64,000 bases of DNA from contig NZ_SLWX01000013.1 of the NCBI RefSeq assembly GCF_004340525.1, forward strand, positions 1 through 64,000. The letters run 5' to 3'. The notes under the pieces were generated by a model. That model saw only the letters and a program-made list of their open reading frames with translations. It was not told where the DNA came from and did no database searches. How positions within the stretch are numbered: position 1 is the first letter of the stretch; every line of letters begins with the position of its first letter. Origin of the DNA: Chromatocurvus halotolerans (GTDB lineage Bacteria; Pseudomonadota; Gammaproteobacteria; Pseudomonadales; Halieaceae). Made by a program: the position numbers and the translations under genes. Positions 1-64,000 of the stretch are shown here, piece by piece.

Positions 1-1
1 G

Positions 2-77
2 CCTACCCTCCTCACTTTTGGCTCTGAGCTTGGATCACCGTCCTCAGCTTAACCCACGATATTTGAGGACGGGTAGG
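2..77. repeat. nested inverted repeat downstream of the SDR gene
   Basis: The arm at 2-14 (CCTACCCTCCTCA) pairs with 64-77 (TGAGGACGGGTAGG), with one bulged base. A second copy of the inner part (CCGTCCTCA, 38-46) can pair with the same right arm at 64-72, so two alternative hairpins are possible. The element lies just past the 3' end of the minus-strand SDR gene. It could be a terminator, a REP-like repeat or the end of a mobile element. The window edge prevents a decision. Confidence 0.4.
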
Positions 78-91
78 TCACTACATAATGT

Positions 92-766
92 CTAGAGTGC
101 CGGCATCAGATAAACCTCCCGGACGCTGTTGCGGGGGTCTGCCTTCAAAGCATAGAGCACCGCGTCGGCGACGTCCTGTGGATCCAGCTTGTCCGGCTTG
201 GGTTCGTCAAAAAACGGGGTATTCACCATACCCGGTGCAATCACGGTGCAGCGCCCTTGCCACTCCTTCATCTCTTCAGCGAGATTCTGGGCAAAGCCGT
301 GAACGAACCACTTGCTGGCACCATACACCGAACCCTTGATGGTATTGCGTCCGGCGGCGGAGCCGGTCATCAGGAAATGGCCGGTGCTTTTGCGCAGGTG
401 CGGCAGGCTGGCGCGTGCGGTGTAGAGCACGCCGAGAACGTTGACGTCGATCATGCGGCGCCATTCCTCCGGGTCGCCTGCCTCGGTGCCGGCGGCGTTG
501 AGACCCATGCCCGCATTGGCGAAGACAGCGTCGAGCTGACCGAATTTCTGCAGACCGGCCTCAACTGCCTGCGACAGCTGCGCGTAGTCGGTGACGTCCG
601 CAGCAATGCCGATCGCCCGGTCATCGCCGATTTCCGCCACGAGGTCTTTCAGGCGGTCTTCCCGCCGTGCGGTCAGTACAAGCTTCCAGCCCTGCTTCGC
701 TGCCGCAAGTGCTGTAGCGCGGCCGATACCGCTCGACGCACCGGTAATCATGAGTGCCTTTTCCAT
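92..766 (-). CDS. SDR family NAD(P)-dependent oxidoreductase
   Basis: This is a classical short-chain dehydrogenase of about 224 aa, the usual length for the family. It has the N-terminal cofactor loop TGASSGIGRA, the NAG structural motif (FANAG), a catalytic Ser in TGSAAG and the YxxxK pair in YGASKW. Two ATGs are adjacent (769 and 766). The second is chosen because the GGAGG-type ribosome site sits only two bases from the first. The substrate cannot be read from the sequence. The gene is about 70 bases after the triheme cytochrome gene on the same strand and may be the last gene of that unit or independent. Confidence 0.9.
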   Translation of the reverse strand: MEKALMITGASSGIGRATALAAAKQGWKLVLTARREDRLKDLVAEIGDDRAIGIAADVTDYAQLSQAVEAGLQKFGQLDAVFANAGMGLNAAGTEAGDPEEWRRMIDVNVLGVLYTARASLPHLRKSTGHFLMTGSAAGRNTIKGSVYGASKWFVHGFAQNLAEEMKEWQGRCTVIAPGMVNTPFFDEPKPDKLDPQDVADAVLYALKADPRNSVREVYLMPAL

Positions 767-834
767 CATGTCCTCCCTGGTCTCTTCGAACCGCCACTAT
801 AGCCAAAAGACGCTACAGGCGAGTCAGCGAACGT

Positions 835-2385
835 TCAGTCGTCATTCATCCTCGGCATTTGATCGCCGATCACGGAAGCGAGCCGGGTATTGAACCGGCT
901 GATTCGCCGTAATGCATCATCGCGCTCGACATCCTCCTCAGAGAGATACCGGCAATAGCCACTGCTGATCGCGATCAGTGCCGTACCGGCATCGACCTCA
1001 GGAAAGCGACCGGCATAAGCACGGACAAGATCCTCGATCTCGGGATCCGCAAAGCCGTCCCGCGAGACGCCGCCGATACGCGTTATGAATTCGCTGTCGA
1101 TCTGCGAGCGCGGGAGGTTGGCACACATGGCGCTCCAGGGTTCAAAACCCGGCGCGTCACGGACCTCGCTGCGCAGCGAATCGACAAGGCGGGGGGTCGC
1201 ATTCGGTGACGCGTCGTTGTCCCAGGCGGTGCGCACATAGTTTGATACCTCAGCGATCTCGCTGTTGCTGAGGACGTTGATGAAGGAAGGCATTCCACCC
1301 CAGTCTTTATCCGGCGGCAGACCGGCAAGAACCGACATGATGATGTTGTTCGGCGGCAGGGTCGTGATAGAGCGATTGTTGTTCAAGGTGGCTGCCGCGC
1401 CTGCCATGCCCTCACCGCTGAGCAGGTGACAGCCGGAACAATTGGCAATGAAGATACCCTCGCCGTCACCGACCCTGCCGGCACCTCCCGGATCGTCGGG
1501 TTCTTTCGCCTGCTCGGGGGCAACATCCCGGAGATAGACCGCGATCGCGCGCACGGCATCTTCGGGGATTTTCGCCAGACTCTCATGGACGACATCATCC
1601 ATCGGGCCGTAGGACGTTTCCAGATAATCCGTCTCGCCCTCGCGCAGGAAGTGGAGAATCTCGTCCACGCTCCAATCATCGATGACCGAGGTATCCCCCG
1701 CTGAAATGTCGGGCGCATACCAGCCCTGAATCACCGAACCCTCCAGGTGCCGGGTATCGTCGGTGGCGAATGTTGCATTGCGTGGCGTGTGGCAGGCACC
1801 ACAATGGGTGACGGCCTGCACCAGATAAGCGCCGCGGTTCCACTCGTCGCTCTTGTCATCGCGCGGTTCGAAGCGTTCCGGCTCGAAGTTTGCTGCCTGC
1901 CAGGCCGCCACGCCGGTGCGCAGATTGAACGGAAACCCCAGCTGCACGATCTCGACCTCGTTGTCGATCGGCTCGATCGTCTGCAGGAAGGTCCAGAGTG
2001 CCTCGAGGTCTGCGTCCATCATGCGGGTGAAGAAAGGATAGGGATGTGCCGGGTACATGGCATCGCCACTGGCGTTCTTCCCCTCGCGCAGCGAGGCGAC
2101 GAAGTCCTCGAACGTATAGTCGGCAATGCCGGTCGAGTGCGGCGTGATATTTGCCGTATTGAGGACCCCGAAAGGAGTGCTGATCGAGCGCCCCCCGGCG
2201 TAGGGTTCGCCGTTGTCAGCCGTATGGCAGGCGGCGCAGTTGCCGGCGCGGGCGAGTATCTCACCCCGCGCCAGTTGCTCATCGCTGACATCCTGTGCCC
2301 GGGCTGCGGCGCCCGAGCCCAGGGTGAGTGCCAAAGCGCTCGTCACCACAAACACTCGAAAAAGATGGTTCATTGCGATCTGCAT
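835..2385 (-). CDS. triheme cytochrome c, alcohol-dehydrogenase cytochrome-subunit type
   Basis: This is a 516-aa exported protein with an N-terminal signal peptide ending near ARAQ. Three CxxCH haem c sites (CAACH, CGACH, CSGCH) lie in three consecutive cytochrome c domains. That arrangement matches the cytochrome subunits of membrane alcohol, gluconate or sorbitol dehydrogenases (AdhB-like), which pass electrons from a periplasmic dehydrogenase to quinone or oxidase. A C-terminal extension of about 120 aa after the third domain has no motif I recognise. A GGAGG site five bases upstream supports the first ATG. It follows the GT4 gene by 14 bases. No partner dehydrogenase is adjacent, so the electron donor is unknown. 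Confidence 0.85.
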   Translation of the reverse strand: MQIAMNHLFRVFVVTSALALTLGSGAAARAQDVSDEQLARGEILARAGNCAACHTADNGEPYAGGRSISTPFGVLNTANITPHSTGIADYTFEDFVASLREGKNASGDAMYPAHPYPFFTRMMDADLEALWTFLQTIEPIDNEVEIVQLGFPFNLRTGVAAWQAANFEPERFEPRDDKSDEWNRGAYLVQAVTHCGACHTPRNATFATDDTRHLEGSVIQGWYAPDISAGDTSVIDDWSVDEILHFLREGETDYLETSYGPMDDVVHESLAKIPEDAVRAIAVYLRDVAPEQAKEPDDPGGAGRVGDGEGIFIANCSGCHLLSGEGMAGAAATLNNNRSITTLPPNNIIMSVLAGLPPDKDWGGMPSFINVLSNSEIAEVSNYVRTAWDNDASPNATPRLVDSLRSEVRDAPGFEPWSAMCANLPRSQIDSEFITRIGGVSRDGFADPEIEDLVRAYAGRFPEVDAGTALIAISSGYCRYLSEEDVERDDALRRISRFNTRLASVIGDQMPRMNDD

Positions 2386-2399
2386 AAACGCCTCCGGCT

Positions 2400-3692
2400 T
2401 CAGTTCGTTGAGTCGTCCTTCTGCCGATTCAGGTCCTCCAGCGCCTCATCACCTGCCGTGGCCAGGCTTCGCAGGATATCCACCTCCGCGCTGATGCGAT
2501 GGCGAATCTGGTCCCAGAAGCGCTCGTGATCGGAAAATTCGGCGGCATCACGCTGACGCAGGCTCTCATAACACTGCAGGGCCCTGTCGGCAGAGCGGCG
2601 CATGGAAAAGGCTTCCGCAGTCTCCCTCGCCGCGCTCACCAGGGCCGCATAGCCCTTGCGGTCGAGCGTGTATACCCAGTGCAGGGCGTCGCCGAAGTCC
2701 TTCTGGCTTTCGCACCGCAGAAGGCGCCCGTTGACACCGTCCCGAACCACTTCACGCACACCGGAGGCATCCAGGGCAACCACCGGCAGTCCACTCGCCA
2801 TCGCTTCGGTAAGCACCATGCCCTGAGTTTCACTCTTCGACGCAAAGGCAAACAGATTCATGGCGTTCATGGCATCTGCGAGGGCCTCTCCTTCCAGTAC
2901 GCCACAGTGCTTGAGGCGCTCACTCAGGCCGGCCTCCTCAAACCGCTGAACGATGGCTGCCTCAGCATCACCGCCGCCGACCAGCAGAAAATAGCGGTCC
3001 TGCCCCTCCCTGAGAAACGCTATGACGGCATCCGTCAGGAACCCCACATTCTTTTCCCAGGCGAGACGGCCCATATGGCCGACAACGAACGCCTCTTGCG
3101 GAATGCCCTGCTCGCGACGCAGCGCCGCACCGTTCCCGCGCGCAAAGCGCTCGACATAGACGCCAGTCGGGATGACTTCCACCGGCGTCTCGACCCCGCG
3201 CTCCAGCAGCAGATGGCGGATGCTCTCGCTCGGCGCCACCACCAGATCCGTCAAATTCGCGTAGCAGGTAGCCAGTTCGACAACAAAACGCTTGAGCGCC
3301 GGCGAGTCCATGGGGACGTAATGGGTGTACTCCTCGTAAAGCGTATGGTGCGTGAAGACCAGCGGCCGCTGCAGCATGCGCGCGGCGCGCAGCGCCGTCA
3401 TGCCGAGCAGGAACGGGTGCTGTGAATGAATGACGTCGGGGGCGAAATCCTCCAGCGTGGCCATCAGACCGCTGGGCAAGGGCAATGCTACAGAGAAGTC
3501 ACTGGCGTTGAAGTTCTGCAGGGCAGGAATGCGCACAACCCCCGCTTCCTCGGCCGGCTGATCGGCGAAAGCCGGCGCCACCACCAGCACCTCGTGCCCC
3601 GCACGCTGATATTCCTCGCGGAAAGCCGCCACTGAACGCGCCACACCGCCCACGTGGGGCAGATAGGTGTTACCGATAAGCACTATATTCAT
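2400..3692 (-). CDS. glycosyltransferase family 4
   Basis: This 430-aa GT-B fold enzyme opens with an N-terminal strand and glycine-rich turn (NTYLPHVGGVARS). The nucleotide-sugar site has the E-x7-E pattern (SETQGMVLTEAMASG) typical of GT4, the family of alpha-mannosyl and glucosyl transferases that retain anomeric configuration. No signal peptide or membrane segment is seen, so it should act in the cytoplasm. Its ATG overlaps the stop of the upstream glycosidase gene (ATGA at 3692-3689), so translation is probably coupled. The acceptor is unknown. Pairing with a glycosidase suggests handling of one glycan. Confidence 0.9.
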   Translation of the reverse strand: MNIVLIGNTYLPHVGGVARSVAAFREEYQRAGHEVLVVAPAFADQPAEEAGVVRIPALQNFNASDFSVALPLPSGLMATLEDFAPDVIHSQHPFLLGMTALRAARMLQRPLVFTHHTLYEEYTHYVPMDSPALKRFVVELATCYANLTDLVVAPSESIRHLLLERGVETPVEVIPTGVYVERFARGNGAALRREQGIPQEAFVVGHMGRLAWEKNVGFLTDAVIAFLREGQDRYFLLVGGGDAEAAIVQRFEEAGLSERLKHCGVLEGEALADAMNAMNLFAFASKSETQGMVLTEAMASGLPVVALDASGVREVVRDGVNGRLLRCESQKDFGDALHWVYTLDRKGYAALVSAARETAEAFSMRRSADRALQCYESLRQRDAAEFSDHERFWDQIRHRISAEVDILRSLATAGDEALEDLNRQKDDSTN

Positions 3693-5944
3693 GCGCGGCC
3701 CCCGGTGTCTGCCGAGGGCGCCAGAAGCAAGCGATCAGTGCCGTTCTCGACAACGTCGTAGCCGGCCAACGCGGATGTCAGCGCCGGCGGCGACGCATGC
3801 CAGTCCGCAGCCACGGATATCACCACGCATCCATTATCCGCGTGTTCAATGCGTACACTGACCGTACCAAACACCGTCGGCGCGGGCCCGAAAGACATGG
3901 GTTCCCCGGTTTCCAGCCAGCGACCGGGAATACCTCCGGCAAGCACCAGGCTGTCACCCTCCTCCCGCAGAAAACAGTTGCGCAGCATCAACACCCATTC
4001 CGCCGCCGCCCAAACGTGGTGCCCGTCACCCATGCAGCCGCCACCGGTCTGCGGATGAATCGCCTCGGGCCACTGCCCGGTGGGACTGGCAAGCCGGGCC
4101 ACGGCGTCCATGAGTGCAAGGTAGCGAGGATCGCCGGCGCGCAACAGCACCTGAGCCACCTGAAGGGTGAGGTAGGCGTTCTGGCCGGAGTGGATCATGT
4201 CCTGGAAAAAGGCATCGTGCACGAAACACGCCTCAATCAGGTAGTCGGCGCAATCCACCAGGCGCGGATCCCGCGCGTCCTGCAGCTGCAGGGGGTAACC
4301 CGCGACAATGGATCCCACGGCACCCGCATCGAGGCGTCGATAGGGCGCTGCGGGCATGGCCGGGCGCCCCAGGCGCTGCTCACAGCTCGCAAGGCTGCGA
4401 TCAATGGCGCTCTCCAGGCGCTGCGCGCTGTCGCGGCAGCGTTGTGCCGCATCGGCATCGCTGTCTTCCAGCATATCCGCTGCGGCGCGCAGTCCCGCCA
4501 CACTCCAGAAATCGTCCCAGTAATAATAGTCGTTGGGGCCGAGGTGTTCAGCACTGAAACCGGCGGGCAGCAGCCCCGCATGCGGCGTCGGTGGTGATTC
4601 CGGCAGGCACTTGCGTGTGATCCAGCGCGCGGCGCGGTCGATCGGGTCGCGCCAGTGGGCCGGCGCCGGTTCGCCGCTGAAACGCCGGTAGCGATCGAGG
4701 AGCCACAGGACCTCGCCATTGGAATCCCACTCGCCTTCCTGGGAGCGGAAGTAGCCGAACCGTGTCTGTCGATCGAAAAAGCGCTCGATCGCGCGGCGCC
4801 CGCGCGCTTCAAGGCCGACACTGAGCAAGGCATTGACGATAAAGGCAGCATCGCGGAACCAGAATCGCTTGTAAGTCGAGGGCCCCGGATAGGCGTCGCC
4901 GGGACTGTGCAGCACCAGGGAGGTAATCGCCGCGTTGTAGAGAAAGCGGTAATGCGGGTCAGGGCACTCCAGCCGGCTCGCAGCCGCGCGCTCAGCCGCC
5001 CAGGCATCACCCTTCAGCGAGGCCGACACGGTCTCGTGAAGCGGAATACGTGCCTCGATGTCACCCTCGCCAACGATATCCCAGCTCGCCGCCGCCGACG
5101 CGAGACCGACAGGACAATGAACGTCTGTCTCCTGCCCGTCAGTCGCCAGTTTGAACAGGACGTCCCCCTCACTGTAAGTGGAGACGTGGTGGTGCTCAGG
5201 CGCCCGGTCAAGGTGCACCGAGGGCTTGCCATCAATCCGCCAGTGCGTGCCACCGCTTTCCAGCGCGATATCGGACACGAAGCTGACCCCTTCCGGGTTC
5301 TGTGGCCGAACGCCCAGCACCAGTCTGGCGCGCCCCCCGCGGCGGTCCACCGCCTGCACCGTCAGGTGACAGACCGCCTCGCCGGCCTCCTCGATAACGG
5401 TAGCCCGGCAAGTCAGCGTCAGCTCTTCGCTTTCGGTTCGCGTGACTACCGCAACGCCACCGTCGAGATCGTACTCCTGCGTAGACTCGATCGCCCGGGA
5501 CGGAAACAGGCGCCGCCCATCCTCTGACAGCACCCAGGCGTCAAGAGACCAGCCATCAAGGAAGGGGGTCAGCAGACCACGTGGATCAACAATCGGCAGG
5601 CCTTCAAGATCGGGATAACCGATCGCCGTCCAGTTGCGGTGCGTCAGGTTGACATGGGTGACAGAAAAGGCGCGGGGCAGAAAGGCCCGGTCATGGGGAT
5701 CATACTGTCGTTCCACCCAGTAGGGCCAGACCCAGTCCAGGTTGTGCTGTATCACCTTGCTGTTGATCAGTCCGCGGGCGTGAAACACCACCCCGGCACG
5801 CAGCAGTTCGATCGGCTCCCCCACCTCCGATGGCTGCGCGAGACCGCGCAGGCGACCGAGGATTTCCAGGGGGTCGAGAAAGCCCTGCGAGGTCGCCGCC
5901 TTGCGGATCACCCAGCGCAGGGGTAGCCAGCTCCACCACTTCAT
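3689..5944 (-). CDS. glycosidase of the six-hairpin (glucoamylase/debranching-enzyme-like) type
   Basis: This is a large soluble protein of 751 aa. The C-terminal half looks like an (alpha/alpha)6 barrel of the amylo-alpha-1,6-glucosidase/GH15-like superfamily. Features include FWFRDAAFIVNALL, a flexible GLLPAGFSAEHLGPNDYYYWDDFW segment read in parts, and a late GDGHHVWAAAEW stretch. The N-terminal half resembles a beta-rich accessory domain. No signal peptide is seen. The start at 5944 is chosen because its ATG overlaps the stop of the preceding VTT gene (ATGA). An upstream in-frame extension would run into that gene. Likely substrates are alpha-glucans or related oligosaccharides, but the specificity is inferred. 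Confidence 0.75.
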   Translation of the reverse strand: MKWWSWLPLRWVIRKAATSQGFLDPLEILGRLRGLAQPSEVGEPIELLRAGVVFHARGLINSKVIQHNLDWVWPYWVERQYDPHDRAFLPRAFSVTHVNLTHRNWTAIGYPDLEGLPIVDPRGLLTPFLDGWSLDAWVLSEDGRRLFPSRAIESTQEYDLDGGVAVVTRTESEELTLTCRATVIEEAGEAVCHLTVQAVDRRGGRARLVLGVRPQNPEGVSFVSDIALESGGTHWRIDGKPSVHLDRAPEHHHVSTYSEGDVLFKLATDGQETDVHCPVGLASAAASWDIVGEGDIEARIPLHETVSASLKGDAWAAERAAASRLECPDPHYRFLYNAAITSLVLHSPGDAYPGPSTYKRFWFRDAAFIVNALLSVGLEARGRRAIERFFDRQTRFGYFRSQEGEWDSNGEVLWLLDRYRRFSGEPAPAHWRDPIDRAARWITRKCLPESPPTPHAGLLPAGFSAEHLGPNDYYYWDDFWSVAGLRAAADMLEDSDADAAQRCRDSAQRLESAIDRSLASCEQRLGRPAMPAAPYRRLDAGAVGSIVAGYPLQLQDARDPRLVDCADYLIEACFVHDAFFQDMIHSGQNAYLTLQVAQVLLRAGDPRYLALMDAVARLASPTGQWPEAIHPQTGGGCMGDGHHVWAAAEWVLMLRNCFLREEGDSLVLAGGIPGRWLETGEPMSFGPAPTVFGTVSVRIEHADNGCVVISVAADWHASPPALTSALAGYDVVENGTDRLLLAPSADTGGRA

Positions 5945-6654
5945 GTTTCGCGGGTCTCCTGTGCGTTTGCTTCGTAACGGGATAGCGCTCGCCGCGCCAG
6001 ACGGTTGAGATAGAGCACCGCGACCACCGTCGCCACAAAACCTATGCCATAAACTGCCCATTCGACGGGCGTGCGCCCATATTCCCGCGCTTCCACCGTC
6101 ACCAGATCCGCGGCCAGCGAGCCCAGGTAGACGTTGTGCAGCGAGAAGGGCACCAGCCCGAGCAGCGTGCCAAGGGCATAGCCGCGGAAGCTGAATCCGG
6201 TCAATCCGAAGTAGTAGTTCGACAATTTTCCCGGGAAAAAGGGAATCAGTCGCGTCAGCAGCACCACCTTGAAATCATGCTGCTCCATCTCCCGCGTGAC
6301 CGAATGAAAGCGCGCGTGGCTGCGAATCCAGGTGCGCAGACGCTCGCCGGTACAGTAGCGCGAGATCAGAAAGGCGAGGCAGGCTCCGAGCGTCGTCCCG
6401 ATCACCACGTAAGCCGTGCCCTCTAGCACACCGAAGACAAATCCGGCACCGGTGGTGAACAGCACGCCAGGCAGAAGCAGCACCACGGCCGCCGCCATGA
6501 TCAGGACGAACCAGACAATCGACAACACGCCCTGGCCTTCAATCCAGCGCAGGACGTGCAGAATCTGCTCGTCGATATCCAGCCAGAAAAGCACTGCGAC
6601 GAGTGCCGCCACCGCGAGCGCGGAGGCGGCTATGGCGGCTATGGGTGACTGCAT
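5941..6654 (-). CDS. TVP38/TMEM64 (VTT-domain, DedA-like) membrane protein
   Basis: This 237-aa polytopic inner-membrane protein is of SNARE-associated/VTT type. It has an N-terminal hydrophobic segment, the central GAGFVFGVLEGT and LTRLIPFFPGKLSNYYFGLTG region split over two helices, and a C-terminal helix. The family is linked to lipid scrambling or export and to membrane-potential maintenance. The exact activity here is not known. It is the first gene of a coupled operon (VTT, glycosidase, GT4, triheme cytochrome), with a 4-base overlap to the next gene. Confidence 0.85.
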   Translation of the reverse strand: MQSPIAAIAASALAVAALVAVLFWLDIDEQILHVLRWIEGQGVLSIVWFVLIMAAAVVLLLPGVLFTTGAGFVFGVLEGTAYVVIGTTLGACLAFLISRYCTGERLRTWIRSHARFHSVTREMEQHDFKVVLLTRLIPFFPGKLSNYYFGLTGFSFRGYALGTLLGLVPFSLHNVYLGSLAADLVTVEAREYGRTPVEWAVYGIGFVATVVAVLYLNRLARRALSRYEANAQETRET

Positions 6655-6787
6655 GATCTGGCTACCGTAGCAGGGATGGGGCAGCCACTGCCAGTATCCG
6701 TGATAGGCTGTTTTGAGACGTTTACCCTCTCGTCGGCTGCGGCTTCACTGTTCAGATAGCCGACTTTCGCTTCGGAGTCGATATTCC

Positions 6788-7753
6788 ATGCGCATTTTCG
6801 CCAACCCGGTCGGAGCCGGCTCTCTCTGGTTCGACAATCTGGCCACGGCAGACGGTATGCCGGTCGCCTACGACCCCCAGGCAAGAACCTTTCTGCCGAC
6901 ACCGCCATTCTGCGCCAATCGCCAGAGAATCGGCTGTAACTGGATCGCGCCCGGCGAGGGCGAGTTCTGCCGCTCCTGCGCCATGACCGCCCTGGCACCC
7001 GATACTTCCATCGCCAATGCCATCCCGAACTGGGCACAGACCGAGGCCGCCAAGCGCTGGGTGCTGGACAATCTGGGGCGTTGGCACTGGTTTCGACCGG
7101 AGGACGCGGGCGCTCCGCCGGTATTCCACCTGCTGGCGGAGGGCCCGACGCCCGTACTCATGGGCCACGTCGAGGGTGTCGTGACCATCAGCGTGGCGGA
7201 GGTGGATCCAGTGCTGGTCGCGACGCGCCGCGAGGCACTGGAAGAACCCTACCGCACCATGATTGGCCATATGCGCCACGAGATTGCGCACATGCTGTGG
7301 TGGCGCCTGAGTCTGCGCGAGGACTTTATCGACGCCTTCCGCGCCATGTTCGGTGACGAGCGGGCCGATTATCAGGCGGCGCTGCAACAGCATTATCAGA
7401 ACGGGCCACCGGCAGAATGGAGGCAGCATTATCTGACCAGCTACGCATCCTCACACCCTCACGAGGACTGGGCCGAGACGGCGGCACACCTGCTGCACCT
7501 CACGGATATTGCCGACAGCTTCATGGCCGCGGACCTGTTGTCACCGCAGATACAGAATGCCGGCTGGGACCCCTATTCCGAACCGGATGCGGAACGATTG
7601 ATCCACATTGCGGCGACGCTCAGCGTGGGCGTCAACCATATCAACCGCTCCATGGGATTATCGGATATCTATCCGTTCGTGCTTTCAACCCACGCGCGCC
7701 AGAAACTGGGATTTGTGCACGACTGGCTGCGGCGGGGAGCCCTGGGGCTTTAG
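6788..7753 (+). CDS. putative zinc-binding metallopeptidase with N-terminal zinc ribbon
   Basis: This is a 321-aa cytoplasmic protein. The N-terminus carries a four-cysteine zinc-ribbon pattern (FC-x6-GC then FCRSC). The middle has HEIAH, matching the HExxH zinc-protease motif, in GHMRHEIAHMLWW, followed by a conserved His/Glu-rich HPHEDWAETAAH segment that may supply the third ligand. The architecture matches the family annotated as putative zinc-binding metallo-peptidase. The start at 6788 gives the MRIF N-terminus that leads directly into the ribbon. It is a single gene, divergent from the VTT operon and convergent with the channel gene. Confidence 0.8.
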   Translation: MRIFANPVGAGSLWFDNLATADGMPVAYDPQARTFLPTPPFCANRQRIGCNWIAPGEGEFCRSCAMTALAPDTSIANAIPNWAQTEAAKRWVLDNLGRWHWFRPEDAGAPPVFHLLAEGPTPVLMGHVEGVVTISVAEVDPVLVATRREALEEPYRTMIGHMRHEIAHMLWWRLSLREDFIDAFRAMFGDERADYQAALQQHYQNGPPAEWRQHYLTSYASSHPHEDWAETAAHLLHLTDIADSFMAADLLSPQIQNAGWDPYSEPDAERLIHIAATLSVGVNHINRSMGLSDIYPFVLSTHARQKLGFVHDWLRRGALGL

Positions 7754-7825
7754 GCGGGAAGGGTGCCTCGCCTCTTTCCGGGACACCCTGCGCTCACAGC
7801 GCTACCGGAACGTTTCTGCGCGCGC

Positions 7826-8641
7826 TCAGATTTCCTCCCGGACCTGCGCGTAGGCCAGGGCCGAAAAGATTCCCGTCCCGCCGACGACATTGCCGAGAAA
7901 CGCCGGGATAACACCACCGAGAATGGCTGCGGACACGCCAAGCTCGCCGCGTGCAACGAGAATAAACAGCTCGGTAGAGCCGGCCACCACGTGGGACATG
8001 CCGCCCAGGCCGATCATGTAAGTCAGGATTATGATCATCAAGACCTCCCCCGCACTTTCCATTCTGGGCAGGATCCAGACCAGTGCCGCAATGATGAATC
8101 CCGCAGGAATACCCCAGGCAAAGTGCTCGATCGCCGTCGCCGTGGCGTAGTGGCGTGATACGGACAGCACGCCCTCAAACTGGGCCTCCGGCAGAATGTG
8201 GCCAAAGACCAGCACCAGTGCCGCCGCGGCACAGCCAACCATGTTGGCACTGAAGACAATGCCCCAAAGACGTGCCGTGTGATAGAAATTCAGCGCCGTG
8301 GGGGCGAGGAACAGCGGCAGAATCGGGGTAATGGTGTTTTCGGTAAACAGCTGCATCCGACCGAGAATGACGATGAGAAAACCCACCGTGTAGCCCAGGT
8401 TGGTAATACCCGGCGTCCAGGCCGCATCAGGGAGGATGGATGCCAGGAAACCCATGCACAGTACCGACAGGCTGATGGCAAGGCCTGCCGCAACGCCCGA
8501 CCACCACAACGCACTGAATCCGCGCTCCAGTTCGTGCTCGCCCTCACGCCGGATGGCTTCAAAGATGACGGACGAGGGCACGTTCTCATACTCGTCCACC
8601 TGCCCCTCTTCGGCCCGATCAAGATCAGCACCCTTGGACAT
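7826..8641 (-). CDS. formate/nitrite transporter family channel
   Basis: This is a 271-aa inner-membrane protein with six predicted helices and a charged N-terminal tail. Helix and loop signatures such as GRMQLFTENTITP and GGMSHVVAGSTE fit the FNT superfamily, most like the YfdC-type branch rather than FocA/NirC. FNT proteins are pentameric channels for small monovalent anions (formate, nitrite, hydrosulfide). The substrate here is undetermined. ATG at 8641 is chosen over an in-frame GTG at 8650 because GGAGG lies ten bases before the ATG but only one before the GTG. It is probably the last gene of the BASS/UbiA/methyltransferase run. Confidence 0.85.
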   Translation of the reverse strand: MSKGADLDRAEEGQVDEYENVPSSVIFEAIRREGEHELERGFSALWWSGVAAGLAISLSVLCMGFLASILPDAAWTPGITNLGYTVGFLIVILGRMQLFTENTITPILPLFLAPTALNFYHTARLWGIVFSANMVGCAAAALVLVFGHILPEAQFEGVLSVSRHYATATAIEHFAWGIPAGFIIAALVWILPRMESAGEVLMIIILTYMIGLGGMSHVVAGSTELFILVARGELGVSAAILGGVIPAFLGNVVGGTGIFSALAYAQVREEI

Positions 8642-8704
8642 TCTTCGCACACCTCCAGACCCGGGACAGCAATCGCCTGAGGAAAGCCGCCCCTGCGAGC
8701 CGCC

Positions 8705-9580
8705 TCAGTCAGCCAGGCCCAGCCGGGCCTGCAGCCGCAATCCGGCAAGATACCCCATTACCGGCAGCAACATGAGAATACCGTACATCACCGGTGCGAT
8801 GGTCATGGCGGGGTTGCCAAGGATAGTGCCGGTCACCAGGATAGCCGTGCCGCCGTTCTGAATCGAGGTTTCAATAGCGATGGTTCGCGCGTCCCGGCGG
8901 TCGCGGCGCAGGCCGCGGGCAAGGGCGTAACCGGCAGCCAGCGCCGCACTTGCCAGGAGCAGCGCCGGCATTGCGGTAAGGGCGAGAAACTCGGGCATTC
9001 GGGCCCAGTTCTGCGCGATGATCCCACCAATGACCGCCAGCAGCATAAGGAAGGGAATCCGGGTCATCCAGAATTCGTAACGTTCACATAACGCAGGGCG
9101 GTAATGCCGCAGAATCATGCCCAGCGTCACCGGAACCAGCGTCACCGCCGTCAGTTTTCCCACCGTGGACAGGAAGGGGAGCGCAATCTCCGAATCACCC
9201 GCGAATCGGCTGTCGATGATCCAGCCGGCCACGAGCGGCAGGCTGAAGGGCGTAATCAGACTGACAATCGCGGTAAGCGCAATGGACAGGGCGAGGTTGC
9301 CGCCCACCAGGTAGGAGAAGACGTTCGATGTGGTACCGCCGGGACTCAGGGCCAGAATCATGAACCCGATCATGATCTCAGGTGGCAGCGACATTCCCGA
9401 CAGGAGCAGGAACGCAAGCACCGGCAGCAGCAGCATTTGGGAGACGAGGCCGCAAAGGACGCTCGAGGGACGCGCCCACAGCGTGCGGAAATCACCCGGG
9501 CTGAGATTGGCGCCCATGCTGAACATCATGATGAACAGGGTGAGTGGCAGCGCAATAGCGAGCACAAGGTCCTGATTCAC
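8705..9580 (-). CDS. bile acid:sodium symporter (BASS) family transporter
   Basis: This is a 291-aa membrane protein with about nine hydrophobic segments. BASS-type signatures include FIMMFSMGANL near the start, the proline/glycine-rich LSPGGTTSNVFSYLVGG and SIQNGGTAILV. Sodium-coupled uptake of an organic anion is expected. The start is GTG at 9580, overlapping the stop of the prenyltransferase gene (GTGA). Any longer reading upstream would lie inside that gene. Length from the GTG fits the family. Confidence 0.88.
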   Translation of the reverse strand: MNQDLVLAIALPLTLFIMMFSMGANLSPGDFRTLWARPSSVLCGLVSQMLLLPVLAFLLLSGMSLPPEIMIGFMILALSPGGTTSNVFSYLVGGNLALSIALTAIVSLITPFSLPLVAGWIIDSRFAGDSEIALPFLSTVGKLTAVTLVPVTLGMILRHYRPALCERYEFWMTRIPFLMLLAVIGGIIAQNWARMPEFLALTAMPALLLASAALAAGYALARGLRRDRRDARTIAIETSIQNGGTAILVTGTILGNPAMTIAPVMYGILMLLPVMGYLAGLRLQARLGLAD

Positions 9581-10437
9581 AGGCCCCACCAGACAGTCAG
9601 CAGCAGGCACAGCCCGTAGGCAAAGAATCCCTGACCTGTCGCCGGCGGCAGACGGCTGCGCTCGGTCGGCGCCTTGTCGAGCAGGCGCAGCGGGCGCCTC
9701 AGGAGCAGGAGCGAGGCCAGCGGGATCGCGGCATGGGCGAGCAGACCCATGGCTCCAAGACCCAGAGTGACCAGCGCCAGCAGGACGATCAGGCCCTGGA
9801 AAAGGCGCCTGGCGCGCGCGTAACCCAGGCGCACAGTCAGCGTTCGCAGGCCCTGTTCGAGATCCGCCTCGTAATCCCGGAGCTCGTTGCTCAGCAGCAA
9901 CAGGGAAGCGAACAGACTGAAGGGTATCGACAGCCAGAACACACCGGCATGATAGCCGCCAGAGACGGCAAAATAGGCGCCGCCAACAAGCAGCACGCCC
10001 ATGAACAGAAACACCAGCGACACCCCCAGCCCACGTTCCTTGTAATTTACCGGGTGGCCGGTATAGCCCAGGGCGCCCGCCATACCCACGAGCCCCAGCA
10101 GCAGCATGGGCCAGCCCCGCAACCACACCAGGTAAACACCGACGATACCTGCCAGAACAAAAGCCAGCGCGCCCAGGCGGGTGTTGCGCCGGATCGCCGC
10201 GCGCTGCCCGGCATCAAACTGGGGGCTGTGCCTGTCTGCATGATCGTTGACGAGATTGACCCCGGCCTGCAGAAGCACACCGGCAATGATAACCAGCACA
10301 GCCAGCCCCGGGTTTCCCGCACCGTCGCGTAAAGCCAGAATGACCCCAAGGCCACAGGTGGCAATGGCGACCACAAGAGAAAATGGACGCAGGGCGCGAA
10401 CGAAGCGGGTTTTGTCTGGGGCCATGGACAAGGTCAT
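9577..10437 (-). CDS. UbiA-family prenyltransferase, MenA-like
   Basis: This is an integral membrane prenyltransferase with about eight to nine helices. Both Asp-rich prenyl-diphosphate/Mg sites are visible: NLVNDHADRHSP (NDxxD) and NELRDYEAD (DxxxD). The spacing resembles 1,4-dihydroxy-2-naphthoate prenyltransferase (MenA) or related quinone and lipid prenyltransferases. Which aromatic acceptor is used is not decided. The start is uncertain (10437 or 10425), as neither has a strong ribosome site. Stop overlap with the BASS gene and proximity to an ICMT-like methyltransferase gene suggest a small membrane-lipid or quinone modification unit. Confidence 0.82.
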   Translation of the reverse strand: MTLSMAPDKTRFVRALRPFSLVVAIATCGLGVILALRDGAGNPGLAVLVIIAGVLLQAGVNLVNDHADRHSPQFDAGQRAAIRRNTRLGALAFVLAGIVGVYLVWLRGWPMLLLGLVGMAGALGYTGHPVNYKERGLGVSLVFLFMGVLLVGGAYFAVSGGYHAGVFWLSIPFSLFASLLLLSNELRDYEADLEQGLRTLTVRLGYARARRLFQGLIVLLALVTLGLGAMGLLAHAAIPLASLLLLRRPLRLLDKAPTERSRLPPATGQGFFAYGLCLLLTVWWGL

Positions 10438-10542
10438 GCTGCACCGCGGTCTCGGGTGGCGCAAGGTTACACCAGCTCTATGCCGCTTGCATCAGGGGTG
10501 CGAATAGAGATCAACAGCGCCGTGCCGCCCTCCGGGACGTTG

Positions 10543-11370
10543 TCAGTTGCGCGCCACGTCGTGGCGGCGTCGCCCCGGCACTGGCAGCAGATACGGCACG
10601 CATCGACGATAATCGCGAAACTCCTCACCATAGCGCTGCAGGTAGCGCTGCTCCTTGAGCCGTGGCGCCACCAGGCAGTAGACCGTCAGGAACAATGCAA
10701 GCATCAGCTGGTCTGGCGTCCAGACGGGAACGGTCCACAGGGTGAGGATAAAAGCGGCATAAATGGGATGGCGCACACGGCGAAACAGACCGTGCACCGG
10801 CATCCCTGGATATCGCGAACGCCCTCCCCGCAACAGCGACAACCAGCCCAGTGCACCGGACTGGACCTCGATACCGGCATCGACCGTTGCTTTGAGAAGC
10901 AAAAGCCAGGTGCTGGCATAAACAGCGAGCAGCGCCCAGCGCAGCCAGCCTTCGGCCTGCCACCAGACCACCCCGGAAGGCGTCCAGAGCACAAACAACG
11001 ACAGCAGCTGCAGCGACGCGATGATGACGTAGCTGGTCGAACTCAGGGTCTCTCCGTACCAACCGGGCAGCAGTCGTGCCAGCCAGCGGCTGCCTCGCCG
11101 CCCCAGCAGCAGCGAGTGCAAGAGGGGAAATTGCACAATCAACGCGAGATTTACCGGCCAGCGCCAGGGCTCCGGCACAGCGCCGAGTCCCTGACTCATG
11201 CCCGTGGCCATGCCGCCGATCATGCCCGCCGCGGCGACGGCGAAAAGTCCGTGGCAAATGGCGCCGACGCCGACTGCCAGCGCAATCCGCGCCCCGCCGG
11301 GCGCCGGCCGCAGCGCCTCAGTGAGTAGTCGCAGGGTATTGCGCAGCTGGGGTGGTGGTAGAAACGACAT
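10543..11370 (-). CDS. isoprenylcysteine carboxyl methyltransferase (ICMT/NnrU-like) family membrane protein
   Basis: This is a 275-aa membrane protein with several hydrophobic helices. The C-terminal signature of the ICMT/phospholipid methyltransferase superfamily is present: RRVRHPIYAAF, then an E-x4-YG-x3-Y-x4-VPY-type tail (QRYLQRYGEEFRDY followed by VPYLLP). These enzymes use S-adenosylmethionine at the membrane interface. In bacteria the substrates are mostly unknown. The start at 11370 is preceded by a GAGGT ribosome site; an alternative in-frame start at 11421 exists. It precedes the UbiA gene on the same strand by about 100 bases. Confidence 0.8.
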   Translation of the reverse strand: MSFLPPPQLRNTLRLLTEALRPAPGGARIALAVGVGAICHGLFAVAAAGMIGGMATGMSQGLGAVPEPWRWPVNLALIVQFPLLHSLLLGRRGSRWLARLLPGWYGETLSSTSYVIIASLQLLSLFVLWTPSGVVWWQAEGWLRWALLAVYASTWLLLLKATVDAGIEVQSGALGWLSLLRGGRSRYPGMPVHGLFRRVRHPIYAAFILTLWTVPVWTPDQLMLALFLTVYCLVAPRLKEQRYLQRYGEEFRDYRRCVPYLLPVPGRRRHDVARN

Positions 11371-11498
11371 GATCGCCGGTGACCTCGACCTGGCTGAAAC
11401 TGACACTGTGTCCTTAGCCATACGGCCGATGCGCTGCCGCCGACCGGCTACCGCCGTGATTCCGGGCGGACAGCCAGTGCGAAAGCTGGACAGGCACC

Positions 11499-12569
11499 TT
11501 AACGCATGGCGCCCGCCGTCACTGGCAGCCCCATGGCCGTCCACACCAGAATACCTTCATCAATCACCGCGGTATTGCGATAACCCAGTTTCTGCAGGTT
11601 GTTGATCACGAAGTCCGAGGCTGCGTGGGGACAGGCGCAGTAGGCAACAATCCAGGTGCCATCGTTGGGCAGGTTTTCACCCGCCCTGTCGCCCTCGCGG
11701 TAATAGGGCATGGGGACAGCGCCGGGAATATGACTGCGCTGCCAGGCCGAGGCGGGCCGCGTGTCCAGCAGAATGAATCGACGTTTTTCCTCCAGCGCCC
11801 TGACCACCTCTGCGGCAGGGACGTAGCGTCCATCACGCAAGGTGAACCTGGGCGTTTCCCCTTCGGGATTGAGCACGTAGTCCTCGGGCGCCGGCGGTTC
11901 CACAAGCGTGGGAGGCTCCGGTTTCCAGCCAGCGGCCTGGCTGCGCAGGAAAGCCACTACCGAGTTGATTTCGCCGTCCTTCAGCTGGTCGGAGAAGGAC
12001 GCCATGGGCGTTCCGTCCCGGCCGTTCACAATGGCGTATTTGAGAAAGGCATCAGGCGCATTGGCCAGCAATGCCGGGTCACCCAGGGACGGCGCCGTGA
12101 TGCCCTGTCCATCGGCGCCGTGGCAGCTCGCGCAGTGCTGCGCATACAGCATTTTCCCCTGCTGCGCGTCGCCGGCGATCACGGCGTCGTGATCCAGGGC
12201 AACACGTTCAACCTCTTCGGTTTCCACCAGCCAGCGCAGCAACAGGCGAATTTGCGCGCGGTCCAGCGGGCCGCCCATTTCCGTGCTGTAACCCTCCATC
12301 GCCGTATTGGCCCGGCCATAGGCAACGGTGGTGTACATGAAGCGGGGATAGCCCGTGGACAGCAGCGACTGTGATTTCAGGGATGGCGCATGATCAGCCT
12401 GATACCCGGCCCTGTCATCGCCATGGCAAAGCGCGCAGTATTGCTGATACAGCACTTCTGCCTCTGCGATTTGCGTCGCATCCAGCCGATCTTCGGCGGC
12501 CTGCACAGCAGAGAGAACGCCCGTCGCAGCGACGAGGAGTCCCGCCCGTAAATACGCTGTCAATCGCAT
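11499..12569 (-). CDS. diheme cytochrome c fused to a rhodanese domain
   Basis: This is a 356-aa exported protein. It has a signal peptide (to about AVQA), then two cytochrome c domains with CALCH and CASCH haem sites, then a C-terminal rhodanese-like domain (FILLDTRPASAW, SHIPGAVPMP). The putative catalytic loop is YCACPHAAS. It has the active-site Cys position but lacks the usual glycine/arginine-rich rhodanese loop. A link between periplasmic electron transfer and sulfane-sulfur chemistry is inferred from the fusion. ATG at 12569 is chosen because AAGGA lies six bases before it. An in-frame TTG lies two codons upstream. Confidence 0.85.
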   Translation of the reverse strand: MRLTAYLRAGLLVAATGVLSAVQAAEDRLDATQIAEAEVLYQQYCALCHGDDRAGYQADHAPSLKSQSLLSTGYPRFMYTTVAYGRANTAMEGYSTEMGGPLDRAQIRLLLRWLVETEEVERVALDHDAVIAGDAQQGKMLYAQHCASCHGADGQGITAPSLGDPALLANAPDAFLKYAIVNGRDGTPMASFSDQLKDGEINSVVAFLRSQAAGWKPEPPTLVEPPAPEDYVLNPEGETPRFTLRDGRYVPAAEVVRALEEKRRFILLDTRPASAWQRSHIPGAVPMPYYREGDRAGENLPNDGTWIVAYCACPHAASDFVINNLQKLGYRNTAVIDEGILVWTAMGLPVTAGAMR

Positions 12570-12657
12570 CGTCAATCCTTTTATCCATCATCCGTATCGC
12601 CGATTATAGAACGCGGGACACCAAGGGGCCACGACGTCAACAGAAGGAGTTTCCGCG

Positions 12658-13773
12658 CTGAATATCCTCGTTTACAACACCGGCAGCAGCACCCTGAAGT
12701 GCAGCGTCGTGGACGCCAGCCAGAACCGTCGTATCCACTCCCAAACTGCTGCATGGCCCGCTGCCGCGAGCGGTGGCGCACCAACGCTGCCTGACCTCCC
12801 ACCCGAGGCCAGTCACCGGCGCATTGCTGCCGTCGCCCATCGCATTGTCCACGGCGGTCCTGATTACAGCGGGCCGACCCGCATTGACAGTCGCGCACTG
12901 CAGGCAATCGAGTCCGCCAGTGCCCTTGCCCCACTGCACAATACGCAGGCGCTGTCGGTCGTCCACGCGGCGATGATGCGTTATCCCGACCTGCCACAGG
13001 TCGCGGTTTTCGATACCGCGTTTCATCACGACCTGCCGGCCCATGCGCGCCACTACGCCGTTCCCGCACACTGGCGCGAACAGCATGGCGTCCGCCGCTT
13101 TGGGTTCCACGGTATTTCCCACGCCAGCGTGGCCCGCCAGGCGGCGACGGTTCTGCAGCACCCCCTGCAAGAGCTGCGCCTTATCACCCTGCACCTCGGC
13201 AACGGGGCCAGTGCCGCGGCGATAGCGGGCGGAAGGTGCATCGATACCTCCATGGGCATGACGCCCATGGAGGGCCTGGTGATGGGTACCCGAAGCGGCG
13301 ACCTCGATATCGCGGCCGCCCTGCTGGTTGCCCGACGCGAGGGGCTGTCACTCGACGAACTGGAGCACGTGCTTGGCCAGCAAAGCGGCCTTGCGGGGCT
13401 CTGTGGCGACTCTGACCTGCGCGCCATTCTGGCGCGAAGCGAAGCGGGCGATACACAGGCAGAGTTCGCGCTCGCCGTCTACAGTTATCGCATACAGAAG
13501 TACATCGGGGCCTACATGGCGGTTCTGGGAGGGCTGGACGCCCTCGTGTTTACCGGAGGGGTTGGCGAAAACGCCGCGGCCGTGAGAGCAAGCGTCTGTA
13601 CAGGCCTTGAATCATTCGGGATCGCCGTGGACTGTCACGAGAATGAACGCCGCTTTTCAGGCCAGGCACGGATGATCCACACCGCCGGGGCCGCCGTGGC
13701 GGTGCTGGTCGCGCCGGCCGATGAGGATCTGGAGATCGCCCGGCAGACACAGGGCGCGCTCTCGCGGCGGTGA
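12658..13773 (+). CDS. ackA: acetate kinase with apparent CTG start codon
   Basis: Acetate kinase converts acetyl phosphate and ADP to acetate and ATP. Family motifs are present in order: NTGSSTLK at the N-terminus, HRIVHGG, FDTAFH, RRFGFHGISH, HLGNGAS, the DTSMGMTPMEG and GTRSGDLD segments, and FTGGVGEN. The essential NTGSS loop lies upstream of the first canonical in-frame start (GTG, 12709). The only suitable initiator is CTG at 12658, with AAGGAG at 12644-12649 eight bases before it and an in-frame TAG at 12607. The resulting 371 aa is slightly short for the family. It is followed 24 bases later by xfp, so acetyl phosphate made by phosphoketolase is cashed in for ATP. Confidence 0.9.
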   Translation: MNILVYNTGSSTLKCSVVDASQNRRIHSQTAAWPAAASGGAPTLPDLPPEASHRRIAAVAHRIVHGGPDYSGPTRIDSRALQAIESASALAPLHNTQALSVVHAAMMRYPDLPQVAVFDTAFHHDLPAHARHYAVPAHWREQHGVRRFGFHGISHASVARQAATVLQHPLQELRLITLHLGNGASAAAIAGGRCIDTSMGMTPMEGLVMGTRSGDLDIAAALLVARREGLSLDELEHVLGQQSGLAGLCGDSDLRAILARSEAGDTQAEFALAVYSYRIQKYIGAYMAVLGGLDALVFTGGVGENAAAVRASVCTGLESFGIAVDCHENERRFSGQARMIHTAGAAVAVLVAPADEDLEIARQTQGALSRR

Positions 13774-13797
13774 CAACAGCACAGGAGAAATCTACCG

Positions 13798-16194
13798 ATG
13801 ACAGGCACCGCAACCTCCCTCGCACAACCACTGAGCCCGGATGAGCTTGCCGGCATCGACGCCTACTGGCGCGCCTGCAACTACCTGGCAGCGGGCATGA
13901 TCTACCTGCGTGCCAACCCGCTGCTGCGCGAGCCCCTCGCCATCGAGCACATCAAACAGCGACTTCTTGGTCACTGGGGTGCCAGCCCGGGACTCGCTTT
14001 CACTTACGTCCACGCCAACCGGCTGATCCGCCAGCACGACCTCAACGCCATTTTCATTGCCGGGCCCGGTCACGGCGCCCCCGGCGTGCTCGCGCCGGTG
14101 TATCTGGAGGGCAGCTTCTCGGAGGTCTATCCCGACATCAGCGAAGATGAGGAGGGCCTGACGCGCCTGTTCCGACACTTTTCCTTCCCGGGCGGTTTCG
14201 GCAGCCACTGCACGCCGGAGCTGCCCGGCTCGATTCACGAGGGCGGCGAGCTCGGCTACAGCCTGTCCCACGCCTTCGGTGCGGCCTTCGACAATCCCGA
14301 CCTTGTCGTTGTGGCCACTGTCGGGGATGGCGAGGCAGAAACCGGGCCGCTTGCCACCGCCTGGCACTCCAACAAGTTCCTGCATCCTATTCGCGACGGC
14401 GCCGTTCTTCCGGTCCTGCAGCTGAATGGCTACAAGATCAACAATCCGGCACTGCTCGCCCGCATTCCGCGCGACGAGCTGGAGCAGCTGATGTTCGGCT
14501 ATGGCTGGACACCCTTCTTCGTCGAGGGCGATGATCCTGCCATCATGCACCAGCAGATGGCCGCTGCCATGGACGAGTGCCTGTCACTGATTCGCGAGTA
14601 CCAGCAGTCGGCGCGGTCCAGCGGCATTGCCAGCCGACCGCGCTGGCCCATGATCGTGCTGCGCTCTCCCAAGGGCTGGACTGGCCCTGCAGAGGTCAAC
14701 GGCCACCGTGTCGAGGGCAGCTGGCGGGCGCACCAGGTGCCCCTCGGGGATGTACAGGGCAATCCGGAGAGTTTTGCCCAGCTGGAGGCCTGGTTACGCA
14801 GCTACCGGCCACAGGAGCTGTTCGATGACAGGGGTCGCCTGCGTGATGATCTGCGGCAGCTCGCGCCGCAGGGCAAGCGCCGGATGGGCTCCAACCCCCA
14901 TGCCAATGGCGGCTTGCTGAAGAGAGACCTGCGTCTGCCGGATTTTCGCAGCTATGCCGTGCCGGTGGCAGAACCGGGGCATGGCCGCGCGATGAACACG
15001 CGGCCGCTGGGCGCCATGCTGCGCGACACCATGGCGCGCAACATGGGCAACTTCCGCGTGTTTGGCCCGGACGAGACCACGTCCAACAAGCTCGATGCCA
15101 TTTATGAGGTCAGCGGCAAGCTGTGGCTGGCTGAACGACGCCCGGAGGATGACGACGGCGGCGAGCTCGATCCCGACGGCCGCGTGCTCGAGATGCTCTC
15201 GGAGCACACACTGGAAGGCTGGCTGGAAGGCTACGTGCTCACAGGCAGACACGGTTTCTTTGCCACATACGAGGCCTTCGCCCATGTCATCGACTCCATG
15301 TACAACCAGCACGCCAAGTGGCTCGACATCTGCGAGAGTCTGCCCTGGCGCGCGCCGATTGCCTCTATCAACCTGCTGATCACATCCACGGTGTGGCGCC
15401 AGGACCACAACGGCTTCACGCACCAGGATCCGGGCTTTATCGACATTGTGGTGAACAAGAGCCCTGCTGTAACGCGCGTCTATCTGCCACCCGATGCCAA
15501 CTGCCTGCTGTCCACCGCGGACCACTGCCTGCGCAGCCACAATGACATCAACGTCATCGTCTGCGACAAGCAGAACCACCTGCAGTACCTGGATATGGAA
15601 TCCGCCATCCGCCACTGCACCAAGGGCATCGGCATCTGGGACTGGGCCAGCACCGATCAGGGCAGGGAGCCGGACCTGGTGATGGCCGGCTGCGGCGACA
15701 TCGCAACGCAGGAAGCACTGGCAGCCACCGCCCTGCTGCTTGAGCAGTTCCCCGACCTGCGGGTGCGTTTCGTCAATGTGGTTGACCTGTTTCGTATTGC
15801 GCCGGCCGAGGAGCACCCCCACGGCCTCAGTGACCGCGATTTCGACAGCCTGTTCACCATGGACAGGCCGGTGATCTTCAACTTTCACGGTTACCCCTGG
15901 CTGATTCACCGCCTGGCCTATCGCCGCCACAACCACCGCAACCTGCATGTGCGAGGCTATAAGGAAAAAGGCAGCATCAATACCCCGATGGAGCTGGCGA
16001 TCGAGAACAACGTGGACCGCTTCAGCCTCGCCATCGACGCCATCGACCGTGTGCCGCGACTGCAGGCAAGCGGCGCTCACGCCAAGGAGGCCCTGCGCAA
16101 CCGGCAGATCGACTGTCGCCAGTATGCGCACGTACACGGCGTGGACATGCCAGAGGTCAGCGGCTGGAACTGGCCTGGCCTGCGGAAATCCTGA
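13798..16194 (+). CDS. xfp: xylulose-5-phosphate/fructose-6-phosphate phosphoketolase
   Basis: This is a thiamine-diphosphate enzyme of 798 aa, the expected length. It splits xylulose 5-P (and possibly fructose 6-P) into acetyl phosphate and an aldose phosphate. Recognisable segments are [21 protein letters not shown] with [16 protein letters not shown], the TPP/Mg site [18 protein letters not shown], and a C-terminal [17 protein letters not shown] lies upstream of the ATG. The ackA-xfp pairing defines a phosphoketolase bypass, giving carbon-conserving acetyl-phosphate formation without pyruvate decarboxylation. Substrate preference cannot be read from sequence. Confidence 0.96.
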
Positions 16195-16330
16195 CGGCCG
16201 ATTCCTTGATCGCCGTCAAGCCGGGGCGGGTCATCGCAGTGTAGGTTTGCTGTTATCGCCTATCCATGGGGTTCGACGCCTGATGGGGTCAGCGGTGTCA
16301 TTTACGTTTTTCAGACAGGAGGCAGTCACC

Positions 16331-16645
16331 ATGCAACGCTTGCTCTATCCACTGGCAGTTTCGGTCCTGGCAGTCGCCGTACAGGCGCAGGATACGCCAG
16401 AAAAACTCGCCGCAGACGCGGGCTGCGGTGCCTGCCATCACGCAGAAGAGCCCAGAATGGGCCCCTCCTGGCAGGCCATCGCGGAGCGCTATAAGGATCA
16501 GGAAGGCGCTGCTGCAGAACTGCAGGAAAAAATGCGCACCGTCAGCAAGGGTGCCTGGGGCGAGGCGCCCATGCCACCGGTCACCCCCGATCAGCTGACC
16601 GACGACCAACTATCCTCCGTGATCGACTGGATTCTCAACCGCTAG
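16331..16645 (+). CDS. small monoheme cytochrome c (c551/c5-like)
   Basis: This is a 104-aa protein with a signal peptide (cleavage near VQAQ), one CGACH haem site and a likely axial Met in the APMPPV segment. The size fits class I soluble periplasmic cytochromes. AGGAGG lies about ten bases before the ATG. Its 3' end overlaps the convergent NrfD-like gene by 11 bases. It could be the electron partner of that membrane complex, which is an inference from position only. Confidence 0.88.
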   Translation: MQRLLYPLAVSVLAVAVQAQDTPEKLAADAGCGACHHAEEPRMGPSWQAIAERYKDQEGAAAELQEKMRTVSKGAWGEAPMPPVTPDQLTDDQLSSVIDWILNR

Positions 16646-17873
16646 CCATTACCGGAGAACCTTCGCCCTCGGCACGCTCCGCGCTGACGTCACCGAGACT
16701 GATCGCGATGCTCGCCTTGGCGAGCAGCGTGAAGACCAGCGCCGCGAAGGCCCAGATGCCGGCCGACACAATCAGCTCGACGGCCGTTGGTGTGTATTCA
16801 AAAACTTCACCCAACGGCGTCGGGATGAAACCCGGCACGACAAAGCCCATGCCTTTCTCGATCCAGATACCGGCAAACGCCAGCAGGCAGGCCAGGTTGA
16901 GCAAGCGCAGCTGGCGCCGCAGCGGATTGATCGTGAGAATGACCACGGCAACCAGATTCATCAGCAGCGCCGTCCACACCCACGGCGCCAGCGACGCAAG
17001 GCCATCCAGGCCGAAATAGAGATAGCGCACCGAGGCAGCGTGTGCGGTCTCGTTGTAGAAGTCCGTAAACAGCTCGACACCGACGAAAAACAGACTGATC
17101 TGCAGGGCCACGGTCATGATCAGCGCCAGCGTATCGATGACGCTGGCGGGAATCGGGTAGCGCGTCACCCGCCCCAGAACCTGCAAAACAATGATGATCA
17201 GGGCCGGGCCGGAGACAAAGGCGGTGGCAATGAAGCGCGGCCCGAGCAGCGCCACGTGCCAGAAGGGCCTGCCGGTGTTGGAGGAAAACAGGAAGGCGGT
17301 CACCGTGTGAATCGAAATCGCCCAGAACATGGCGAGGACCACAAACGGGAAATACGCCGCGAAGTTCGGCTCGCGCTGGCGGTAATGGCAGTAGTGAACG
17401 TAGAAGGGAATCGCCAGGTTCAGCAGCAGATACCCCGACAGGACCACCACATCCCAGGCAAGCATGGATTGCGGAAAGTTGAAGCGGCCGATCACCGGCA
17501 GCATGTGCAGGATCCGGTCCGGACGACCCAGGTCGACAATGACGAACAGCATGGCGGCCAGTACCGCGGCCACGGCGAGTCCCTCGCCGATAAGCACCAC
17601 CGACTTGATATCCTTGCGGTGGAAAACGTAGGCCGGGATAACCAGCAGTACCGCGGCCGCGGCAATCCCCACCAGAAAGGCAAAGTTGGAAATGTAGAAA
17701 CCCCAGGACACCTGGTCACTCATGCCCGTGGCAATCAGGCCCTGGCTGAGCTGGAGACCATACGCCACCAGCCCGGCGAGCAGGACCAGGGCGAGAAAGC
17801 CCAGCCACAGCCAGTAGCGGCGACCGCCGCGAAACATGGAGGCCACCGCATCGCGGATAAAACTCAGCAGCAT
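16635..17873 (-). CDS. NrfD/PsrC-type polytopic quinone-interacting membrane subunit
   Basis: This is a 412-aa protein with about nine to ten transmembrane helices and a helix-rich NrfD fold (VSWGFYISNFAFLVG, VDLGRPDRI, SMLAWDVVVLSGYLLLN). The long form resembles DsrP/HmcC-type subunits. Such proteins exchange electrons between membrane quinones and an attached iron-sulfur subunit. It is the third gene of the tetraheme cytochrome, ferredoxin, NrfD operon, 10 bases after the ferredoxin. No molybdopterin or other catalytic subunit lies beside it, so the module may shuttle electrons between quinone and periplasmic cytochromes. Confidence 0.88.
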   Translation of the reverse strand: MLLSFIRDAVASMFRGGRRYWLWLGFLALVLLAGLVAYGLQLSQGLIATGMSDQVSWGFYISNFAFLVGIAAAAVLLVIPAYVFHRKDIKSVVLIGEGLAVAAVLAAMLFVIVDLGRPDRILHMLPVIGRFNFPQSMLAWDVVVLSGYLLLNLAIPFYVHYCHYRQREPNFAAYFPFVVLAMFWAISIHTVTAFLFSSNTGRPFWHVALLGPRFIATAFVSGPALIIIVLQVLGRVTRYPIPASVIDTLALIMTVALQISLFFVGVELFTDFYNETAHAASVRYLYFGLDGLASLAPWVWTALLMNLVAVVILTINPLRRQLRLLNLACLLAFAGIWIEKGMGFVVPGFIPTPLGEVFEYTPTAVELIVSAGIWAFAALVFTLLAKASIAISLGDVSAERAEGEGSPVMASG

Positions 17874-17883
17874 GGTCTTGCCC

Positions 17884-18807
17884 TCAATCCGTGAAATACC
17901 AGAACTTCGGCTCTGTGCCGAGTTCCTCCTTCAACCGGAACACCTTCTTGTTCGCCAGGACGTAGCGGATCTCGCTCGACGGATCCAGCAGATTGCCGAA
18001 GATGCGCGCTCCCGTCGGACAGGCCTCCTGGCAGGCCGGCTGTCGGCCTTCCCGGGTGCGCTGGGTGCAGAAGTGGCATTTCTCCACGACACCCCTGGGC
18101 CGCGGGCGATTGCCCAGGTAATTCGTGTTCCGATTGATGTCCTCTGAGGGTATCTGCGGTTCACGCCAGTTGAAGTGCCTGGCCTGATACGGACAGGCCG
18201 TCATGCAGTAGCGACAGCCGATACACCAGTCGTAGTCCACCACCACGATGCCATCCGGCTCCATCCAGGTCGCCTCGACCGGACAGGCCTTGACGCAGGG
18301 CGGGTTGTCGCACTGCATGCACTGCACCGGAAGGTAATACTTGCCCTCCACCGGCACCGTGTCGGGATCATAGTAATGCTCCGAGTGCTCGAGGTTCCGG
18401 CTGCCCTCCTCCATCTCCAGCACGCGGATGTATTCCATCTGCGAACCGCGATCCAGGTTGTTTTCCCGCACGCAGGCCGATACGCAATCCCGATAACCCT
18501 GACACTTGCTGATATTCAGGGCATAGCCAAAAACGACATCCTCCTGCGGTGGCTGGTCGCGACAGATAATGTCCACGTCATAGCGGCGCTTGGCGCGGCG
18601 CTCGATGCGGCCGATGGCGTCGGCAATCTCCTCGTCGCTCATGCGCTGGTAATGGTTCTGGAAAAAACTGCCCATGGTGTCCATGAGCGTACTGCCACCC
18701 CAGGCGGGGGCGGCCGCAGTACCGGCCACCGCAGCACCGGCGCCGGCGGCGGCGCCCAGGAAGCGACGGCGACTCTGGTCGATGGTCTCGCTCTGCAAAT
18801 TACTCAT
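17884..18807 (-). CDS. Tat-exported ferredoxin subunit with four [4Fe-4S] clusters (DsrO/NrfC-like)
   Basis: This 307-aa protein begins with a twin-arginine signal (SRRRFLG followed by an Ala/Gly-rich hydrophobic stretch). Four cysteine groups follow: CQGYRDCVSAC, CMQCDNPPCVKACP, CIGCRYCMTACP and a CHFC...CQEACP pair. This is the standard set for four cubane clusters in NrfC/DsrO/TtrB-type electron-transfer subunits. The start at 18807 places the Tat motif near the N-terminus and overlaps the upstream cytochrome stop by eight bases. It would wire the tetraheme cytochrome to the NrfD-like membrane partner. Confidence 0.92.
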   Translation of the reverse strand: MSNLQSETIDQSRRRFLGAAAGAGAAVAGTAAAPAWGGSTLMDTMGSFFQNHYQRMSDEEIADAIGRIERRAKRRYDVDIICRDQPPQEDVVFGYALNISKCQGYRDCVSACVRENNLDRGSQMEYIRVLEMEEGSRNLEHSEHYYDPDTVPVEGKYYLPVQCMQCDNPPCVKACPVEATWMEPDGIVVVDYDWCIGCRYCMTACPYQARHFNWREPQIPSEDINRNTNYLGNRPRPRGVVEKCHFCTQRTREGRQPACQEACPTGARIFGNLLDPSSEIRYVLANKKVFRLKEELGTEPKFWYFTD

Positions 18808-19492
18808 GTCCGCTCTCCTCGTCGACCGGCTGCCAGGGATACACTGGCGGATGCTTTCTGCCCTTGTCGGGCATGGGCTCAAGACCCGCCCGGATGCCCG
18901 GAGGACCCTCCGGCGCGCGCGGGCGGACCGCCGGGTCGTGCGGGTTGTGGCAGTGTGCGCAGCTGTAGACGCGGCGCTCACCCTGCCATTTTTCGACGCG
19001 TTTGCCGTGCGCTCCGAAGGTCCAGTCGCGGTGCGTATCGCCGTGGCACTGGCCACAGACCTGATCGGCGCGATCGAAACTCACCGTGTCGCCGGCCAGC
19101 GTGGCAAGCTCGTTACGCCTGTCCGCGTCGTGACACTCGAGGCACCAGAAGCGCCCTTCACCATGATCCAGAAGACCCGGGTGCGGCGCAGAGAGCTTGC
19201 GGCGCTCGGGGTTGGCCGGCATGTGCGCGTGGCAATCGGCGCAGGGGTAATGACTGAGCGCCTCGCGGCGCGATACCACCGAAACCTGCGGGGCGTCCGG
19301 GTACCCGGTAAAACCCGCCGGCGGCCCGGGGTCGGGCTCAGGTCCAGGGGGATGCTCGCGCAGCGACCGATGACCCTCCTCCGATATCGGCGGCAGGTCT
19401 GCAGCCGGCGCCAGCGCCAGCAACGCAGCCCCGAGACCCGCCGCAAGCGCGATGGCGGGGAGCAAGCGCCGCTCAGACTGTGAACCTCTCAT
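18800..19492 (-). CDS. tetraheme cytochrome c, first gene of the NrfD-type module
   Basis: This is a 230-aa protein with an N-terminal hydrophobic signal or anchor and four CxxCH haem sites (CADCH, CLECH, CGQCH, CAHCH). Additional His residues could serve as distal ligands. It is compatible with NrfB-like or NapC/DsrJ-like multihaem carriers, but does not match one subfamily clearly. The start at 19492 has a strong AAGGAGG site six bases upstream. It overlaps the ferredoxin gene, so the three subunits are probably translated together. An FNR-like box lies about 84 bases upstream. Confidence 0.87.
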   Translation of the reverse strand: MRGSQSERRLLPAIALAAGLGAALLALAPAADLPPISEEGHRSLREHPPGPEPDPGPPAGFTGYPDAPQVSVVSRREALSHYPCADCHAHMPANPERRKLSAPHPGLLDHGEGRFWCLECHDADRRNELATLAGDTVSFDRADQVCGQCHGDTHRDWTFGAHGKRVEKWQGERRVYSCAHCHNPHDPAVRPRAPEGPPGIRAGLEPMPDKGRKHPPVYPWQPVDEESGHE

Positions 19493-19816
19493 GGCTGCCT
19501 CCTTCCACTGAAATCGCGGGAAGTCGCGATGTATCCGCACAGTCTGCAGGACTGCCTGCGCGGCAGACATGATCTCAATCAAGCCAGTGCGAGATAGTCG
19601 CGGACAGATCCCCCATGACACCAGATGGCCGCATGGTGCGTCAGCGAACCGACAGGGCAACTGCGCAGGCGTATTCTCAATGTTCATCCTGAATGCCACG
19701 CGTTCTGGGTATTCAGACCCCTTTCCCGGCAATCTTGCAGGGAAGGAAGCGCTGTGATGAAGCGGTCAGGCAGGACATATCGTCCGGCTGACATACGCGA
19801 TTTGAAGGAGATTCAC
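19493..19816. other. divergent intergenic region between the NrfD-module operon and the PRC-barrel gene
   Basis: About 324 bases hold no convincing gene. An FNR-like palindrome lies at 19569-19582, and an AAGGAG ribosome site belongs to the PRC gene. Short open frames here show no homology, lipobox or ribosome site that would support them. Promoters for both flanking transcription units should lie here, but I could not assign -35/-10 elements reliably. Confidence 0.6.
19569..19582. promoter_or_regulatory. FNR/Anr-like box upstream of the tetraheme cytochrome operon
   Basis: ATGAT-CTCA-ATCAA matches nine of ten conserved positions of the FNR consensus TTGAT-N4-ATCAA (read on the minus strand TTGAT-TGAG-ATCAT). 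It is centred about 84 bases upstream of the start of the tetraheme cytochrome gene. Oxygen-responsive control of the electron-transfer module is inferred. A chance match is possible. Confidence 0.45.
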
Positions 19817-20302
19817 ATGAAGAAATTACATTCACTGGCACTTTGTGCATTGGTCACACCCCTACTGACTTTCAGTGCAGGGTCTGTCCTGGCCCAACAA
19901 TCCACTGACAGGGAGATGGACCGCAAGAGCTCGAGCATGCAGCACGACAAGAGCATGCAACACAACAAAGGTTTTATGGACTCCGTCCCCGCCAGAGGCA
20001 TGCATGCCAGCCATCTGATGGAGGCCACCGTCAAGACCACCGGTGGCGAGGCCGTAGGCTCTGTGAGTGACCTGATCGTCGACGAAGACGGCCAGATCGT
20101 CGCTATTGTCGTCGGCGTCGGCGGCATCCTTGGCATGGGCGAGAAAGACGTCGCGATTGGCTGGGATGACGTCCAGCGATCGAAGATGTCCAGCAAAGCC
20201 GGCACTTCCACAGCCTCAGATGATTCCGACGATCTGGAACTGCATATCGACATGAGCCGTGAAGAACTGCGCTCTGCGCCAGAGTTCGAACGTCAGGAGT
20301 GA
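19817..20302 (+). CDS. exported PRC-barrel domain protein
   Basis: This 161-aa protein has a signal peptide (cleavage near VLAQQ), a Met/Ser/Lys/His-rich linker and a PRC-barrel domain (ASHLMEATVKTTGGEAVG, SVSDLIVDEDGQIVAIVVGVGG). PRC barrels are small beta-barrel adaptor domains. Periplasmic forms often lie in stress-response clusters like this one. AAGGAG sits seven bases upstream. A strong hairpin terminator follows at 20349. Confidence 0.85.
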   Translation: MKKLHSLALCALVTPLLTFSAGSVLAQQSTDREMDRKSSSMQHDKSMQHNKGFMDSVPARGMHASHLMEATVKTTGGEAVGSVSDLIVDEDGQIVAIVVGVGGILGMGEKDVAIGWDDVQRSKMSSKAGTSTASDDSDDLELHIDMSREELRSAPEFERQE

Positions 20303-20348
20303 GCCCTGCTACGCCCATAAAATCGGGCGGAATCAAGGCGAGACATAC

Positions 20349-20377
20349 GCGGCAGGCGCGAAAGCGCCTGCCGCTTT
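20349..20377 (+). terminator. rho-independent terminator after the PRC-barrel gene
   Basis: A perfect 11-bp stem, GCGGCAGGCGC (20349-20359) with GCGCCTGCCGC (20364-20374), is closed by a GAAA tetraloop and followed by a short T run (20375-20377). It lies 46 bases after the PRC gene and before the GlsB-like gene. Confidence 0.75.
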
Positions 20378-20404
20378 CATGACAATCCAATGGAGAAATC
20401 AATC

Positions 20405-20677
20405 ATGGGTATCATTATATGGCTGATCATGGGCGGCGTCGTCGGCTGGATCGCGAGCCTGATCATGGGCACGAGTGCCAGGCAGGGAATCGTTCTCAAT
20501 ATTGTTGTCGGCATCGTCGGCGCATTGATCGGCGGCTGGCTGATAGGACCCTTGATCGGCGCGGGATCAATCAACGACGGCATCACCGTCATGAGCTTTA
20601 TCGTTTCGCTGATCGGCGCGGTGATACTGCTGGCCATCCTGAGTCTGTTCCAGCGTAGCTCCAACAGGCAGCCCTGA
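20405..20677 (+). CDS. GlsB/YeaQ/YmgE family stress-response membrane protein
   Basis: This is a 90-aa protein with three hydrophobic segments and the family pattern WLIMGGVVGWIASLIMG and NIVVGIVGALIGGWL. Members are transglycosylase-associated, stress-induced inner-membrane proteins of unknown mechanism. GGAGA upstream supports the ATG at 20405. It is part of a run of small envelope-stress genes. Confidence 0.9.
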   Translation: MGIIIWLIMGGVVGWIASLIMGTSARQGIVLNIVVGIVGALIGGWLIGPLIGAGSINDGITVMSFIVSLIGAVILLAILSLFQRSSNRQP

Positions 20678-20816
20678 GGGAATGGTGCTCCTTTCAACGG
20701 GACACTGGTCCAGGCGACAACAAGCTGCAGACCGATAAGCAGCAAAAACGCGAGCCGCGAGCGCCTGCGGGAACGTTCGTGACACGGCGCGGACGGACTG
20801 AACCACGGAGGCGCTG

Positions 20817-22214
20817 ATGAGCGTAACCTGCTTTACTCGTCAATGGAGCGCTGCGCTCCTTCTGTTCTGCTGTACGACGCTTTCACTTCTGGCATCAGCG
20901 CAGCAGCACGCTATCGTGGAACCGGAGACGCCGCCCGTAGAGGCAGACCTTGATCCGGCGCTGGTCGCGCAGGAATATGCCCGCACGGCACGCGATGATG
21001 CACGCATCGCTACGCGTCTCTCGGCGAGACTGGCGCGGCACGACGACCTTCAGGGCGTCAACCCGAGGGTCAGCGCCGGTGTCGTTGTCCTCTCGGGCAC
21101 GGTGCTTGACGCCGCCGATCGTGAGCTGGCCGAGTTGATTGCTGCCAGCATCGAGGGCGTGATATCGGTTCAGCAGCGCATCGCCATAAACGCCAGCCTG
21201 AGCGATCGCGTGAGTCCGGCACTGGCACAGTCGCGGGAAAAGCTGATGCGGCTGATTGCAGCATTGCCGCTGCTCCTTGTCGCTGCAGGTGTCGCCCTCG
21301 GATTCGTCTGGCTCGGTCGCTGGCTGGCGGGGCGGCTGCATCTGTTGCGGTGGGGCATCGAAAACCCCTATCTGGATAGTGTGCTGCGTCGCGGGGTCCA
21401 GCTGGTAATGCTGATGGCTGGCGTGCTGATCGCGCTGGATCTGCTTGGAGCCACTGCGCTGGTCGGCGCGGTGCTGGGCTCCGCCGGCATCCTCGGTATC
21501 ATACTCGGCCTGGCATTCAAGGAAATCGCCGAGAACCATCTCGCGGGCGTACTCCTGAACGTGCGGCGACCGTTCTCACCCGGTGACCACATCATCGTGA
21601 ACGAGCACGAAGGCAAAGTGATATCACTGAATTCCCGTGCCACAGTCCTCATGACGCTGGACGGCAATCATCTGCGTTTGCCCAACGCCATGGTGTTCAA
21701 AGGCGTACTGCTCAACTACAGCCGCAATCCGCTGCGGCGGCTGCAGTTCACCCTTGCGATTGGCCTGGAACAGGATCTCACTGCGGTCAGGCTTCTCGGC
21801 CTGGAAACCCTGCGCAATATGCCCGCTACAAGCACTGAACCTGAACCACAGGCAATCATTCGATCCGTGGGTGACTCATCAGTGTTGATCGACTTTTCCG
21901 CCTGGATCGACCAGCGCGAGGTCGACTTCCTGAAGACGCGCAGCGAGGCAATCCGGCAGGTCAAGTGCGCCATAGAAGATGCGGGGATGGATACCCCAGA
22001 GCCAATCCACCGAGTGCAGTTGATCCGCGCCCGCACCGATTCCGAAGACACTGATGCGGCGGCTGCAGCAAAGCAGCGAGAACGCAAGCCGCGCCCGCAT
22101 GACAACATCGAAGCAGACGTATCGGTCAACCACGATCTCGACGTACAGGTCGCCCGGGAACGAGCCACTGAACTGGGCCAGGACCTTTTGCAGCATGCCG
22201 CGCCGAAGGAATGA
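20817..22214 (+). CDS. mechanosensitive channel (MscS family) with periplasmic BON domain
   Basis: This 465-aa protein has, in order, a signal/first hydrophobic segment, a BON-type domain at about residues 50-125 (SARLARHDDL, SAGVVVLSGTV, GVISVQQRI), transmembrane helices, the MscS pore helix (GSAGILGIILGLAFKEIAENHLAGVLL) in two pieces, the beta domain (RPFSPGDHIIVNEHEGKV) and a C-terminal alpha-beta region. It should gate on membrane tension during osmotic downshock. The BON domain suggests coupling to phospholipid or outer envelope structures. GGAGG lies five bases before the ATG. The C-terminus is charged and disordered-looking. Confidence 0.9.
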   Translation: MSVTCFTRQWSAALLLFCCTTLSLLASAQQHAIVEPETPPVEADLDPALVAQEYARTARDDARIATRLSARLARHDDLQGVNPRVSAGVVVLSGTVLDAADRELAELIAASIEGVISVQQRIAINASLSDRVSPALAQSREKLMRLIAALPLLLVAAGVALGFVWLGRWLAGRLHLLRWGIENPYLDSVLRRGVQLVMLMAGVLIALDLLGATALVGAVLGSAGILGIILGLAFKEIAENHLAGVLLNVRRPFSPGDHIIVNEHEGKVISLNSRATVLMTLDGNHLRLPNAMVFKGVLLNYSRNPLRRLQFTLAIGLEQDLTAVRLLGLETLRNMPATSTEPEPQAIIRSVGDSSVLIDFSAWIDQREVDFLKTRSEAIRQVKCAIEDAGMDTPEPIHRVQLIRARTDSEDTDAAAAAKQRERKPRPHDNIEADVSVNHDLDVQVARERATELGQDLLQHAAPKE

Positions 22215-22247
22215 TGGCCTGGTGGGCCACCCGTGTTGACCTGAAGA

Positions 22248-22395
22248 GACCCGTCAACGGACGTCGCGCTTATCGCGCAGACCATTATTGAAATACTGGC
22301 CATGCCCTTCCGGATCGATCGACGCACGGTGGAGATCTCCGTGAACATCGGGCTCTCGCGTTATCCGCAGGACGCATCAACATCGGGCGGTATAC
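22248..22395 (+). pseudogene. relic of a GGDEF (diguanylate cyclase) domain, C-terminal part
   Basis: In the frame of 22302 the translation reads DVALIAQTIIEILAMPF then RRTVEISVNIGLSRYPQDA. This matches the segment just after the GGDEF motif of diguanylate cyclases, where families have AxxILEALxxPF and VSxSIGISxYPxDG. The frame is closed by TGA at 22242, and similarity ends after about 22395. No GGDEF motif, start codon or ribosome site belongs to it. It appears to be the remnant of a deleted regulatory gene left between the MscS and CsbD genes. Confidence 0.7.
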
Positions 22396-22514
22396 GTTGG
22401 GCAGCGCACCGACCCAGAGTCGTACATGAATCATCCTGCAGTCATCGCCATGTTGCGGACAGATTGCATGGCGCCGGCAATCCGCCAACGCAACAATCAG
22501 CAGGAGATAAGATA

Positions 22515-22673
22515 ATGAACAAGAATGAAGTCAAAGGTCGTGCAAATGAGGCAAAAGGCAAGGCAAAGGAAGTCACCGGCAAACTGACCGGCGATAAGGG
22601 CACAGAAGCCAAAGGCAAAGTCGAAAAACACAGCGGCAAGGCCAAGCGCGACGTCGCGAAAGAAAAAAAGTAA
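22515..22673 (+). CDS. CsbD family stress-response protein (first copy)
   Basis: This is a 52-aa, highly charged, Lys/Gly/Ala-rich protein with the CsbD pattern NEVKGRANEAKGKAKEVTGKL. CsbD proteins are small, soluble and general-stress-induced, with unknown function. AGGAGA lies about ten bases before the ATG. It is too short for many gene callers. A second family member lies at 32711. Confidence 0.9.
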   Translation: MNKNEVKGRANEAKGKAKEVTGKLTGDKGTEAKGKVEKHSGKAKRDVAKEKK

Positions 22674-22698
22674 CCGCACAGACACACCGTTAAACACG

Positions 22699-22719
22699 CT
22701 GAACGCCAAAAACGTTCAG
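22699..22719 (+). terminator. hairpin after the first csbD-like gene
   Basis: CTGAACG (22699-22705) pairs with CGTTCAG (22713-22719) around an A-rich 7-base loop. No T run follows, so it may be a weak terminator or an mRNA-stabilising structure. Confidence 0.4.
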
Positions 22720-22798
22720 ACGGGAACGTGGGTCGTAGGGTGACGGCAGCACTGCCGCCAGCCCTGTTCAATTACGATAGATTACGGACGAGGTAAAC

Positions 22799-23014
22799 AT
22801 GACGAGTCATCGAATTCTGGCTGTGGTTCTGCTGGTTGTGGGATCAATTCTGCTGTTTTTTGCCTATCAGTCCTCCCAGAGTCTGGGCGACCAGGTTTCG
22901 GAGGCCGTGACCGGTCAGTTCACTGACGCCACGACCTGGTATCTGATTCTCGGAGCCGCGTCTGTCGTGGCCGGCGGGGTCATGCTGCTTTCGAAACGAT
23001 CCGGAGGTAGTTAA
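22799..23014 (+). CDS. DUF3185-like small membrane protein
   Basis: This is a 71-aa protein with two transmembrane helices separated by a short polar loop (QSSQSLGDQVSEAVTGQFTD, beginning after the first helix) and a basic C-terminus. The pattern fits DUF3185, found next to envelope-stress genes. AGGT-type ribosome site upstream. It sits 14 bases before the original start of the interrupted AI-2E-type gene and may have been co-transcribed with it. Confidence 0.75.
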   Translation: MTSHRILAVVLLVVGSILLFFAYQSSQSLGDQVSEAVTGQFTDATTWYLILGAASVVAGGVMLLSKRSGGS

Positions 23015-23091
23015 AGCAGGAATACCCGATGCCGCAAAAGATCGAGGAATCCGGGTTCGATGAGGAGAGGGGCGGCACTCATGATCCATCC

Positions 23092-23099
23092 ACGGTACC
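23092..23099. repeat. left copy of 8-bp target-site duplication (ACGGTACC)
   Basis: ACGGTACC directly abuts the left inverted repeat of the IS element and is repeated exactly at 24425-24432. Eight base pairs is a usual duplication length for IS256-family transposition. An intact duplication indicates insertion without later rearrangement. Confidence 0.92.
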
Positions 23100-23129
23100 G
23101 AGGGTGTAAATTTTACTGTGTAAATGGTC
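23100..23129 (+). repeat. left terminal inverted repeat of the IS256-family element
   Basis: It begins GAGGGTGTAAA and contains CTGTGTAAATGG, matching the reverse complement of 24395-24424 at 24 of 30 positions. Confidence 0.88.
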
Positions 23130-23159
23130 ATCGAACTATACTGCCCACAGGAGGCAACG

Positions 23160-24386
23160 ATGACCAATCTCACAGAAAAACAAAAGTCCCTGCTCGACGA
23201 ACTGCTCAAGGACTTTGACGGCGACGCCGAGTCGCTGCTCGGCAAAAACGGCCTGATGATGCAGCTCAAGAAGCGCGCGGTAGAAACCATGCTCGAGGGC
23301 GAAATTACCGACCACCTGGGCTACGAGCCCAGTGATTCCGCTGGCAACGGCTCAGGAAATTCCCGCAACGGCCGAACCGGCAAGACTGTCCAGAGCAAGG
23401 ATGGGCCCTTCGAGATTTCCGTGCCACGGGATCGCAACAGCAGCTTTGATCCTCAGGTTATTCGCAAGGGCCAGCGCCGGATGGATGGCATTGACGACGT
23501 CATTGTCTCCTTCTACGCACGCGGACTCAGCACCCGGGAGATTCAGGCGGAACTGAAGGAGCTTTACGGCGCCGACGTGTCGCCAACGCTGATCTCCAAC
23601 GTCACCAACACGGTTCTCGACGAGGTTAAAGCCTGGCAGGCGCGCCCTCTAGACGAGGTCTACCCGATCATCTACTTCGACTGCCTGTTCGTGAAATCAC
23701 GGGAAGACGGCACCATCGTCAACAAGGCGGTGTATCTGGCCCTTGGCATCAACATGGACGGCGAGAAGGAATTGCTCGGCCTGTGGCTTTCCAACACGGA
23801 AGGTGCCAAGTTCTGGCTCACCGTGTTTAACGAGCTCAAGACCCGCGGATTGAATGATTGCTTCATCGCCTGCGTGGACGGCCTTAAGGGCCTGCCAGAG
23901 GCCATAGAAGCGGTTTATCCACACACCCGGGTTCAACTGTGCATTGTTCATCAGGTTCGCAACAGCCTGAAATACGTGTCCTGGAAAGACCGCAAGAAAG
24001 TCGCCAGTGGGTTGCGCGCCATCTACACGGCACCCACTCCTGACGCCGCCAGAACGTCTCTCGACAGCTTTGCCGACCAATGGGGCGAGCAGTATCCGGC
24101 AATCGTGCCGAGCTGGGAACGCAACTGGGAGCGCCTGATTCCGTTCTTCGATTACCCGCCTGCGATTCGCAAGGTGGTCTACACCACCAACGCGATTGAG
24201 TCGCTGAATTACAGCATGCGCAAAGTGATCAAGGGCCGCGGCGCATTCCCCAACGACGATGCGATCAGGAAGCTGCTGTATCTGGGCTTACAGAATGCAT
24301 CAAAGAAGTGGACGATGCCGATCCGCGACTGGAAAGCGGCGCTGAACCAGTTCATTATTCTGTACGGTGACAGGGTACCTGTCTGA
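23160..24386 (+). CDS. IS256-family transposase (mutator type)
   Basis: This is an intact 408-aa transposase. The DDE residues are visible as Asp in IIYFDCLFVK, Asp in ACVDGLKGLPEAI and Glu in YTTNAIESLN, the usual IS256 signature. An N-terminal DNA-binding region precedes a LGYEPSD-type segment. AGGAGG lies six bases before the ATG at 23160. An in-frame GTG/ATG extension upstream would enter the inverted repeat and is rejected. It should cut and join the terminal repeats to move the element. Confidence 0.96.
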   Translation: MTNLTEKQKSLLDELLKDFDGDAESLLGKNGLMMQLKKRAVETMLEGEITDHLGYEPSDSAGNGSGNSRNGRTGKTVQSKDGPFEISVPRDRNSSFDPQVIRKGQRRMDGIDDVIVSFYARGLSTREIQAELKELYGADVSPTLISNVTNTVLDEVKAWQARPLDEVYPIIYFDCLFVKSREDGTIVNKAVYLALGINMDGEKELLGLWLSNTEGAKFWLTVFNELKTRGLNDCFIACVDGLKGLPEAIEAVYPHTRVQLCIVHQVRNSLKYVSWKDRKKVASGLRAIYTAPTPDAARTSLDSFADQWGEQYPAIVPSWERNWERLIPFFDYPPAIRKVVYTTNAIESLNYSMRKVIKGRGAFPNDDAIRKLLYLGLQNASKKWTMPIRDWKAALNQFIILYGDRVPV

Positions 24387-24394
24387 CATGAACC

Positions 24395-24424
24395 GGCCAT
24401 TTACACAGAAATCTTCATACCCTC
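24395..24424 (-). repeat. right terminal inverted repeat of the IS256-family element
   Basis: It ends CATACCCTC next to the duplicated ACGGTACC. On the minus strand it begins GAGGGTATGAA and shares the CTGTGTAAATGG core with the left end. Confidence 0.88.
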
Positions 24425-24432
24425 ACGGTACC
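24425..24432. repeat. right copy of 8-bp target-site duplication (ACGGTACC)
   Basis: This is an exact repeat of 23092-23099, directly after the right inverted repeat. It also codes residues of the interrupted transporter gene. Confidence 0.92.
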
Positions 24433-24484
24433 GGCCAGGCGACTGTTCAACGCGTTTGAGCTTCGTCTGTTCCGCTACACCGCA

Positions 24485-25537
24485 GTGCTTTTTTCTCTGG
24501 TGGCACTCACGGCGCTGGTGGTCATCATCGTATGGTCGTTCGGCTGGGTACTGAATGCCTTCTACAACCTGCTGCTTTCGCTTGCCATCGCCGGCGTTCT
24601 TGCACTGGTATTGCACCCGGTCGCCGAATTTCTTGAGAAAAGGCTACGTCTGCCACACTTGCTGGCCATCGTTCTTTTACTCACCGTCTTCTTCTTCAGT
24701 ATCTTCAGCCTGATCGCCCTCCTGGTCCCGGTGCTCGTCAGCCAGGCAGTGCAGCTGATGACCGTGATACCCGAAGTGCTCCTGAGCTGGCAGTCGTATC
24801 TCGAATTTCATTATCCCGAAGTGAGCGACGTACTTGCCGAGCGCTTGACAGGCGACGATAACGACGTCGCTGGCGCGGACCTCGCAGGTACGGGCAATAC
24901 CATCATGTCCTATCTTGGAATGTTTGCGGGCATCATTTTCATGCCTCTATTCCTTTTCTTCACGCTATTCTCCGGCGATTTACTCCGCGACAAGGCATCC
25001 GAACTGCTGTCAGTATTCCAGAACCGCACCCAGGAAAAGGCGCTGTATTTCATGGACGTGTTCGTGCAGTACATCACCGCCTTTTTCCAGGGGCAGCTAC
25101 TCATTGCCGTGTGCATGGGAACCCTTTACGCAATCAGTTTCACCTTGATAGGCCTGGAGTTCGGGGTTCTGGTCGGACTGGTCCTCGGCATGCTGAATAT
25201 CGTTCCCTTCCTGGGCACCATGATCGGACTGATCGTGGTGCTGCCCATGGCCTATCTTCAGCCAGAGGGCGGTATCGAGCTACTGATCATGACGGGCGTG
25301 GTATTCGCCGCCGTTCAACTGATCGAGAGCTGGATTCTGACACCGAGAATCATGGCGGAACGCTCGGGGCTGCACCCGGCGCTTGTCATCATTTCGCTGT
25401 TTTTCTGGGGTACCGCGCTGAACGGCGTTATCGGCATGATACTCGCGGTTCCCCTCACCGCCTTCTTTGTTGCTATCTGGAGTGAGATCAAGGCGAGCCT
25501 CGTCCACACGCTGAGCTCGCGGGAAACCAAGGTCTGA
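24485..25537 (+). CDS. residual open frame of an AI-2E-type (YdiK/PerM) transporter
   Basis: This is a 350-aa polytopic membrane protein with the long hydrophobic N-terminal pair, a soluble central segment rich in acidic residues, and C-terminal helices containing GLVLGMLNIVPFLGTMIGL in part. It fits the AI-2E/UPF0118 family, whose members export small signals or ions. GTG at 24485 is the first usable start after the IS, but it lacks a good ribosome site and would remove about 40 N-terminal cytoplasmic residues. Expression would need a promoter in or after the IS element. Treat as probably inactive. Confidence 0.7.
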   Translation: MLFSLVALTALVVIIVWSFGWVLNAFYNLLLSLAIAGVLALVLHPVAEFLEKRLRLPHLLAIVLLLTVFFFSIFSLIALLVPVLVSQAVQLMTVIPEVLLSWQSYLEFHYPEVSDVLAERLTGDDNDVAGADLAGTGNTIMSYLGMFAGIIFMPLFLFFTLFSGDLLRDKASELLSVFQNRTQEKALYFMDVFVQYITAFFQGQLLIAVCMGTLYAISFTLIGLEFGVLVGLVLGMLNIVPFLGTMIGLIVVLPMAYLQPEGGIELLIMTGVVFAAVQLIESWILTPRIMAERSGLHPALVIISLFFWGTALNGVIGMILAVPLTAFFVAIWSEIKASLVHTLSSRETKV

Positions 25538-25644
25538 AGCAAGCGCCTGCCGCCGTTAACTATCGGTGCGCCGGCGCACAGATTAACTTGCTGGCTAATG
25601 TCATGCTCCGATTGAACCCACCCGAAGCATGGAGAAGAAACATC

Positions 25645-25956
25645 ATGAACCCCATCAAGACAATCCTGGCGGCGCTACTTGCCATCACCCTGATGAGCAC
25701 GCTCGGCTGCGCGGGAAGCGCCACTGACGAGAGCACCGGCGAGTACATCGACGACACGGTAATCACCACCAAGGTCAAGGCTGCCCTGGTCGAGGATTCC
25801 ACCGTCAAATCGCGTGAGGTCAGCGTAGAAACCTTCAAGGGCGTTGTGCAACTCAGTGGCTTTGTGGAATCACGGGATGCCATGAACAGGGCTGTGGAAA
25901 TTGCCGGCGGCATCGATGGAGTCAGTTCCGTCAAAAACAACATGACCATTAAGTAA
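25645..25956 (+). CDS. BON-domain lipoprotein
   Basis: This 103-aa protein has a lipoprotein signal (LMSTLGC lipobox, Cys at about residue 22) followed by one BON domain (DTVITTKVKAALVEDSTV, FKGVVQLSGFV, GVSSVKNNM). BON domains bind phospholipid in OsmY-type envelope proteins. GGAGAAG precedes the ATG. It is an OsmY-like periplasmic or outer-membrane stress component. Confidence 0.92.
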   Translation: MNPIKTILAALLAITLMSTLGCAGSATDESTGEYIDDTVITTKVKAALVEDSTVKSREVSVETFKGVVQLSGFVESRDAMNRAVEIAGGIDGVSSVKNNMTIK

Positions 25957-26002
25957 AACTGCGCCTTGACAGGCATATGCAACAGCCAGGAGTGACAGAA
26001 CC

Positions 26003-26167
26003 ATGAAGATTATTGAAGCCCTTGCAGCCGCACTGCTCGTCAGCAGTCTGGCGACCACACTGGTTGCCTGCGATCAGGATGGTCCGTTTGAAGAGTCCGG
26101 CGAAGAAATCGACGATGCCCTTGATAAAGCAGGTGACGCCATCGAGGGCGACAGCGTCCAACGCTGA
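26003..26167 (+). CDS. very small lipoprotein, unknown function
   Basis: This 54-aa protein has a hydrophobic signal and a LVAC lipobox (Cys at about residue 23). An acidic tail (EESGEEIDDALDKAGDAIEG) follows that could form one amphipathic helix. CAGGAG precedes the ATG by ten bases. The shape recalls entericidin-like or phage-shock-like small lipoproteins. It is shorter than usual calling thresholds, but the lipobox and ribosome site make it convincing. It ends just before a hairpin. Confidence 0.75.
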   Translation: MKIIEALAAALLVSSLATTLVACDQDGPFEESGEEIDDALDKAGDAIEGDSVQR

Positions 26168-26200
26168 ACCGCAGCTCTACCGCTGAAACCTGATCGTCTT

Positions 26201-26224
26201 ACCGTCACTGCTTCTGGTGACGGT
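26201..26224 (+). terminator. hairpin downstream of the small lipoprotein gene
   Basis: ACCGTCAC (26201-26208) pairs perfectly with GTGACGGT (26217-26224) around an 8-base loop, 33 bases after the stop. A mixed C/T stretch follows but no clean T run. Confidence 0.5.
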
Positions 26225-26351
26225 CACCGCTCTTCCTCAGCGCCAGGCGTTTGATGTTTAGCATCCTGCCGCATAAGTTATGAACAAAACAGTCTAAAAA
26301 CCTATCGCGTTATACATGTAGACTCCTCGCTTTATCCTTGGAGCTGGGTAC

Positions 26352-27047
26352 GTGGCGCAACTATTGGACAGCAGGGACCTGGATGCGAAGGCAGATGCCA
26401 TCGTGAAGCGCATGCATGCCTATCTGGATGCGGGGAATCGGGTCTTCACGACCAGCTCCTTTCAGACGCAGAGCCTTCCACTGCTGCACATGATCAGCCG
26501 GGTCAATCGGGATATTCCGGTGTACTACACCAGCACCGGCTTTCTGTTTCCGGACACGATCCGCTTTGCCGAGCAACTCGCCGATACACTCAAGCTCAAC
26601 GTCGTGGCCCTGCGTCCCGACGTTCCCAAGATCAAGCAGATGGATCGCGCCGGACGCCTGCTATACGCCTCGGACCCGGACTACTGCTGTTATCTCAACA
26701 AGGTGCAGCCGCTGGAACCGGTGCTACAGGCCAACGACGTCTGGATCAATGGCGTGCGATCGGACCAGAGCGATGTCCGCGCGGCGATGCAGCAGGAAGA
26801 ACCGGCGCGGCACGGCTGCCTGCGCTACCACCCGATGCTCGACTGGGACGCGCGCAGCGTCTTCTACTATCGCCGGCTGCATGACCTGCCGGAGCACCCC
26901 ATGGAGGCCAGCGGCTACCTGAGCATCGGCTGTGAGCCCTGCACCAGCAAGGCGTTCGGCGAAGGCAATGCCCGCAACGCACGCTGGTTCGGCATGAACA
27001 AGACAGAGTGTGGACTCAATACAACACTGGTTTCGGAGAGCCACTGA
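26352..27047 (+). CDS. cysH: phosphoadenylyl/adenylyl-sulfate reductase, [4Fe-4S] APS-reductase type
   Basis: This 231-aa protein belongs to the CysH/PAPS reductase family, which reduces activated sulfate to sulfite with thioredoxin or glutaredoxin. Two cysteine pairs, CC at about 112-113 and CEPC at about 194-197, are the ligands that mark the iron-sulfur APS-reductase type rather than the enteric PAPS type. The catalytic Cys lies in NKTECGL at about 220. The N-terminal SSFQTQSLPLLH replaces the usual nucleotide loop. GTG at 26352 has a GGAG site upstream. The next gene starts directly after its stop (TGAATG). Confidence 0.85.
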   Translation: MAQLLDSRDLDAKADAIVKRMHAYLDAGNRVFTTSSFQTQSLPLLHMISRVNRDIPVYYTSTGFLFPDTIRFAEQLADTLKLNVVALRPDVPKIKQMDRAGRLLYASDPDYCCYLNKVQPLEPVLQANDVWINGVRSDQSDVRAAMQQEEPARHGCLRYHPMLDWDARSVFYYRRLHDLPEHPMEASGYLSIGCEPCTSKAFGEGNARNARWFGMNKTECGLNTTLVSESH

Positions 27048-27959
27048 ATGCGGATTCTGGTCACGGGCGGTGCCGGCTACATTGGCAATGAACTGGTCTA
27101 TCGGCTTTCCGCCGAACCCGGCGTAGAGGAAGTCCTGGTTTACGACAACCTCTGCAAGGGCAACTACAATCTGTTCACCGGTCTGCGCAAGGTACCCGGA
27201 AACAACGTGCGCTTCATGCACGCGGACATTCTCGATTCGCGCAGCCTGCAACGCGCCATGCAGGGTATCGATATCGTCATCCACCTGGCGGCGCGGGTTG
27301 AGACACCGTACGCCGACCAGAACGCCCACGATTTCGAACAGACCAACCACTGGGGCACCGCAGAGGTCGTGTATAGCGCTGAAGATGCCGGCATCAAGCG
27401 CTTTATCTACCTGAGCAGTCAGTCCGTGTATGGTCAGGGAAGCATCACGGACACAAATCACCCCCGTGCTCCCACCAGTTTCTACAGCCTGTCAAAGATG
27501 CGTGGGGAAGAGCATGTGCTGCGCCTGATGGAAAAAATCCCCGTGCAGCTTGTTCGCTGCGCCAATGTGTATGGCTATTCCAAGAATCTGCGCGTGGAAA
27601 CCATGGTGAACCAGTCTATCTTTGATGCACATTTCAGTAACCGGGTGGCGGTCCACGGCAACCCCGAGCACACCATGACGCACATCAGTGTCTACCGCGT
27701 TGTCGAGACCCTGGCCCGCATGATACAGCGGGACATGGAGTCGGATGTGTACAATCTGTCCCACCGCAGCATGTCGACGGCAGAACTGGTAGCCGCGCTG
27801 AAGGAAGTCTATCCTTCGCTGGAGACAATCTACGTCGAGCAACACACGCCGCTGCAGGACCTCACCATCGAGTGCGACGAACGCCTGCAGGGGCTGCTTC
27901 CCGGTGATACCACGATGGTTGAGGACCTGGTGAAGTTTCGCGAGCTGTTTACGTTTTGA
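27048..27959 (+). CDS. NAD-dependent nucleotide-sugar epimerase/dehydratase (extended SDR)
   Basis: This 303-aa protein has the Rossmann loop GGAGYIGNELV, an early YDNLCKGN segment, HLAARV and the catalytic YSLSK, as in GalE/RmlB-type enzymes acting on NDP-sugars. Its ATG abuts the stop of the APS-reductase gene, so the two are almost certainly co-translated. The pairing of a sulfite-forming enzyme with a sugar-nucleotide enzyme is unusual and suggests a sulfated or sulfonated sugar product, though that is speculation. Its end overlaps the convergent GGDEF gene by 11 bases. Confidence 0.85.
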   Translation: MRILVTGGAGYIGNELVYRLSAEPGVEEVLVYDNLCKGNYNLFTGLRKVPGNNVRFMHADILDSRSLQRAMQGIDIVIHLAARVETPYADQNAHDFEQTNHWGTAEVVYSAEDAGIKRFIYLSSQSVYGQGSITDTNHPRAPTSFYSLSKMRGEEHVLRLMEKIPVQLVRCANVYGYSKNLRVETMVNQSIFDAHFSNRVAVHGNPEHTMTHISVYRVVETLARMIQRDMESDVYNLSHRSMSTAELVAALKEVYPSLETIYVEQHTPLQDLTIECDERLQGLLPGDTTMVEDLVKFRELFTF

Positions 27960-29187
27960 CGGTGGGTGCCGTCCTTCGGCACGAATCGGCAGTCGCCCGG
28001 GCAGGGAACGGCATCGCGAGGTGTCCCGGTGACACCTGGAACTTGTTTCGCCCTTCGGACTTAGAGCAGTACATCGCGGCATCTGCATTTTCCATCAATG
28101 CTCCCGCGTCCAGACCGTTTTCGGGATAGTGGCTGATGCCGATACTCAGCGTTACGCGCAAGCGGTGGCCATCGACAACGCGGGAGCGGGCCACTCTCTC
28201 CAGCAGCTTTTTGGCCACGTGGTCCGCATCGCGCGACTCCTCGATCTGGGTGAGCAGAATGACGAACTCATCCCCCCCGAGACGGCTTACCGTATCCGTG
28301 GCACGCACGCAGGACACGATATCCGCAGCGACATCCCGCAACAGGTGATCGCCAATGGCGTGGCCAAACGTATCGTTGATGTCCTTGAAATGATCCAGGT
28401 CCAGAAACAGCAGCGCTATCGGCTTGTGGCTGCGGCTTGCCATCCCGATCGCCTGGGTAAGACGCTCCATCAGAAGCAGGCGGTTCGGCAAGTCTGTCAG
28501 GATGTCATGCTGGGCATGATGGCTCATCATCTCGGTCACAGTCCGGGATTCCCGTGCGTCATGAAAGACGATAACGGCACCGACGATTTGTCCCAGGCGA
28601 TTGAGAATCGGTGCCGCAGAATCCTCGATCGCAAGATCGGTCCCATCATGACGGATCAGTATGCTGCCGAGTTCCAGCTCGACAATCCGGTCCTGGTGCA
28701 TGGCGCGTTTTGACGGACTGATCATTCGCTCACGGGTGTTACCGTCGACGATATAAAACACATCCTCAACGCACTTTCCCAACGCTTCCGCACTTTTCCA
28801 GCCGGTAAGGGTTTCGGCCACCCGGTTCATGTAGATCACTTTCCCGCCAGGGTCGGCAACCAGAACGGCGTCACCGATTGCGTTCAGGGTGATCTGCGCC
28901 ATATCGCCAAAGGACATGTCACCAAATGCGGTCTGGTATGTCACGCCGCTGCCGGGTGCGCGGTCATGGAAATTGCCCTGCCACCTGCAGTCCACATTGC
29001 CATTGTCCCCACTGCAGCGATAACGCCAGACAGGGGTAAAAAGGCAGATAATGTGATCGACCACGCGTCGCCGGATGCGCACCAGAGAGCCGCTGCAGCG
29101 CGGGCAAACCGCCGCGACCGGCACCGGATCGGAGCCGGTCATACTCCGGGCATCGGCCGAGTTCAGGGCATTGAGTAACGTATCCAT
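27949..29187 (-). CDS. diguanylate cyclase with N-terminal zinc-ribbon-like segment and PAS domain
   Basis: The product has about 412 aa. The N-terminus has a cysteine pattern CPRC...CLF...YRC that resembles a zinc ribbon. A PAS domain (about residues 95-220, ITLNAIGDAVLVADPGGKV and LTGWKSAEAL) is followed by a GGDEF domain with intact RLGGDEF and LDLDHFKDINDTFGH metal/GTP residues. No transmembrane helix is seen, so it should be a cytoplasmic sensor making cyclic di-GMP. The start is uncertain: 29187 is preferred, with 29238 and 29142 as alternatives, none with a clear ribosome site. Confidence 0.85.
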   Translation of the reverse strand: MDTLLNALNSADARSMTGSDPVPVAAVCPRCSGSLVRIRRRVVDHIICLFTPVWRYRCSGDNGNVDCRWQGNFHDRAPGSGVTYQTAFGDMSFGDMAQITLNAIGDAVLVADPGGKVIYMNRVAETLTGWKSAEALGKCVEDVFYIVDGNTRERMISPSKRAMHQDRIVELELGSILIRHDGTDLAIEDSAAPILNRLGQIVGAVIVFHDARESRTVTEMMSHHAQHDILTDLPNRLLLMERLTQAIGMASRSHKPIALLFLDLDHFKDINDTFGHAIGDHLLRDVAADIVSCVRATDTVSRLGGDEFVILLTQIEESRDADHVAKKLLERVARSRVVDGHRLRVTLSIGISHYPENGLDAGALMENADAAMYCSKSEGRNKFQVSPGHLAMPFPARATADSCRRTAPTVKT

Positions 29188-29291
29188 AGCACAGAGAGTA
29201 GGTAGCCGTTTTTGTCTGTTCTGTGCGAAAACACACAAAAGGTGAAAATAATGACAGACTCCCTCTTGACTTCAGGCTGTCGACCTTGGTT

Positions 29292-30265
29292 CTAATCAGG
29301 AATGCTCTCAGCCAGTGATGGATGCAAAGACGTGCAACCGGCCGCGGCGTCCTCCGACCTCGCCCTGAGGGTTGACTCGGTGCTTGCAAGCACGCGGGAA
29401 AACTGCTCTGCGTCGTCCATGGCCCTGGCATGATCCAGCTCCACGTTGGCGGCAGCGAGACACCCTTGCAGCAGCAGCACATTGGCAAGGTTGTTGTGCG
29501 CGGCCGCTGACGGTGCCAGCCGGATCGCAAATCGCAGTGCAGACTCCGCCCCCCTGAGATCATCCTGGGCAAACCGGGCGTTTGCCAAAGCCTTCCAGGC
29601 GATCACGTCAAAGGGCCATCGAAGCGTTGCCGCCTGATACGCCCTCTCGGCCAGCAGTGGCTGACCCAGTTCCTCGAACGCACTGCCCGCCAGAATCCAG
29701 TCAGCATGCCCCGCTGTGACCGGCGGCAGCGAGGGAGAGGCCGCCACCATCGCCCAGCGCCCGGCCCTGGCCCAGGTTGCCTCGAAACGCAACCGCGACA
29801 TGCTCAGGCGCTCATCCACCCCGGATCGCAGCAGAAGGCTATCCGCGCTGCTGTCATAGCCCACCACCACGGCGTAGTGCCACTGAGGGAGCAGGCTCAG
29901 TCCGAGATTCTGCATCACCAGTACCGGCGTACCGCTCGCAATCTCCAGCAACAGCGCATGCAGATCAGGAGCAAGCACATAAGGCACCCGCTCATGATGC
30001 CGGGTGGCGGCTATCAGCTCTGACTGAAGACTGCCCTGCCGCGCCGGAAGGTAGACTCTGGGCGCAAGGACCTGCGGGTCGACCTCGACACCACTGGCCA
30101 CCAGCACCGTCGCCAGGGCAGCAGGCCCGCACTGATAGCGGGTCTGGGGAAAAAAGGCGTATCGGCGAGCTCCACCTGCGTGTCGGCCAGTGCGTAGTCC
30201 TTAATAGGCGGCCCGCTGGCGCAGCTCGCCAATGCCAGACACACCAGCAGGACAGCCGATCTCAA
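29292..30265 (-). pseudogene. frameshifted PA2778-family C39-like cysteine peptidase lipoprotein with TPRs
   Basis: The 5' frame from ATG 30265 gives a lipoprotein signal (LALASC lipobox) and reads up to LADTPFFP. The frame then switches at a T6C4 run (minus strand, 30155-30146). One extra base there would continue into QTRYQCGPAALATVL, the catalytic-Cys segment of PA2778-like C39 peptidases. The catalytic His lies in PQWHYAVVVGYD, followed by TPR-like helices. The pieces together make a full-length gene. The break may be a true mutation, a programmed slip or an assembly error. It is coupled to the PA2779-like gene (ATGA). Confidence 0.82.
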
Positions 30266-30645
30266 ACCTTGTTCGAAATATTCGTGATTCCGAGTATTTC
30301 GAGCAGCAGGATAATGACCAGCACCGTGGCAACGACGCCCAGCGCGCCACCGCCCGCCGGCATCTCCTGAAGACCCACGGACAGCTGTCGAAGCTGAGAG
30401 TCCGTCATAGACGCAACTCGCTCCGCGGCAAGCACGGGGTTGACCCCCAGCCCTTCCAGCTGGTTACGCAGTTGCGCCCGCTCAATCGTGGAAACCGTCG
30501 CCGCGGGCGGCAGAACGTGTCCCACCTGCGCGCGCTCAACCGCAAGCAGTGTGGAGGTACCCACCATTCCGGCATGGAGCGTCGATGGTGCGACTGCAAG
30601 CATCGCCACACACACTGACGAGGTAATCACCTTAAAGGTTTTCAT
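30262..30645 (-). CDS. PA2779-family protein
   Basis: This 127-aa protein has a signal peptide (cleavage near LHAG), a helical central part (MTDSQLRQLSVGLQEMPAGGG) and a C-terminal transmembrane helix (GVVATVLVIILLLEILGI). It matches PA2779-type proteins, which nearly always precede a PA2778-type peptidase, as here. Its stop overlaps the peptidase start by four bases. Function is unknown. The peptidase partner could process or be anchored with it. Confidence 0.85.
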   Translation of the reverse strand: MKTFKVITSSVCVAMLAVAPSTLHAGMVGTSTLLAVERAQVGHVLPPAATVSTIERAQLRNQLEGLGVNPVLAAERVASMTDSQLRQLSVGLQEMPAGGGALGVVATVLVIILLLEILGITNISNKV

Positions 30646-30744
30646 GATGGTTCACCCTTGGTCCTGACTGTAGTGCAACATGGCGCAATTACCATTGCTG
30701 CCCGCAGCAGACCCTGGAGTATCGGTCCCAGAAAGTGGATCGTC

Positions 30745-30760
30745 TGTGCGGCGGATCACA
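30745..30760. promoter_or_regulatory. Crp-like palindrome upstream of the PA2779-like gene
   Basis: TGTGC-GGCGGA-TCACA has the half-site spacing of Crp sites (TGTGA-N6-TCACA) with one mismatch. It is about 100 bases upstream of the PA2779-like start and just beyond the 3' end of the first Crp/Fnr gene. Assignment to a particular regulator is not possible. Confidence 0.3.
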
Positions 30761-30775
30761 TAGACCTTGGCCCAC

Positions 30776-31513
30776 TCATGCCGACCTGGCGCTGCGGGAC
30801 CGCGGCGGCGTACTCAGCAATCGATCTGACTCTCTTTTCACCACTGAGTAACACTCACAGCTGAGTCGCTCCAGTTCAGGTCTGTCGAGTACCTTTATTT
30901 TGCCACGACGGTATTCAATGACCCCCTTTTTCTGCAGTTTTCCCGCTGCGTCGGTGACGCCCTCTCGCCGTACACCCAGCATGTTGGCGATCAGCTCCTG
31001 GGTCATGGTCAGTTCGTCCGAGGACAGCCGGTCAAGCGAAAGCAGCAGCCAGCGGCACAACTGCTGGTCGATACTGTGATGCCGGTTGCACACCGCGGTC
31101 TGCGCCATCTGGGTGATCAACGCCTGCGTGTAGCGCAATAACAGCGTCATCAACTCGCCGTGGCGGTGAAACTCGTCGACGAGCCTCTGGCCGAGCAGCC
31201 GGTAGGCACTGCCACCGCTCTGCACCACGGCCCGGCTGGAGGTACTCTCTCCGCCCATGAACAGCGAAATGCCGACAATGCCCTCATTGCCCACCACGGA
31301 AATTTCCGCTGACGACCCGCTCTCCATGACATACAGCAACGACACAATGCTGTCCGTGGGAAAGTAAACGTGGCGCATTCTGTCACCGGCCTCATACATG
31401 ACCTTGCCAAGCGGTATCGGCACGTGTTCAAGGTAGGGGAACAGCCGTTCCTGGATATCGACTGAGAGGGCAGCGAGAAGGTGATTCTGTTCCGGATGTG
31501 CGGCCGGCTCCAT
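30776..31513 (-). CDS. Crp/Fnr family transcriptional regulator (first paralogue)
   Basis: This 245-aa protein has a cyclic-nucleotide-binding-like beta barrel (VMYEAGDRMRHVYFPTDSIVS in pieces) and a C-terminal winged helix (MTQELIANMLGVRREGVT). None of the N-terminal cysteines typical of FNR are present, so oxygen sensing by an iron-sulfur cluster is unlikely. The effector is unknown. ATG at 31513 has AGGAG nine bases upstream. A longer reading to 31600 lacks a ribosome site. A similar regulator lies directly upstream at 31718, and the two probably arose by duplication. Confidence 0.9.
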   Translation of the reverse strand: MEPAAHPEQNHLLAALSVDIQERLFPYLEHVPIPLGKVMYEAGDRMRHVYFPTDSIVSLLYVMESGSSAEISVVGNEGIVGISLFMGGESTSSRAVVQSGGSAYRLLGQRLVDEFHRHGELMTLLLRYTQALITQMAQTAVCNRHHSIDQQLCRWLLLSLDRLSSDELTMTQELIANMLGVRREGVTDAAGKLQKKGVIEYRRGKIKVLDRPELERLSCECYSVVKRESDRLLSTPPRSRSARSA

Positions 31514-31683
31514 GGCTATGCTCCTGAAATACAGGCTTTGGTTTATGTTGTGATGGTGTTTTCCTGGCACACGCGTGACCATAGACTGCATGGCGGCCAT
31601 GGGCGCCGGAATACCGTAGACACGCTCGGTTCATGCGGCGTACTTCCACCACAGACAAGACTACCTCGCACCGCTGCTAACTC

Positions 31684-31697
31684 TGTGCGCTGGCACA
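31684..31697. promoter_or_regulatory. TGTGC-N4-GCACA palindrome upstream of the first Crp/Fnr gene
   Basis: TGTGC-GCTG-GCACA is a perfect half-site palindrome with FNR-type N4 spacing. An almost identical site (TGTGC-GCTG-TCACA) lies in the promoter region of the second paralogue. It is a candidate operator for one of these regulators. Confidence 0.4.
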
Positions 31698-31717
31698 CAT
31701 ACCAGCGCGCCATCACG

Positions 31718-32476
31718 TCAGGCTTTGTCGGGCACACATTCAGACGCGTATCGCGGGAACATGGCCTGGTAATTCTCAATACCCGCGCGGTAGCAGCCGC
31801 AGGCGACAGCCTCCAGTCCGGCGCGATCCAGTATCGCTATCCGTCCCCGACTGTAGCGGATAATGCCGCGGCGCTGCAGCTTTGCTGCGGCAATCGTGAC
31901 GGAGCCTCTCTGCACGCCAAGCATGTCCGCAAGGAGCCTGTGCGTGAGTACCGGCAGGTCATCGGCGCTGACGCGATCATGCGCCAGCAGCAGTGCGCGC
32001 GCCAGACGGCTCCCGACATCATGAAAGCGCACGCAACCCGCCGACTGTGAAAGCTCGTTCAGCACCAGGTAGAGATAGCGCTGTAAAACCGTCTGCAGCG
32101 CCGGAAACCGGACCATGGCCTCGCGGATCCGTTCACTCTCTATTCGCAAGGCGAGTCCCGCAGCATGCACGACAGCCCGCTGGGGCGCCTGATTTATGCC
32201 CAGCACCAGCGTCGCTCCAAGCATACCCTCGCATCCAATGTTCTCGGTTGCAAAAGGTTCATGGCCATGCACGGTCCGCAGCAGGGAGATACTGCCACTT
32301 ACCGGGAAATAAACGTGACTGAAGGGCTGTCCCACGTCGCAGAGCACCGTGCCGAAAACCAGATTGATCGGGTCACAATTTGCAAGCACCGCTTCGCGCT
32401 GCTGCCTCGGCAAATAGTCTAGCAGCTGGTTTCCCGCAGCAGGCGGATGCCCAACACCGTTTGCGATAGGTGACAT
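31718..32476 (-). CDS. Crp/Fnr family transcriptional regulator (second paralogue)
   Basis: This 252-aa protein has the same architecture as the neighbour at 30776: an effector-binding barrel (VFGTVLCDVGQPFSHVYFPVSG read in pieces) and a winged helix with LLADMLGVQRGSVTIAAAKLQ, nearly the same recognition-helix layout. No FNR-type cysteine cluster is seen. A GAGAG ribosome site precedes the ATG. Divergent from a CsbD gene across a highly palindromic region. A stress or redox regulator of the surrounding small envelope genes is inferred. Confidence 0.9.
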   Translation of the reverse strand: MSPIANGVGHPPAAGNQLLDYLPRQQREAVLANCDPINLVFGTVLCDVGQPFSHVYFPVSGSISLLRTVHGHEPFATENIGCEGMLGATLVLGINQAPQRAVVHAAGLALRIESERIREAMVRFPALQTVLQRYLYLVLNELSQSAGCVRFHDVGSRLARALLLAHDRVSADDLPVLTHRLLADMLGVQRGSVTIAAAKLQRRGIIRYSRGRIAILDRAGLEAVACGCYRAGIENYQAMFPRYASECVPDKA

Positions 32477-32568
32477 AAACTTCTCTCAGGACAGGAAAAC
32501 AGTAGCCAGCAGGCGGTCAGCCAACGAACCTCGCACTGCATAATGGTAGAAGGTGACGCCGCCGATTT

Positions 32569-32620
32569 TCTGTGCGCTGTCACACGCATACTCCTGTGGA
32601 GGCGTGTGATAACGCACAGA
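32569..32620. promoter_or_regulatory. extended palindrome in the divergent crp2/csbD promoter region
   Basis: The outer arms TCTGTGCG (32569-32576) and CGCACAGA (32613-32620), the inner arms TCACACGC (32580-32587) and GCGTGTGA (32602-32609), and a CTCC/GGAG core (32591-32594, 32598-32601) make one almost fully paired structure. It also contains two TGTG-N6-CACA sites (32571-32584 and 32605-32618). It could be a tandem regulator-binding site or a structured 5' leader. Confidence 0.6.
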
Positions 32621-32710
32621 CGCCAGCGCGGAAGAGCAGCATGCTGTGTACTGAGACGGAATCTGTCTCGACAGCTTGAGTGTTGCAGGATGACTGCCAA
32701 GGAGAAGACC

Positions 32711-32917
32711 ATGAACAAGGACACGATCGAAGGTAACTGGAAGGAATTCAAAGGCAAGGCGAAGGTGCACTGGGGCAAGCTGACCGATGATCGTCTTGAT
32801 GTGATTGACGGCAAGCGCGAGCAACTCGCGGGTGAGATTCAACATGCCTACGGTGTGACAAGAGAGGAAGCTGACAAGCAGATCCGGGAGTTTGAGAAGA
32901 AACAAACCCGTGATTGA
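32711..32917 (+). CDS. CsbD family stress-response protein (second copy)
   Basis: This 68-aa charged protein shows the longer CsbD pattern (GNWKEFKGKAKVHWGKLTDD, then a REQLAGEIQHAYG segment) typical of YjbJ-like proteins. AAGGAGA precedes the ATG. It follows the large palindromic promoter region shared with the second Crp/Fnr gene. That suggests, but does not show, regulation by that protein. Confidence 0.93.
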   Translation: MNKDTIEGNWKEFKGKAKVHWGKLTDDRLDVIDGKREQLAGEIQHAYGVTREEADKQIREFEKKQTRD

Positions 32918-33067
32918 TGAGCGAGCTCAGCGCTTTCCCGCAGAGCTCGCCGACGCGGGCCGGCCCGAATGCCAGTGCATACGGGCTCTTTTCCGACACC
33001 AGACCCTACAGATGAGCAACGAGCACGGTTGTCTCTACAGGTCGCACGCCCAGGAAGGAACTTAAAA

Positions 33068-33469
33068 ATGCATCCGTCAACCCGCGCCACAAAGAGTGCG
33101 CATCTGCGCAATGCCCTCGGAGTCACGTTCGTACTGGCGCTCGCCAGCGCGTGCGGCACCGCTCCGGTGGCGCCCACCGCAGTCATGGAAGCGGCGCGGC
33201 AAGCCATCGCCTCCGCCGAGGAGTCGGGTGCGCGACAGCACGCAGCCGCAGAGCTGGACGAGGCCAGGGAAAAACTGATGCTGGCCGACCGCTCGGTGCG
33301 ATCCGAGCAAATGGTGGACGCGGAACGTCTCGCACAGGAATCCATGATCACTGGACAACTCGCGGTCGCGCGCACGGAAGCAGCCAAGGCGGCGGAGATC
33401 AATCGGGAAATGCAGCGCAGCGTAGACGCCATGATGGAAGAAATGCGGCGTAGAGGAGATCGTCAATGA
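33068..33469 (+). CDS. DUF4398-type lipoprotein
   Basis: This 133-aa protein has a lipoprotein signal (LASAC lipobox at about residue 29) and one long predicted helix rich in Ala, Glu and Arg (about residues 40-130). That fits DUF4398 proteins, which accompany OmpA-type lipoproteins. The stop overlaps the next gene's ATG (ATGA at 33466). The two probably form an envelope-spanning coiled-coil pair. Confidence 0.88.
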   Translation: MHPSTRATKSAHLRNALGVTFVLALASACGTAPVAPTAVMEAARQAIASAEESGARQHAAAELDEAREKLMLADRSVRSEQMVDAERLAQESMITGQLAVARTEAAKAAEINREMQRSVDAMMEEMRRRGDRQ

Positions 33470-34458
33470 AGAATCTGAATAACACGCTCGCACATTACGG
33501 AACGAGAGCAACTGCACTGGTAGTGGCATCTCTGGTGGTGGTGGCCTGCGCCATGTCGCCGACAAGCCCACAGGGTTCTGGCGACGTACGGAACAGACTG
33601 ACCGCGCTGCAGAATGATCCGGATCTCTCGGGTCGGGCGCGCATCGAGCTTCGCGAAGCAGAGACAGCTGTGCGCATCGCCGAGCAGCCGTTACCGGATG
33701 AAGATACCGCGCTGGGAGCACACCGGGTATACATGGCGGACAGAAAAGTCTCGATAGCGGAAGCGAGGGCCAACACGCAGTTTGCCGAGGAGCAGCGAGC
33801 CCGACTCAGCGAAGCGCGTGAGGATGCCCGTCTGCAGGCTCGCACCCGTGAGGCTGACAGGGCGCGTAGCGATGCAAGCCTGGCACGCATCGAGGCCACA
33901 AGAGCACGGGAAGAAACCGAGATCGCACGCAGCGCCGCTGCCAGAGCCCGCGTGGATTCGGAAACGGCACGCAGCGCAGCGGACGCAGCACAGGCGTCCG
34001 AAAGGGCCATGATGGGTGCGGCGGCGCGCGATGCAGAAGAATACCAGCGCCAGATCAATGCCCTGCAGGCGGAAACCACCGAGCGCGGGCTTGTCCTCAC
34101 CCTGGGTGACGTGCTATTCGCAACCGACAGCGCCGAACTGCAGAGCGGCGCGAACCGCAACCTCGACCGACTGGTGGATTTTCTGAACGCCTATCCGGAC
34201 CGGCGCGTCCTGATAGAGGGGCATACCGACAACGTGGGCAATGCCGATTACAACAGGGCACTCTCGCAGCGGCGGGCGGAAGCAGTCAGGATCCACCTGA
34301 CGCAGCGGGGAATCTCAGCGCGATCACTGTCTGCCACCGGTATCGGCATGGATCGCCCGGTGACGGGTAACGACACCGCAAGCGGCCGCCAGCAGAATCG
34401 GCGCGTTGAGATAATTATCGAGAATCCGCCGGCGCCGGTGGTGCAAAGACGCCTTTAG
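33466..34458 (+). CDS. OmpA-family lipoprotein with long coiled coil
   Basis: This 330-aa protein has a lipobox (VVVAC), then about 150 residues of Ala/Arg/Glu-rich coiled coil resembling DUF4398, then a C-terminal OmpA/MotB domain with LTLGDVLFATDSAEL, IEGHTDNVG and NRRVEI. The OmpA domain binds peptidoglycan, so the protein should tether the outer membrane to the wall. It is translationally coupled to the DUF4398 gene. Confidence 0.93.
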   Translation: MKNLNNTLAHYGTRATALVVASLVVVACAMSPTSPQGSGDVRNRLTALQNDPDLSGRARIELREAETAVRIAEQPLPDEDTALGAHRVYMADRKVSIAEARANTQFAEEQRARLSEAREDARLQARTREADRARSDASLARIEATRAREETEIARSAAARARVDSETARSAADAAQASERAMMGAAARDAEEYQRQINALQAETTERGLVLTLGDVLFATDSAELQSGANRNLDRLVDFLNAYPDRRVLIEGHTDNVGNADYNRALSQRRAEAVRIHLTQRGISARSLSATGIGMDRPVTGNDTASGRQQNRRVEIIIENPPAPVVQRRL

Positions 34459-34472
34459 CGACGTCAACCCAG

Positions 34473-34507
34473 TATGGGGTCAGGTCTCAGCGGGACCTGA
34501 CCCCATA
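34473..34507. terminator. perfect 14-bp palindrome between convergent ompA-like and ilvB genes
   Basis: TATGGGGTCAGGTC (34473-34486) and GACCTGACCCCATA (34494-34507) pair perfectly around a 7-base loop. The left arm is intergenic and the right arm lies within the last codons of ilvB, whose stop codon sits in the hairpin. A bidirectional terminator or REP-type repeat is likely. Confidence 0.65.
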
Positions 34508-36306
34508 ATGATATCGCGATACGTCCCGCCCGCCGGAATCATGGGGTAGACGTTCTCCGCCGCATCAACAATCACATCCAGCAGATAGGGTTCGTCCGGA
34601 TTCTCGAGCAGGCGCGCGAAGGCGGCCGGCAGATCGGCAGGATTGGCAACACGCTCGGCGCGCAACCGGTAACCGGCGGCGATCATCGGAAAATCCGGAT
34701 AAATGTCAGTCTCCCCCGGTGCCTTAACCGCCATGGGATCTGACTGATCCGAACCGGAGCGATGCCCCTCATAGATCATGTCCTGCCACTGCCGCACCAT
34801 ACCGAGCCACTGGTTGTTGATCACCACGACCTTCACCCCGATGCTGTAACGATGACAGGTCGCCAGCTCATGAATGGTCATGTTCAGCGAACCATCGCCG
34901 TCGATGTCGATTACCTGCCGGTCGGGGCAGGCGATCTTGGCGCCAATGGCCGCCGGCAGACCGTAGCCCATGGTGCCGAAACCGGAGCTGCTGAGAAAGG
35001 AGCGCGACTGCCGCGGCTGATAGTGCTGCATCGCCCACATCTGGTGCTGCCCCACACCCACGCTCACGATCGCTTCGCCGCCAGTCATTTCGCTCAGCAG
35101 CTGTATGGCAAACTGCGGACTGATCGCCTCTCCCCGGGGCACATCAAAGGGGAAGTCCCGCAGCAGTCCCGACAGATAACCCAGCCATTCCCGGTGTTCA
35201 CCGCAACTCGCGTGCTCGGCCAATTGCGCCAGCGCCGGACCGATGTCCGCCCAGATGGGCAGGGTCACGCTCTTGTTCTTGTTCAGCTCGTCGCGGTCGA
35301 TATCAATGTGGATGATCTTGCCGTCGGCGATAAAGGCATCGACCTTGCCGGTCACGCGATCGTCAAAGCGAACGCCGGCGGCAATCACCAGGTCTGCTTC
35401 ATTCACCGCGACGTTGGCGGCTTTCGACCCGTGCATGCCCAGGATCTGCAGCGCCAGTTCATGGCCGGGAGGGAAAGCCCCGTGCCCCATGATCGTAGTA
35501 GTCACCGGGCACTGCAGCTTCTCCGCCAGCGCCAGCAGGGCGTCCGCGCAGTTGGCGGCAACAATCCCGCCGCCGGCGTAGATCACGGGGCGCTGCGCCT
35601 CACCGATAAGCCGGCAGGCTTCCTCAAGCTGGTTGTCGGACAGGCCGCCCACCGCCTGCTCGGGCAGTTCGATCGCCGCGGGGATCGGGGGCGGCAGATG
35701 ATTGCCCTGCGCATCCCGCGGATAGTGCTGCTGGATGTCCTTGGGGATATCGATAAGCACCGGACCGGGCCGGTTGCCTCCCGCCAGCGCAAAGGCTTCC
35801 CGGACCACGGCCGGAATCTCGGCCACCTGCTTCACCAGCGTGCTGCGTTTCGTGACCGGACGGGTAATGCTGACGATATCCACTTCCTGAAACGCGTTCT
35901 TGCCCAGGAGATGTGATGGTACATTGCCCGTGATGGCGACAACCGGCGTGGAGTCGCTGTTGGCATCGGCGATGCCGGTCACCAGGTTGGTCGCACCGGG
36001 CCCCGAGGTTGCCAGGCATACGCCGACCCGGCCACTGGCCCGGGCGTAGCCCTGGGCAGCATGTACCGCACCCTGCTCGTGCTCCGTACGAATGCACTGG
36101 ATGTCGTACTCGCGCAGGACATCGAAAATCTCCAGGTTGGCGCCGCCAGGGTAGCCGAACAGAACGTCGACACCCTCCGCCTGCAGGGCCTTGGCCAGCA
36201 GCTGGGCGCCACGCAGGGCACCCTCGCGCTGGTCGGGCTGTATGTCAGCAAGGGCACCGCCGGTGATGGTGGTGGTGTCGGCGTAGGTAACATTGTCCGT
36301 GCTCAT
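34480..36306 (-). CDS. ilvB: acetolactate synthase large (catalytic) subunit
   Basis: This 608-aa TPP enzyme has catalytic Glu in TEHEQGAVHAA, SGPGATNLVTGIA, FAD-domain segments in the middle, and the TPP/Mg motif GDGSLNMTIHEL ending in NNQWLGMVRQWQ. It condenses pyruvate (or pyruvate and 2-oxobutyrate) in branched-chain amino acid synthesis. The AHAS assignment rests on overall order and length. Related ligases such as glyoxylate carboligase are less likely. No small regulatory subunit gene is adjacent. Divergent from an Lrp-family gene that may control it. The last residues are encoded by a palindrome. Confidence 0.92.
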   Translation of the reverse strand: MSTDNVTYADTTTITGGALADIQPDQREGALRGAQLLAKALQAEGVDVLFGYPGGANLEIFDVLREYDIQCIRTEHEQGAVHAAQGYARASGRVGVCLATSGPGATNLVTGIADANSDSTPVVAITGNVPSHLLGKNAFQEVDIVSITRPVTKRSTLVKQVAEIPAVVREAFALAGGNRPGPVLIDIPKDIQQHYPRDAQGNHLPPPIPAAIELPEQAVGGLSDNQLEEACRLIGEAQRPVIYAGGGIVAANCADALLALAEKLQCPVTTTIMGHGAFPPGHELALQILGMHGSKAANVAVNEADLVIAAGVRFDDRVTGKVDAFIADGKIIHIDIDRDELNKNKSVTLPIWADIGPALAQLAEHASCGEHREWLGYLSGLLRDFPFDVPRGEAISPQFAIQLLSEMTGGEAIVSVGVGQHQMWAMQHYQPRQSRSFLSSSGFGTMGYGLPAAIGAKIACPDRQVIDIDGDGSLNMTIHELATCHRYSIGVKVVVINNQWLGMVRQWQDMIYEGHRSGSDQSDPMAVKAPGETDIYPDFPMIAAGYRLRAERVANPADLPAAFARLLENPDEPYLLDVIVDAAENVYPMIPAGGTYRDIIMGSGPAET

Positions 36307-36441
36307 AACGACTGGGTCCGAAGCGGAATTTCACGTGCGTTAATGTAAGCGTTATGCGCCGCAATTATCATCTAAAATAGTCTGCGCCAGGCGTCGATTG
36401 CGTATTATATATACTCATTTCAAGTTAAAGGCGATGCAATC

Positions 36442-36927
36442 ATGCCGGAGAAACTGGACAAGCTCGATCGCCGTATACTTCAGCTACTGCAGCGGGACGC
36501 CGGACTCAGCGCCGCGGAGATTGCCGAAAAGGTTGGTCTCACCCAGCCACCCTGCTGGCGACGCATCCGTCGCCTCGAGGACATCGGCGTCATACAGCGC
36601 CGCGTGGCGCTGCTGGACCAGCGCAAGCTCGGTCTGAATGTCACCGTATTTGCCCGCGTCAAGCTGTCCGCCCACGGCAAGCGCTCCTTGCCCGAGTTTG
36701 AGGAGCAGATCCGCGATCTGCCCGAGGTGCTGGAGTGCCACACCGTCATGGGCGACTACGATTTCCTGCTGAAGATCGTCACCCGGGATATCGACACCTA
36801 CGAGACCCTGTTCCGGCAGAAGCTGTCACAGATGCCCACGGTACAGGAGATCCACTCCAACGCGGCCCTGTCGCGGGTGAAGATCACCACGGAACTGCCG
36901 CTGGATGTGGAACAGATGACGCTGTGA
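36442..36927 (+). CDS. Lrp/AsnC family transcriptional regulator
   Basis: This 161-aa protein has an N-terminal helix-turn-helix (LDRRILQLLQRDAGLSAAEIA split by the turn, TQPPCWRRIRRLED) and a C-terminal RAM domain for amino-acid sensing and oligomerisation (VLECHTVMGDYDFLLKIV). Divergently placed 135 bases from ilvB, an arrangement that often means control of the neighbouring amino-acid gene. The short AT-rich gap (36360-36430) should contain both promoters. Confidence 0.93.
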   Translation: MPEKLDKLDRRILQLLQRDAGLSAAEIAEKVGLTQPPCWRRIRRLEDIGVIQRRVALLDQRKLGLNVTVFARVKLSAHGKRSLPEFEEQIRDLPEVLECHTVMGDYDFLLKIVTRDIDTYETLFRQKLSQMPTVQEIHSNAALSRVKITTELPLDVEQMTL

Positions 36928-36960
36928 GATCACCCCGATTTGCGTGGCAGCGGATGAGGT

Positions 36961-37371
36961 TCAAGAATCAAGGGCGGCTATCTCCTGCGCAAACTGGCGG
37001 AAATCATCAAGAGAGCGAGTGCAGATCGCAAACACAATCTCCCAGTTAATCGCCTCGTAGTTGTGCACAGCAACGTTCCTGAATCCCACGGCCTTGCGCA
37101 TAGATTCACTCGTGGCCGCAGAAATGATGTTCAACTTCGCCAATGTCGTGAAAACGGACCCCATGGTTGTCGGGGCGGGCTCCTCAGTCTGACTGATGAA
37201 ATGGCTGCCGATGTCCACACAGAGCTGAACAGCACGCGCAAGATTCAGAACCAGGATGTCCTGAAGGTCCGCGTCGTCTATCAACCGGCTGACATCGTCC
37301 GGGGTTTTCTCCGACACCCGCTGGATACAGCGGCGCAGCGACTCCACCTTCTGCTCTAGGATCGCATCCAC
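36961..37371 (-). CDS. hepT: HepT-like ribonuclease toxin (DUF86)
   Basis: This 136-aa all-helical protein has the HEPN RNase signature R-x4-H-x-Y in FRNVAVHNYE and a preceding DILVLNLARAVQLC helix. HepT toxins cleave RNA (tRNA in characterised cases) when not neutralised. GTG at 37371 has a strong AGGAGGGAGG site and overlaps the mntA stop by 16 bases. It forms a type VII toxin-antitoxin pair with the upstream gene. Confidence 0.9.
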   Translation of the reverse strand: MDAILEQKVESLRRCIQRVSEKTPDDVSRLIDDADLQDILVLNLARAVQLCVDIGSHFISQTEEPAPTTMGSVFTTLAKLNIISAATSESMRKAVGFRNVAVHNYEAINWEIVFAICTRSLDDFRQFAQEIAALDS

Positions 37372-37745
37372 GCCTCCCTCCTCTCCGCCAGAATGCGGCG
37401 ATGCAGCGGCAGGAAGTCCGACGAGTCAATGAGATGGCGGGAAAGCAGCTGCGCGTAGGTCGACGCGTCACCGAGCAATCGCCTGCCTTTGAATACCTCG
37501 CCGAGAATGGGTTCGCCGGCGATGCTCAGGTCGACGATATCAACAGGGCGTCCGCAGGCCGCACCAATTTTCTGCATCAGTTCGAGTTTGAACGCCGCGC
37601 TGAGCGGCGACTCGGCCAGGAGGCCGAGGTCAATATCACTCGCGGGGCTTGCCTCCCCCGTGATCTGCGAGCCAAAGAGAATGGCAAGGCGCAGGTTCTG
37701 ATAATGCCCCAGCACCTCGGTGACCCTAGTTTCAATCTCTTCCAT
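37356..37745 (-). CDS. mntA: MntA-like nucleotidyltransferase antitoxin
   Basis: This 129-aa minimal nucleotidyltransferase has FGSQITGEASPASDIDLG, a good match to the GS-x10-D-x-D catalytic motif. In MntA-HepT systems the antitoxin adds AMP groups to the toxin tyrosine next to the RNase histidine, switching it off. Gene order (antitoxin first, then toxin) and overlap agree. It is a short accessory cassette between the Lrp and ArsH genes. Confidence 0.9.
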   Translation of the reverse strand: MEEIETRVTEVLGHYQNLRLAILFGSQITGEASPASDIDLGLLAESPLSAAFKLELMQKIGAACGRPVDIVDLSIAGEPILGEVFKGRRLLGDASTYAQLLSRHLIDSSDFLPLHRRILAERREAWMRS

Positions 37746-37784
37746 GTGCGCAGTGTACCCTTCTGACCCCGGAAGGAGGAAACG

Positions 37785-38498
37785 TCAGAGACTGCGCTGG
37801 TTGACCCTTGCCGACAGCGCCTCGGCGCTCTCCACCCGCTCGGAATAGCGGTCAGTCAGGTAGTCCACCCGGTCGCGGGTAAGCAACGTGAACTTCACCA
37901 GCTCCTCCATCACGTCGACAATGCGATTGTAAAAGGGCGAGGGCTTCATACGATCGTTGTCGTCGAATTCGAGGAAGGCCTTGGGCACCGAGGACTGGTT
38001 CGGAATGGTCAGCATGCGCATCCAGCGGCCGAGAATCCGCATCTGGTTGACGGCGTTGAACGACTGCGAGCCACCGCAGACCTGCATCACGGCCAACGTC
38101 TTGCCCTGGGTCGGCCGCACCGCGCCGATCGACAGCGGAATCCAGTCGATCTGCGCCTTGAGAATGCCTGTCATGGCGCCGTGACGTTCCGGACTGCACC
38201 ACACCATGCCTTCGCTCCAGGCGGCAAGATCGCGCAGCTCCTGCACTTTCGGGTGGCTGGGGTCGGCGCCATCCGGGAGCGGCATGTCCCTGGGATCATA
38301 GACACGGGTTTCAGCGCCAAAGCGCTGCAGCAGTCGCGCCGCCTCCTCGACCGCGAGCCGACTGAAGGAGCGCTCACGCAGCGAGCCATACAGCAGCAGG
38401 ATTCGCGGCGGATGCGTCGAGGGGGCTTTAACGGCAAGGTGTGCACCATCAATGGATTCCACCTGCCGCTCATCAAGATTCGGCGTATTGATCGTCAT
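37785..38498 (-). CDS. arsH: ArsH-type NADPH-dependent flavoprotein
   Basis: This 237-aa flavodoxin-like reductase has the FMN loop [10 protein letters not shown] and the central segment [20 protein letters not shown] shared with ArsH, plus an extended C-terminal tail. ArsH oxidises or reduces organoarsenicals and quinones. No other ars genes are visible, so a role in general quinone or azo reduction is equally possible. Confidence 0.9.
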
Positions 38499-38540
38499 CT
38501 CTCCCTTGCGATGTACCGCAGCGACGCCCCCGCGCCACTG

Positions 38541-40325
38541 TCAGTAGCGCCAGCTTTCCGTATCTGCCCCTGGCGGTGCCGATTCCTCGATCCGTTTCAG
38601 GATCAGCGGCACATACATCTGGTTGTAGCGCAGCCGCGACAGCGCATTCGGGCGCTCGTGGTCACCGTTCCAGCAATGCCCCGACCGCGGCTCGTAGTCG
38701 ACCAGACCCGCGTAGTAGGGATCGGTCGTGCTCTCGAGAAAATCCTCCATGAGATACACCGCGTTGTTGAGGTAGGAGTTGTCCATTTCCCCGACGTAGA
38801 TGTGAATCTTGCCTTTCAGTTTTGGCCCGAGGGTTGCCCAGTCACGCTCCAGGATGTGCCGCAGGTCATAGTTCTCCCGCCAGTACTCGGCCACCTCGGG
38901 GTCAATCACGCCCGTCTCCCGGTCCCACAGGTGTTGCGGGTAGCCATCCTTGCCCACGGGCCCGAACAGCGTCGGCCAGATGTCACGCTGACCGCCTGAG
39001 CGTCCCTTCGTCCCCAGGACATGCTCTTTCTGCTGCACCTGCTTCAAGGTGGCCGTGACCTGGCCCAGCGTCGTGCGGCTGCGCGGACGCTCGATGCGCT
39101 TCCAGTCGCCCTCGAGGAAATAGGCGTTTTCGTCCTGGTAGATGTCAACCAGCGCGTAAGCGCGAAAATCGATGGGGTCCGGACAGGCCGCGAAGGCGCC
39201 ATTGTAGTCGTCGGGATAGAACACCTGGGCGGCCAATGCGATCCAGCCACCGGTTGATCCGCCATACAGGAATCGCGCCCAGCCCTCGCCGATGCCGCGA
39301 AAGCGTTCTTCGATATGCGGAATCAACTCGTGGGTGATAGCGTCGCCGTAAGGGCCCATGTTGGCCGAGTTAACGGCGTAGGAATCATCGAAATACGGCG
39401 TCGGGTGCTGAATCTGGATGATCAGCATGCGCGGGAAATCGGTGCCGGTCCACGCCTGATAGAACTCCCAGGCGTGCTCCTGGACCACGCGGTTGTAGCA
39501 GGGCATGTCGAAGCGTTCGCTGTATTCACACTCGAGGTCGGGGTCTGGCGGCGTCTCGCGGAAGCCGCTGAAATCGCTCGGAAAATGCCCATGAAAAACC
39601 GCCAGTGGATAACGGGCCTCCGGATGCGCGTCAAAGCCCTCGGGGAGGAGCACCTGCGCCCCCAGGTAGGTGGGTCGGCCCCAGAACGTCGACAGCAGTT
39701 CGCTTTTCAGGCGGATATGTTTGACGTAGCGTGTGTCTGTAGGCGCTTGAATCGCCGGAATTTCCTCGCTGAGCGTCAGTCGCACGGGGTCTTTACCCCC
39801 CGGCCCCAGATCCACCCACATCGGTTCCGAGTACAGATTGCCCGGCTTGCGCGTGAGCTGCTGGCCCTCGCCCTTGTCCGGCGGAAGAAGCAGCTCCCGG
39901 CCATCGGCCAGGGTGAACAGCTCATAGCGGTTGAGCAGCGCCTGCACCCGGTAGCGGCCTGCGGGCAGCTCTTCGAGTGATCCCAGGGGATAGCCCGCGG
40001 CGGCGGCATCGACCGTCATAGACTGAGAAGCCCGCCAGCCGTTGACGTCTCTGCCGAATACCAGCTGGCTCTGTGGACCATTCGATACCTGAAAGCGCGG
40101 CTCATCCCTGTCATTGTTCGAGAGGAACAGCAGCAGTCGTCCGTCCAGCGGCGCGTCGTCCCGGCCCGAGGGCAGCGATACCTGAAACACCGCGCCGGAT
40201 GCTGCGGTCACCTGCGCCGCGTCATCGGCGCGGGATACCGCCGTCAGGAATACCATCGACAGGCAGGCAAAGCCACTACAGAAACAGCGGAGAAAGCGGC
40301 GAACGCCATTCAGGGCAGGGATCAT
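38541..40325 (-). CDS. exported esterase/alpha-beta-hydrolase-like protein
   Basis: This 594-aa protein has a signal peptide (cleavage near SRAD), a beta-rich N-terminal half and a C-terminal alpha/beta-hydrolase-like domain of the esterase D/putative esterase type. The nucleophile elbow is YGGSTGGW (GxSxGG-like), and a late H (SGHCWNGDHE) may complete the triad. Cysteine-bearing segments suggest a periplasmic location. The substrate is unknown. It is similar in shape to feruloyl or siderophore esterases, but I cannot assign it. Confidence 0.65.
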   Translation of the reverse strand: MIPALNGVRRFLRCFCSGFACLSMVFLTAVSRADDAAQVTAASGAVFQVSLPSGRDDAPLDGRLLLFLSNNDRDEPRFQVSNGPQSQLVFGRDVNGWRASQSMTVDAAAAGYPLGSLEELPAGRYRVQALLNRYELFTLADGRELLLPPDKGEGQQLTRKPGNLYSEPMWVDLGPGGKDPVRLTLSEEIPAIQAPTDTRYVKHIRLKSELLSTFWGRPTYLGAQVLLPEGFDAHPEARYPLAVFHGHFPSDFSGFRETPPDPDLECEYSERFDMPCYNRVVQEHAWEFYQAWTGTDFPRMLIIQIQHPTPYFDDSYAVNSANMGPYGDAITHELIPHIEERFRGIGEGWARFLYGGSTGGWIALAAQVFYPDDYNGAFAACPDPIDFRAYALVDIYQDENAYFLEGDWKRIERPRSRTTLGQVTATLKQVQQKEHVLGTKGRSGGQRDIWPTLFGPVGKDGYPQHLWDRETGVIDPEVAEYWRENYDLRHILERDWATLGPKLKGKIHIYVGEMDNSYLNNAVYLMEDFLESTTDPYYAGLVDYEPRSGHCWNGDHERPNALSRLRYNQMYVPLILKRIEESAPPGADTESWRY

Positions 40326-40462
40326 GGGTTACCTCTCCGGGCTGGGTGATTCCGCCAGTATAGGTGCCGGCTCTGACACGGGGCAATTGCCACCCTGCTA
40401 TTTGTCAACCTGTCTGTTGCGAGTGAGACCAGGCACGGAAGGTTCCTGCGGGCAGGGTCCCG

Positions 40463-41521
40463 TCAGTCAGCGCGAGCCCGTCGCACCGCCGCCGCCAGCT
40501 GATCCAGCAACGGCAGCGTATCGTCCAGTGACAGGCAGGCATCCGTGATGCTTTGCCCGTAGCGCAGCTCCCCGAGCGTCCCCGCAGGCTGGTTCCCGCC
40601 CACCAGATGGCTTTCGAGCATCAGGCCACGCAGGGCCGGCTGGCCTTGCTCGATCTGGTCGCAGAGATCGGCGACAACCTGCGCCTGCCGCTGGGGATCC
40701 TTGCTACTGTTGCCGTGGCTGCAGTCGACAATCAGCGAGGGGGGCAGGTCAGCCTTCGCCAGTCGTGCCGCCGCATTGCGCACCGCCTCGGCGTGATAGT
40801 TCGGACCATCGCGTCCGCCGCGCAGGATCAGGTAGCCATGGGGATTGCCCGTGGATTGCAGAATGGCCGGGGTACCTTCCTTGGTCAGTGAGGGAAACCA
40901 GTGGCTGTGCGCCGCGCTGCGAATGGCGTCGACGGCGACGTCGATATCGCCCGTGGTGCCGTTCTTGAAGCCGACGGGCATTGACAGGCCCGAGGCGAGC
41001 TCGCGGTGCACCTGACTCTCCACCGTGCGCGCACCGATGGCGCCGAAGCTGACCAGATCCGCATAATACTGGCCAAAGGTGGTGTCCAGAAACTCGCTTG
41101 CCGCCGGCAGTCCCATTGCCGCAACATCGAGCAGCAGTTTGCGTGCCTGCCGCAGACCCTGGTTGATGCGATAACTGCCATCCAGATCGGGATCGTTGAT
41201 CAGACCTTTCCAGCCCACCACCGATCGCGGCTTCTCGAAGTACACCCGGAGCACGGGCAGCAATGCATCGGACAGCGTGTCACAGTGGTCCCGCAGGCGT
41301 TGTGCGAATTCCAGCAGCGCCGCCGGATCGTGCACGGAACAGGGACCGACAATCACCAGCAATCGGGAATCGCGCCGGGTCATGACCTCTTCGATCTGAC
41401 GCCGTCCCGCGGCCACCGACGCGCTCACACTCTCCGAGCAGGGCAACTCACCAGCAAGGACCCAGGGCGTGATCAGCGGTTGCGCGCGCAGAATACGGAT
41501 GTCGTCGGTGGAATCGCTCAT
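40463..41521 (-). CDS. 3-deoxy-7-phosphoheptulonate (DAHP) synthase, class I
   Basis: This 352-aa enzyme makes the first shikimate-pathway intermediate from phosphoenolpyruvate and erythrose 4-phosphate. AroF/G/H-type motifs include VGPCSVHDP, YFEKPRSVVGWKGLINDP, a GARTVESQVHRELASGLS segment, and VDCSHGNSSKD. Metal residues Cys (GPCS), His and Glu are present. Which aromatic amino acid gives feedback control cannot be read. A single gene, no operon partner. Confidence 0.95.
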   Translation of the reverse strand: MSDSTDDIRILRAQPLITPWVLAGELPCSESVSASVAAGRRQIEEVMTRRDSRLLVIVGPCSVHDPAALLEFAQRLRDHCDTLSDALLPVLRVYFEKPRSVVGWKGLINDPDLDGSYRINQGLRQARKLLLDVAAMGLPAASEFLDTTFGQYYADLVSFGAIGARTVESQVHRELASGLSMPVGFKNGTTGDIDVAVDAIRSAAHSHWFPSLTKEGTPAILQSTGNPHGYLILRGGRDGPNYHAEAVRNAAARLAKADLPPSLIVDCSHGNSSKDPQRQAQVVADLCDQIEQGQPALRGLMLESHLVGGNQPAGTLGELRYGQSITDACLSLDDTLPLLDQLAAAVRRARAD

Positions 41522-41590
41522 GGTCTGTCGGTCGCCGGATTTGCGTGACGGGCGATTGTGTCGAACACGGCCCTCGGGGGCAAGCGCGTC

Positions 41591-42337
41591 TCAGGCAGAC
41601 AGCTCTTCACAGCAGCGTTGCAGCCTGAGAATGTCTGCATCCCGAGACAGGCGGTGATCGCCGTCCTTGACCAGCGTCAGCGTGACATCAGGCGTCGTCA
41701 GCGCTGCCACGAGACGCTCCGCATGCCGCCAGGGCACGTCGTCATCGCACATGCCCTGGAGAATGCGTACCGGACACGTGATGTCCAGCGGCGCATCCAG
41801 CAGCTGCCAGTCACGCCCATCCTCTATCAGCGTGCGGGTGATCCGGTACGGCTCGTCGTAATCGGACGGCCTTAACGTGTAGCCTTGTTCGAGAATTTCT
41901 GAGCGGGCGTCCTCGGGCATACCGGCCCACATGAGCTTCTCGGTAAAGTCCGGCGCCGGCGCCACCAACGCCATGCCCGACACGCGCCCGGGCCGGGCAA
42001 GCGCGGCAAGCAGGGCCATCCAGCCGCCCATGCTCGATCCAACCAGAACCAACGGCCCGCTAGACAGCGCGTCGACAGCGTCCAGCGTGTCCTGGCGCCA
42101 GCGGGATATGGTGCCCTCCTCGAAAGCGCCCTCTGAGGCGCCGTGCCCACTGTAATCGAAGGCCAGGAAACCAAGCCCGGCAGTGGCCGCCCAGCGCTCG
42201 AGCGCAACGACCTTTGTGCCGTTCATGTCCGACTTGAAGCCGGACAGCCAGACAAAGGTCCGTGAACCCGTGTCCGGCGTCCGGTAACGGTAGGCGAGGC
42301 GCTGCCCGCGGGACGAGGTGAAAAATGACGGGGTCAT
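41591..42337 (-). CDS. alpha/beta hydrolase (ABHD10/BEM46-like)
   Basis: This 248-aa protein has the nucleophile elbow GSSMGGW, an acid in the QGMCDDDVPW segment and a C-terminal H in GDHRLS, making a complete Ser-Asp-His triad. It resembles palmitoyl-protein thioesterase ABHD10. ATG at 42337 overlaps the glycosyltransferase stop (ATGA). A longer reading starting at 42535 would sit inside that gene. The third gene of the GGDEF-glycosyltransferase-hydrolase unit. Confidence 0.87.
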   Translation of the reverse strand: MTPSFFTSSRGQRLAYRYRTPDTGSRTFVWLSGFKSDMNGTKVVALERWAATAGLGFLAFDYSGHGASEGAFEEGTISRWRQDTLDAVDALSSGPLVLVGSSMGGWMALLAALARPGRVSGMALVAPAPDFTEKLMWAGMPEDARSEILEQGYTLRPSDYDEPYRITRTLIEDGRDWQLLDAPLDITCPVRILQGMCDDDVPWRHAERLVAALTTPDVTLTLVKDGDHRLSRDADILRLQRCCEELSA

Positions 42338-43401
42338 GCTAGCTCCTGTAGCAGCGCCTTCCATCGCGGCTGCAAGCGATCCGAATACCAGGGTGATACA
42401 TCCACCGACGGCGGCAATCCCCCCGTCAGCCAGGCACGCAGGCGTGACACGAGTGCCTCGGCATCGCCGGCGGGATAGCGACAGGCTGCAGGATACATCT
42501 CCGGATAACACAGTGCATCGGGGACCAGTGGACATGCGCCGGCGCTCACCGCCTCCAGCACGGAAAGGCCCTGGAACTCATGACGCGAAGTACTCACGAC
42601 AATACCGGCACCGGCGAGCAGATCGCGATAGGCCGCTCCCGGCAGCATCCCGTCGGCGACAATCTGCGACGGCAGCGCTTCGCGCAGTCGGGTCAGGGGC
42701 TCCGGTACACGCCTCGGACGCTTGCCCAGCAAGGCAAGACGAAACGTCACACCCTCGTTCGCAAGCCTGAGCATGACATCCGCAAACATTGACGGCTGCC
42801 TGTCGTGCTCCCAGCGGTGGTTCCACACCACCAGTCGGGGGTCGCGAGCGCCTGGCGCCATGCCGACCAAAGGGTCTATTGCCACCGGACAGACGGCGCT
42901 TGCCTGTGCCAGGCGCTCTGACACGCCCTCCGGAACGGCGTCGGGCATGGCTTTCAGCAATTCAGACACACCGCTCAGGAAGGTATCCCTGTTGAACGCA
43001 GAATTGAACACCGGGCGATCGGCCGCCAGCGCCCCGTAAAGCTGCACCATCCTCGGTTCAAGCGAGCGGAACTGGTTCTCCCCCACCGGGTACGCGAACT
43101 GGTTCTCGTGGAAATAATACAGCGTCGGCACACGAGCGAGGCGTGGATTGAGCCCCTTGAGCGTGGCGAGATCCACCATTGACGTGGCGACGATCAGATC
43201 GGGGGTCTCATCCGGCAGGCTGTCGAGCCAGGACAGGGGGTTGCCGCGAATGCGCCAGGCAAAGTTGCGGCCCGGCAGCTCCAGGCGTCGCCAGCGACAG
43301 TGCGTCTGGGTTGTCACCAGCCAGTCCGCCCAGGCCGCGTGACTGTCTGCACGATAGGCCGACAGCAACCAGACCCGAGGACGCTCCGGCAAGCGCGCCA
43401 C
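42334..43401 (-). CDS. DUF3524 glycosyltransferase, tRNA-queuosine alpha-mannosyltransferase-like
   Basis: This 355-aa GT-B enzyme has an N-terminal DUF3524 part (SAYRADSHAAW, LELPGRNFAWR, YYFHENQFAYP) and a GT4 C-terminal half (TSRHEFQGLSVLEAVSAGACP split before the final loop). It resembles vertebrate GTDC1/QTMAN, which mannosylates queuosine in tRNA-Asp. Bacterial homologues carry the same name by similarity. The acceptor in this organism is untested. The start is GTG at 43401. Confidence 0.85.
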   Translation of the reverse strand: MARLPERPRVWLLSAYRADSHAAWADWLVTTQTHCRWRRLELPGRNFAWRIRGNPLSWLDSLPDETPDLIVATSMVDLATLKGLNPRLARVPTLYYFHENQFAYPVGENQFRSLEPRMVQLYGALAADRPVFNSAFNRDTFLSGVSELLKAMPDAVPEGVSERLAQASAVCPVAIDPLVGMAPGARDPRLVVWNHRWEHDRQPSMFADVMLRLANEGVTFRLALLGKRPRRVPEPLTRLREALPSQIVADGMLPGAAYRDLLAGAGIVVSTSRHEFQGLSVLEAVSAGACPLVPDALCYPEMYPAACRYPAGDAEALVSRLRAWLTGGLPPSVDVSPWYSDRLQPRWKALLQELA

Positions 43402-43413
43402 ACTACGAACCGA

Positions 43414-44601
43414 TCAGGAGGCAGCGGCCATGGCGCCGGCAGCCTCGCCCGGTGAAGCCAGCACCACCGTGTCACGACCCGCGGCCTTGGCTTCGTAAAG
43501 CGCCCTGTCAGCGCGGATCAGCAGCGCCTCGATCTGCGCCTCGCCCTGCCATTCGGCGATGCCGAAACTGGCGCTGAGAGGCACCACCTCCTCGGCGACA
43601 GACATCGGCTGCTGCACCAGGATTTCGCGTAAGCGGGCTACCACCCGGCGTGCGTCACTGACATCACCCCGCAGAAGAACCGCAAACTCTTCACCGCCGA
43701 TGCGACCCGCAACATCTTCTCCCCGCAGTCCACTGGCCAGGGTAGTGCTGAAATGCACCAGGGCATGATCGCCGACGGCGTGACCAAACCTGTCGTTGAT
43801 ACGTTTGAAGAAATCCAGGTCAGCGATGACCAGCGTCAGCGCCTGATGCCGGCGCTGCGCCTGCGCCAGCAGGCGCGCCGATGCCTGCATGAAGCCTCGC
43901 CGGTTGCTGAGGTCGGTGAGGCTGTCAGTCACGGCCAACTGTCTCAGGCGGGTCGCCAGATCCGTACCGAGAAGGAAAATGGCGGTAATCCCCATCGCCA
44001 CAAAAAACGTTGGCATCAGCGCAAAGTTAACCAGATTGTAGGCATCGCGCTGACCCTGGGAAGGCTCGAGACCAAACTGCAGCGCGATACCCGCGGCAAG
44101 TCCCTGGGCCAGGCCAAACAGCAGATGGACGCCCGCCGCCACCTGCTGCGCCAGTCTCGGTTCAGGACCGTAGCGGTAGAGAACCCAGGCAACATGCATA
44201 AATGCGATACAGGCAAAGCCCGGCGCCAGGGCAACCCGGATATCAATGCGCGGAACCAGGACCGTGAACACGACCTGCGCTGCCGACAGACCCGCAAAGA
44301 CGAGAACACCCATCGAGAGCGGTGTCGGCAGCTTGAGGCGCACGCGATGGCCTGCCGCGGCCGTCATGACCAGCAGGCAGGACAGGCTGTTCACGGCAAT
44401 CCACCAGGCCTCGTACACGGGCACCTCATCCCGCAGCAGATTCAGCCCATACTGGAGTGCGGCGAGAAGGAAGGCCACAGACCAGATGAGGGCGTGCTTC
44501 GGCCTGCCAAACAGTCGCCAGCCAAGAAAACAGGCGCCCGCAAACAGAAGGCTGATGACAACCAGCGTCAACTGCAGGGCCTGTATGGAATTCAACGGCA
44601 T
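43414..44601 (-). CDS. membrane-anchored diguanylate cyclase
   Basis: This 395-aa protein has six to seven N-terminal transmembrane helices (MASE-like sensor) followed by a GGDEF domain with RIGGEEF and IADLDFFKRINDRFGH, the metal and GTP residues intact. The active-site motif is the GGEEF variant. It should make cyclic di-GMP in response to a membrane signal. ATG at 44601 is preceded by AGGGAC. It is the first of three genes with the mannosyltransferase-like and hydrolase genes, gaps of 12 bases or less. Confidence 0.93.
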   Translation of the reverse strand: MPLNSIQALQLTLVVISLLFAGACFLGWRLFGRPKHALIWSVAFLLAALQYGLNLLRDEVPVYEAWWIAVNSLSCLLVMTAAAGHRVRLKLPTPLSMGVLVFAGLSAAQVVFTVLVPRIDIRVALAPGFACIAFMHVAWVLYRYGPEPRLAQQVAAGVHLLFGLAQGLAAGIALQFGLEPSQGQRDAYNLVNFALMPTFFVAMGITAIFLLGTDLATRLRQLAVTDSLTDLSNRRGFMQASARLLAQAQRRHQALTLVIADLDFFKRINDRFGHAVGDHALVHFSTTLASGLRGEDVAGRIGGEEFAVLLRGDVSDARRVVARLREILVQQPMSVAEEVVPLSASFGIAEWQGEAQIEALLIRADRALYEAKAAGRDTVVLASPGEAAGAMAAAS

Positions 44602-44779
44602 GTCAGTGTCCCTGTGCTGGCCTGCTGCTCGCCGGCCAGGGCACATCTGCCGCGCTGGACAGCTCTCACTGTTATCATTTTCCTGCTCGCGATGATCATC
44701 GGCGGGGAAAGTATACCGGCATGTCGTAGACTGTGCTCCGCCCAGTCACGAATGGCCCACCCGCGTGCCCGGAGACCCG

Positions 44780-45985
44780 ATGCGCCCCGACAGACCGGAC
44801 AGAACAGCAGAGACGCGAACACCCCCGGCGGTTCCCGGATGGCTGACTCTCCTGGGCGTGCTCGCCGTTGCCATCAACCTGCGGCCGGCACTGACCAGCG
44901 TGGCCCCGATACTCGGTGATATCCAGACCTCGACCGGACTGCGTCCCAGCATCGCCGGTCTGTTGACCACAGCGCCGGTGCTGTGTCTCGGCATATTCGG
45001 ACCTCTGGCACCGTGGCTGGCGCGACGAATCGGCAGCGAGCGCACCATCGGCCTGTTCCTCGCTGTGCTGGGCACGGGCTGTATGCTGCGCGCAACAACG
45101 GTTCCCCTGGGCCTGTTCACGGGCACGCTGATGGCGGGAGCCGGCATTGGTGTGATCGGTGTTCTGCTGCCCGCGATATTGAAGCGCGAATTTCCTGACC
45201 AGGCAGCCCGGCTGACGGGTTCTTATACGCTGCTGCTGTGTCTTGGAGCCGCCGCCGCTGCAGGTCTTACCGTTCCGGTCGCGGCGTACTTCGACAACAG
45301 CTGGCGGGCGGGACTGACGGTATGGTGCCTGCCTGCGCTGCTGGCACTTCTTGTCTGGTCACCACAGCTGCGTCGAACAGCCCAGCCGCGGGCGGCAGGC
45401 CCCGCTCCCAACGCCATCTGGAAAGACCGCCTCGCCTGGCAGGTGACGCTTTTCATGGGCCTGCAGTCGTCTCTCGCCTATTGCGTCTTTGGCTGGCTCC
45501 CGTTCATATTACAGACCCGCGGCGTGAGCGTGGGTGACAGCGGTATCACGATGTCCATCTCCATCGGCGCGCAGCTGTTGACCGCTCTCGGCGGCCCTTT
45601 GATCGCCACGGCGTTCCGCGACCAGCGCCCCGCGGTGCTGCTGTTCATGGGGCTGACGCTGGCCGGCTTGCTGGGTATCGTCTACGCCCCGCTGTCTTCC
45701 AGCACCGCCTGGGCCGTTGTGCTGGGTCTCGGCCAGGGTGGTACCTTCAGCGTTGCCCTGTCACTCATCGTTCTGCGCGCGCAGGATGCGACCATGACCG
45801 GAAGACTTTCCGGCATGGCGCAGAGTGTGGGCTATACGCTCGCGGCAATGGGCCCGCTGATGGTTGGCACGTTCTACGACTGGTATGGAAACTGGAATGC
45901 CGTCGCCGTCATGTTCTGCATGATCGCACTGCTTGGCACCCTGGCTGGCCTCGGCGCTGGCCGCCGCCGATTCGTCGGTGGGTAA
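44780..45985 (+). CDS. MFS transporter of the CynX/NimT (cyanate/nitroimidazole) subfamily
   Basis: This 401-aa permease has twelve hydrophobic segments and CynX-type signatures (AINLRPALTSVAPIL, GVLLPAILKREFP, YTLLLCLGAAAAAGL, GMAQSVGYTLAAMGPL). ATG at 44780 is preferred over GTG at 44765 because GGAG lies five bases before it. The substrate is unknown. Divergent from the GGDEF-mannosyltransferase operon. Confidence 0.88.
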   Translation: MRPDRPDRTAETRTPPAVPGWLTLLGVLAVAINLRPALTSVAPILGDIQTSTGLRPSIAGLLTTAPVLCLGIFGPLAPWLARRIGSERTIGLFLAVLGTGCMLRATTVPLGLFTGTLMAGAGIGVIGVLLPAILKREFPDQAARLTGSYTLLLCLGAAAAAGLTVPVAAYFDNSWRAGLTVWCLPALLALLVWSPQLRRTAQPRAAGPAPNAIWKDRLAWQVTLFMGLQSSLAYCVFGWLPFILQTRGVSVGDSGITMSISIGAQLLTALGGPLIATAFRDQRPAVLLFMGLTLAGLLGIVYAPLSSSTAWAVVLGLGQGGTFSVALSLIVLRAQDATMTGRLSGMAQSVGYTLAAMGPLMVGTFYDWYGNWNAVAVMFCMIALLGTLAGLGAGRRRFVGG

Positions 45986-46015
45986 CGCGGCACCGACGAC
46001 ACCAGGGAGCGACAG

Positions 46016-46441
46016 TCAGCGGGCGGTGTCAATGTAGACACCGCGGCTCGAGTACCAGTCCTCGTCAATCTGCCACTCGACGGCGCGAACTTCCGCATGG
46101 TCCGAGATAATATCCGCCGCTCTTGACTGCATGGCGACCAGCCGCTCCTGCGCTGCCGTCATGTCGGGGTGATCGACCGGCACGTCGGCAAGTTCCGGAA
46201 ACGCCGTGCGCAGAAACTGCATGACCGGAACCCGCGCGGATCGTGGACTCGTTACCGTTGCCACGCCCTCATCGATACGGACAACGCGAAAGGTGTAGGG
46301 ATAATCAGCGAGCTCTGCATCGCGCTCAAGCGTGGCGTTGATCTCTGCGGCCACGTTATCGCGATTGAAGACCCACCAGGCAAGCCCCAGCACAGCGACC
46401 GCCGCCAGAACCAGCGCATAGCGTTTGGTAAAATCGTCCAT
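46016..46441 (-). CDS. small membrane-anchored protein, unknown function
   Basis: This 141-aa protein has one N-terminal transmembrane helix and a soluble domain with conserved-looking ends (RVVRIDEGVATVTSPRSARVP, VEWQIDEDWYSSRGVYID in pieces). No family is recognised. ATG at 46441 is preceded by GGGAG. An ATG four codons upstream is possible. It faces the MFS gene's 3' end. Confidence 0.6.
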   Translation of the reverse strand: MDDFTKRYALVLAAVAVLGLAWWVFNRDNVAAEINATLERDAELADYPYTFRVVRIDEGVATVTSPRSARVPVMQFLRTAFPELADVPVDHPDMTAAQERLVAMQSRAADIISDHAEVRAVEWQIDEDWYSSRGVYIDTAR

Positions 46442-46491
46442 GGACACTCCCATCCTCTGCTGCCGGCCGGGCGCCAGCTTTGCTGAAAAGT

Positions 46492-46851
46492 CTAGCGCTT
46501 TTCCGACTGCCACCAGAATGCCAGACTGAAAATCAGCATCAAGGCGTACAGAATTGCGGCCGACAACGGCATCCACGGTGCCATGCGCCAGCCGGCCTCC
46601 AGCAGCAGGGGCTGTTGCTGCAGGAGTCCGTGCGCGGCATGCAGGGCTATCACGGCCATGAACGCGATATTGGTCTGCCAGCCGAGGTACAGGGTATTCA
46701 GCACCACCATCTGCATCCGGGTCAGCCGCGCCGCGGCGCAGTCTGCCACCCAGAGATAGGCCATAGTGACCAGCGCAAACGTGAGCGAAAGCAGGGCGGC
46801 AAACACAAGATGGCCGCCGAGCAGGTCGCCGGGGTTCGCAAGGCCGATCAT
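46492..46851 (-). CDS. small four-helix membrane protein, unknown function
   Basis: This 119-aa protein has four hydrophobic helices and a charged C-terminal end (FWWQSEKR). An AGGT site precedes the ATG. The helix layout resembles DUF2069-type small membrane proteins, which I regard as only a possibility. It lies 50 bases before the other unknown gene on the same strand, and they could form a pair. Confidence 0.6.
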   Translation of the reverse strand: MIGLANPGDLLGGHLVFAALLSLTFALVTMAYLWVADCAAARLTRMQMVVLNTLYLGWQTNIAFMAVIALHAAHGLLQQQPLLLEAGWRMAPWMPLSAAILYALMLIFSLAFWWQSEKR

Positions 46852-47025
46852 GACCTGCCCGCCCGTGCCCTGCGGCGAAGTGCCTGCAGCCCGGGCTCGG
46901 ACGTTTTCGGCTTTGCTTCCACGGCGAACTCCAGCATAGAATGCGAATGATTACGAAGGCTAGCAGATATCATGCGGTGCGGCAGCGCGGCGCCAAACTT
47001 TTCCCATCAACCACAGGCTGACGTC

Positions 47026-47574
47026 ATGGCAGGCTCTCTGCAGGACCAGTTGCTGAACGCCGGACTGGCGGATGCCAGAAAGGCAAAGCAGCTGGAAAAA
47101 GCGAAACGCAAGGATAACCGCGTGGCACGCAAGGCAGGCGTGACGCTGGTCGATGAGAACAAGGTAGCGGCCCAGGAGGCGCTGGCGGACAAGGCGCGCC
47201 GTGCACGGGAATTGAATGAGGCCCGCGACGCCGATGCCCGACGCAAGGCAATCAACGCCCAGATTCGCCAGCTGATCGAGAATCACCGGCTCCCGCGAGC
47301 CGGAGGTGACATCGGCTTTAACTTCACGGACGGCAAAAAGGTCAAGAAGCTGTATGTAACGGGCATGCAGCAGAAGCAGCTCTCCGCCGGCAACCTCGCC
47401 ATTGCGCGTCTTGGCGACGGGCACGAACTGGTGCCCGCGCCGGTCGCCCACAAGATCGCGGAGCGCGACGACAGCCGCGTCATATTCTGCCAGGAATCCG
47501 GCGACAGCGGACTCTCCGCCGAAGAGCAGGACTGGTACAAGGATTACGACATCCCCGACGACCTGATGTGGTAA
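47026..47574 (+). CDS. DUF2058 (YaiL-like) protein
   Basis: This 182-aa, highly charged, soluble protein has a Lys/Arg/Ala-rich N-terminal helix (NAGLADARKAKQLEKAKRK) and a C-terminal domain with INAQIRQLIENHRLPR. It matches the DUF2058 family (E. coli YaiL), possibly nucleoid- or ribosome-associated. ATG at 47026 gives the family N-terminus, whereas an earlier ATG at 46972 would add unrelated residues. Precedes the AGCS gene by 13 bases. Confidence 0.88.
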   Translation: MAGSLQDQLLNAGLADARKAKQLEKAKRKDNRVARKAGVTLVDENKVAAQEALADKARRARELNEARDADARRKAINAQIRQLIENHRLPRAGGDIGFNFTDGKKVKKLYVTGMQQKQLSAGNLAIARLGDGHELVPAPVAHKIAERDDSRVIFCQESGDSGLSAEEQDWYKDYDIPDDLMW

Positions 47575-47587
47575 CGGGGAGCCCCTC

Positions 47588-48988
47588 ATGAAAGACCTCG
47601 AAACGCTGTTCACCCGCTTTGCCGACATCATGTGGGGCACGCCGCTGGTCATTCTGCTCGTGGGCGGGGGACTGTTTTTTGCCGTGTATTCACGCGGTAT
47701 GCCGTACCGGCACTTCAATCACGCACTCAGAATACTGACCGGGCGCTTCGACCGGGAAAGCGACGCCGGCGATATCACCCACGCGCAAGCCCTGAGCACG
47801 GCACTCTCGGGCACTCTCGGGCTGGGCAACATTGCGGGTGTCGCGCTGGCCATCACCATGGGCGGCCCGGGAGCCATCTTCTGGATGTGGGTGACCGCTA
47901 TCATCGGTGTCGCGACCAAGTTCTACACCTGCTCTCTCGCGGTCATGTTCCGCGGTAACGACAGCCTCGGCCAGCTTCAGGGAGGGCCGATGTACGTGGT
48001 ACGGGAAGGACTGGGGCGTCGCTGGATGCCTCTGGCAGTACTCTTTGCCATTGCCGGCATGTTCGGTACGCTGCCGGTCTTCCAGGTCAACCAGCTGGTG
48101 CAGATACTGCGTGACGTAATCGGCTACCCCACGGGACTCGCCACGCAGGAATCACACTTCCTGTTTGATTTCAGCGTCGGTCTGATCGTCGCCGGACTGG
48201 TTCTGGCAGTCATTCTCGGGCAGATACGCCGGGTCGGCAAGGTCACCGCCAGACTGGTGCCGACCATGGTGATCTCCTACCTGCTGCTGACGGGCGTGCT
48301 GCTCATCCGTTACGCGAGTGAAATCCCGGCGGCATTCGCACTCATCTTCTCCGATGCCTTCAGCGGTGAGGCCGCAGCGGGCGGCGCCATCGGCGCGGTC
48401 ATTCTCATGGGCGTTCGCCGCGGCGCATTCTCCAACGAGGCCGGCATCGGCACCGAGTCGATGGCCCACGGCGCCGCCAAAACCGACGAACCCATTCGCG
48501 AGGGCCTGGTCGCCATGCTGGGCCCTGTCATTGATACGCTCATTGTCTGCAGCTGCACGGCACTGGCGATTCTCGTCACCGGCGTGTGGCAGGCCGATGG
48601 CGATATCGGCGGTGTTACCCTGACGGCGCGGGCCTTTGAATCCGCCTTCCCCGGATTCGGTGCCTATGCGCTGACCTTCGTGGTCATCATGCTGTCGGTG
48701 AGTACCGTGCTCAGTTTCTGGTACTACGGCAGCAAGTGCCTGGGCTTTCTGATCGGCGCACAGCACCAGCACTACTATGTCTGGATATACAGCGTGCTGG
48801 TGGTCGTTGGCTCCGTCGTCACGCTGGAAACCGTTGTCGGCCTGATGGATGGCATGTATGCGACCATGGCCATCCCGACGATGACGTCGGCACTCCTGCT
48901 CGCGCCCCACGTCAACCGTGCCGCGCGCGTGTATTTTGCGCGCCACCGGGCCGGGCTGGAGCCGCGGAGCGACAAAGGCGTACCATAG
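47588..48988 (+). CDS. sodium:alanine/glycine symporter (AGCS family)
   Basis: This 466-aa permease has about eleven helices. AGCS signatures include GNIAGVALAITMGGPGAIFWMW in pieces, QGGPMYVVREGLG and GAFSNEAGIGTESMAHGAAK. It takes up small neutral amino acids with sodium. Ribosome site GGGGAG upstream. It is followed by the acetyl-CoA hydrolase gene after 36 bases. Confidence 0.93.
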   Translation: MKDLETLFTRFADIMWGTPLVILLVGGGLFFAVYSRGMPYRHFNHALRILTGRFDRESDAGDITHAQALSTALSGTLGLGNIAGVALAITMGGPGAIFWMWVTAIIGVATKFYTCSLAVMFRGNDSLGQLQGGPMYVVREGLGRRWMPLAVLFAIAGMFGTLPVFQVNQLVQILRDVIGYPTGLATQESHFLFDFSVGLIVAGLVLAVILGQIRRVGKVTARLVPTMVISYLLLTGVLLIRYASEIPAAFALIFSDAFSGEAAAGGAIGAVILMGVRRGAFSNEAGIGTESMAHGAAKTDEPIREGLVAMLGPVIDTLIVCSCTALAILVTGVWQADGDIGGVTLTARAFESAFPGFGAYALTFVVIMLSVSTVLSFWYYGSKCLGFLIGAQHQHYYVWIYSVLVVVGSVVTLETVVGLMDGMYATMAIPTMTSALLLAPHVNRAARVYFARHRAGLEPRSDKGVP

Positions 48989-49024
48989 ACCTGACGCAGC
49001 AACCGCCGGGAGCCAGGTGACAAC

Positions 49025-50944
49025 ATGAACGCCATTCCCGCAGTCCACCGCAATTGCGAGACGCTGGTCGACGAGATCATCGCGCAAATCGGCACGCCCA
49101 TCGTCGCCGGACTGCCACTGGGACTTGGCAAAGCCAACCACGTGGTCAATGCCCTGTTCCGGCGGGCGCAGGCAGACCCAGGCCTCTCCCTGACCCTGTT
49201 CACCGCACTGACGCTGGAGGCGCCAGTCGCCCGGAGCGACCTTGAGCATCGCTTCCTGGCGCCGCTGTCAGAGCGCCTGTTCGACGCCTACCCACCCTTG
49301 GCCTATGCGAGTGCGCAGCGCAAGCAGGAACTCCCCGATAACATCCGCGTGGTCGAGTTTTTCCTGCGGCCGGGAGCGTGGCTTGGCGTTCCTGGCGCAC
49401 AGCAGTCCTATGCCTCCATCAACTACACCCATGCACTCGATGCCATGCTCAGAGAGGGCATGAACCTGCTGCTGCAGCTGATCGCCGTCCCCACAGAAAC
49501 CTCTGCCGACACCTATAGCCTCAGCTGCAACCCGGACATCAGTGCTGACCTTCTGGATCTGCGACGCGCGGGCAAATGCGATTTTCTGAGCGTCGGACAG
49601 ATCAACCGCCAGCTGCCGTTTCTCGGTGGTGCGGCACTGCGCGACCGAAGCGATTTTGACCTTGTGCTGGACAGCCCCGACTGCGAATTCCCGCTCTACA
49701 CGCCACCGCACAAGCCCGCCGCCGCCACTGACCATGCCATCGCGCTGCACGCAGCCGCCCTGGTGGCGGACGCGGGCACGCTGCAGATAGGCATTGGCTC
49801 CATCGGCGATGCCATCGCCCATGCGCTGATCCTGCGGCAGCGCGACAACGACATATTCCAGCGCTGCCTGGAGCGGCTCCACGGGCCGCGCGCGGCACCC
49901 GCGGGCGAAGTGCGGGGGCGATTCGACGTGGGTCTTTATGGCCTGACGGAAATGCTGGTGGAAGGCTTTCTTGCACTGATGCTCGCCGGCGTCATTCGAA
50001 GAGACGTGGACGGCGCCTGTGTCCACGCGGGATTTTTCCTCGGCAGCCCGGTGTTCTATGACATGCTTGAGCGGCTTGGCCCCGATCAGCGCGCTCGAAT
50101 CGCCATGATGCCTGTCTCATTTGTCAATGACCTGCATGAGAGAGGACCCCATACCTGTCTGCTGGGTCCACCGCAGAACGCCAGCGCGACCGAATCGGGA
50201 AAACGCGCGGCACGACGCAACGCGCGCTTCATCAACAGTGCGATGATGGTGACAATGACCGGGGCCATTGTTTCCGATGGTCTGGAAGACGCCCAGGTCG
50301 TCAGCGGCGTGGGCGGACAGTACAACTTTGTTGCACAGGCGTTTGCGCTGCCGGAGGCGCGCTCGATCATCACCCTGCCGGCAACCCGCACCCATAAGGG
50401 AAAGCTGCAGTCGAACATTTGCTGGCAGTATGCACACACCACAATACCGCGCCATTTGCGCGACATCGTGGTAACGGAGTATGGCGTTGCCGATCTCCGG
50501 GACAAGTCCGATGCCGACGTGATTCTCGCCATGCTGAACATCGCCGATTCGCGCTTTCAGCCCGACCTGCTGGCATCTGCCAAGGCCGCCGGCAAAGTCC
50601 CCGGTAATCAGGAAATTGCCGAGTATTATCGGCACAATACCCCCGCGCGCATCACCGCCGCGCTGGCTCCGGCGGCAGGTTATCTGCCCGCTTTCCCGCT
50701 GGGCAGCGGCCTGACACCCGAAGAAGAGCACCTGGCGCAGGGCCTGTCCCGGCTCTCGGAGCAGGCTGGCAGCCGCCTCGGACTGGCGCGACTGGCGTTG
50801 CGCGGCTGGCGCCGCAAGCCGGACAAGAGAACCGATGCCAGTCTGGCGCGTATGAACCTTAGCAGGCCACGCGATCTCGGGGAGCATGTTTCCCGGGCCT
50901 TGTTGCTGGCCGTACTGGAACAGGAGACACCATCATCCGAGTAA
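49025..50944 (+). CDS. acetyl-CoA hydrolase/transferase family protein
   Basis: This 639-aa protein is longer than usual CoA-transferases. The N-terminal half resembles the substrate-binding domain. The C-terminal half has the family's GIGSIGDAIAHAL, VSGVGGQYNFVAQAFALPEAR and VVTEYGVADLRDKSD segments. It may transfer CoA between acyl-CoA and an organic acid, or hydrolyse acetyl-CoA. The donor is unknown. The stop (50942-50944) overlaps the apparent ATC start of the glutaredoxin gene, so the two may be coupled. Confidence 0.88.
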   Translation: MNAIPAVHRNCETLVDEIIAQIGTPIVAGLPLGLGKANHVVNALFRRAQADPGLSLTLFTALTLEAPVARSDLEHRFLAPLSERLFDAYPPLAYASAQRKQELPDNIRVVEFFLRPGAWLGVPGAQQSYASINYTHALDAMLREGMNLLLQLIAVPTETSADTYSLSCNPDISADLLDLRRAGKCDFLSVGQINRQLPFLGGAALRDRSDFDLVLDSPDCEFPLYTPPHKPAAATDHAIALHAAALVADAGTLQIGIGSIGDAIAHALILRQRDNDIFQRCLERLHGPRAAPAGEVRGRFDVGLYGLTEMLVEGFLALMLAGVIRRDVDGACVHAGFFLGSPVFYDMLERLGPDQRARIAMMPVSFVNDLHERGPHTCLLGPPQNASATESGKRAARRNARFINSAMMVTMTGAIVSDGLEDAQVVSGVGGQYNFVAQAFALPEARSIITLPATRTHKGKLQSNICWQYAHTTIPRHLRDIVVTEYGVADLRDKSDADVILAMLNIADSRFQPDLLASAKAAGKVPGNQEIAEYYRHNTPARITAALAPAAGYLPAFPLGSGLTPEEEHLAQGLSRLSEQAGSRLGLARLALRGWRRKPDKRTDASLARMNLSRPRDLGEHVSRALLLAVLEQETPSSE

Positions 50945-51339
50945 TCATCCGCTACTTTTTCCGCACACTGCGACTGCTGCTCACGCCCTTCGTTCTGCTG
51001 CAGGAAAAGCTGACCACACCGGCTCCCATGGCGCGTGACGAGGACGCGCAGTCCGCTGTTGACGACGCCGCCTCAGGGCTGGCCCTGTATCAGTTCCGCA
51101 GCTGCCCGTTCTGTATTCGCGTTCGCAAGGAGCTTGCACGCCTCGGCGTTACCGTGGAACTGCGCGACGCCCAGAATGACTCTGAGCACCGGGCGGCGCT
51201 GGCAGCCGGCGGCGGCCGCGTCAAGGTACCCTGCCTGCGAATTGCCCATGACGACGGCACTGACGAGTGGCTGTACGAGTCGGCCGACATCAACGCGTGG
51301 CTGCGCAAACGGTTTGAGCCGGATCACGCCGGCGGCTAG
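50935..51339 (+). CDS. membrane-anchored glutaredoxin with apparent ATC start codon
   Basis: The C-terminal part is a glutaredoxin-like domain with the CPFC active site (RSCPFCIRVR) and the GGGRVKVPCLRI cis-proline region. Upstream, in frame, lies a hydrophobic basic segment (RVIIRYFFRTLRLLLTPF) that the family normally carries as its N-terminus. No ATG, GTG or TTG precedes it. ATC at 50935 lies eight bases after CAGGAG. Starting at ATG 51028 would lose the anchor. The product is 134 aa from ATC. A thiol-disulfide role at the membrane is expected. Confidence 0.8.
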   Translation: MRVIIRYFFRTLRLLLTPFVLLQEKLTTPAPMARDEDAQSAVDDAASGLALYQFRSCPFCIRVRKELARLGVTVELRDAQNDSEHRAALAAGGGRVKVPCLRIAHDDGTDEWLYESADINAWLRKRFEPDHAGG

Positions 51340-51350
51340 CTGGTGGACCC

Positions 51351-52691
51351 TCAGGCAACTGCGCCCAGAACCGCCTGCAGGCGCTCCTCAACGGCACTGC
51401 GGTCGTTCTCTTCCAGCAGGCCGTCACAGACGCCGTGGGCTATCATCCTCGCCTGCCGCCCGACAGCCCGCCGGTTTTTTTCTGTCGATGCCGCTGCAGC
51501 GATCACCTGCAAGACCTCGAGCAGACGAATGGAAACAGGCGCACTCGACTGGGCGCACTGTCGAATGGGGTTGCAGGCCGCATCCAGCATTGCCGGAAAA
51601 CGAAAGGCCGGGATCAGCACACGTCTCACACCCGACTCATCGCAGCGATCCGGTGAAGCGAGTTCGATCGCGGCGAGCCGGGCCAGCGCCGACCCCAGGC
51701 GATCCACACAATTGATCGCCGTAAAGGGATCATTGATACCCGGAGACAGTGCCCGCACGGCGACCTCGACGAGCTGATCGAGCGGAAATTCCATATCCTG
51801 CGCCGAGGTGCGCTGGTTCCCGAACGCGAAGGCCTCACGAACCTCCCGCTCCAGCGCGCTGTCTACGGCGTCAGAAGGCCAGACCCGCACGATGGGGGTG
51901 TCGCGTATGGCGTAGTGCCCGGCCCGACAGACCACTTCCAGCACAGTGTCGGTTCGTACGGCCAGCGCCAGCAGGGTATCGCTGTCAATGATCTGAAGGT
52001 AGCCATCTGTGTGACACAGGATCTGCCCCGGCTCTCCGTCACTGCCTGCCTGTCCCGCCGCACAGGCCTCCCTGCCGCCATGACCACGCGAGTCGGACGA
52101 CGATCGCTCATCCACCGCCAGACTGTCGATACAGTCCATGAGTTCGGATGCCACGCGCGCAACGATCTCGTTACCCTGTATGGACACCGCCACATGGTGG
52201 ATGAAATAAATGAACACACCGAGACTCAGCAAGGCAAACATGACGCTGACGCTGACCGCGATATGCGGAACAAATGCGGCATCGCCAACGTGGCGGATAG
52301 AGCGTAGCACCAGCAGGCTATACAGAAATGTGGCTATAAAAGTGCCCAGAACCGCCTGATTCACGCGGTCGCGCATGAAATTACGCAGCAGGCGAGGCCC
52401 GAACTGTGACGATGCCAGAGACAGCGCGACAAGCGTCATCGAGAAGACGACACCCGCGATCGCGATCATGGAGCCGGCAATAATACCCAGTACGTCACTG
52501 GCGCCGTCGGCATCGCCGCCGTACATCCAGCCTCGAGCCCACGGCTGAGTCGCCAGCCAAGCGTTGCCCCAGGCTTCATCCAGCATGACCAGCGCAATGG
52601 CCAGCAGGCCTGAGCCCAGCGCCATGAGGGAGGGCAGGAACCAGAAACTGCTTTGCAGGCGCTCCCAGAGCTTGAGCAATGTTGCGTTCAT
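51351..52691 (-). CDS. DUF2254 membrane protein
   Basis: This 446-aa protein has four to five N-terminal transmembrane helices and a soluble C-terminal domain (ALSPGINDPFTAINCVDRL is typical of DUF2254). Function unknown. ATG at 52691 matches the family N-terminus, and a 12-residue extension upstream is not supported. It faces the glutaredoxin gene, ends 12 bases away, and diverges from the DUF2971 gene. Confidence 0.88.
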   Translation of the reverse strand: MNATLLKLWERLQSSFWFLPSLMALGSGLLAIALVMLDEAWGNAWLATQPWARGWMYGGDADGASDVLGIIAGSMIAIAGVVFSMTLVALSLASSQFGPRLLRNFMRDRVNQAVLGTFIATFLYSLLVLRSIRHVGDAAFVPHIAVSVSVMFALLSLGVFIYFIHHVAVSIQGNEIVARVASELMDCIDSLAVDERSSSDSRGHGGREACAAGQAGSDGEPGQILCHTDGYLQIIDSDTLLALAVRTDTVLEVVCRAGHYAIRDTPIVRVWPSDAVDSALEREVREAFAFGNQRTSAQDMEFPLDQLVEVAVRALSPGINDPFTAINCVDRLGSALARLAAIELASPDRCDESGVRRVLIPAFRFPAMLDAACNPIRQCAQSSAPVSIRLLEVLQVIAAAASTEKNRRAVGRQARMIAHGVCDGLLEENDRSAVEERLQAVLGAVA

Positions 52692-52810
52692 CGCGAAACC
52701 CTTTCCGCCGGCGACAGACTCGATCATCCGCCGTTTGGGAAGCGCTGTACATGCCCGGCTGAGACGTGTCCCGGCAAATCCATTACCATGTTGTCTCTGG
52801 AGGACACGCC

Positions 52811-53677
52811 ATGCTGAACGCCCTCACCCGCCAACTGTTCTCAGCCCGCCCGCAGGAAACGCTGTACCACTACACCACGCTGACCGGGCTGCAGGGAATC
52901 GTGGGTGGCGCGGAACTTCGCGCCAGCGATATCCGCTACATGAATGACTCCACGGAATTACGCCATACCCTGGAATTACTCAACCAGCAGGTGACCCGGC
53001 GTATTCTTTCGGGCGTCGACAATCCGGAGTTGCTGAATGCCCTGCTCGACTGGCTCTCGCACCGCATCGTCAGCGGTCCAATGCTGTTCGGCGCGTCTTT
53101 CAGGGCGAATGGCAATCTGCTCAGCCAGTGGCGCGGCTACAGCGTGCATGGCAAGGGCGTCAGCATGGGCATGTCGCCAGAGCAGATTCTGTCCCGCGCC
53201 GCGGCGCAGTCGTTTGAAGTCACGCGCTGCATCTACAGCAGATCTGAGCAGGAGCGACTGATTAACAGTATCGTGGATGCCGTGGAGTCACTGGCGGGCG
53301 AGCATGACATGCAGGAGATCGCCAGCGGCGAACCCTGGCAGGGTCTGTTTCAGAGCATCGAGGGCGATCTGCTGCGCATCGCCGCCGTGCTCAAGCATCC
53401 AACGTTCGAAGAAGAGCAGGAGTGGCGGATCATATCGCCGGTCATGCACACACTCACAGACCGGGTGGAATTCCGCGAGGGCATCTCCATGCTGATACCC
53501 TATTTCAACTTCGACCTGCGCGACGAGGCGGGAAGGCTGATGCTCGAGCATGTCTATCTGGGACCCACCAGCAACACCGACCTGTCGATGAACTCACTGG
53601 CGCTCTACCTCGAACAGTGCGGTGCAAGTCCACGACGCGGGATTACCTATTGTGACATTCCCTACAGGAAGCGTTGA
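52811..53677 (+). CDS. DUF2971 protein
   Basis: This 288-aa soluble protein has LYHYTTLTGLQGIV near the N-terminus, SDIRYMNDSTEL, SFRANGNLLSQWRGY and an acidic EEEQEWRI segment, which are DUF2971 landmarks. The H-Y-T start followed by a late Glu-rich strand recalls ADP-ribosyltransferase folds, an inference from pattern only. GGAGG precedes the ATG. It ends eight bases before the RND adaptor gene. Confidence 0.8.
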   Translation: MLNALTRQLFSARPQETLYHYTTLTGLQGIVGGAELRASDIRYMNDSTELRHTLELLNQQVTRRILSGVDNPELLNALLDWLSHRIVSGPMLFGASFRANGNLLSQWRGYSVHGKGVSMGMSPEQILSRAAAQSFEVTRCIYSRSEQERLINSIVDAVESLAGEHDMQEIASGEPWQGLFQSIEGDLLRIAAVLKHPTFEEEQEWRIISPVMHTLTDRVEFREGISMLIPYFNFDLRDEAGRLMLEHVYLGPTSNTDLSMNSLALYLEQCGASPRRGITYCDIPYRKR

Positions 53678-53684
53678 TTCCGAC

Positions 53685-54764
53685 ATGAAGAGCCGTGTTT
53701 TTCTTCCGTTATTTTGCGCACTCGCCCTGTCCGCAGGTATGTGCAGCACCCTCTCCGCCGCTGCCGAGCGTGAAGTCAGCGTGGTCACACCCGAGTCGGT
53801 GGCTCTGAAGGATGTTCTGGCACTTTCCGGTACCGTTACCGCGCGGCGGCAGGCCATGCTCTCCCCGCGGATGGACGGGCTGGTCAGCGAGCTTCAGGTC
53901 GATGCCGGTGATCGTGTCGAACAGGCGGCAATCCTGATGCGCCTCGATACCGCATTGATCGAGCGGGAACTTGACCTGGCGAAGGCGTCTACCGCGGAGG
54001 CTCGCGCCGCCGCCGCGGAGGCAGAGCGGCTGGTCGAGGAAGCGACGCGGCTGCGTGGAGACAACTTCATCCCCGCGACCGAACTCGCCAGTCGCGAGGC
54101 TGCACGTGCGGCAGCGACGGAAGCCCTCGGCGCTGCCATCGCCCGGGAACAGCTTGTTCGGGAACAGCTGAAACGCCATGCGCTACCCGCGCCGTTCGCC
54201 GGCGTTATCGCGGAGCGCATGACAGAGAACGGGGAATGGGTGAATCGCGGTGACCCGGTGTTTCGCCTGGTTGCCACCCACCCCGTCTGGATCGACGTCA
54301 ATGTCCCGCAGGAGCACTTCGGCCGGCTGTCTATCGGGACACCGGTGCGTATTCTTCCCGACACAACACCCGGCGAGGCTCTGGAGGGGCGCATCGTTGC
54401 GCTGGTGCCGGTGAGTGATCTACAGGCGCGTTCTTTCCTGGCGCGCATCGCCGCTGATGACCCCGATGTCAGCCTGTTTCCGGGAACATCCGCCACCGCG
54501 GAAATACAGTCAGACTCGGCAGGCCGCGGCCTGGCGCTGCCACGGCAGGCCGTGGTCGCGCATCCCGACGGTGGACGCAGCATCTTCGTGATTGATGACG
54601 AGGGCCGCGCCAGTCGCAGGGCGATCAGGATCGTCGAGGAATCAGCAGATCGGGTGATTGTGGAGGATAAGCTGCCGTCAAACGCCCGGGTTGTCGTGCG
54701 CGGCAGCCAGCGGCTGCGCAGCGGCGACCCGGTGAAAGTGGTCAACGACCCAGTGTCCCGTTAA
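53685..54764 (+). CDS. RND efflux periplasmic adaptor (membrane fusion protein)
   Basis: This 359-aa protein has a signal peptide (cleavage near LSAAAE), a biotinyl-lipoyl-like segment (LSGTVTARRQAMLSPRMDG in pieces), an alpha-helical hairpin rich in Ala/Glu (about residues 95-150), and a beta-barrel region (DVNVPQEHFGRLSIG). It bridges the inner-membrane RND pump and an outer-membrane channel. ATG at 53685 follows the DUF2971 stop by seven bases. Precedes the permease gene by five bases. No outer-membrane factor gene is nearby. Confidence 0.92.
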   Translation: MKSRVFLPLFCALALSAGMCSTLSAAAEREVSVVTPESVALKDVLALSGTVTARRQAMLSPRMDGLVSELQVDAGDRVEQAAILMRLDTALIERELDLAKASTAEARAAAAEAERLVEEATRLRGDNFIPATELASREAARAAATEALGAAIAREQLVREQLKRHALPAPFAGVIAERMTENGEWVNRGDPVFRLVATHPVWIDVNVPQEHFGRLSIGTPVRILPDTTPGEALEGRIVALVPVSDLQARSFLARIAADDPDVSLFPGTSATAEIQSDSAGRGLALPRQAVVAHPDGGRSIFVIDDEGRASRRAIRIVEESADRVIVEDKLPSNARVVVRGSQRLRSGDPVKVVNDPVSR

Positions 54765-54769
54765 CCGTC

Positions 54770-57700
54770 ATGCTTGAAGCACCGATCAATAACGGCAAAC
54801 TCCTCACCGTTCTCGTGCTCATTGTCTGCGTGCTCGGCATCGCGGCAGCCAGACTGATTCCGGTGCAGATGATCCCCGACCTGGATGTTCGCACCATCAG
54901 CGTGGTAACGCAGTGGGCCGGCGCTACGCCGCAGGACATCGAGAAGGAAATCCTCGTCGAGCAGGAGCGCTACCTGCGCAATATTCCCAATCTGGCGCGC
55001 ATGGAATCCACGGCGGAGACGGGACGTGCCAGCATTGAAATGGAGTTTCCCTTCGGTGTGAATGTGAACGAGACACTCATCGAAGTCTCCAATGCCCTTA
55101 GCCAGGTGCCCGCCTACCCCATCAACGTCGATCAGCCCAGCATCCAGAGCAGCTCTTTCTCCCAGAACGCCTTCATGTATTTCGGCGTGACGCCGCTGCC
55201 GGGCAATCCCCTGGACCTCGATATCGACATGATCAACGATTTCGTGGATGACAACGTGCGGGTTCGGATGGAGCGCGTCAGCGGCGTTTCCCAGGTCGAG
55301 CTCTACGGTGGCGCCGAGCGTCAGCTGCAGATACATGTCGACGCCGCGAAACTGGCGCAGAGAGGTATCGGACTGACCGACGTTCGCGATGCCGTCCGCC
55401 AGCGCAACAGGGACACGTCGGCGGGCGATCTGGACGACGGGCAGCAGCGCTATCTGGTGCGCACGGTAGGGCGTTTCGACAGCGAGCAGCAAATACGGGA
55501 CCTGATTCTTGCGCGGCGCAACGGCACCGACGTCAGGCTTTCCGATGTCGCCACCGTCAGGCTCGATCACTTCGAGGTGCGTCAGGTCTCGGTGACCAAC
55601 GATGAACGCAGCATCACACTCGCGGTAAAGCGTGAACCCGGCTCCAACGTGATAGACATCAAGTACGGCATTCTCGAGGTCGTCGAGGAGTTGCGTCGTG
55701 ACGTGCTTGAGCCAAACGGATTGACCATGGTGCTGGTTGGCGACGATGCGCGCTACGTGGAAGCCTCCATCGGCAACGTGATCAAGAACCTGATTCTCGG
55801 TTCCGTGCTCGCCGCACTGATTCTTTTCCTGTTCCTGCGCACCTACCGCGGCACGCTGATCGGGCTTATGGGCATGCCAGTCTGTATTATCGCGGCGTTC
55901 CTCGGGCTGCTGCTGTTCGAGCGCACCATCAACGTGATTTCCCTTGCCGGTATCGCCTTCGCCATAGGCATGACGGTGGACAACACCATTGTGGTGCTGG
56001 AGAGCATCGAGCAGGCGCGCCAGCGTGGCCTGCGGGCGGCCGAGGCGGCTGTCGCGGGAGTGCGCGACGTATGGACAGCGGTGGTGGCCTCCAGCGCGAC
56101 AACGATTCTCGTCTTTGCGCCTGTTCTGCTGGTGCAGGAGGAAGCGGGACAGATCTACTCCGACATCGCCATCGCCATTTCGGTAGCCATCTTTGCCTCG
56201 ATGCTGTTCGCGCTTGGCGTGGTGCCGGCGGCCTGCGCCCATATCGGCATCGGTGGCGCTGCCAGGCAAACCGCCAACGACCGGGCGCAGGCGCGCATAC
56301 TGGCATCGGTTGTCTGGCTGATCACGACACCGACACGGCGCGCAGTCACACTGCTCGCCGGGCTGCTGTGCACGGTCGGCGCTGCCTGGTGGTTCATGCC
56401 CGCCGCCGAGTATCTCCCGGAAGGCGAGGAACCAAAGGCGTTCACCAGCATGACACCTCCGCCGGGCTACAGCCTGTCTGCCATGCTGGAAATACACGAA
56501 GAAATCCGCGACCGGCTGGCACAGGCACGGGCAGCCGACCCTGCCGCGTTTGATCGTGGCGAACAGTCAATCCCCGCTCTCAAATACTTCACGCTGCGGA
56601 CAAGTGCCAGTGGTCTTCGGGTCATGAGCGAACCGAAACGCGGCGACGACATCGAGGCCATGATGAACTCGCTCACTACACTCTTCGAGAACTACGAGGG
56701 GATGCGCGCGTTTTCCGGAAGAGGCTCAATCATCTCCAGCAGCCAGGGCGGCACCCGTGCCGTCAATCTCGACATCGCCGGTCCCGACATGGAATCGCTG
56801 TATCGCGCCGCGGCCAGCGCCTACGGTCGCGCGGAATCCCTGTTTGACAATCCGCAGATCGATTCGCGCCCCGCATCGCTGTCGCTGGATCAGCCACTGC
56901 TGCAGGTGCGCCCCCGCTGGTCCCGACTCTCCGAGTCTGGCTTTACGGCCGACGCCTTCGGTTACTCGGTGGCATCGCTGAGCGATGGCGCATTCGTTGA
57001 TGAATACTTCGTGGATGATGATAAGGTCGACATATTTCTCTACAGCGCCGCGGGCCAGAACCAGACACCGGATCAGCTTGGCACTCTGCCGTTGGTGACA
57101 CCCATGGGGAGCGTTGTGCCGCTTGCCTCTCTCGCCGACATTGTCACAACCATCGACAGCGACAACCTGCGGCGTATCGATGGCAGGCGCACTGTCACTT
57201 TGTCCGTCATCCCGCCCCGGAATGTCGCTCTTGAAACTGCCGTCCGGCGCATTCGCCAGGAGCTGCTGCCGTCAATGCGGGCTGCGGGCGAGATTGCAAC
57301 GGATGTCGACATCTCGATCTCGGGCGCTGCAGACCAGCTCGATGCCACGCGGGAGTCCCTGTCGGAGAACCTGCTGGTGGCAGTTGTCCTGATTTATCTG
57401 CTGATGGTCGCGATTTTCTCGCACTGGGGCTTTCCCCTGGTGATTCTGACTACGGTACCGCTGGGTATCGCCGGCGGCCTTGTCGGCCTGGTGCTGGTGA
57501 ACAGTCTCGGCGCAGCACTCCAGAGCATCGGCCTTCCCGGCATCGTCCAGCCTTTCGACATGATCACCATGCTCGGCTTCATCATCCTGCTCGGCACGGT
57601 GGTCAACAATCCCATCCTGATCGTTGAACAGACGCGCCGAAACCTCGAGGGCCGCGCTCTCCCTCTGCAGGAGGCCGTCAGCCGCGCGGTGGCCACCCGG

Positions 57701-57904
57701 CTGCGGCCCATACTCATGTCCACGGCGACAACGGTTTTCGGCCTCGCACCCCTGGTCTTCCTGCCCGGCGCCGGCACCGAACTCTATCGCGGTGTGGGCA
57801 TCGTCGTGCTCGCCGGCATTCTGGTTTCCATGGTAATCACGCTGACCTTCCTACCCAGCCTGCTGGTCAACCTGTTGCGCCTGCGTGGTGCGCGGGACGC
57901 GTGA
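54770..57904 (+). CDS. RND efflux permease
   Basis: This 1044-aa inner-membrane pump subunit has the twelve-helix RND layout and two periplasmic loops. The TM4 motif is FAIGMTVDNTIVVLE. The conserved first Asp (about residue 404) is present, but the second acidic position of AcrB-like pumps is Asn. The N-terminal PVQMIPDLDVRTISV and late HAE-type helices fit the HAE1/HAE-like group. The substrate is unknown. Expressed with its adaptor. Confidence 0.92.
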   Translation: MLEAPINNGKLLTVLVLIVCVLGIAAARLIPVQMIPDLDVRTISVVTQWAGATPQDIEKEILVEQERYLRNIPNLARMESTAETGRASIEMEFPFGVNVNETLIEVSNALSQVPAYPINVDQPSIQSSSFSQNAFMYFGVTPLPGNPLDLDIDMINDFVDDNVRVRMERVSGVSQVELYGGAERQLQIHVDAAKLAQRGIGLTDVRDAVRQRNRDTSAGDLDDGQQRYLVRTVGRFDSEQQIRDLILARRNGTDVRLSDVATVRLDHFEVRQVSVTNDERSITLAVKREPGSNVIDIKYGILEVVEELRRDVLEPNGLTMVLVGDDARYVEASIGNVIKNLILGSVLAALILFLFLRTYRGTLIGLMGMPVCIIAAFLGLLLFERTINVISLAGIAFAIGMTVDNTIVVLESIEQARQRGLRAAEAAVAGVRDVWTAVVASSATTILVFAPVLLVQEEAGQIYSDIAIAISVAIFASMLFALGVVPAACAHIGIGGAARQTANDRAQARILASVVWLITTPTRRAVTLLAGLLCTVGAAWWFMPAAEYLPEGEEPKAFTSMTPPPGYSLSAMLEIHEEIRDRLAQARAADPAAFDRGEQSIPALKYFTLRTSASGLRVMSEPKRGDDIEAMMNSLTTLFENYEGMRAFSGRGSIISSSQGGTRAVNLDIAGPDMESLYRAAASAYGRAESLFDNPQIDSRPASLSLDQPLLQVRPRWSRLSESGFTADAFGYSVASLSDGAFVDEYFVDDDKVDIFLYSAAGQNQTPDQLGTLPLVTPMGSVVPLASLADIVTTIDSDNLRRIDGRRTVTLSVIPPRNVALETAVRRIRQELLPSMRAAGEIATDVDISISGAADQLDATRESLSENLLVAVVLIYLLMVAIFSHWGFPLVILTTVPLGIAGGLVGLVLVNSLGAALQSIGLPGIVQPFDMITMLGFIILLGTVVNNPILIVEQTRRNLEGRALPLQEAVSRAVATRLRPILMSTATTVFGLAPLVFLPGAGTELYRGVGIVVLAGILVSMVITLTFLPSLLVNLLRLRGARDA

Positions 57905-57942
57905 TGCGACGGCAGTATGCGTACACCGGGCGCGCCTGCAGC

Positions 57943-60384
57943 TCATGCGGCGTCCCACTCGCCGTTTCGCCACGCCTCCACCACCTCACCCCCGAGCCTG
58001 AACAGGTAAACCCAGTCGTTGGCAATCAGGCTGCGAACCTGGGGCTGCGCGGCAAGCACGGCCTCTATTCGCGCGCGCGGCGCGTCGATAAAGACCGACA
58101 GGCGCAGCGGCTCGTGCTGCCATTGCTCACCGTCGTGCAGTGACTGCAATGGCAGCCCGATACGCAGGTCTCCCGTGTTGCCCTCAAACACACCGATCCG
58201 CCCGCCAACGACGTTATGCAGCAGCTTGTTGCCGGCGCCGAAGTGCAGATTATCCACCGTCGACATGAAGTACTGCATGTTGATCCAGTGTGCCACCACC
58301 ATCGGTGCCGTCATGATCTGGGTCAGCACCTCGCCTTCAGGGTCGCGACCGGGGGAATACTCGTGCAGAAATACCCGACCATCCAGACAGATATTTCTGC
58401 TGCGCCAGCGCGGTGCGACGATCATCGCCGCATTGTTCGCCAGTCCCCATTCCGGGCGCGTCTCAGCCCAGTTTCGTGTCCGCTTGCGCAGCGATCGCGC
58501 AAGGGCGCGGGGGGAGTTTTCGAGATGCTTCAGCCCCAGACGCGGCGCGCGCTCCGCGCGTGCCCTCAGCGTCGCCCGATTCAGTCGACGCCGCAGGCGG
58601 GCGAGGTCGTCACAGTGCGATGCGGGAACCTTCGCCGTATCAAAAAGCGTCACCTCATCCGTCGTGGTGTCGTGCAGCGCTGCGATGAATATGCAGCGCT
58701 CGGGAATCACGACGCCCCGAACCTCGAGGAGATCGCGAACAGCGAAGTCGTTCAACCACCTGACCAGAAGACGCGCATTGACTTCACCCGTCTGTCCTCC
58801 GCAGGCACCGCAGTCGAGGCCCGCGGCGTGGGCGTTATTGTCCGAAGAACTGCCGTGGCCAGCAATAAGAAACAGGCGCGCAAAACCGTGCGTCATGCCC
58901 ATGCCACGGAGGGCGCCTTCGGCAAGGTCTGCCCGGGCATCCAGGCTGATCGACGGCTCGCTGATACAGGGCGCGAGCTCATGGGCTTCCTTGCTGGTGA
59001 GCCCCGCATGGGCGGGTGGTGCCTCTGGCGGCAGGGCCCCCAGAGCCCGACCGATAAGCCTGGCACCGTAGGTGAGTCCCAGGCTTTCCACCAGGCTGAA
59101 TCCGGATAGTGCGGAGCGCTCAAATCCACGCCAGACGCGTTTTCCCCGCAGACGCACCTGCCGGCGCTGTGCCAGTGACTCCGGAGCATTGTCGGTGGCG
59201 TGCAGGGCCGGAGCAAGCAGACCGGGAAGCTGCGGCCGCGTTGCCTGCGTACCGACAGGCGTATAGTCGATGGGCAGGCCAAAAAAGCCGGCAAAACCCA
59301 GCGTTTTTACATCATCGTCCCCGCCCTCAAAGGCGCGGCGGAAAACCTCCGAGCGCACGTCAATGCAGAATGCGGCCTGCAGACTGACGCTCGCCGCCAC
59401 CTGCGCGTGGCCGCGCGCGTCATCGGCATTCAGCGCGGTCACCAGGGAGGACTGGTAGGCGATTTCATGCGCTCTCTGCCACAGACGGGAAAGCAGCAGG
59501 CCGTTAGCCACCGGCGCCGCTGCCCGCTTTGCCCAGCGTTTCTGCCAGTGGTCGAAAACCGACGTCGCGTCGCGGTCACCATCGTCGAGGAGAATTTCCC
59601 AGGCCACGCGAACCGCCAGTAGCGATTCAATCACCGCATCGTCACTGCCGGCAAGGCCCGCCTGCCAGCGCTGATAGGCACACCACGACGCCCAGCCATT
59701 GATTCTGAGGATGGCGACGCCGAGAAACTCCTCGAGAGCCTCCGCATCCAGTGCAAACGTCTGTGCCGCCAGCGCCGGCAGGTCCATCGGCGCGTCGGGC
59801 AACTGCCCGGCTCGCTCACGCAGGCCGGACATACCCATCAGCCACTCGATGGACGGGTCCGCCTGCAGCGCACGGCGCCACTCCGTGTAGAAACAGTCGC
59901 CATAGGCATGGCGCCAATCGGCCTGGGTTCGATCGAAGAAAGAGGCCGCAAACTGGGAGATCTGCTGCGCGATGGTTTCCCGCCAGGCCGGTGACCGTGC
60001 AAGGTCGCGCCGCGTGTCCAGAATGTCTGATGGCAGCACCTGCGGCTCGGATACTGCGGCACCGGACTTGAGTGCGGACAGCGCCGAAAACTCCGTATAG
60101 GGGCTGCCGGTTTCCTCGATCGCCCGGCGCAGGTGCTCGCGCCGAATATTGCCCTGGAGCCAGGCATCGTAATAGTAGTCCGGGGGCATGTACATCGAGG
60201 ATCCTGCGAGGCGCGAAAGATCCTCCGCAACCCGGTGGAACGGCCGGTCAGTGTGATGCCAGAGCGGGTTGACGGCGATCAGCCGGTCCAGCGGCCACGC
60301 CGGCGCCACCCGGCGGCAGACGCCCTCTACAGCCTGACGCACCGCGTCAGCACCCACGTTCGAGATCGGTGTCATTGCTGTCAT
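57943..60384 (-). CDS. dabA: DabA, zinc-binding subunit of the inorganic-carbon pump (DUF2309)
   Basis: This 813-aa protein contains the four predicted zinc/active-site residues of DabA: Cys340 and Asp342 in CIDVRS, His510 in GHGSSS, and Cys525 in LDCGACGG. The spacing (Cys-x-Asp, and 15 residues from His to the last Cys) equals that reported for Halothiobacillus DabA. It is a beta-carbonic-anhydrase-like, vectorial CO2-hydrating subunit. ATG at 60384 overlaps the dabB stop by one base (TAATG). Confidence 0.94.
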   Translation of the reverse strand: MTAMTPISNVGADAVRQAVEGVCRRVAPAWPLDRLIAVNPLWHHTDRPFHRVAEDLSRLAGSSMYMPPDYYYDAWLQGNIRREHLRRAIEETGSPYTEFSALSALKSGAAVSEPQVLPSDILDTRRDLARSPAWRETIAQQISQFAASFFDRTQADWRHAYGDCFYTEWRRALQADPSIEWLMGMSGLRERAGQLPDAPMDLPALAAQTFALDAEALEEFLGVAILRINGWASWCAYQRWQAGLAGSDDAVIESLLAVRVAWEILLDDGDRDATSVFDHWQKRWAKRAAAPVANGLLLSRLWQRAHEIAYQSSLVTALNADDARGHAQVAASVSLQAAFCIDVRSEVFRRAFEGGDDDVKTLGFAGFFGLPIDYTPVGTQATRPQLPGLLAPALHATDNAPESLAQRRQVRLRGKRVWRGFERSALSGFSLVESLGLTYGARLIGRALGALPPEAPPAHAGLTSKEAHELAPCISEPSISLDARADLAEGALRGMGMTHGFARLFLIAGHGSSSDNNAHAAGLDCGACGGQTGEVNARLLVRWLNDFAVRDLLEVRGVVIPERCIFIAALHDTTTDEVTLFDTAKVPASHCDDLARLRRRLNRATLRARAERAPRLGLKHLENSPRALARSLRKRTRNWAETRPEWGLANNAAMIVAPRWRSRNICLDGRVFLHEYSPGRDPEGEVLTQIMTAPMVVAHWINMQYFMSTVDNLHFGAGNKLLHNVVGGRIGVFEGNTGDLRIGLPLQSLHDGEQWQHEPLRLSVFIDAPRARIEAVLAAQPQVRSLIANDWVYLFRLGGEVVEAWRNGEWDAA

Positions 60385-61925
60385 TACACTACTCCCTGAG
60401 AGGTTACGGGTAAGGATCCGCTGGTGGTCGATGCCGGTCGCTTCAGCGAGATCGGCCAGAGTCGAAATGTCAGGCGGGTCACCTTCTCATCGAGGTAAAA
60501 GCCCGCGAACGCCAGACCATAAAGGCGGTCGGCGACCTTCCCCCGCGGGACGGTGCCGATCCAGAGCTGCGCGGCATAGAACGCGATGAACACCAGTGAC
60601 GCCAGTATCACCAGGCCAGGCTGCGGCGCGTGAGGCGCAGGCAGCAGGCTCGAGAACAGGGTATGCCATGCCAGGAAAAGACCCACAACACCCACAAATC
60701 GCATGGCAGCGACTGCGATCACCGTCGGTGAGAGGGGCCGGACACCCACCAGAAGCGGCGCGCAGCCGAGCCCCAGAATAAGGCTCACGGCAATACTCAC
60801 GGGCGCGGCAACGGAGAAGGTGGAATACATCAGCACAATACCCTGCACTGCCAGAACCGCGGCCACCGCGGCAAGGAACGGTTCAAGAGGGCCGCTGATG
60901 CCGTTCGGGCCTGGCAGCAGCTCGTCGGCCCGCGACCGGTGAACCACACCGCTCGCGGACAGAAAGGCATGTGCCTTATAGAACGAGTGGGCAATCAGGT
61001 GCAGCATCGCGAGGTCATAAAGACCCAGACCGCACTCCATGAGCATGAAGCCCATCTGCGCACAGGTTGACCAGGCAAGACGCACCTTGATGCTGATGCG
61101 GGTCAGCATGGCGAGTCCCGCCAGCAGGGCCGTCAGGCTGCCAACCAGCACTAGCAGCATCTGCGCGGAGGCAGATGCGGAAAACAGCGCCGCCAGCCGA
61201 ATGACCACCACGCCGCCGAGATTGACAATGCCGGCATGCAGGAACGCCGAAACCGGCGTCGGCGCCTCCATGACCTGCATCAACCAGCCGTGCAGCGGTA
61301 GCTGCGCGGATTTCAGCAGTACGGCGACGGCAATCAGCACCGCCGCCAGATTCAGACCCGGAGTGAGTTCGGGCATCAGCCCCAGCGCCAGCGTCATCTC
61401 GCTGATCCTGAAAGTATCGAGGGTGTCGAATATCAGCAGGACCGCGATCAGCAGGCAGATCTCGGCGAGCCGGCTGGCGATGAACTTCTTGTGCGCCGCC
61501 ACCTGCGCCGGAACGCGCTCGGGATAGAAGACCAGCAAGCGGTGCAGACCCAGACTGGTTGCCACCCAGGCCACCAGCAGCAGACCCAGATGATCCGTGA
61601 CAACAACGGTCATGACCGCAGCGAGGGTGAACATCAACGCGGCAACATAGCGGGGCTGGCCCGGCTCGCCGCGGAGATAGTCGCGGGAAAAGCGCACGAT
61701 GACCCAGGCGACAATGGCAATCAGCAAGGCGGGGAGAACGCTCGATGCCGGTGCCACGCCCCAGGCCATCGACAGCCCTCCCGCAGCGGCGGCGAGCATG
61801 CCGACCACCGCGCTGACGCCGGCCAGGTGCCAGGCGCGCGCTGGAAACGCGCAGGACAGGATACACCCCGCGAGATACACCAGGGGCAACTGCCACAAGG
61901 CAAAACTGATATTCATGGGAATCAC
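60384..61925 (-). CDS. dabB: DabB, NuoL/MrpA-like proton-conducting membrane subunit
   Basis: This 513-aa protein has about thirteen hydrophobic helices and antiporter-like landmarks: HKKFIASRLAE, the PTPVSAFLHAGIVNLGGVV helix, and the KVRLAWSTCAQMGFM and LHLIAHSFYKAHAFL segments that hold the conserved Lys and His residues. Proton flow through DabB is thought to drive DabA. GTG at 61925 has AAGGAG six bases upstream. First gene of the dabB-dabA operon, divergent from a LysR gene. Confidence 0.93.
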   Translation of the reverse strand: MIPMNISFALWQLPLVYLAGCILSCAFPARAWHLAGVSAVVGMLAAAAGGLSMAWGVAPASSVLPALLIAIVAWVIVRFSRDYLRGEPGQPRYVAALMFTLAAVMTVVVTDHLGLLLVAWVATSLGLHRLLVFYPERVPAQVAAHKKFIASRLAEICLLIAVLLIFDTLDTFRISEMTLALGLMPELTPGLNLAAVLIAVAVLLKSAQLPLHGWLMQVMEAPTPVSAFLHAGIVNLGGVVVIRLAALFSASASAQMLLVLVGSLTALLAGLAMLTRISIKVRLAWSTCAQMGFMLMECGLGLYDLAMLHLIAHSFYKAHAFLSASGVVHRSRADELLPGPNGISGPLEPFLAAVAAVLAVQGIVLMYSTFSVAAPVSIAVSLILGLGCAPLLVGVRPLSPTVIAVAAMRFVGVVGLFLAWHTLFSSLLPAPHAPQPGLVILASLVFIAFYAAQLWIGTVPRGKVADRLYGLAFAGFYLDEKVTRLTFRLWPISLKRPASTTSGSLPVTSQGVV

Positions 61926-61980
61926 GGCACACTCCTTCTGACGTTTGAGTGCGCAGAGCTTGCAACAATCACAGTTGCTA

Positions 61981-61996
61981 TTAAAATAGATTTTAA
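61981..61996. promoter_or_regulatory. AT-rich palindrome, candidate LysR-type binding site
   Basis: TTAAAAT-AG-ATTTTAA is a perfect palindrome in the 96-base region between dabB and the divergent LysR gene. It fits a T-N11-A LysR box. A second short inverted pair (GCAAC 61962-61966, GTTGC 61974-61978) precedes it. Regulation of dabBA and the regulator from here is inferred. Confidence 0.5.
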
Positions 61997-62021
61997 AAGT
62001 TAATCATTCTTTATTATAAAT

Positions 62022-62909
62022 ATGTCAAGCCGACGACAACTGAACTTTCACCATCTCTACTACTTCTGGAGAGTGGCCAAGGAGCTGCACCTTACCCGCG
62101 CGGCGGAGCAGCTTCACGTCTCGCAGTCGGCGCTGTCGCTGCAGATCAGAAAACTCGAGGACAGCCTGGGTCAGGCACTGTTCCTGCGCGAGGGGCGCAG
62201 TCTGCAGCTGACCGATTTCGGCAACCTGGTCATGGGATACGCGGAGAACATCTTCGATCTCGGTGATGAATTGCTGGCGGCGGTGGAGGGTGCTGACACC
62301 CGGAACATTCAGCGTCTGCGTATCGGCTCCGTGTCCACGCTGTCACGGAATTTTCAGGAAAACTTCCTGAAACCCGTGCTACGTCTCGAGCAGATCAGCA
62401 TTGTCCACGAGTCGGCGGGCTTCGAGGACCTGATTCAGCGCCTGCGCGTACACAAGCTCGATCTGGTACTGTCCAACCGGTCGTTGACATCGATGGAGAC
62501 AGGCGCCCTGCGCTGCAGGCGGATTGCCAGGCAGCGCGTCTGCCTGGTCGGCCCGCCACGAAAAAAACGCCAGGCCTTCCGCTGGCCCGAAGACCTCCAG
62601 GACCAGCGCCTCCTCCTGCCCGGTCCGAGCAGCGACATACGCAACCAGTTCAACCTGATGTGCGAAGAACTGAATCTTGCCATCCGGCCTCATGCCGAGG
62701 TTGACGATATGGCCATGCTGCGCCTCATGGCGCGGGATTCCGGTGGCCTCGCTGTGGTGCCGGACGTCGTGGTTCAGGACGAACTCGACGCCGGTCTTCT
62801 GGAGATATACGCCGTACTGCCCGACGTATTTGAAACCTTCTATGCCATCACCGCACAGCGCATGCTGCAGCCAGCGCTACTGCAGACCCTGCTCAATGCC
62901 AGGCGATGA
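62022..62909 (+). CDS. LysR family regulator, NhaR-like, divergent from dabBA
   Basis: This 295-aa protein has an N-terminal winged helix (LNFHHLYYFWRVAKELHLTRAAEQLHVSQSALSLQIRKLE in overlapping pieces) like that of NhaR, and a periplasmic-binding-like effector domain. Position and orientation match the common placement of a LysR gene beside dab operons. It may respond to pH, sodium or inorganic carbon, but no effector can be read. AT-rich promoter upstream. Confidence 0.92.
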   Translation: MSSRRQLNFHHLYYFWRVAKELHLTRAAEQLHVSQSALSLQIRKLEDSLGQALFLREGRSLQLTDFGNLVMGYAENIFDLGDELLAAVEGADTRNIQRLRIGSVSTLSRNFQENFLKPVLRLEQISIVHESAGFEDLIQRLRVHKLDLVLSNRSLTSMETGALRCRRIARQRVCLVGPPRKKRQAFRWPEDLQDQRLLLPGPSSDIRNQFNLMCEELNLAIRPHAEVDDMAMLRLMARDSGGLAVVPDVVVQDELDAGLLEIYAVLPDVFETFYAITAQRMLQPALLQTLLNARR

Positions 62910-62920
62910 ATGCCGACCCG

Positions 62921-64000
62921 TCAGTCGCCCCGGATCATCGCCCGCGATAGCTGCCGGTGTCGCTCGAGCACTGGCCCGATATCCAGCGTCTGCAGCACCC
63001 CGTTCTCCACCACGACACGGCCGTGGATAATGGACAGATCAACGCTGGACGGCTGGCAGAAGACAACCGCTGCGACGGGGTCATGCCCGGCACCCGCATA
63101 GCTGATGCGATTGAGATCGATGGCGACAAGGTCCGCAGACATACCCGCGGCAATGGCTCCGATGTCGTCCCGCCCGAGAGTTGCGGCACCTCCGCGGGTT
63201 GCCACTCGCAGGGCTTCGCGCGCTGACAGCGCCGCCGGGTCACCGGCAAAACCGCCGCGACCGCCAGGGACGGCAGCGGATGAGTAGCGCACCGGCGCCA
63301 CTCGCTGCAGGAGCATGGCCTGGCGCGCCTCTGCCAGCAGGTGCCCACTGTCATTGGATGCCGACCCGTCCACCCCAAGGCCGACACGGACACCCGCGCG
63401 AAGCATGTCAGCCAGCGGCGCAATGCCGCTCGCCAGGCGCATATTGCTGGTTGGGCAGTGTGCGACACCGGTGCGTGTGGCGGCACACTGCCTGACCTCG
63501 TCCGCATTCAGGTGCACGCAGTGAGCGTGCCAGACATCGTCCCCAGTCCAGCCCAGTGACGCCGTGTACGCGAGGGGACGCAGTCCATACCGCTCCAGGC
63601 AGTAGACTTCCTCATCGAGCGTTTCGGCAAGATGCGTGTGCAGGCCCACATGCCGACTCTCCCTGGCCAGCTCGGCGCTATTACGCATCAACGATTCGGT
63701 GACAGCAAACGGCGAACTCGGCGCCAGCACGATACGCTGCATGGCGTGCAGCGAGGGGTCGTGGCAGGTCTCGATCAGCCGCTGCATATCGGCAAGCACG
63801 GCATCCTCGTTCTCGGTCAGCGCATCGGGCGGCATGCCGCCGGCAGACTCGCCCAGGGTCATGGCGCCACGCGCCGCATGAAAACGCATGCCGATATCGC
63901 TCGCAGCGCGGATCTGCGTATCGAGGGTGCAGTCGTTGGGAAACATATAGTGATGATCGCTGCTCGTCGTGCAACCCGACAGCATAAGCTCTGCCAGCCC
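62921..64000 (-). CDS. 8-oxoguanine deaminase-like amidohydrolase, 5' end outside window
   Basis: The visible 359 residues are the C-terminal part of a metal-dependent amidohydrolase. The reading frame continues past 64000 without a start (GLAELMLSGCTTSSDHHY is the family's internal sequence). HTHLAET, WHAHCVHL and GLGVDGSASNDSGH supply metal ligands. The closest families are 8-oxoguanine deaminase and hydroxyatrazine ethylaminohydrolase. It is convergent with the LysR gene, 11 bases apart. Confidence 0.9.
   Translation of the reverse strand, partial: GLAELMLSGCTTSSDHHYMFPNDCTLDTQIRAASDIGMRFHAARGAMTLGESAGGMPPDALTENEDAVLADMQRLIETCHDPSLHAMQRIVLAPSSPFAVTESLMRNSAELARESRHVGLHTHLAETLDEEVYCLERYGLRPLAYTASLGWTGDDVWHAHCVHLNADEVRQCAATRTGVAHCPTSNMRLASGIAPLADMLRAGVRVGLGVDGSASNDSGHLLAEARQAMLLQRVAPVRYSSAAVPGGRGGFAGDPAALSAREALRVATRGGAATLGRDDIGAIAAGMSADLVAIDLNRISYAGAGHDPVAAVVFCQPSSVDLSIIHGRVVVENGVLQTLDIGPVLERHRQLSRAMIRGD

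Follow-up and report, generated by a model that had tools for sequence, protein, structure and literature searches.

An IS256-family insertion sequence in the leader of an AI-2E family transporter gene of Chromatocurvus halotolerans

Results and Discussion

It was found that an IS256-family insertion sequence very probably interrupts the leader of an AI-2E family transporter gene of Chromatocurvus halotolerans, where it is bordered by an 8-bp target duplication and would have effectively silenced the gene (Table 1). The window, which here means the whole stretch of 64,000 nucleotides that was analysed, contains a single copy of the element. It appears to have transposed into codons 22-24 of the transporter gene, behind a DUF3185 gene, and this transposition would have duplicated 8 bp of the target. 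The ribosome site and the ATG at position 23029 would now drive a dead-end peptide of 26 amino acids. The body of the transporter seems to be intact but to have been left without a good start.

Table 1. Features of the interrupted transporter locus. Positions are those of the window.
Feature	Position	Strand	Remarks
CsbD-like gene	22515..22673	+	PF05532, 45.9 bits (cut-off 40); start placed by counting along the frame
DUF3185 gene	22799..23014	+	PF11381, 73.1 bits; followed after 14 nt by the transporter start
Detached 5′ part of the transporter gene, with its start codon and variable leader	23029..23099	+	Joined frame; homologous start in relatives
Target-site repeat ACGGTACC, left copy	23092..23099	no strand	
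IS256-family insertion sequence, single copy	23100..24424	+	1325 bp; inverted ends, PF00872, NF033543
Left terminal inverted repeat	23100..23127	+	28 nt, 82% complementary to 24397-24424
IS256-family transposase, uninterrupted, 408 aa	23160..24386	+	ATG 23160; upstream in-frame ATG 23124 possible
Right terminal inverted repeat	24397..24424	-	Pairs with the left end
Target-site repeat ACGGTACC, right copy	24425..24432	no strand	
Remainder of the AI-2E family gene, including its stop	24433..25537	+	PF01594 and TqsA matches

Boundaries of the element and the joined frame

The original prediction held that removal of the element together with one copy of ACGGTACC leaves 391 amino acids without a stop from the ATG at 23029. 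This was correct to the base. When the flanks are fused with one copy of the repeat (23029-23099 plus 24433-25537), the joined frame encodes 391 amino acids and is then closed by a stop codon. The string common to both flanks is 10 nt in length (CACGGTACCG), and the repeat can be read as 8, 9 or 10 nt. The choice is immaterial, since the joined sequence is identical under each reading. The target duplication of the IS256 family is 8-9 bp, and a repeat of this size was found both here and, as read by eye, around a related copy of the element in another genome, the locus L051 (GCCCCTGC). The terminal inverted repeats are imperfect (28 nt, 82%), as in the IS256 family.

Is the repeat a chance match? 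In the window, 4 of 62,659 positions have an 8-mer that recurs exactly 1333 nt downstream, and over offsets of 1300 to 1366 equal 8-mers were found at 153 of 4,198,153 position/offset pairs. Since these counts are low, a perfect repeat lying exactly at both transposon ends is not due to chance. It was also considered whether the element was wrongly joined to this locus during assembly. The genome is a draft of 45 contigs, which speaks for such an artefact. However, the assembly has just one copy of the element, and a perfect 8-bp target repeat with flanks that are in frame with each other would not arise from a false join. An artefact is thus extremely improbable.

The transposase and relatives of the element

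The transposase is of the Mutator/IS256 type, with 401.1 bits against PF00872 (cut-off 21) and 421.5 bits against the IS256 model NF033543 (cut-off 150). Candidate D, D, and E residues of a DDE catalytic triad are seen by eye in plausible contexts (YFDCLF, CVDGLKG, and NAIES). The source genome has one copy of the element and no PF00872 match other than this transposase, and the end pattern of the element occurs in that genome only at its own two ends, even with up to 3 mismatches allowed.

Diverged or partial matches to the element were found in 9 of 57 other relatives (E 0.001). At E 1e-100 or better, a search of 380 further genomes from the order found matches in only one. These are the full-length copy L051, which is 74% identical, and a second copy that was matched in pieces. 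L051 has the ends GAGG.../...CCCTC at the same places as the window element, and it is flanked by its own two repeat copies. Thus, the ends and the 8-bp repeat of L051 independently support the boundaries and the 8-bp repeat of the window element. That an IS256 element resides inside an AI-2E-type gene, as originally claimed, is borne out by the transposase family, by the target repeat, and by the 8-bp repeat of L051. The searched genomes contain no near-identical full-length copy, the 74% of L051 being the best among the 380 others in the order. On plasmids, 1694 records have a match to the element; the 15 records listed are 68-70% identical over 85% of the element, and five records outside that list have a best-matching stretch at 80-95% identity.

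The window element is like other IS256 family members in its transposase family, size, imperfect inverted ends, 8-bp repeat, and low copy number. An example is ISPaes3, an IS256 member which is described in an excerpt of PMC3281130 as 1393 bp in length, with an inverted repeat of 39/27, an 8-bp repeat, and a low copy number. In a literature search on IS256 target repeats together with AI-2E, AI-2E was absent among the matches listed.

The start codon of the interrupted gene

A genome-contig search gave 21 loci with relatives of the transporter, of which 20 are close and one (L050, 23% identical) was set apart. A single open frame of 381-413 amino acids extends from the assigned start in 17 of the 20 close relatives, while L045 has no clear start. 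The gene is frameshifted in L047 and L048 (278 and 249 amino acids). The loci L048 (4001-5103) and L047 (4001-5094) come from Thiohalobacter thiocyanaticus Hrh1 and a Marinobacter MAG, and the frameshifts may be sequencing errors or real decay. In L048, the transporter is in two pieces with 62% and 81% identity to that of the window.

The 19 assigned starts comprise 18 ATG codons and one GTG codon. The strongest single support for ATG 23029 is the spacing behind the DUF3185 gene: in the window, the DUF3185 stop lies 14 nt from the transporter start, and the same distance was seen in 9 of the 11 relatives with this gene, the other two having 82 and 146 nt. By eye, the motif GCAGGA was found ahead of the window start and ahead of 11 of the 19 assigned starts in relatives. 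The distance from the start to the LFRxT motif is 36 codons in 14 of the 19 relatives and 35 codons in the joined window frame; it is 22, 25, 25, 32, and 37 codons in the remaining five, and the start is thus not uniform. This agreement is partly a matter of choice, because the starts were picked by hand among candidates and the homologous place was preferred when there were several (for example, in L033, L034, L038, and L043).

Eighteen relatives were aligned with the joined frame. L045, the frameshifted L047 and L048, and L050, which was not taken as an orthologue, were left out of the alignment, as were L003, L026, and L029, which have a different or unclear N-terminus, and L025 and L027, which are apparent duplicates of L049 and L042. 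Among the matches from the genome set, L028 fits the homologous start and is in the alignment, and the start of L026 is unclear. The leader is weakly conserved, with a P at position 2 in 12 of the 18 relatives, and conservation starts around RLFNAxELRLFRYTA. Thus, the element sits in the variable leader.

The claim of a good ATG start at 23029 is supported by the homologous start and the 14-nt spacing in the relatives. The original prediction had further staked the reconstruction on relatives that start at the same place and carry the N-terminal segment MPQKIEES. The first part held, as the homologous codon is the start in the close relatives. The segment MPQKIEES, by contrast, is not conserved, the leaders of the relatives resembling it only loosely. 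Moreover, the distant homologues L029 (52% identical) and L003 (44% identical) have other N-termini.

Probable effect of the insertion on expression

With the element present, ATG 23029 reads 26 codons and then meets a stop inside the inserted sequence. Followed upstream, the frame of the transporter body stays open as far as a TGA at 24389, and its first ATG, GTG, or TTG codon is the GTG at 24485. Might the transporter still work as a form of 350 amino acids from this GTG, by read-through or from a hybrid promoter of the element? PF01594 is complete in frame from GTG 24485, and IS256-family elements can activate their neighbours, a hybrid promoter having been suggested for one of them (in an excerpt of PMC3281130). 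However, no sequence like a ribosome site is seen by eye ahead of GTG 24485, and the conserved segment around RLFNAxELRLFRYTA would be missing. A consensus scan for sigma-70 sites in 22700-25700 found one site in all, compared with 1.3 in shuffled sequences, and none on the + strand, where an outward promoter of the element would lie; this is a weak test, as the transposase is also without such a site. A working form of 350 amino acids is thus unlikely, and effective silencing is the preferred reading.

It was also considered that the element may be a reversible switch, whose precise excision would restore the 391-amino-acid transporter in part of the population. A paper cited in PMC3281130 reportedly describes on-off switching in its title, for IS256 and the Staphylococcus epidermidis polysaccharide adhesin. 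If this were true here, the DUF3185-paired transporter would be turned on and off, but I regard such a switch as highly improbable.

Age of the insertion and constraint on the gene

The original prediction called the insertion recent because both halves remain clean. The frame is indeed clean, with neither a stop nor a frameshift, and a recent insertion is plausible. A single base change could create a stop codon in 24434-25534 by 84 routes, and the finding of zero stops loosely bounds the neutral divergence to at most about 0.107 per site (95%, equal rates). With a limit of roughly 0.11 per site, the word "recent" is loosely supported. An empty site was looked for in the genus, which the genome comparison covered by the source genome alone, and none was seen.

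Alternatively, the gene may already have been under relaxed constraint, or the insertion may not be recent and the frame may have stayed clean by luck. Of the 119 columns in which all 18 relatives agree, the fragment departs at 7; in a leave-one-out count the relatives themselves depart at 0 to 8 columns, and only one of the 18 (L043) exceeds 7. In addition, the end branch of the window fragment is the longest in the transporter tree (0.66-0.67, the next being 0.58), although this tree is weakly resolved, with 3 of 16 inner branches starred and 11 open, the window unplaced, and the root for drawing only. On the other hand, only one of the seven deviations (N/E) is not conservative, the others being L/I, L/F, V/M, L/M, L/I, and I/V. 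Moreover, the fragment has neither stops nor frameshifts, the two copies of the 8-bp repeat match perfectly, and the reading frame of the transposase is uninterrupted. An old insertion or an already relaxed gene is therefore not a likely explanation. The deviations and the long branch lean weakly to some relaxation before or after the insertion.

The transporter body and its family

The part of the gene downstream of the element (24485-25534) matches positions 3-324 of the 327 positions of the PF01594 profile with 160.9 bits (cut-off 34.3). The AI-2E domain is thus located entirely beyond the element, and the transport domain is not split; what the element has cut off is the ribosome site, the start codon, and the variable leader. 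Among proteins of solved structure, a sequence search at E 0.1 or better found a single relative, TqsA of Escherichia coli (PDB 7nb6), which matches residues 22-345 of the 367-amino-acid downstream fragment (24434-25534) at E 6.6e-08. The two proteins have PF01594 across the whole domain in common, while their sequences are distant (35.4 bits). The transporter matched three NCBIfam models, in each case with a score under the cut-off.

The AI-2E family includes autoinducer-2 exporters and Na+(Li+)/H+ antiporters (excerpts of PMC9134010, PMC5379678, and PMC7221264). The UPF0118 group of Na+(Li+)/H+ antiporters is represented by that of Halobacillus andaensis (excerpts of PMC5379678 and PMC7221264), and its signature residues are given as D251, R292, R293, E296, and S307 in the excerpt of PMC7221264. 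The window transporter belongs to the same Pfam-level family, but these signature residues are absent by eye at the corresponding places, and the antiporter reading was set aside. In a comparison of motifs B to D by eye with the consensus in that excerpt, KAQ is replaced by QGQ, DF.PI.GS by NIVPFLGT, and RRTVEPKVMG...GLS by ESWILTPRIMA...GLH.

The source genome encodes three further AI-2E homologues with 25-30% identity. Thus, loss of the interrupted transporter need not end the function of the family in this organism.

Neighbourhood and spread of the transporter gene

In the 20 named loci (L030-L049), a DUF3185 gene lies just upstream of the transporter gene in 11 and a CsbD-like gene lies upstream in 9. 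The CsbD-DUF3185-AI-2E neighbourhood recurs in Gammaproteobacteria, many of which are halophiles or alkaliphiles by name. The constant 14-nt gap of the recurring DUF3185-AI-2E pair suggests that the two proteins may act together. A literature search for DUF3185 found no paper in the collection searched.

Other genes of the window were also noted. A gene pair on the - strand (30776-31600 and 31718-32476), the first of which encodes a Crp-type regulator, is located about 5 kb downstream of the window transporter. In 4 of the 20 loci (L034, L037, L043, and L049), homologues of both genes are adjacent to each other, about 1.4-4 kb upstream of the transporter gene, with identities of 68-76% and 43-47%. 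In one further genome (G041, locus L061), the pair is about 7 kb from the transporter and is 67% and 44% identical. The window also has a phosphoketolase gene (13798-16194, + strand) with all three domains (PF09364, PF03894, and PF09363).

At E 1e-60 or better, no close relative of the transporter was found in the 36 other genomes searched within the family; within the order, 6 of 389 further genomes have one at E 1e-75 or better. Copies that are about 61-73% identical exist in several other families. Because the close relatives are patchy and yet present in other families, their distribution suggests that the transporter gene may have been spread by horizontal transfer.

Conclusion

In sum, this is an ordinary insertion by an IS256-family element; the start codon of the interrupted gene is well supported, and the age of the insertion is loosely bounded. 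For annotation, the locus is one interrupted gene that starts from 23029, not a gene of 350 amino acids from GTG 24485. As an instance of a gene disrupted by an insertion sequence, it is well documented.
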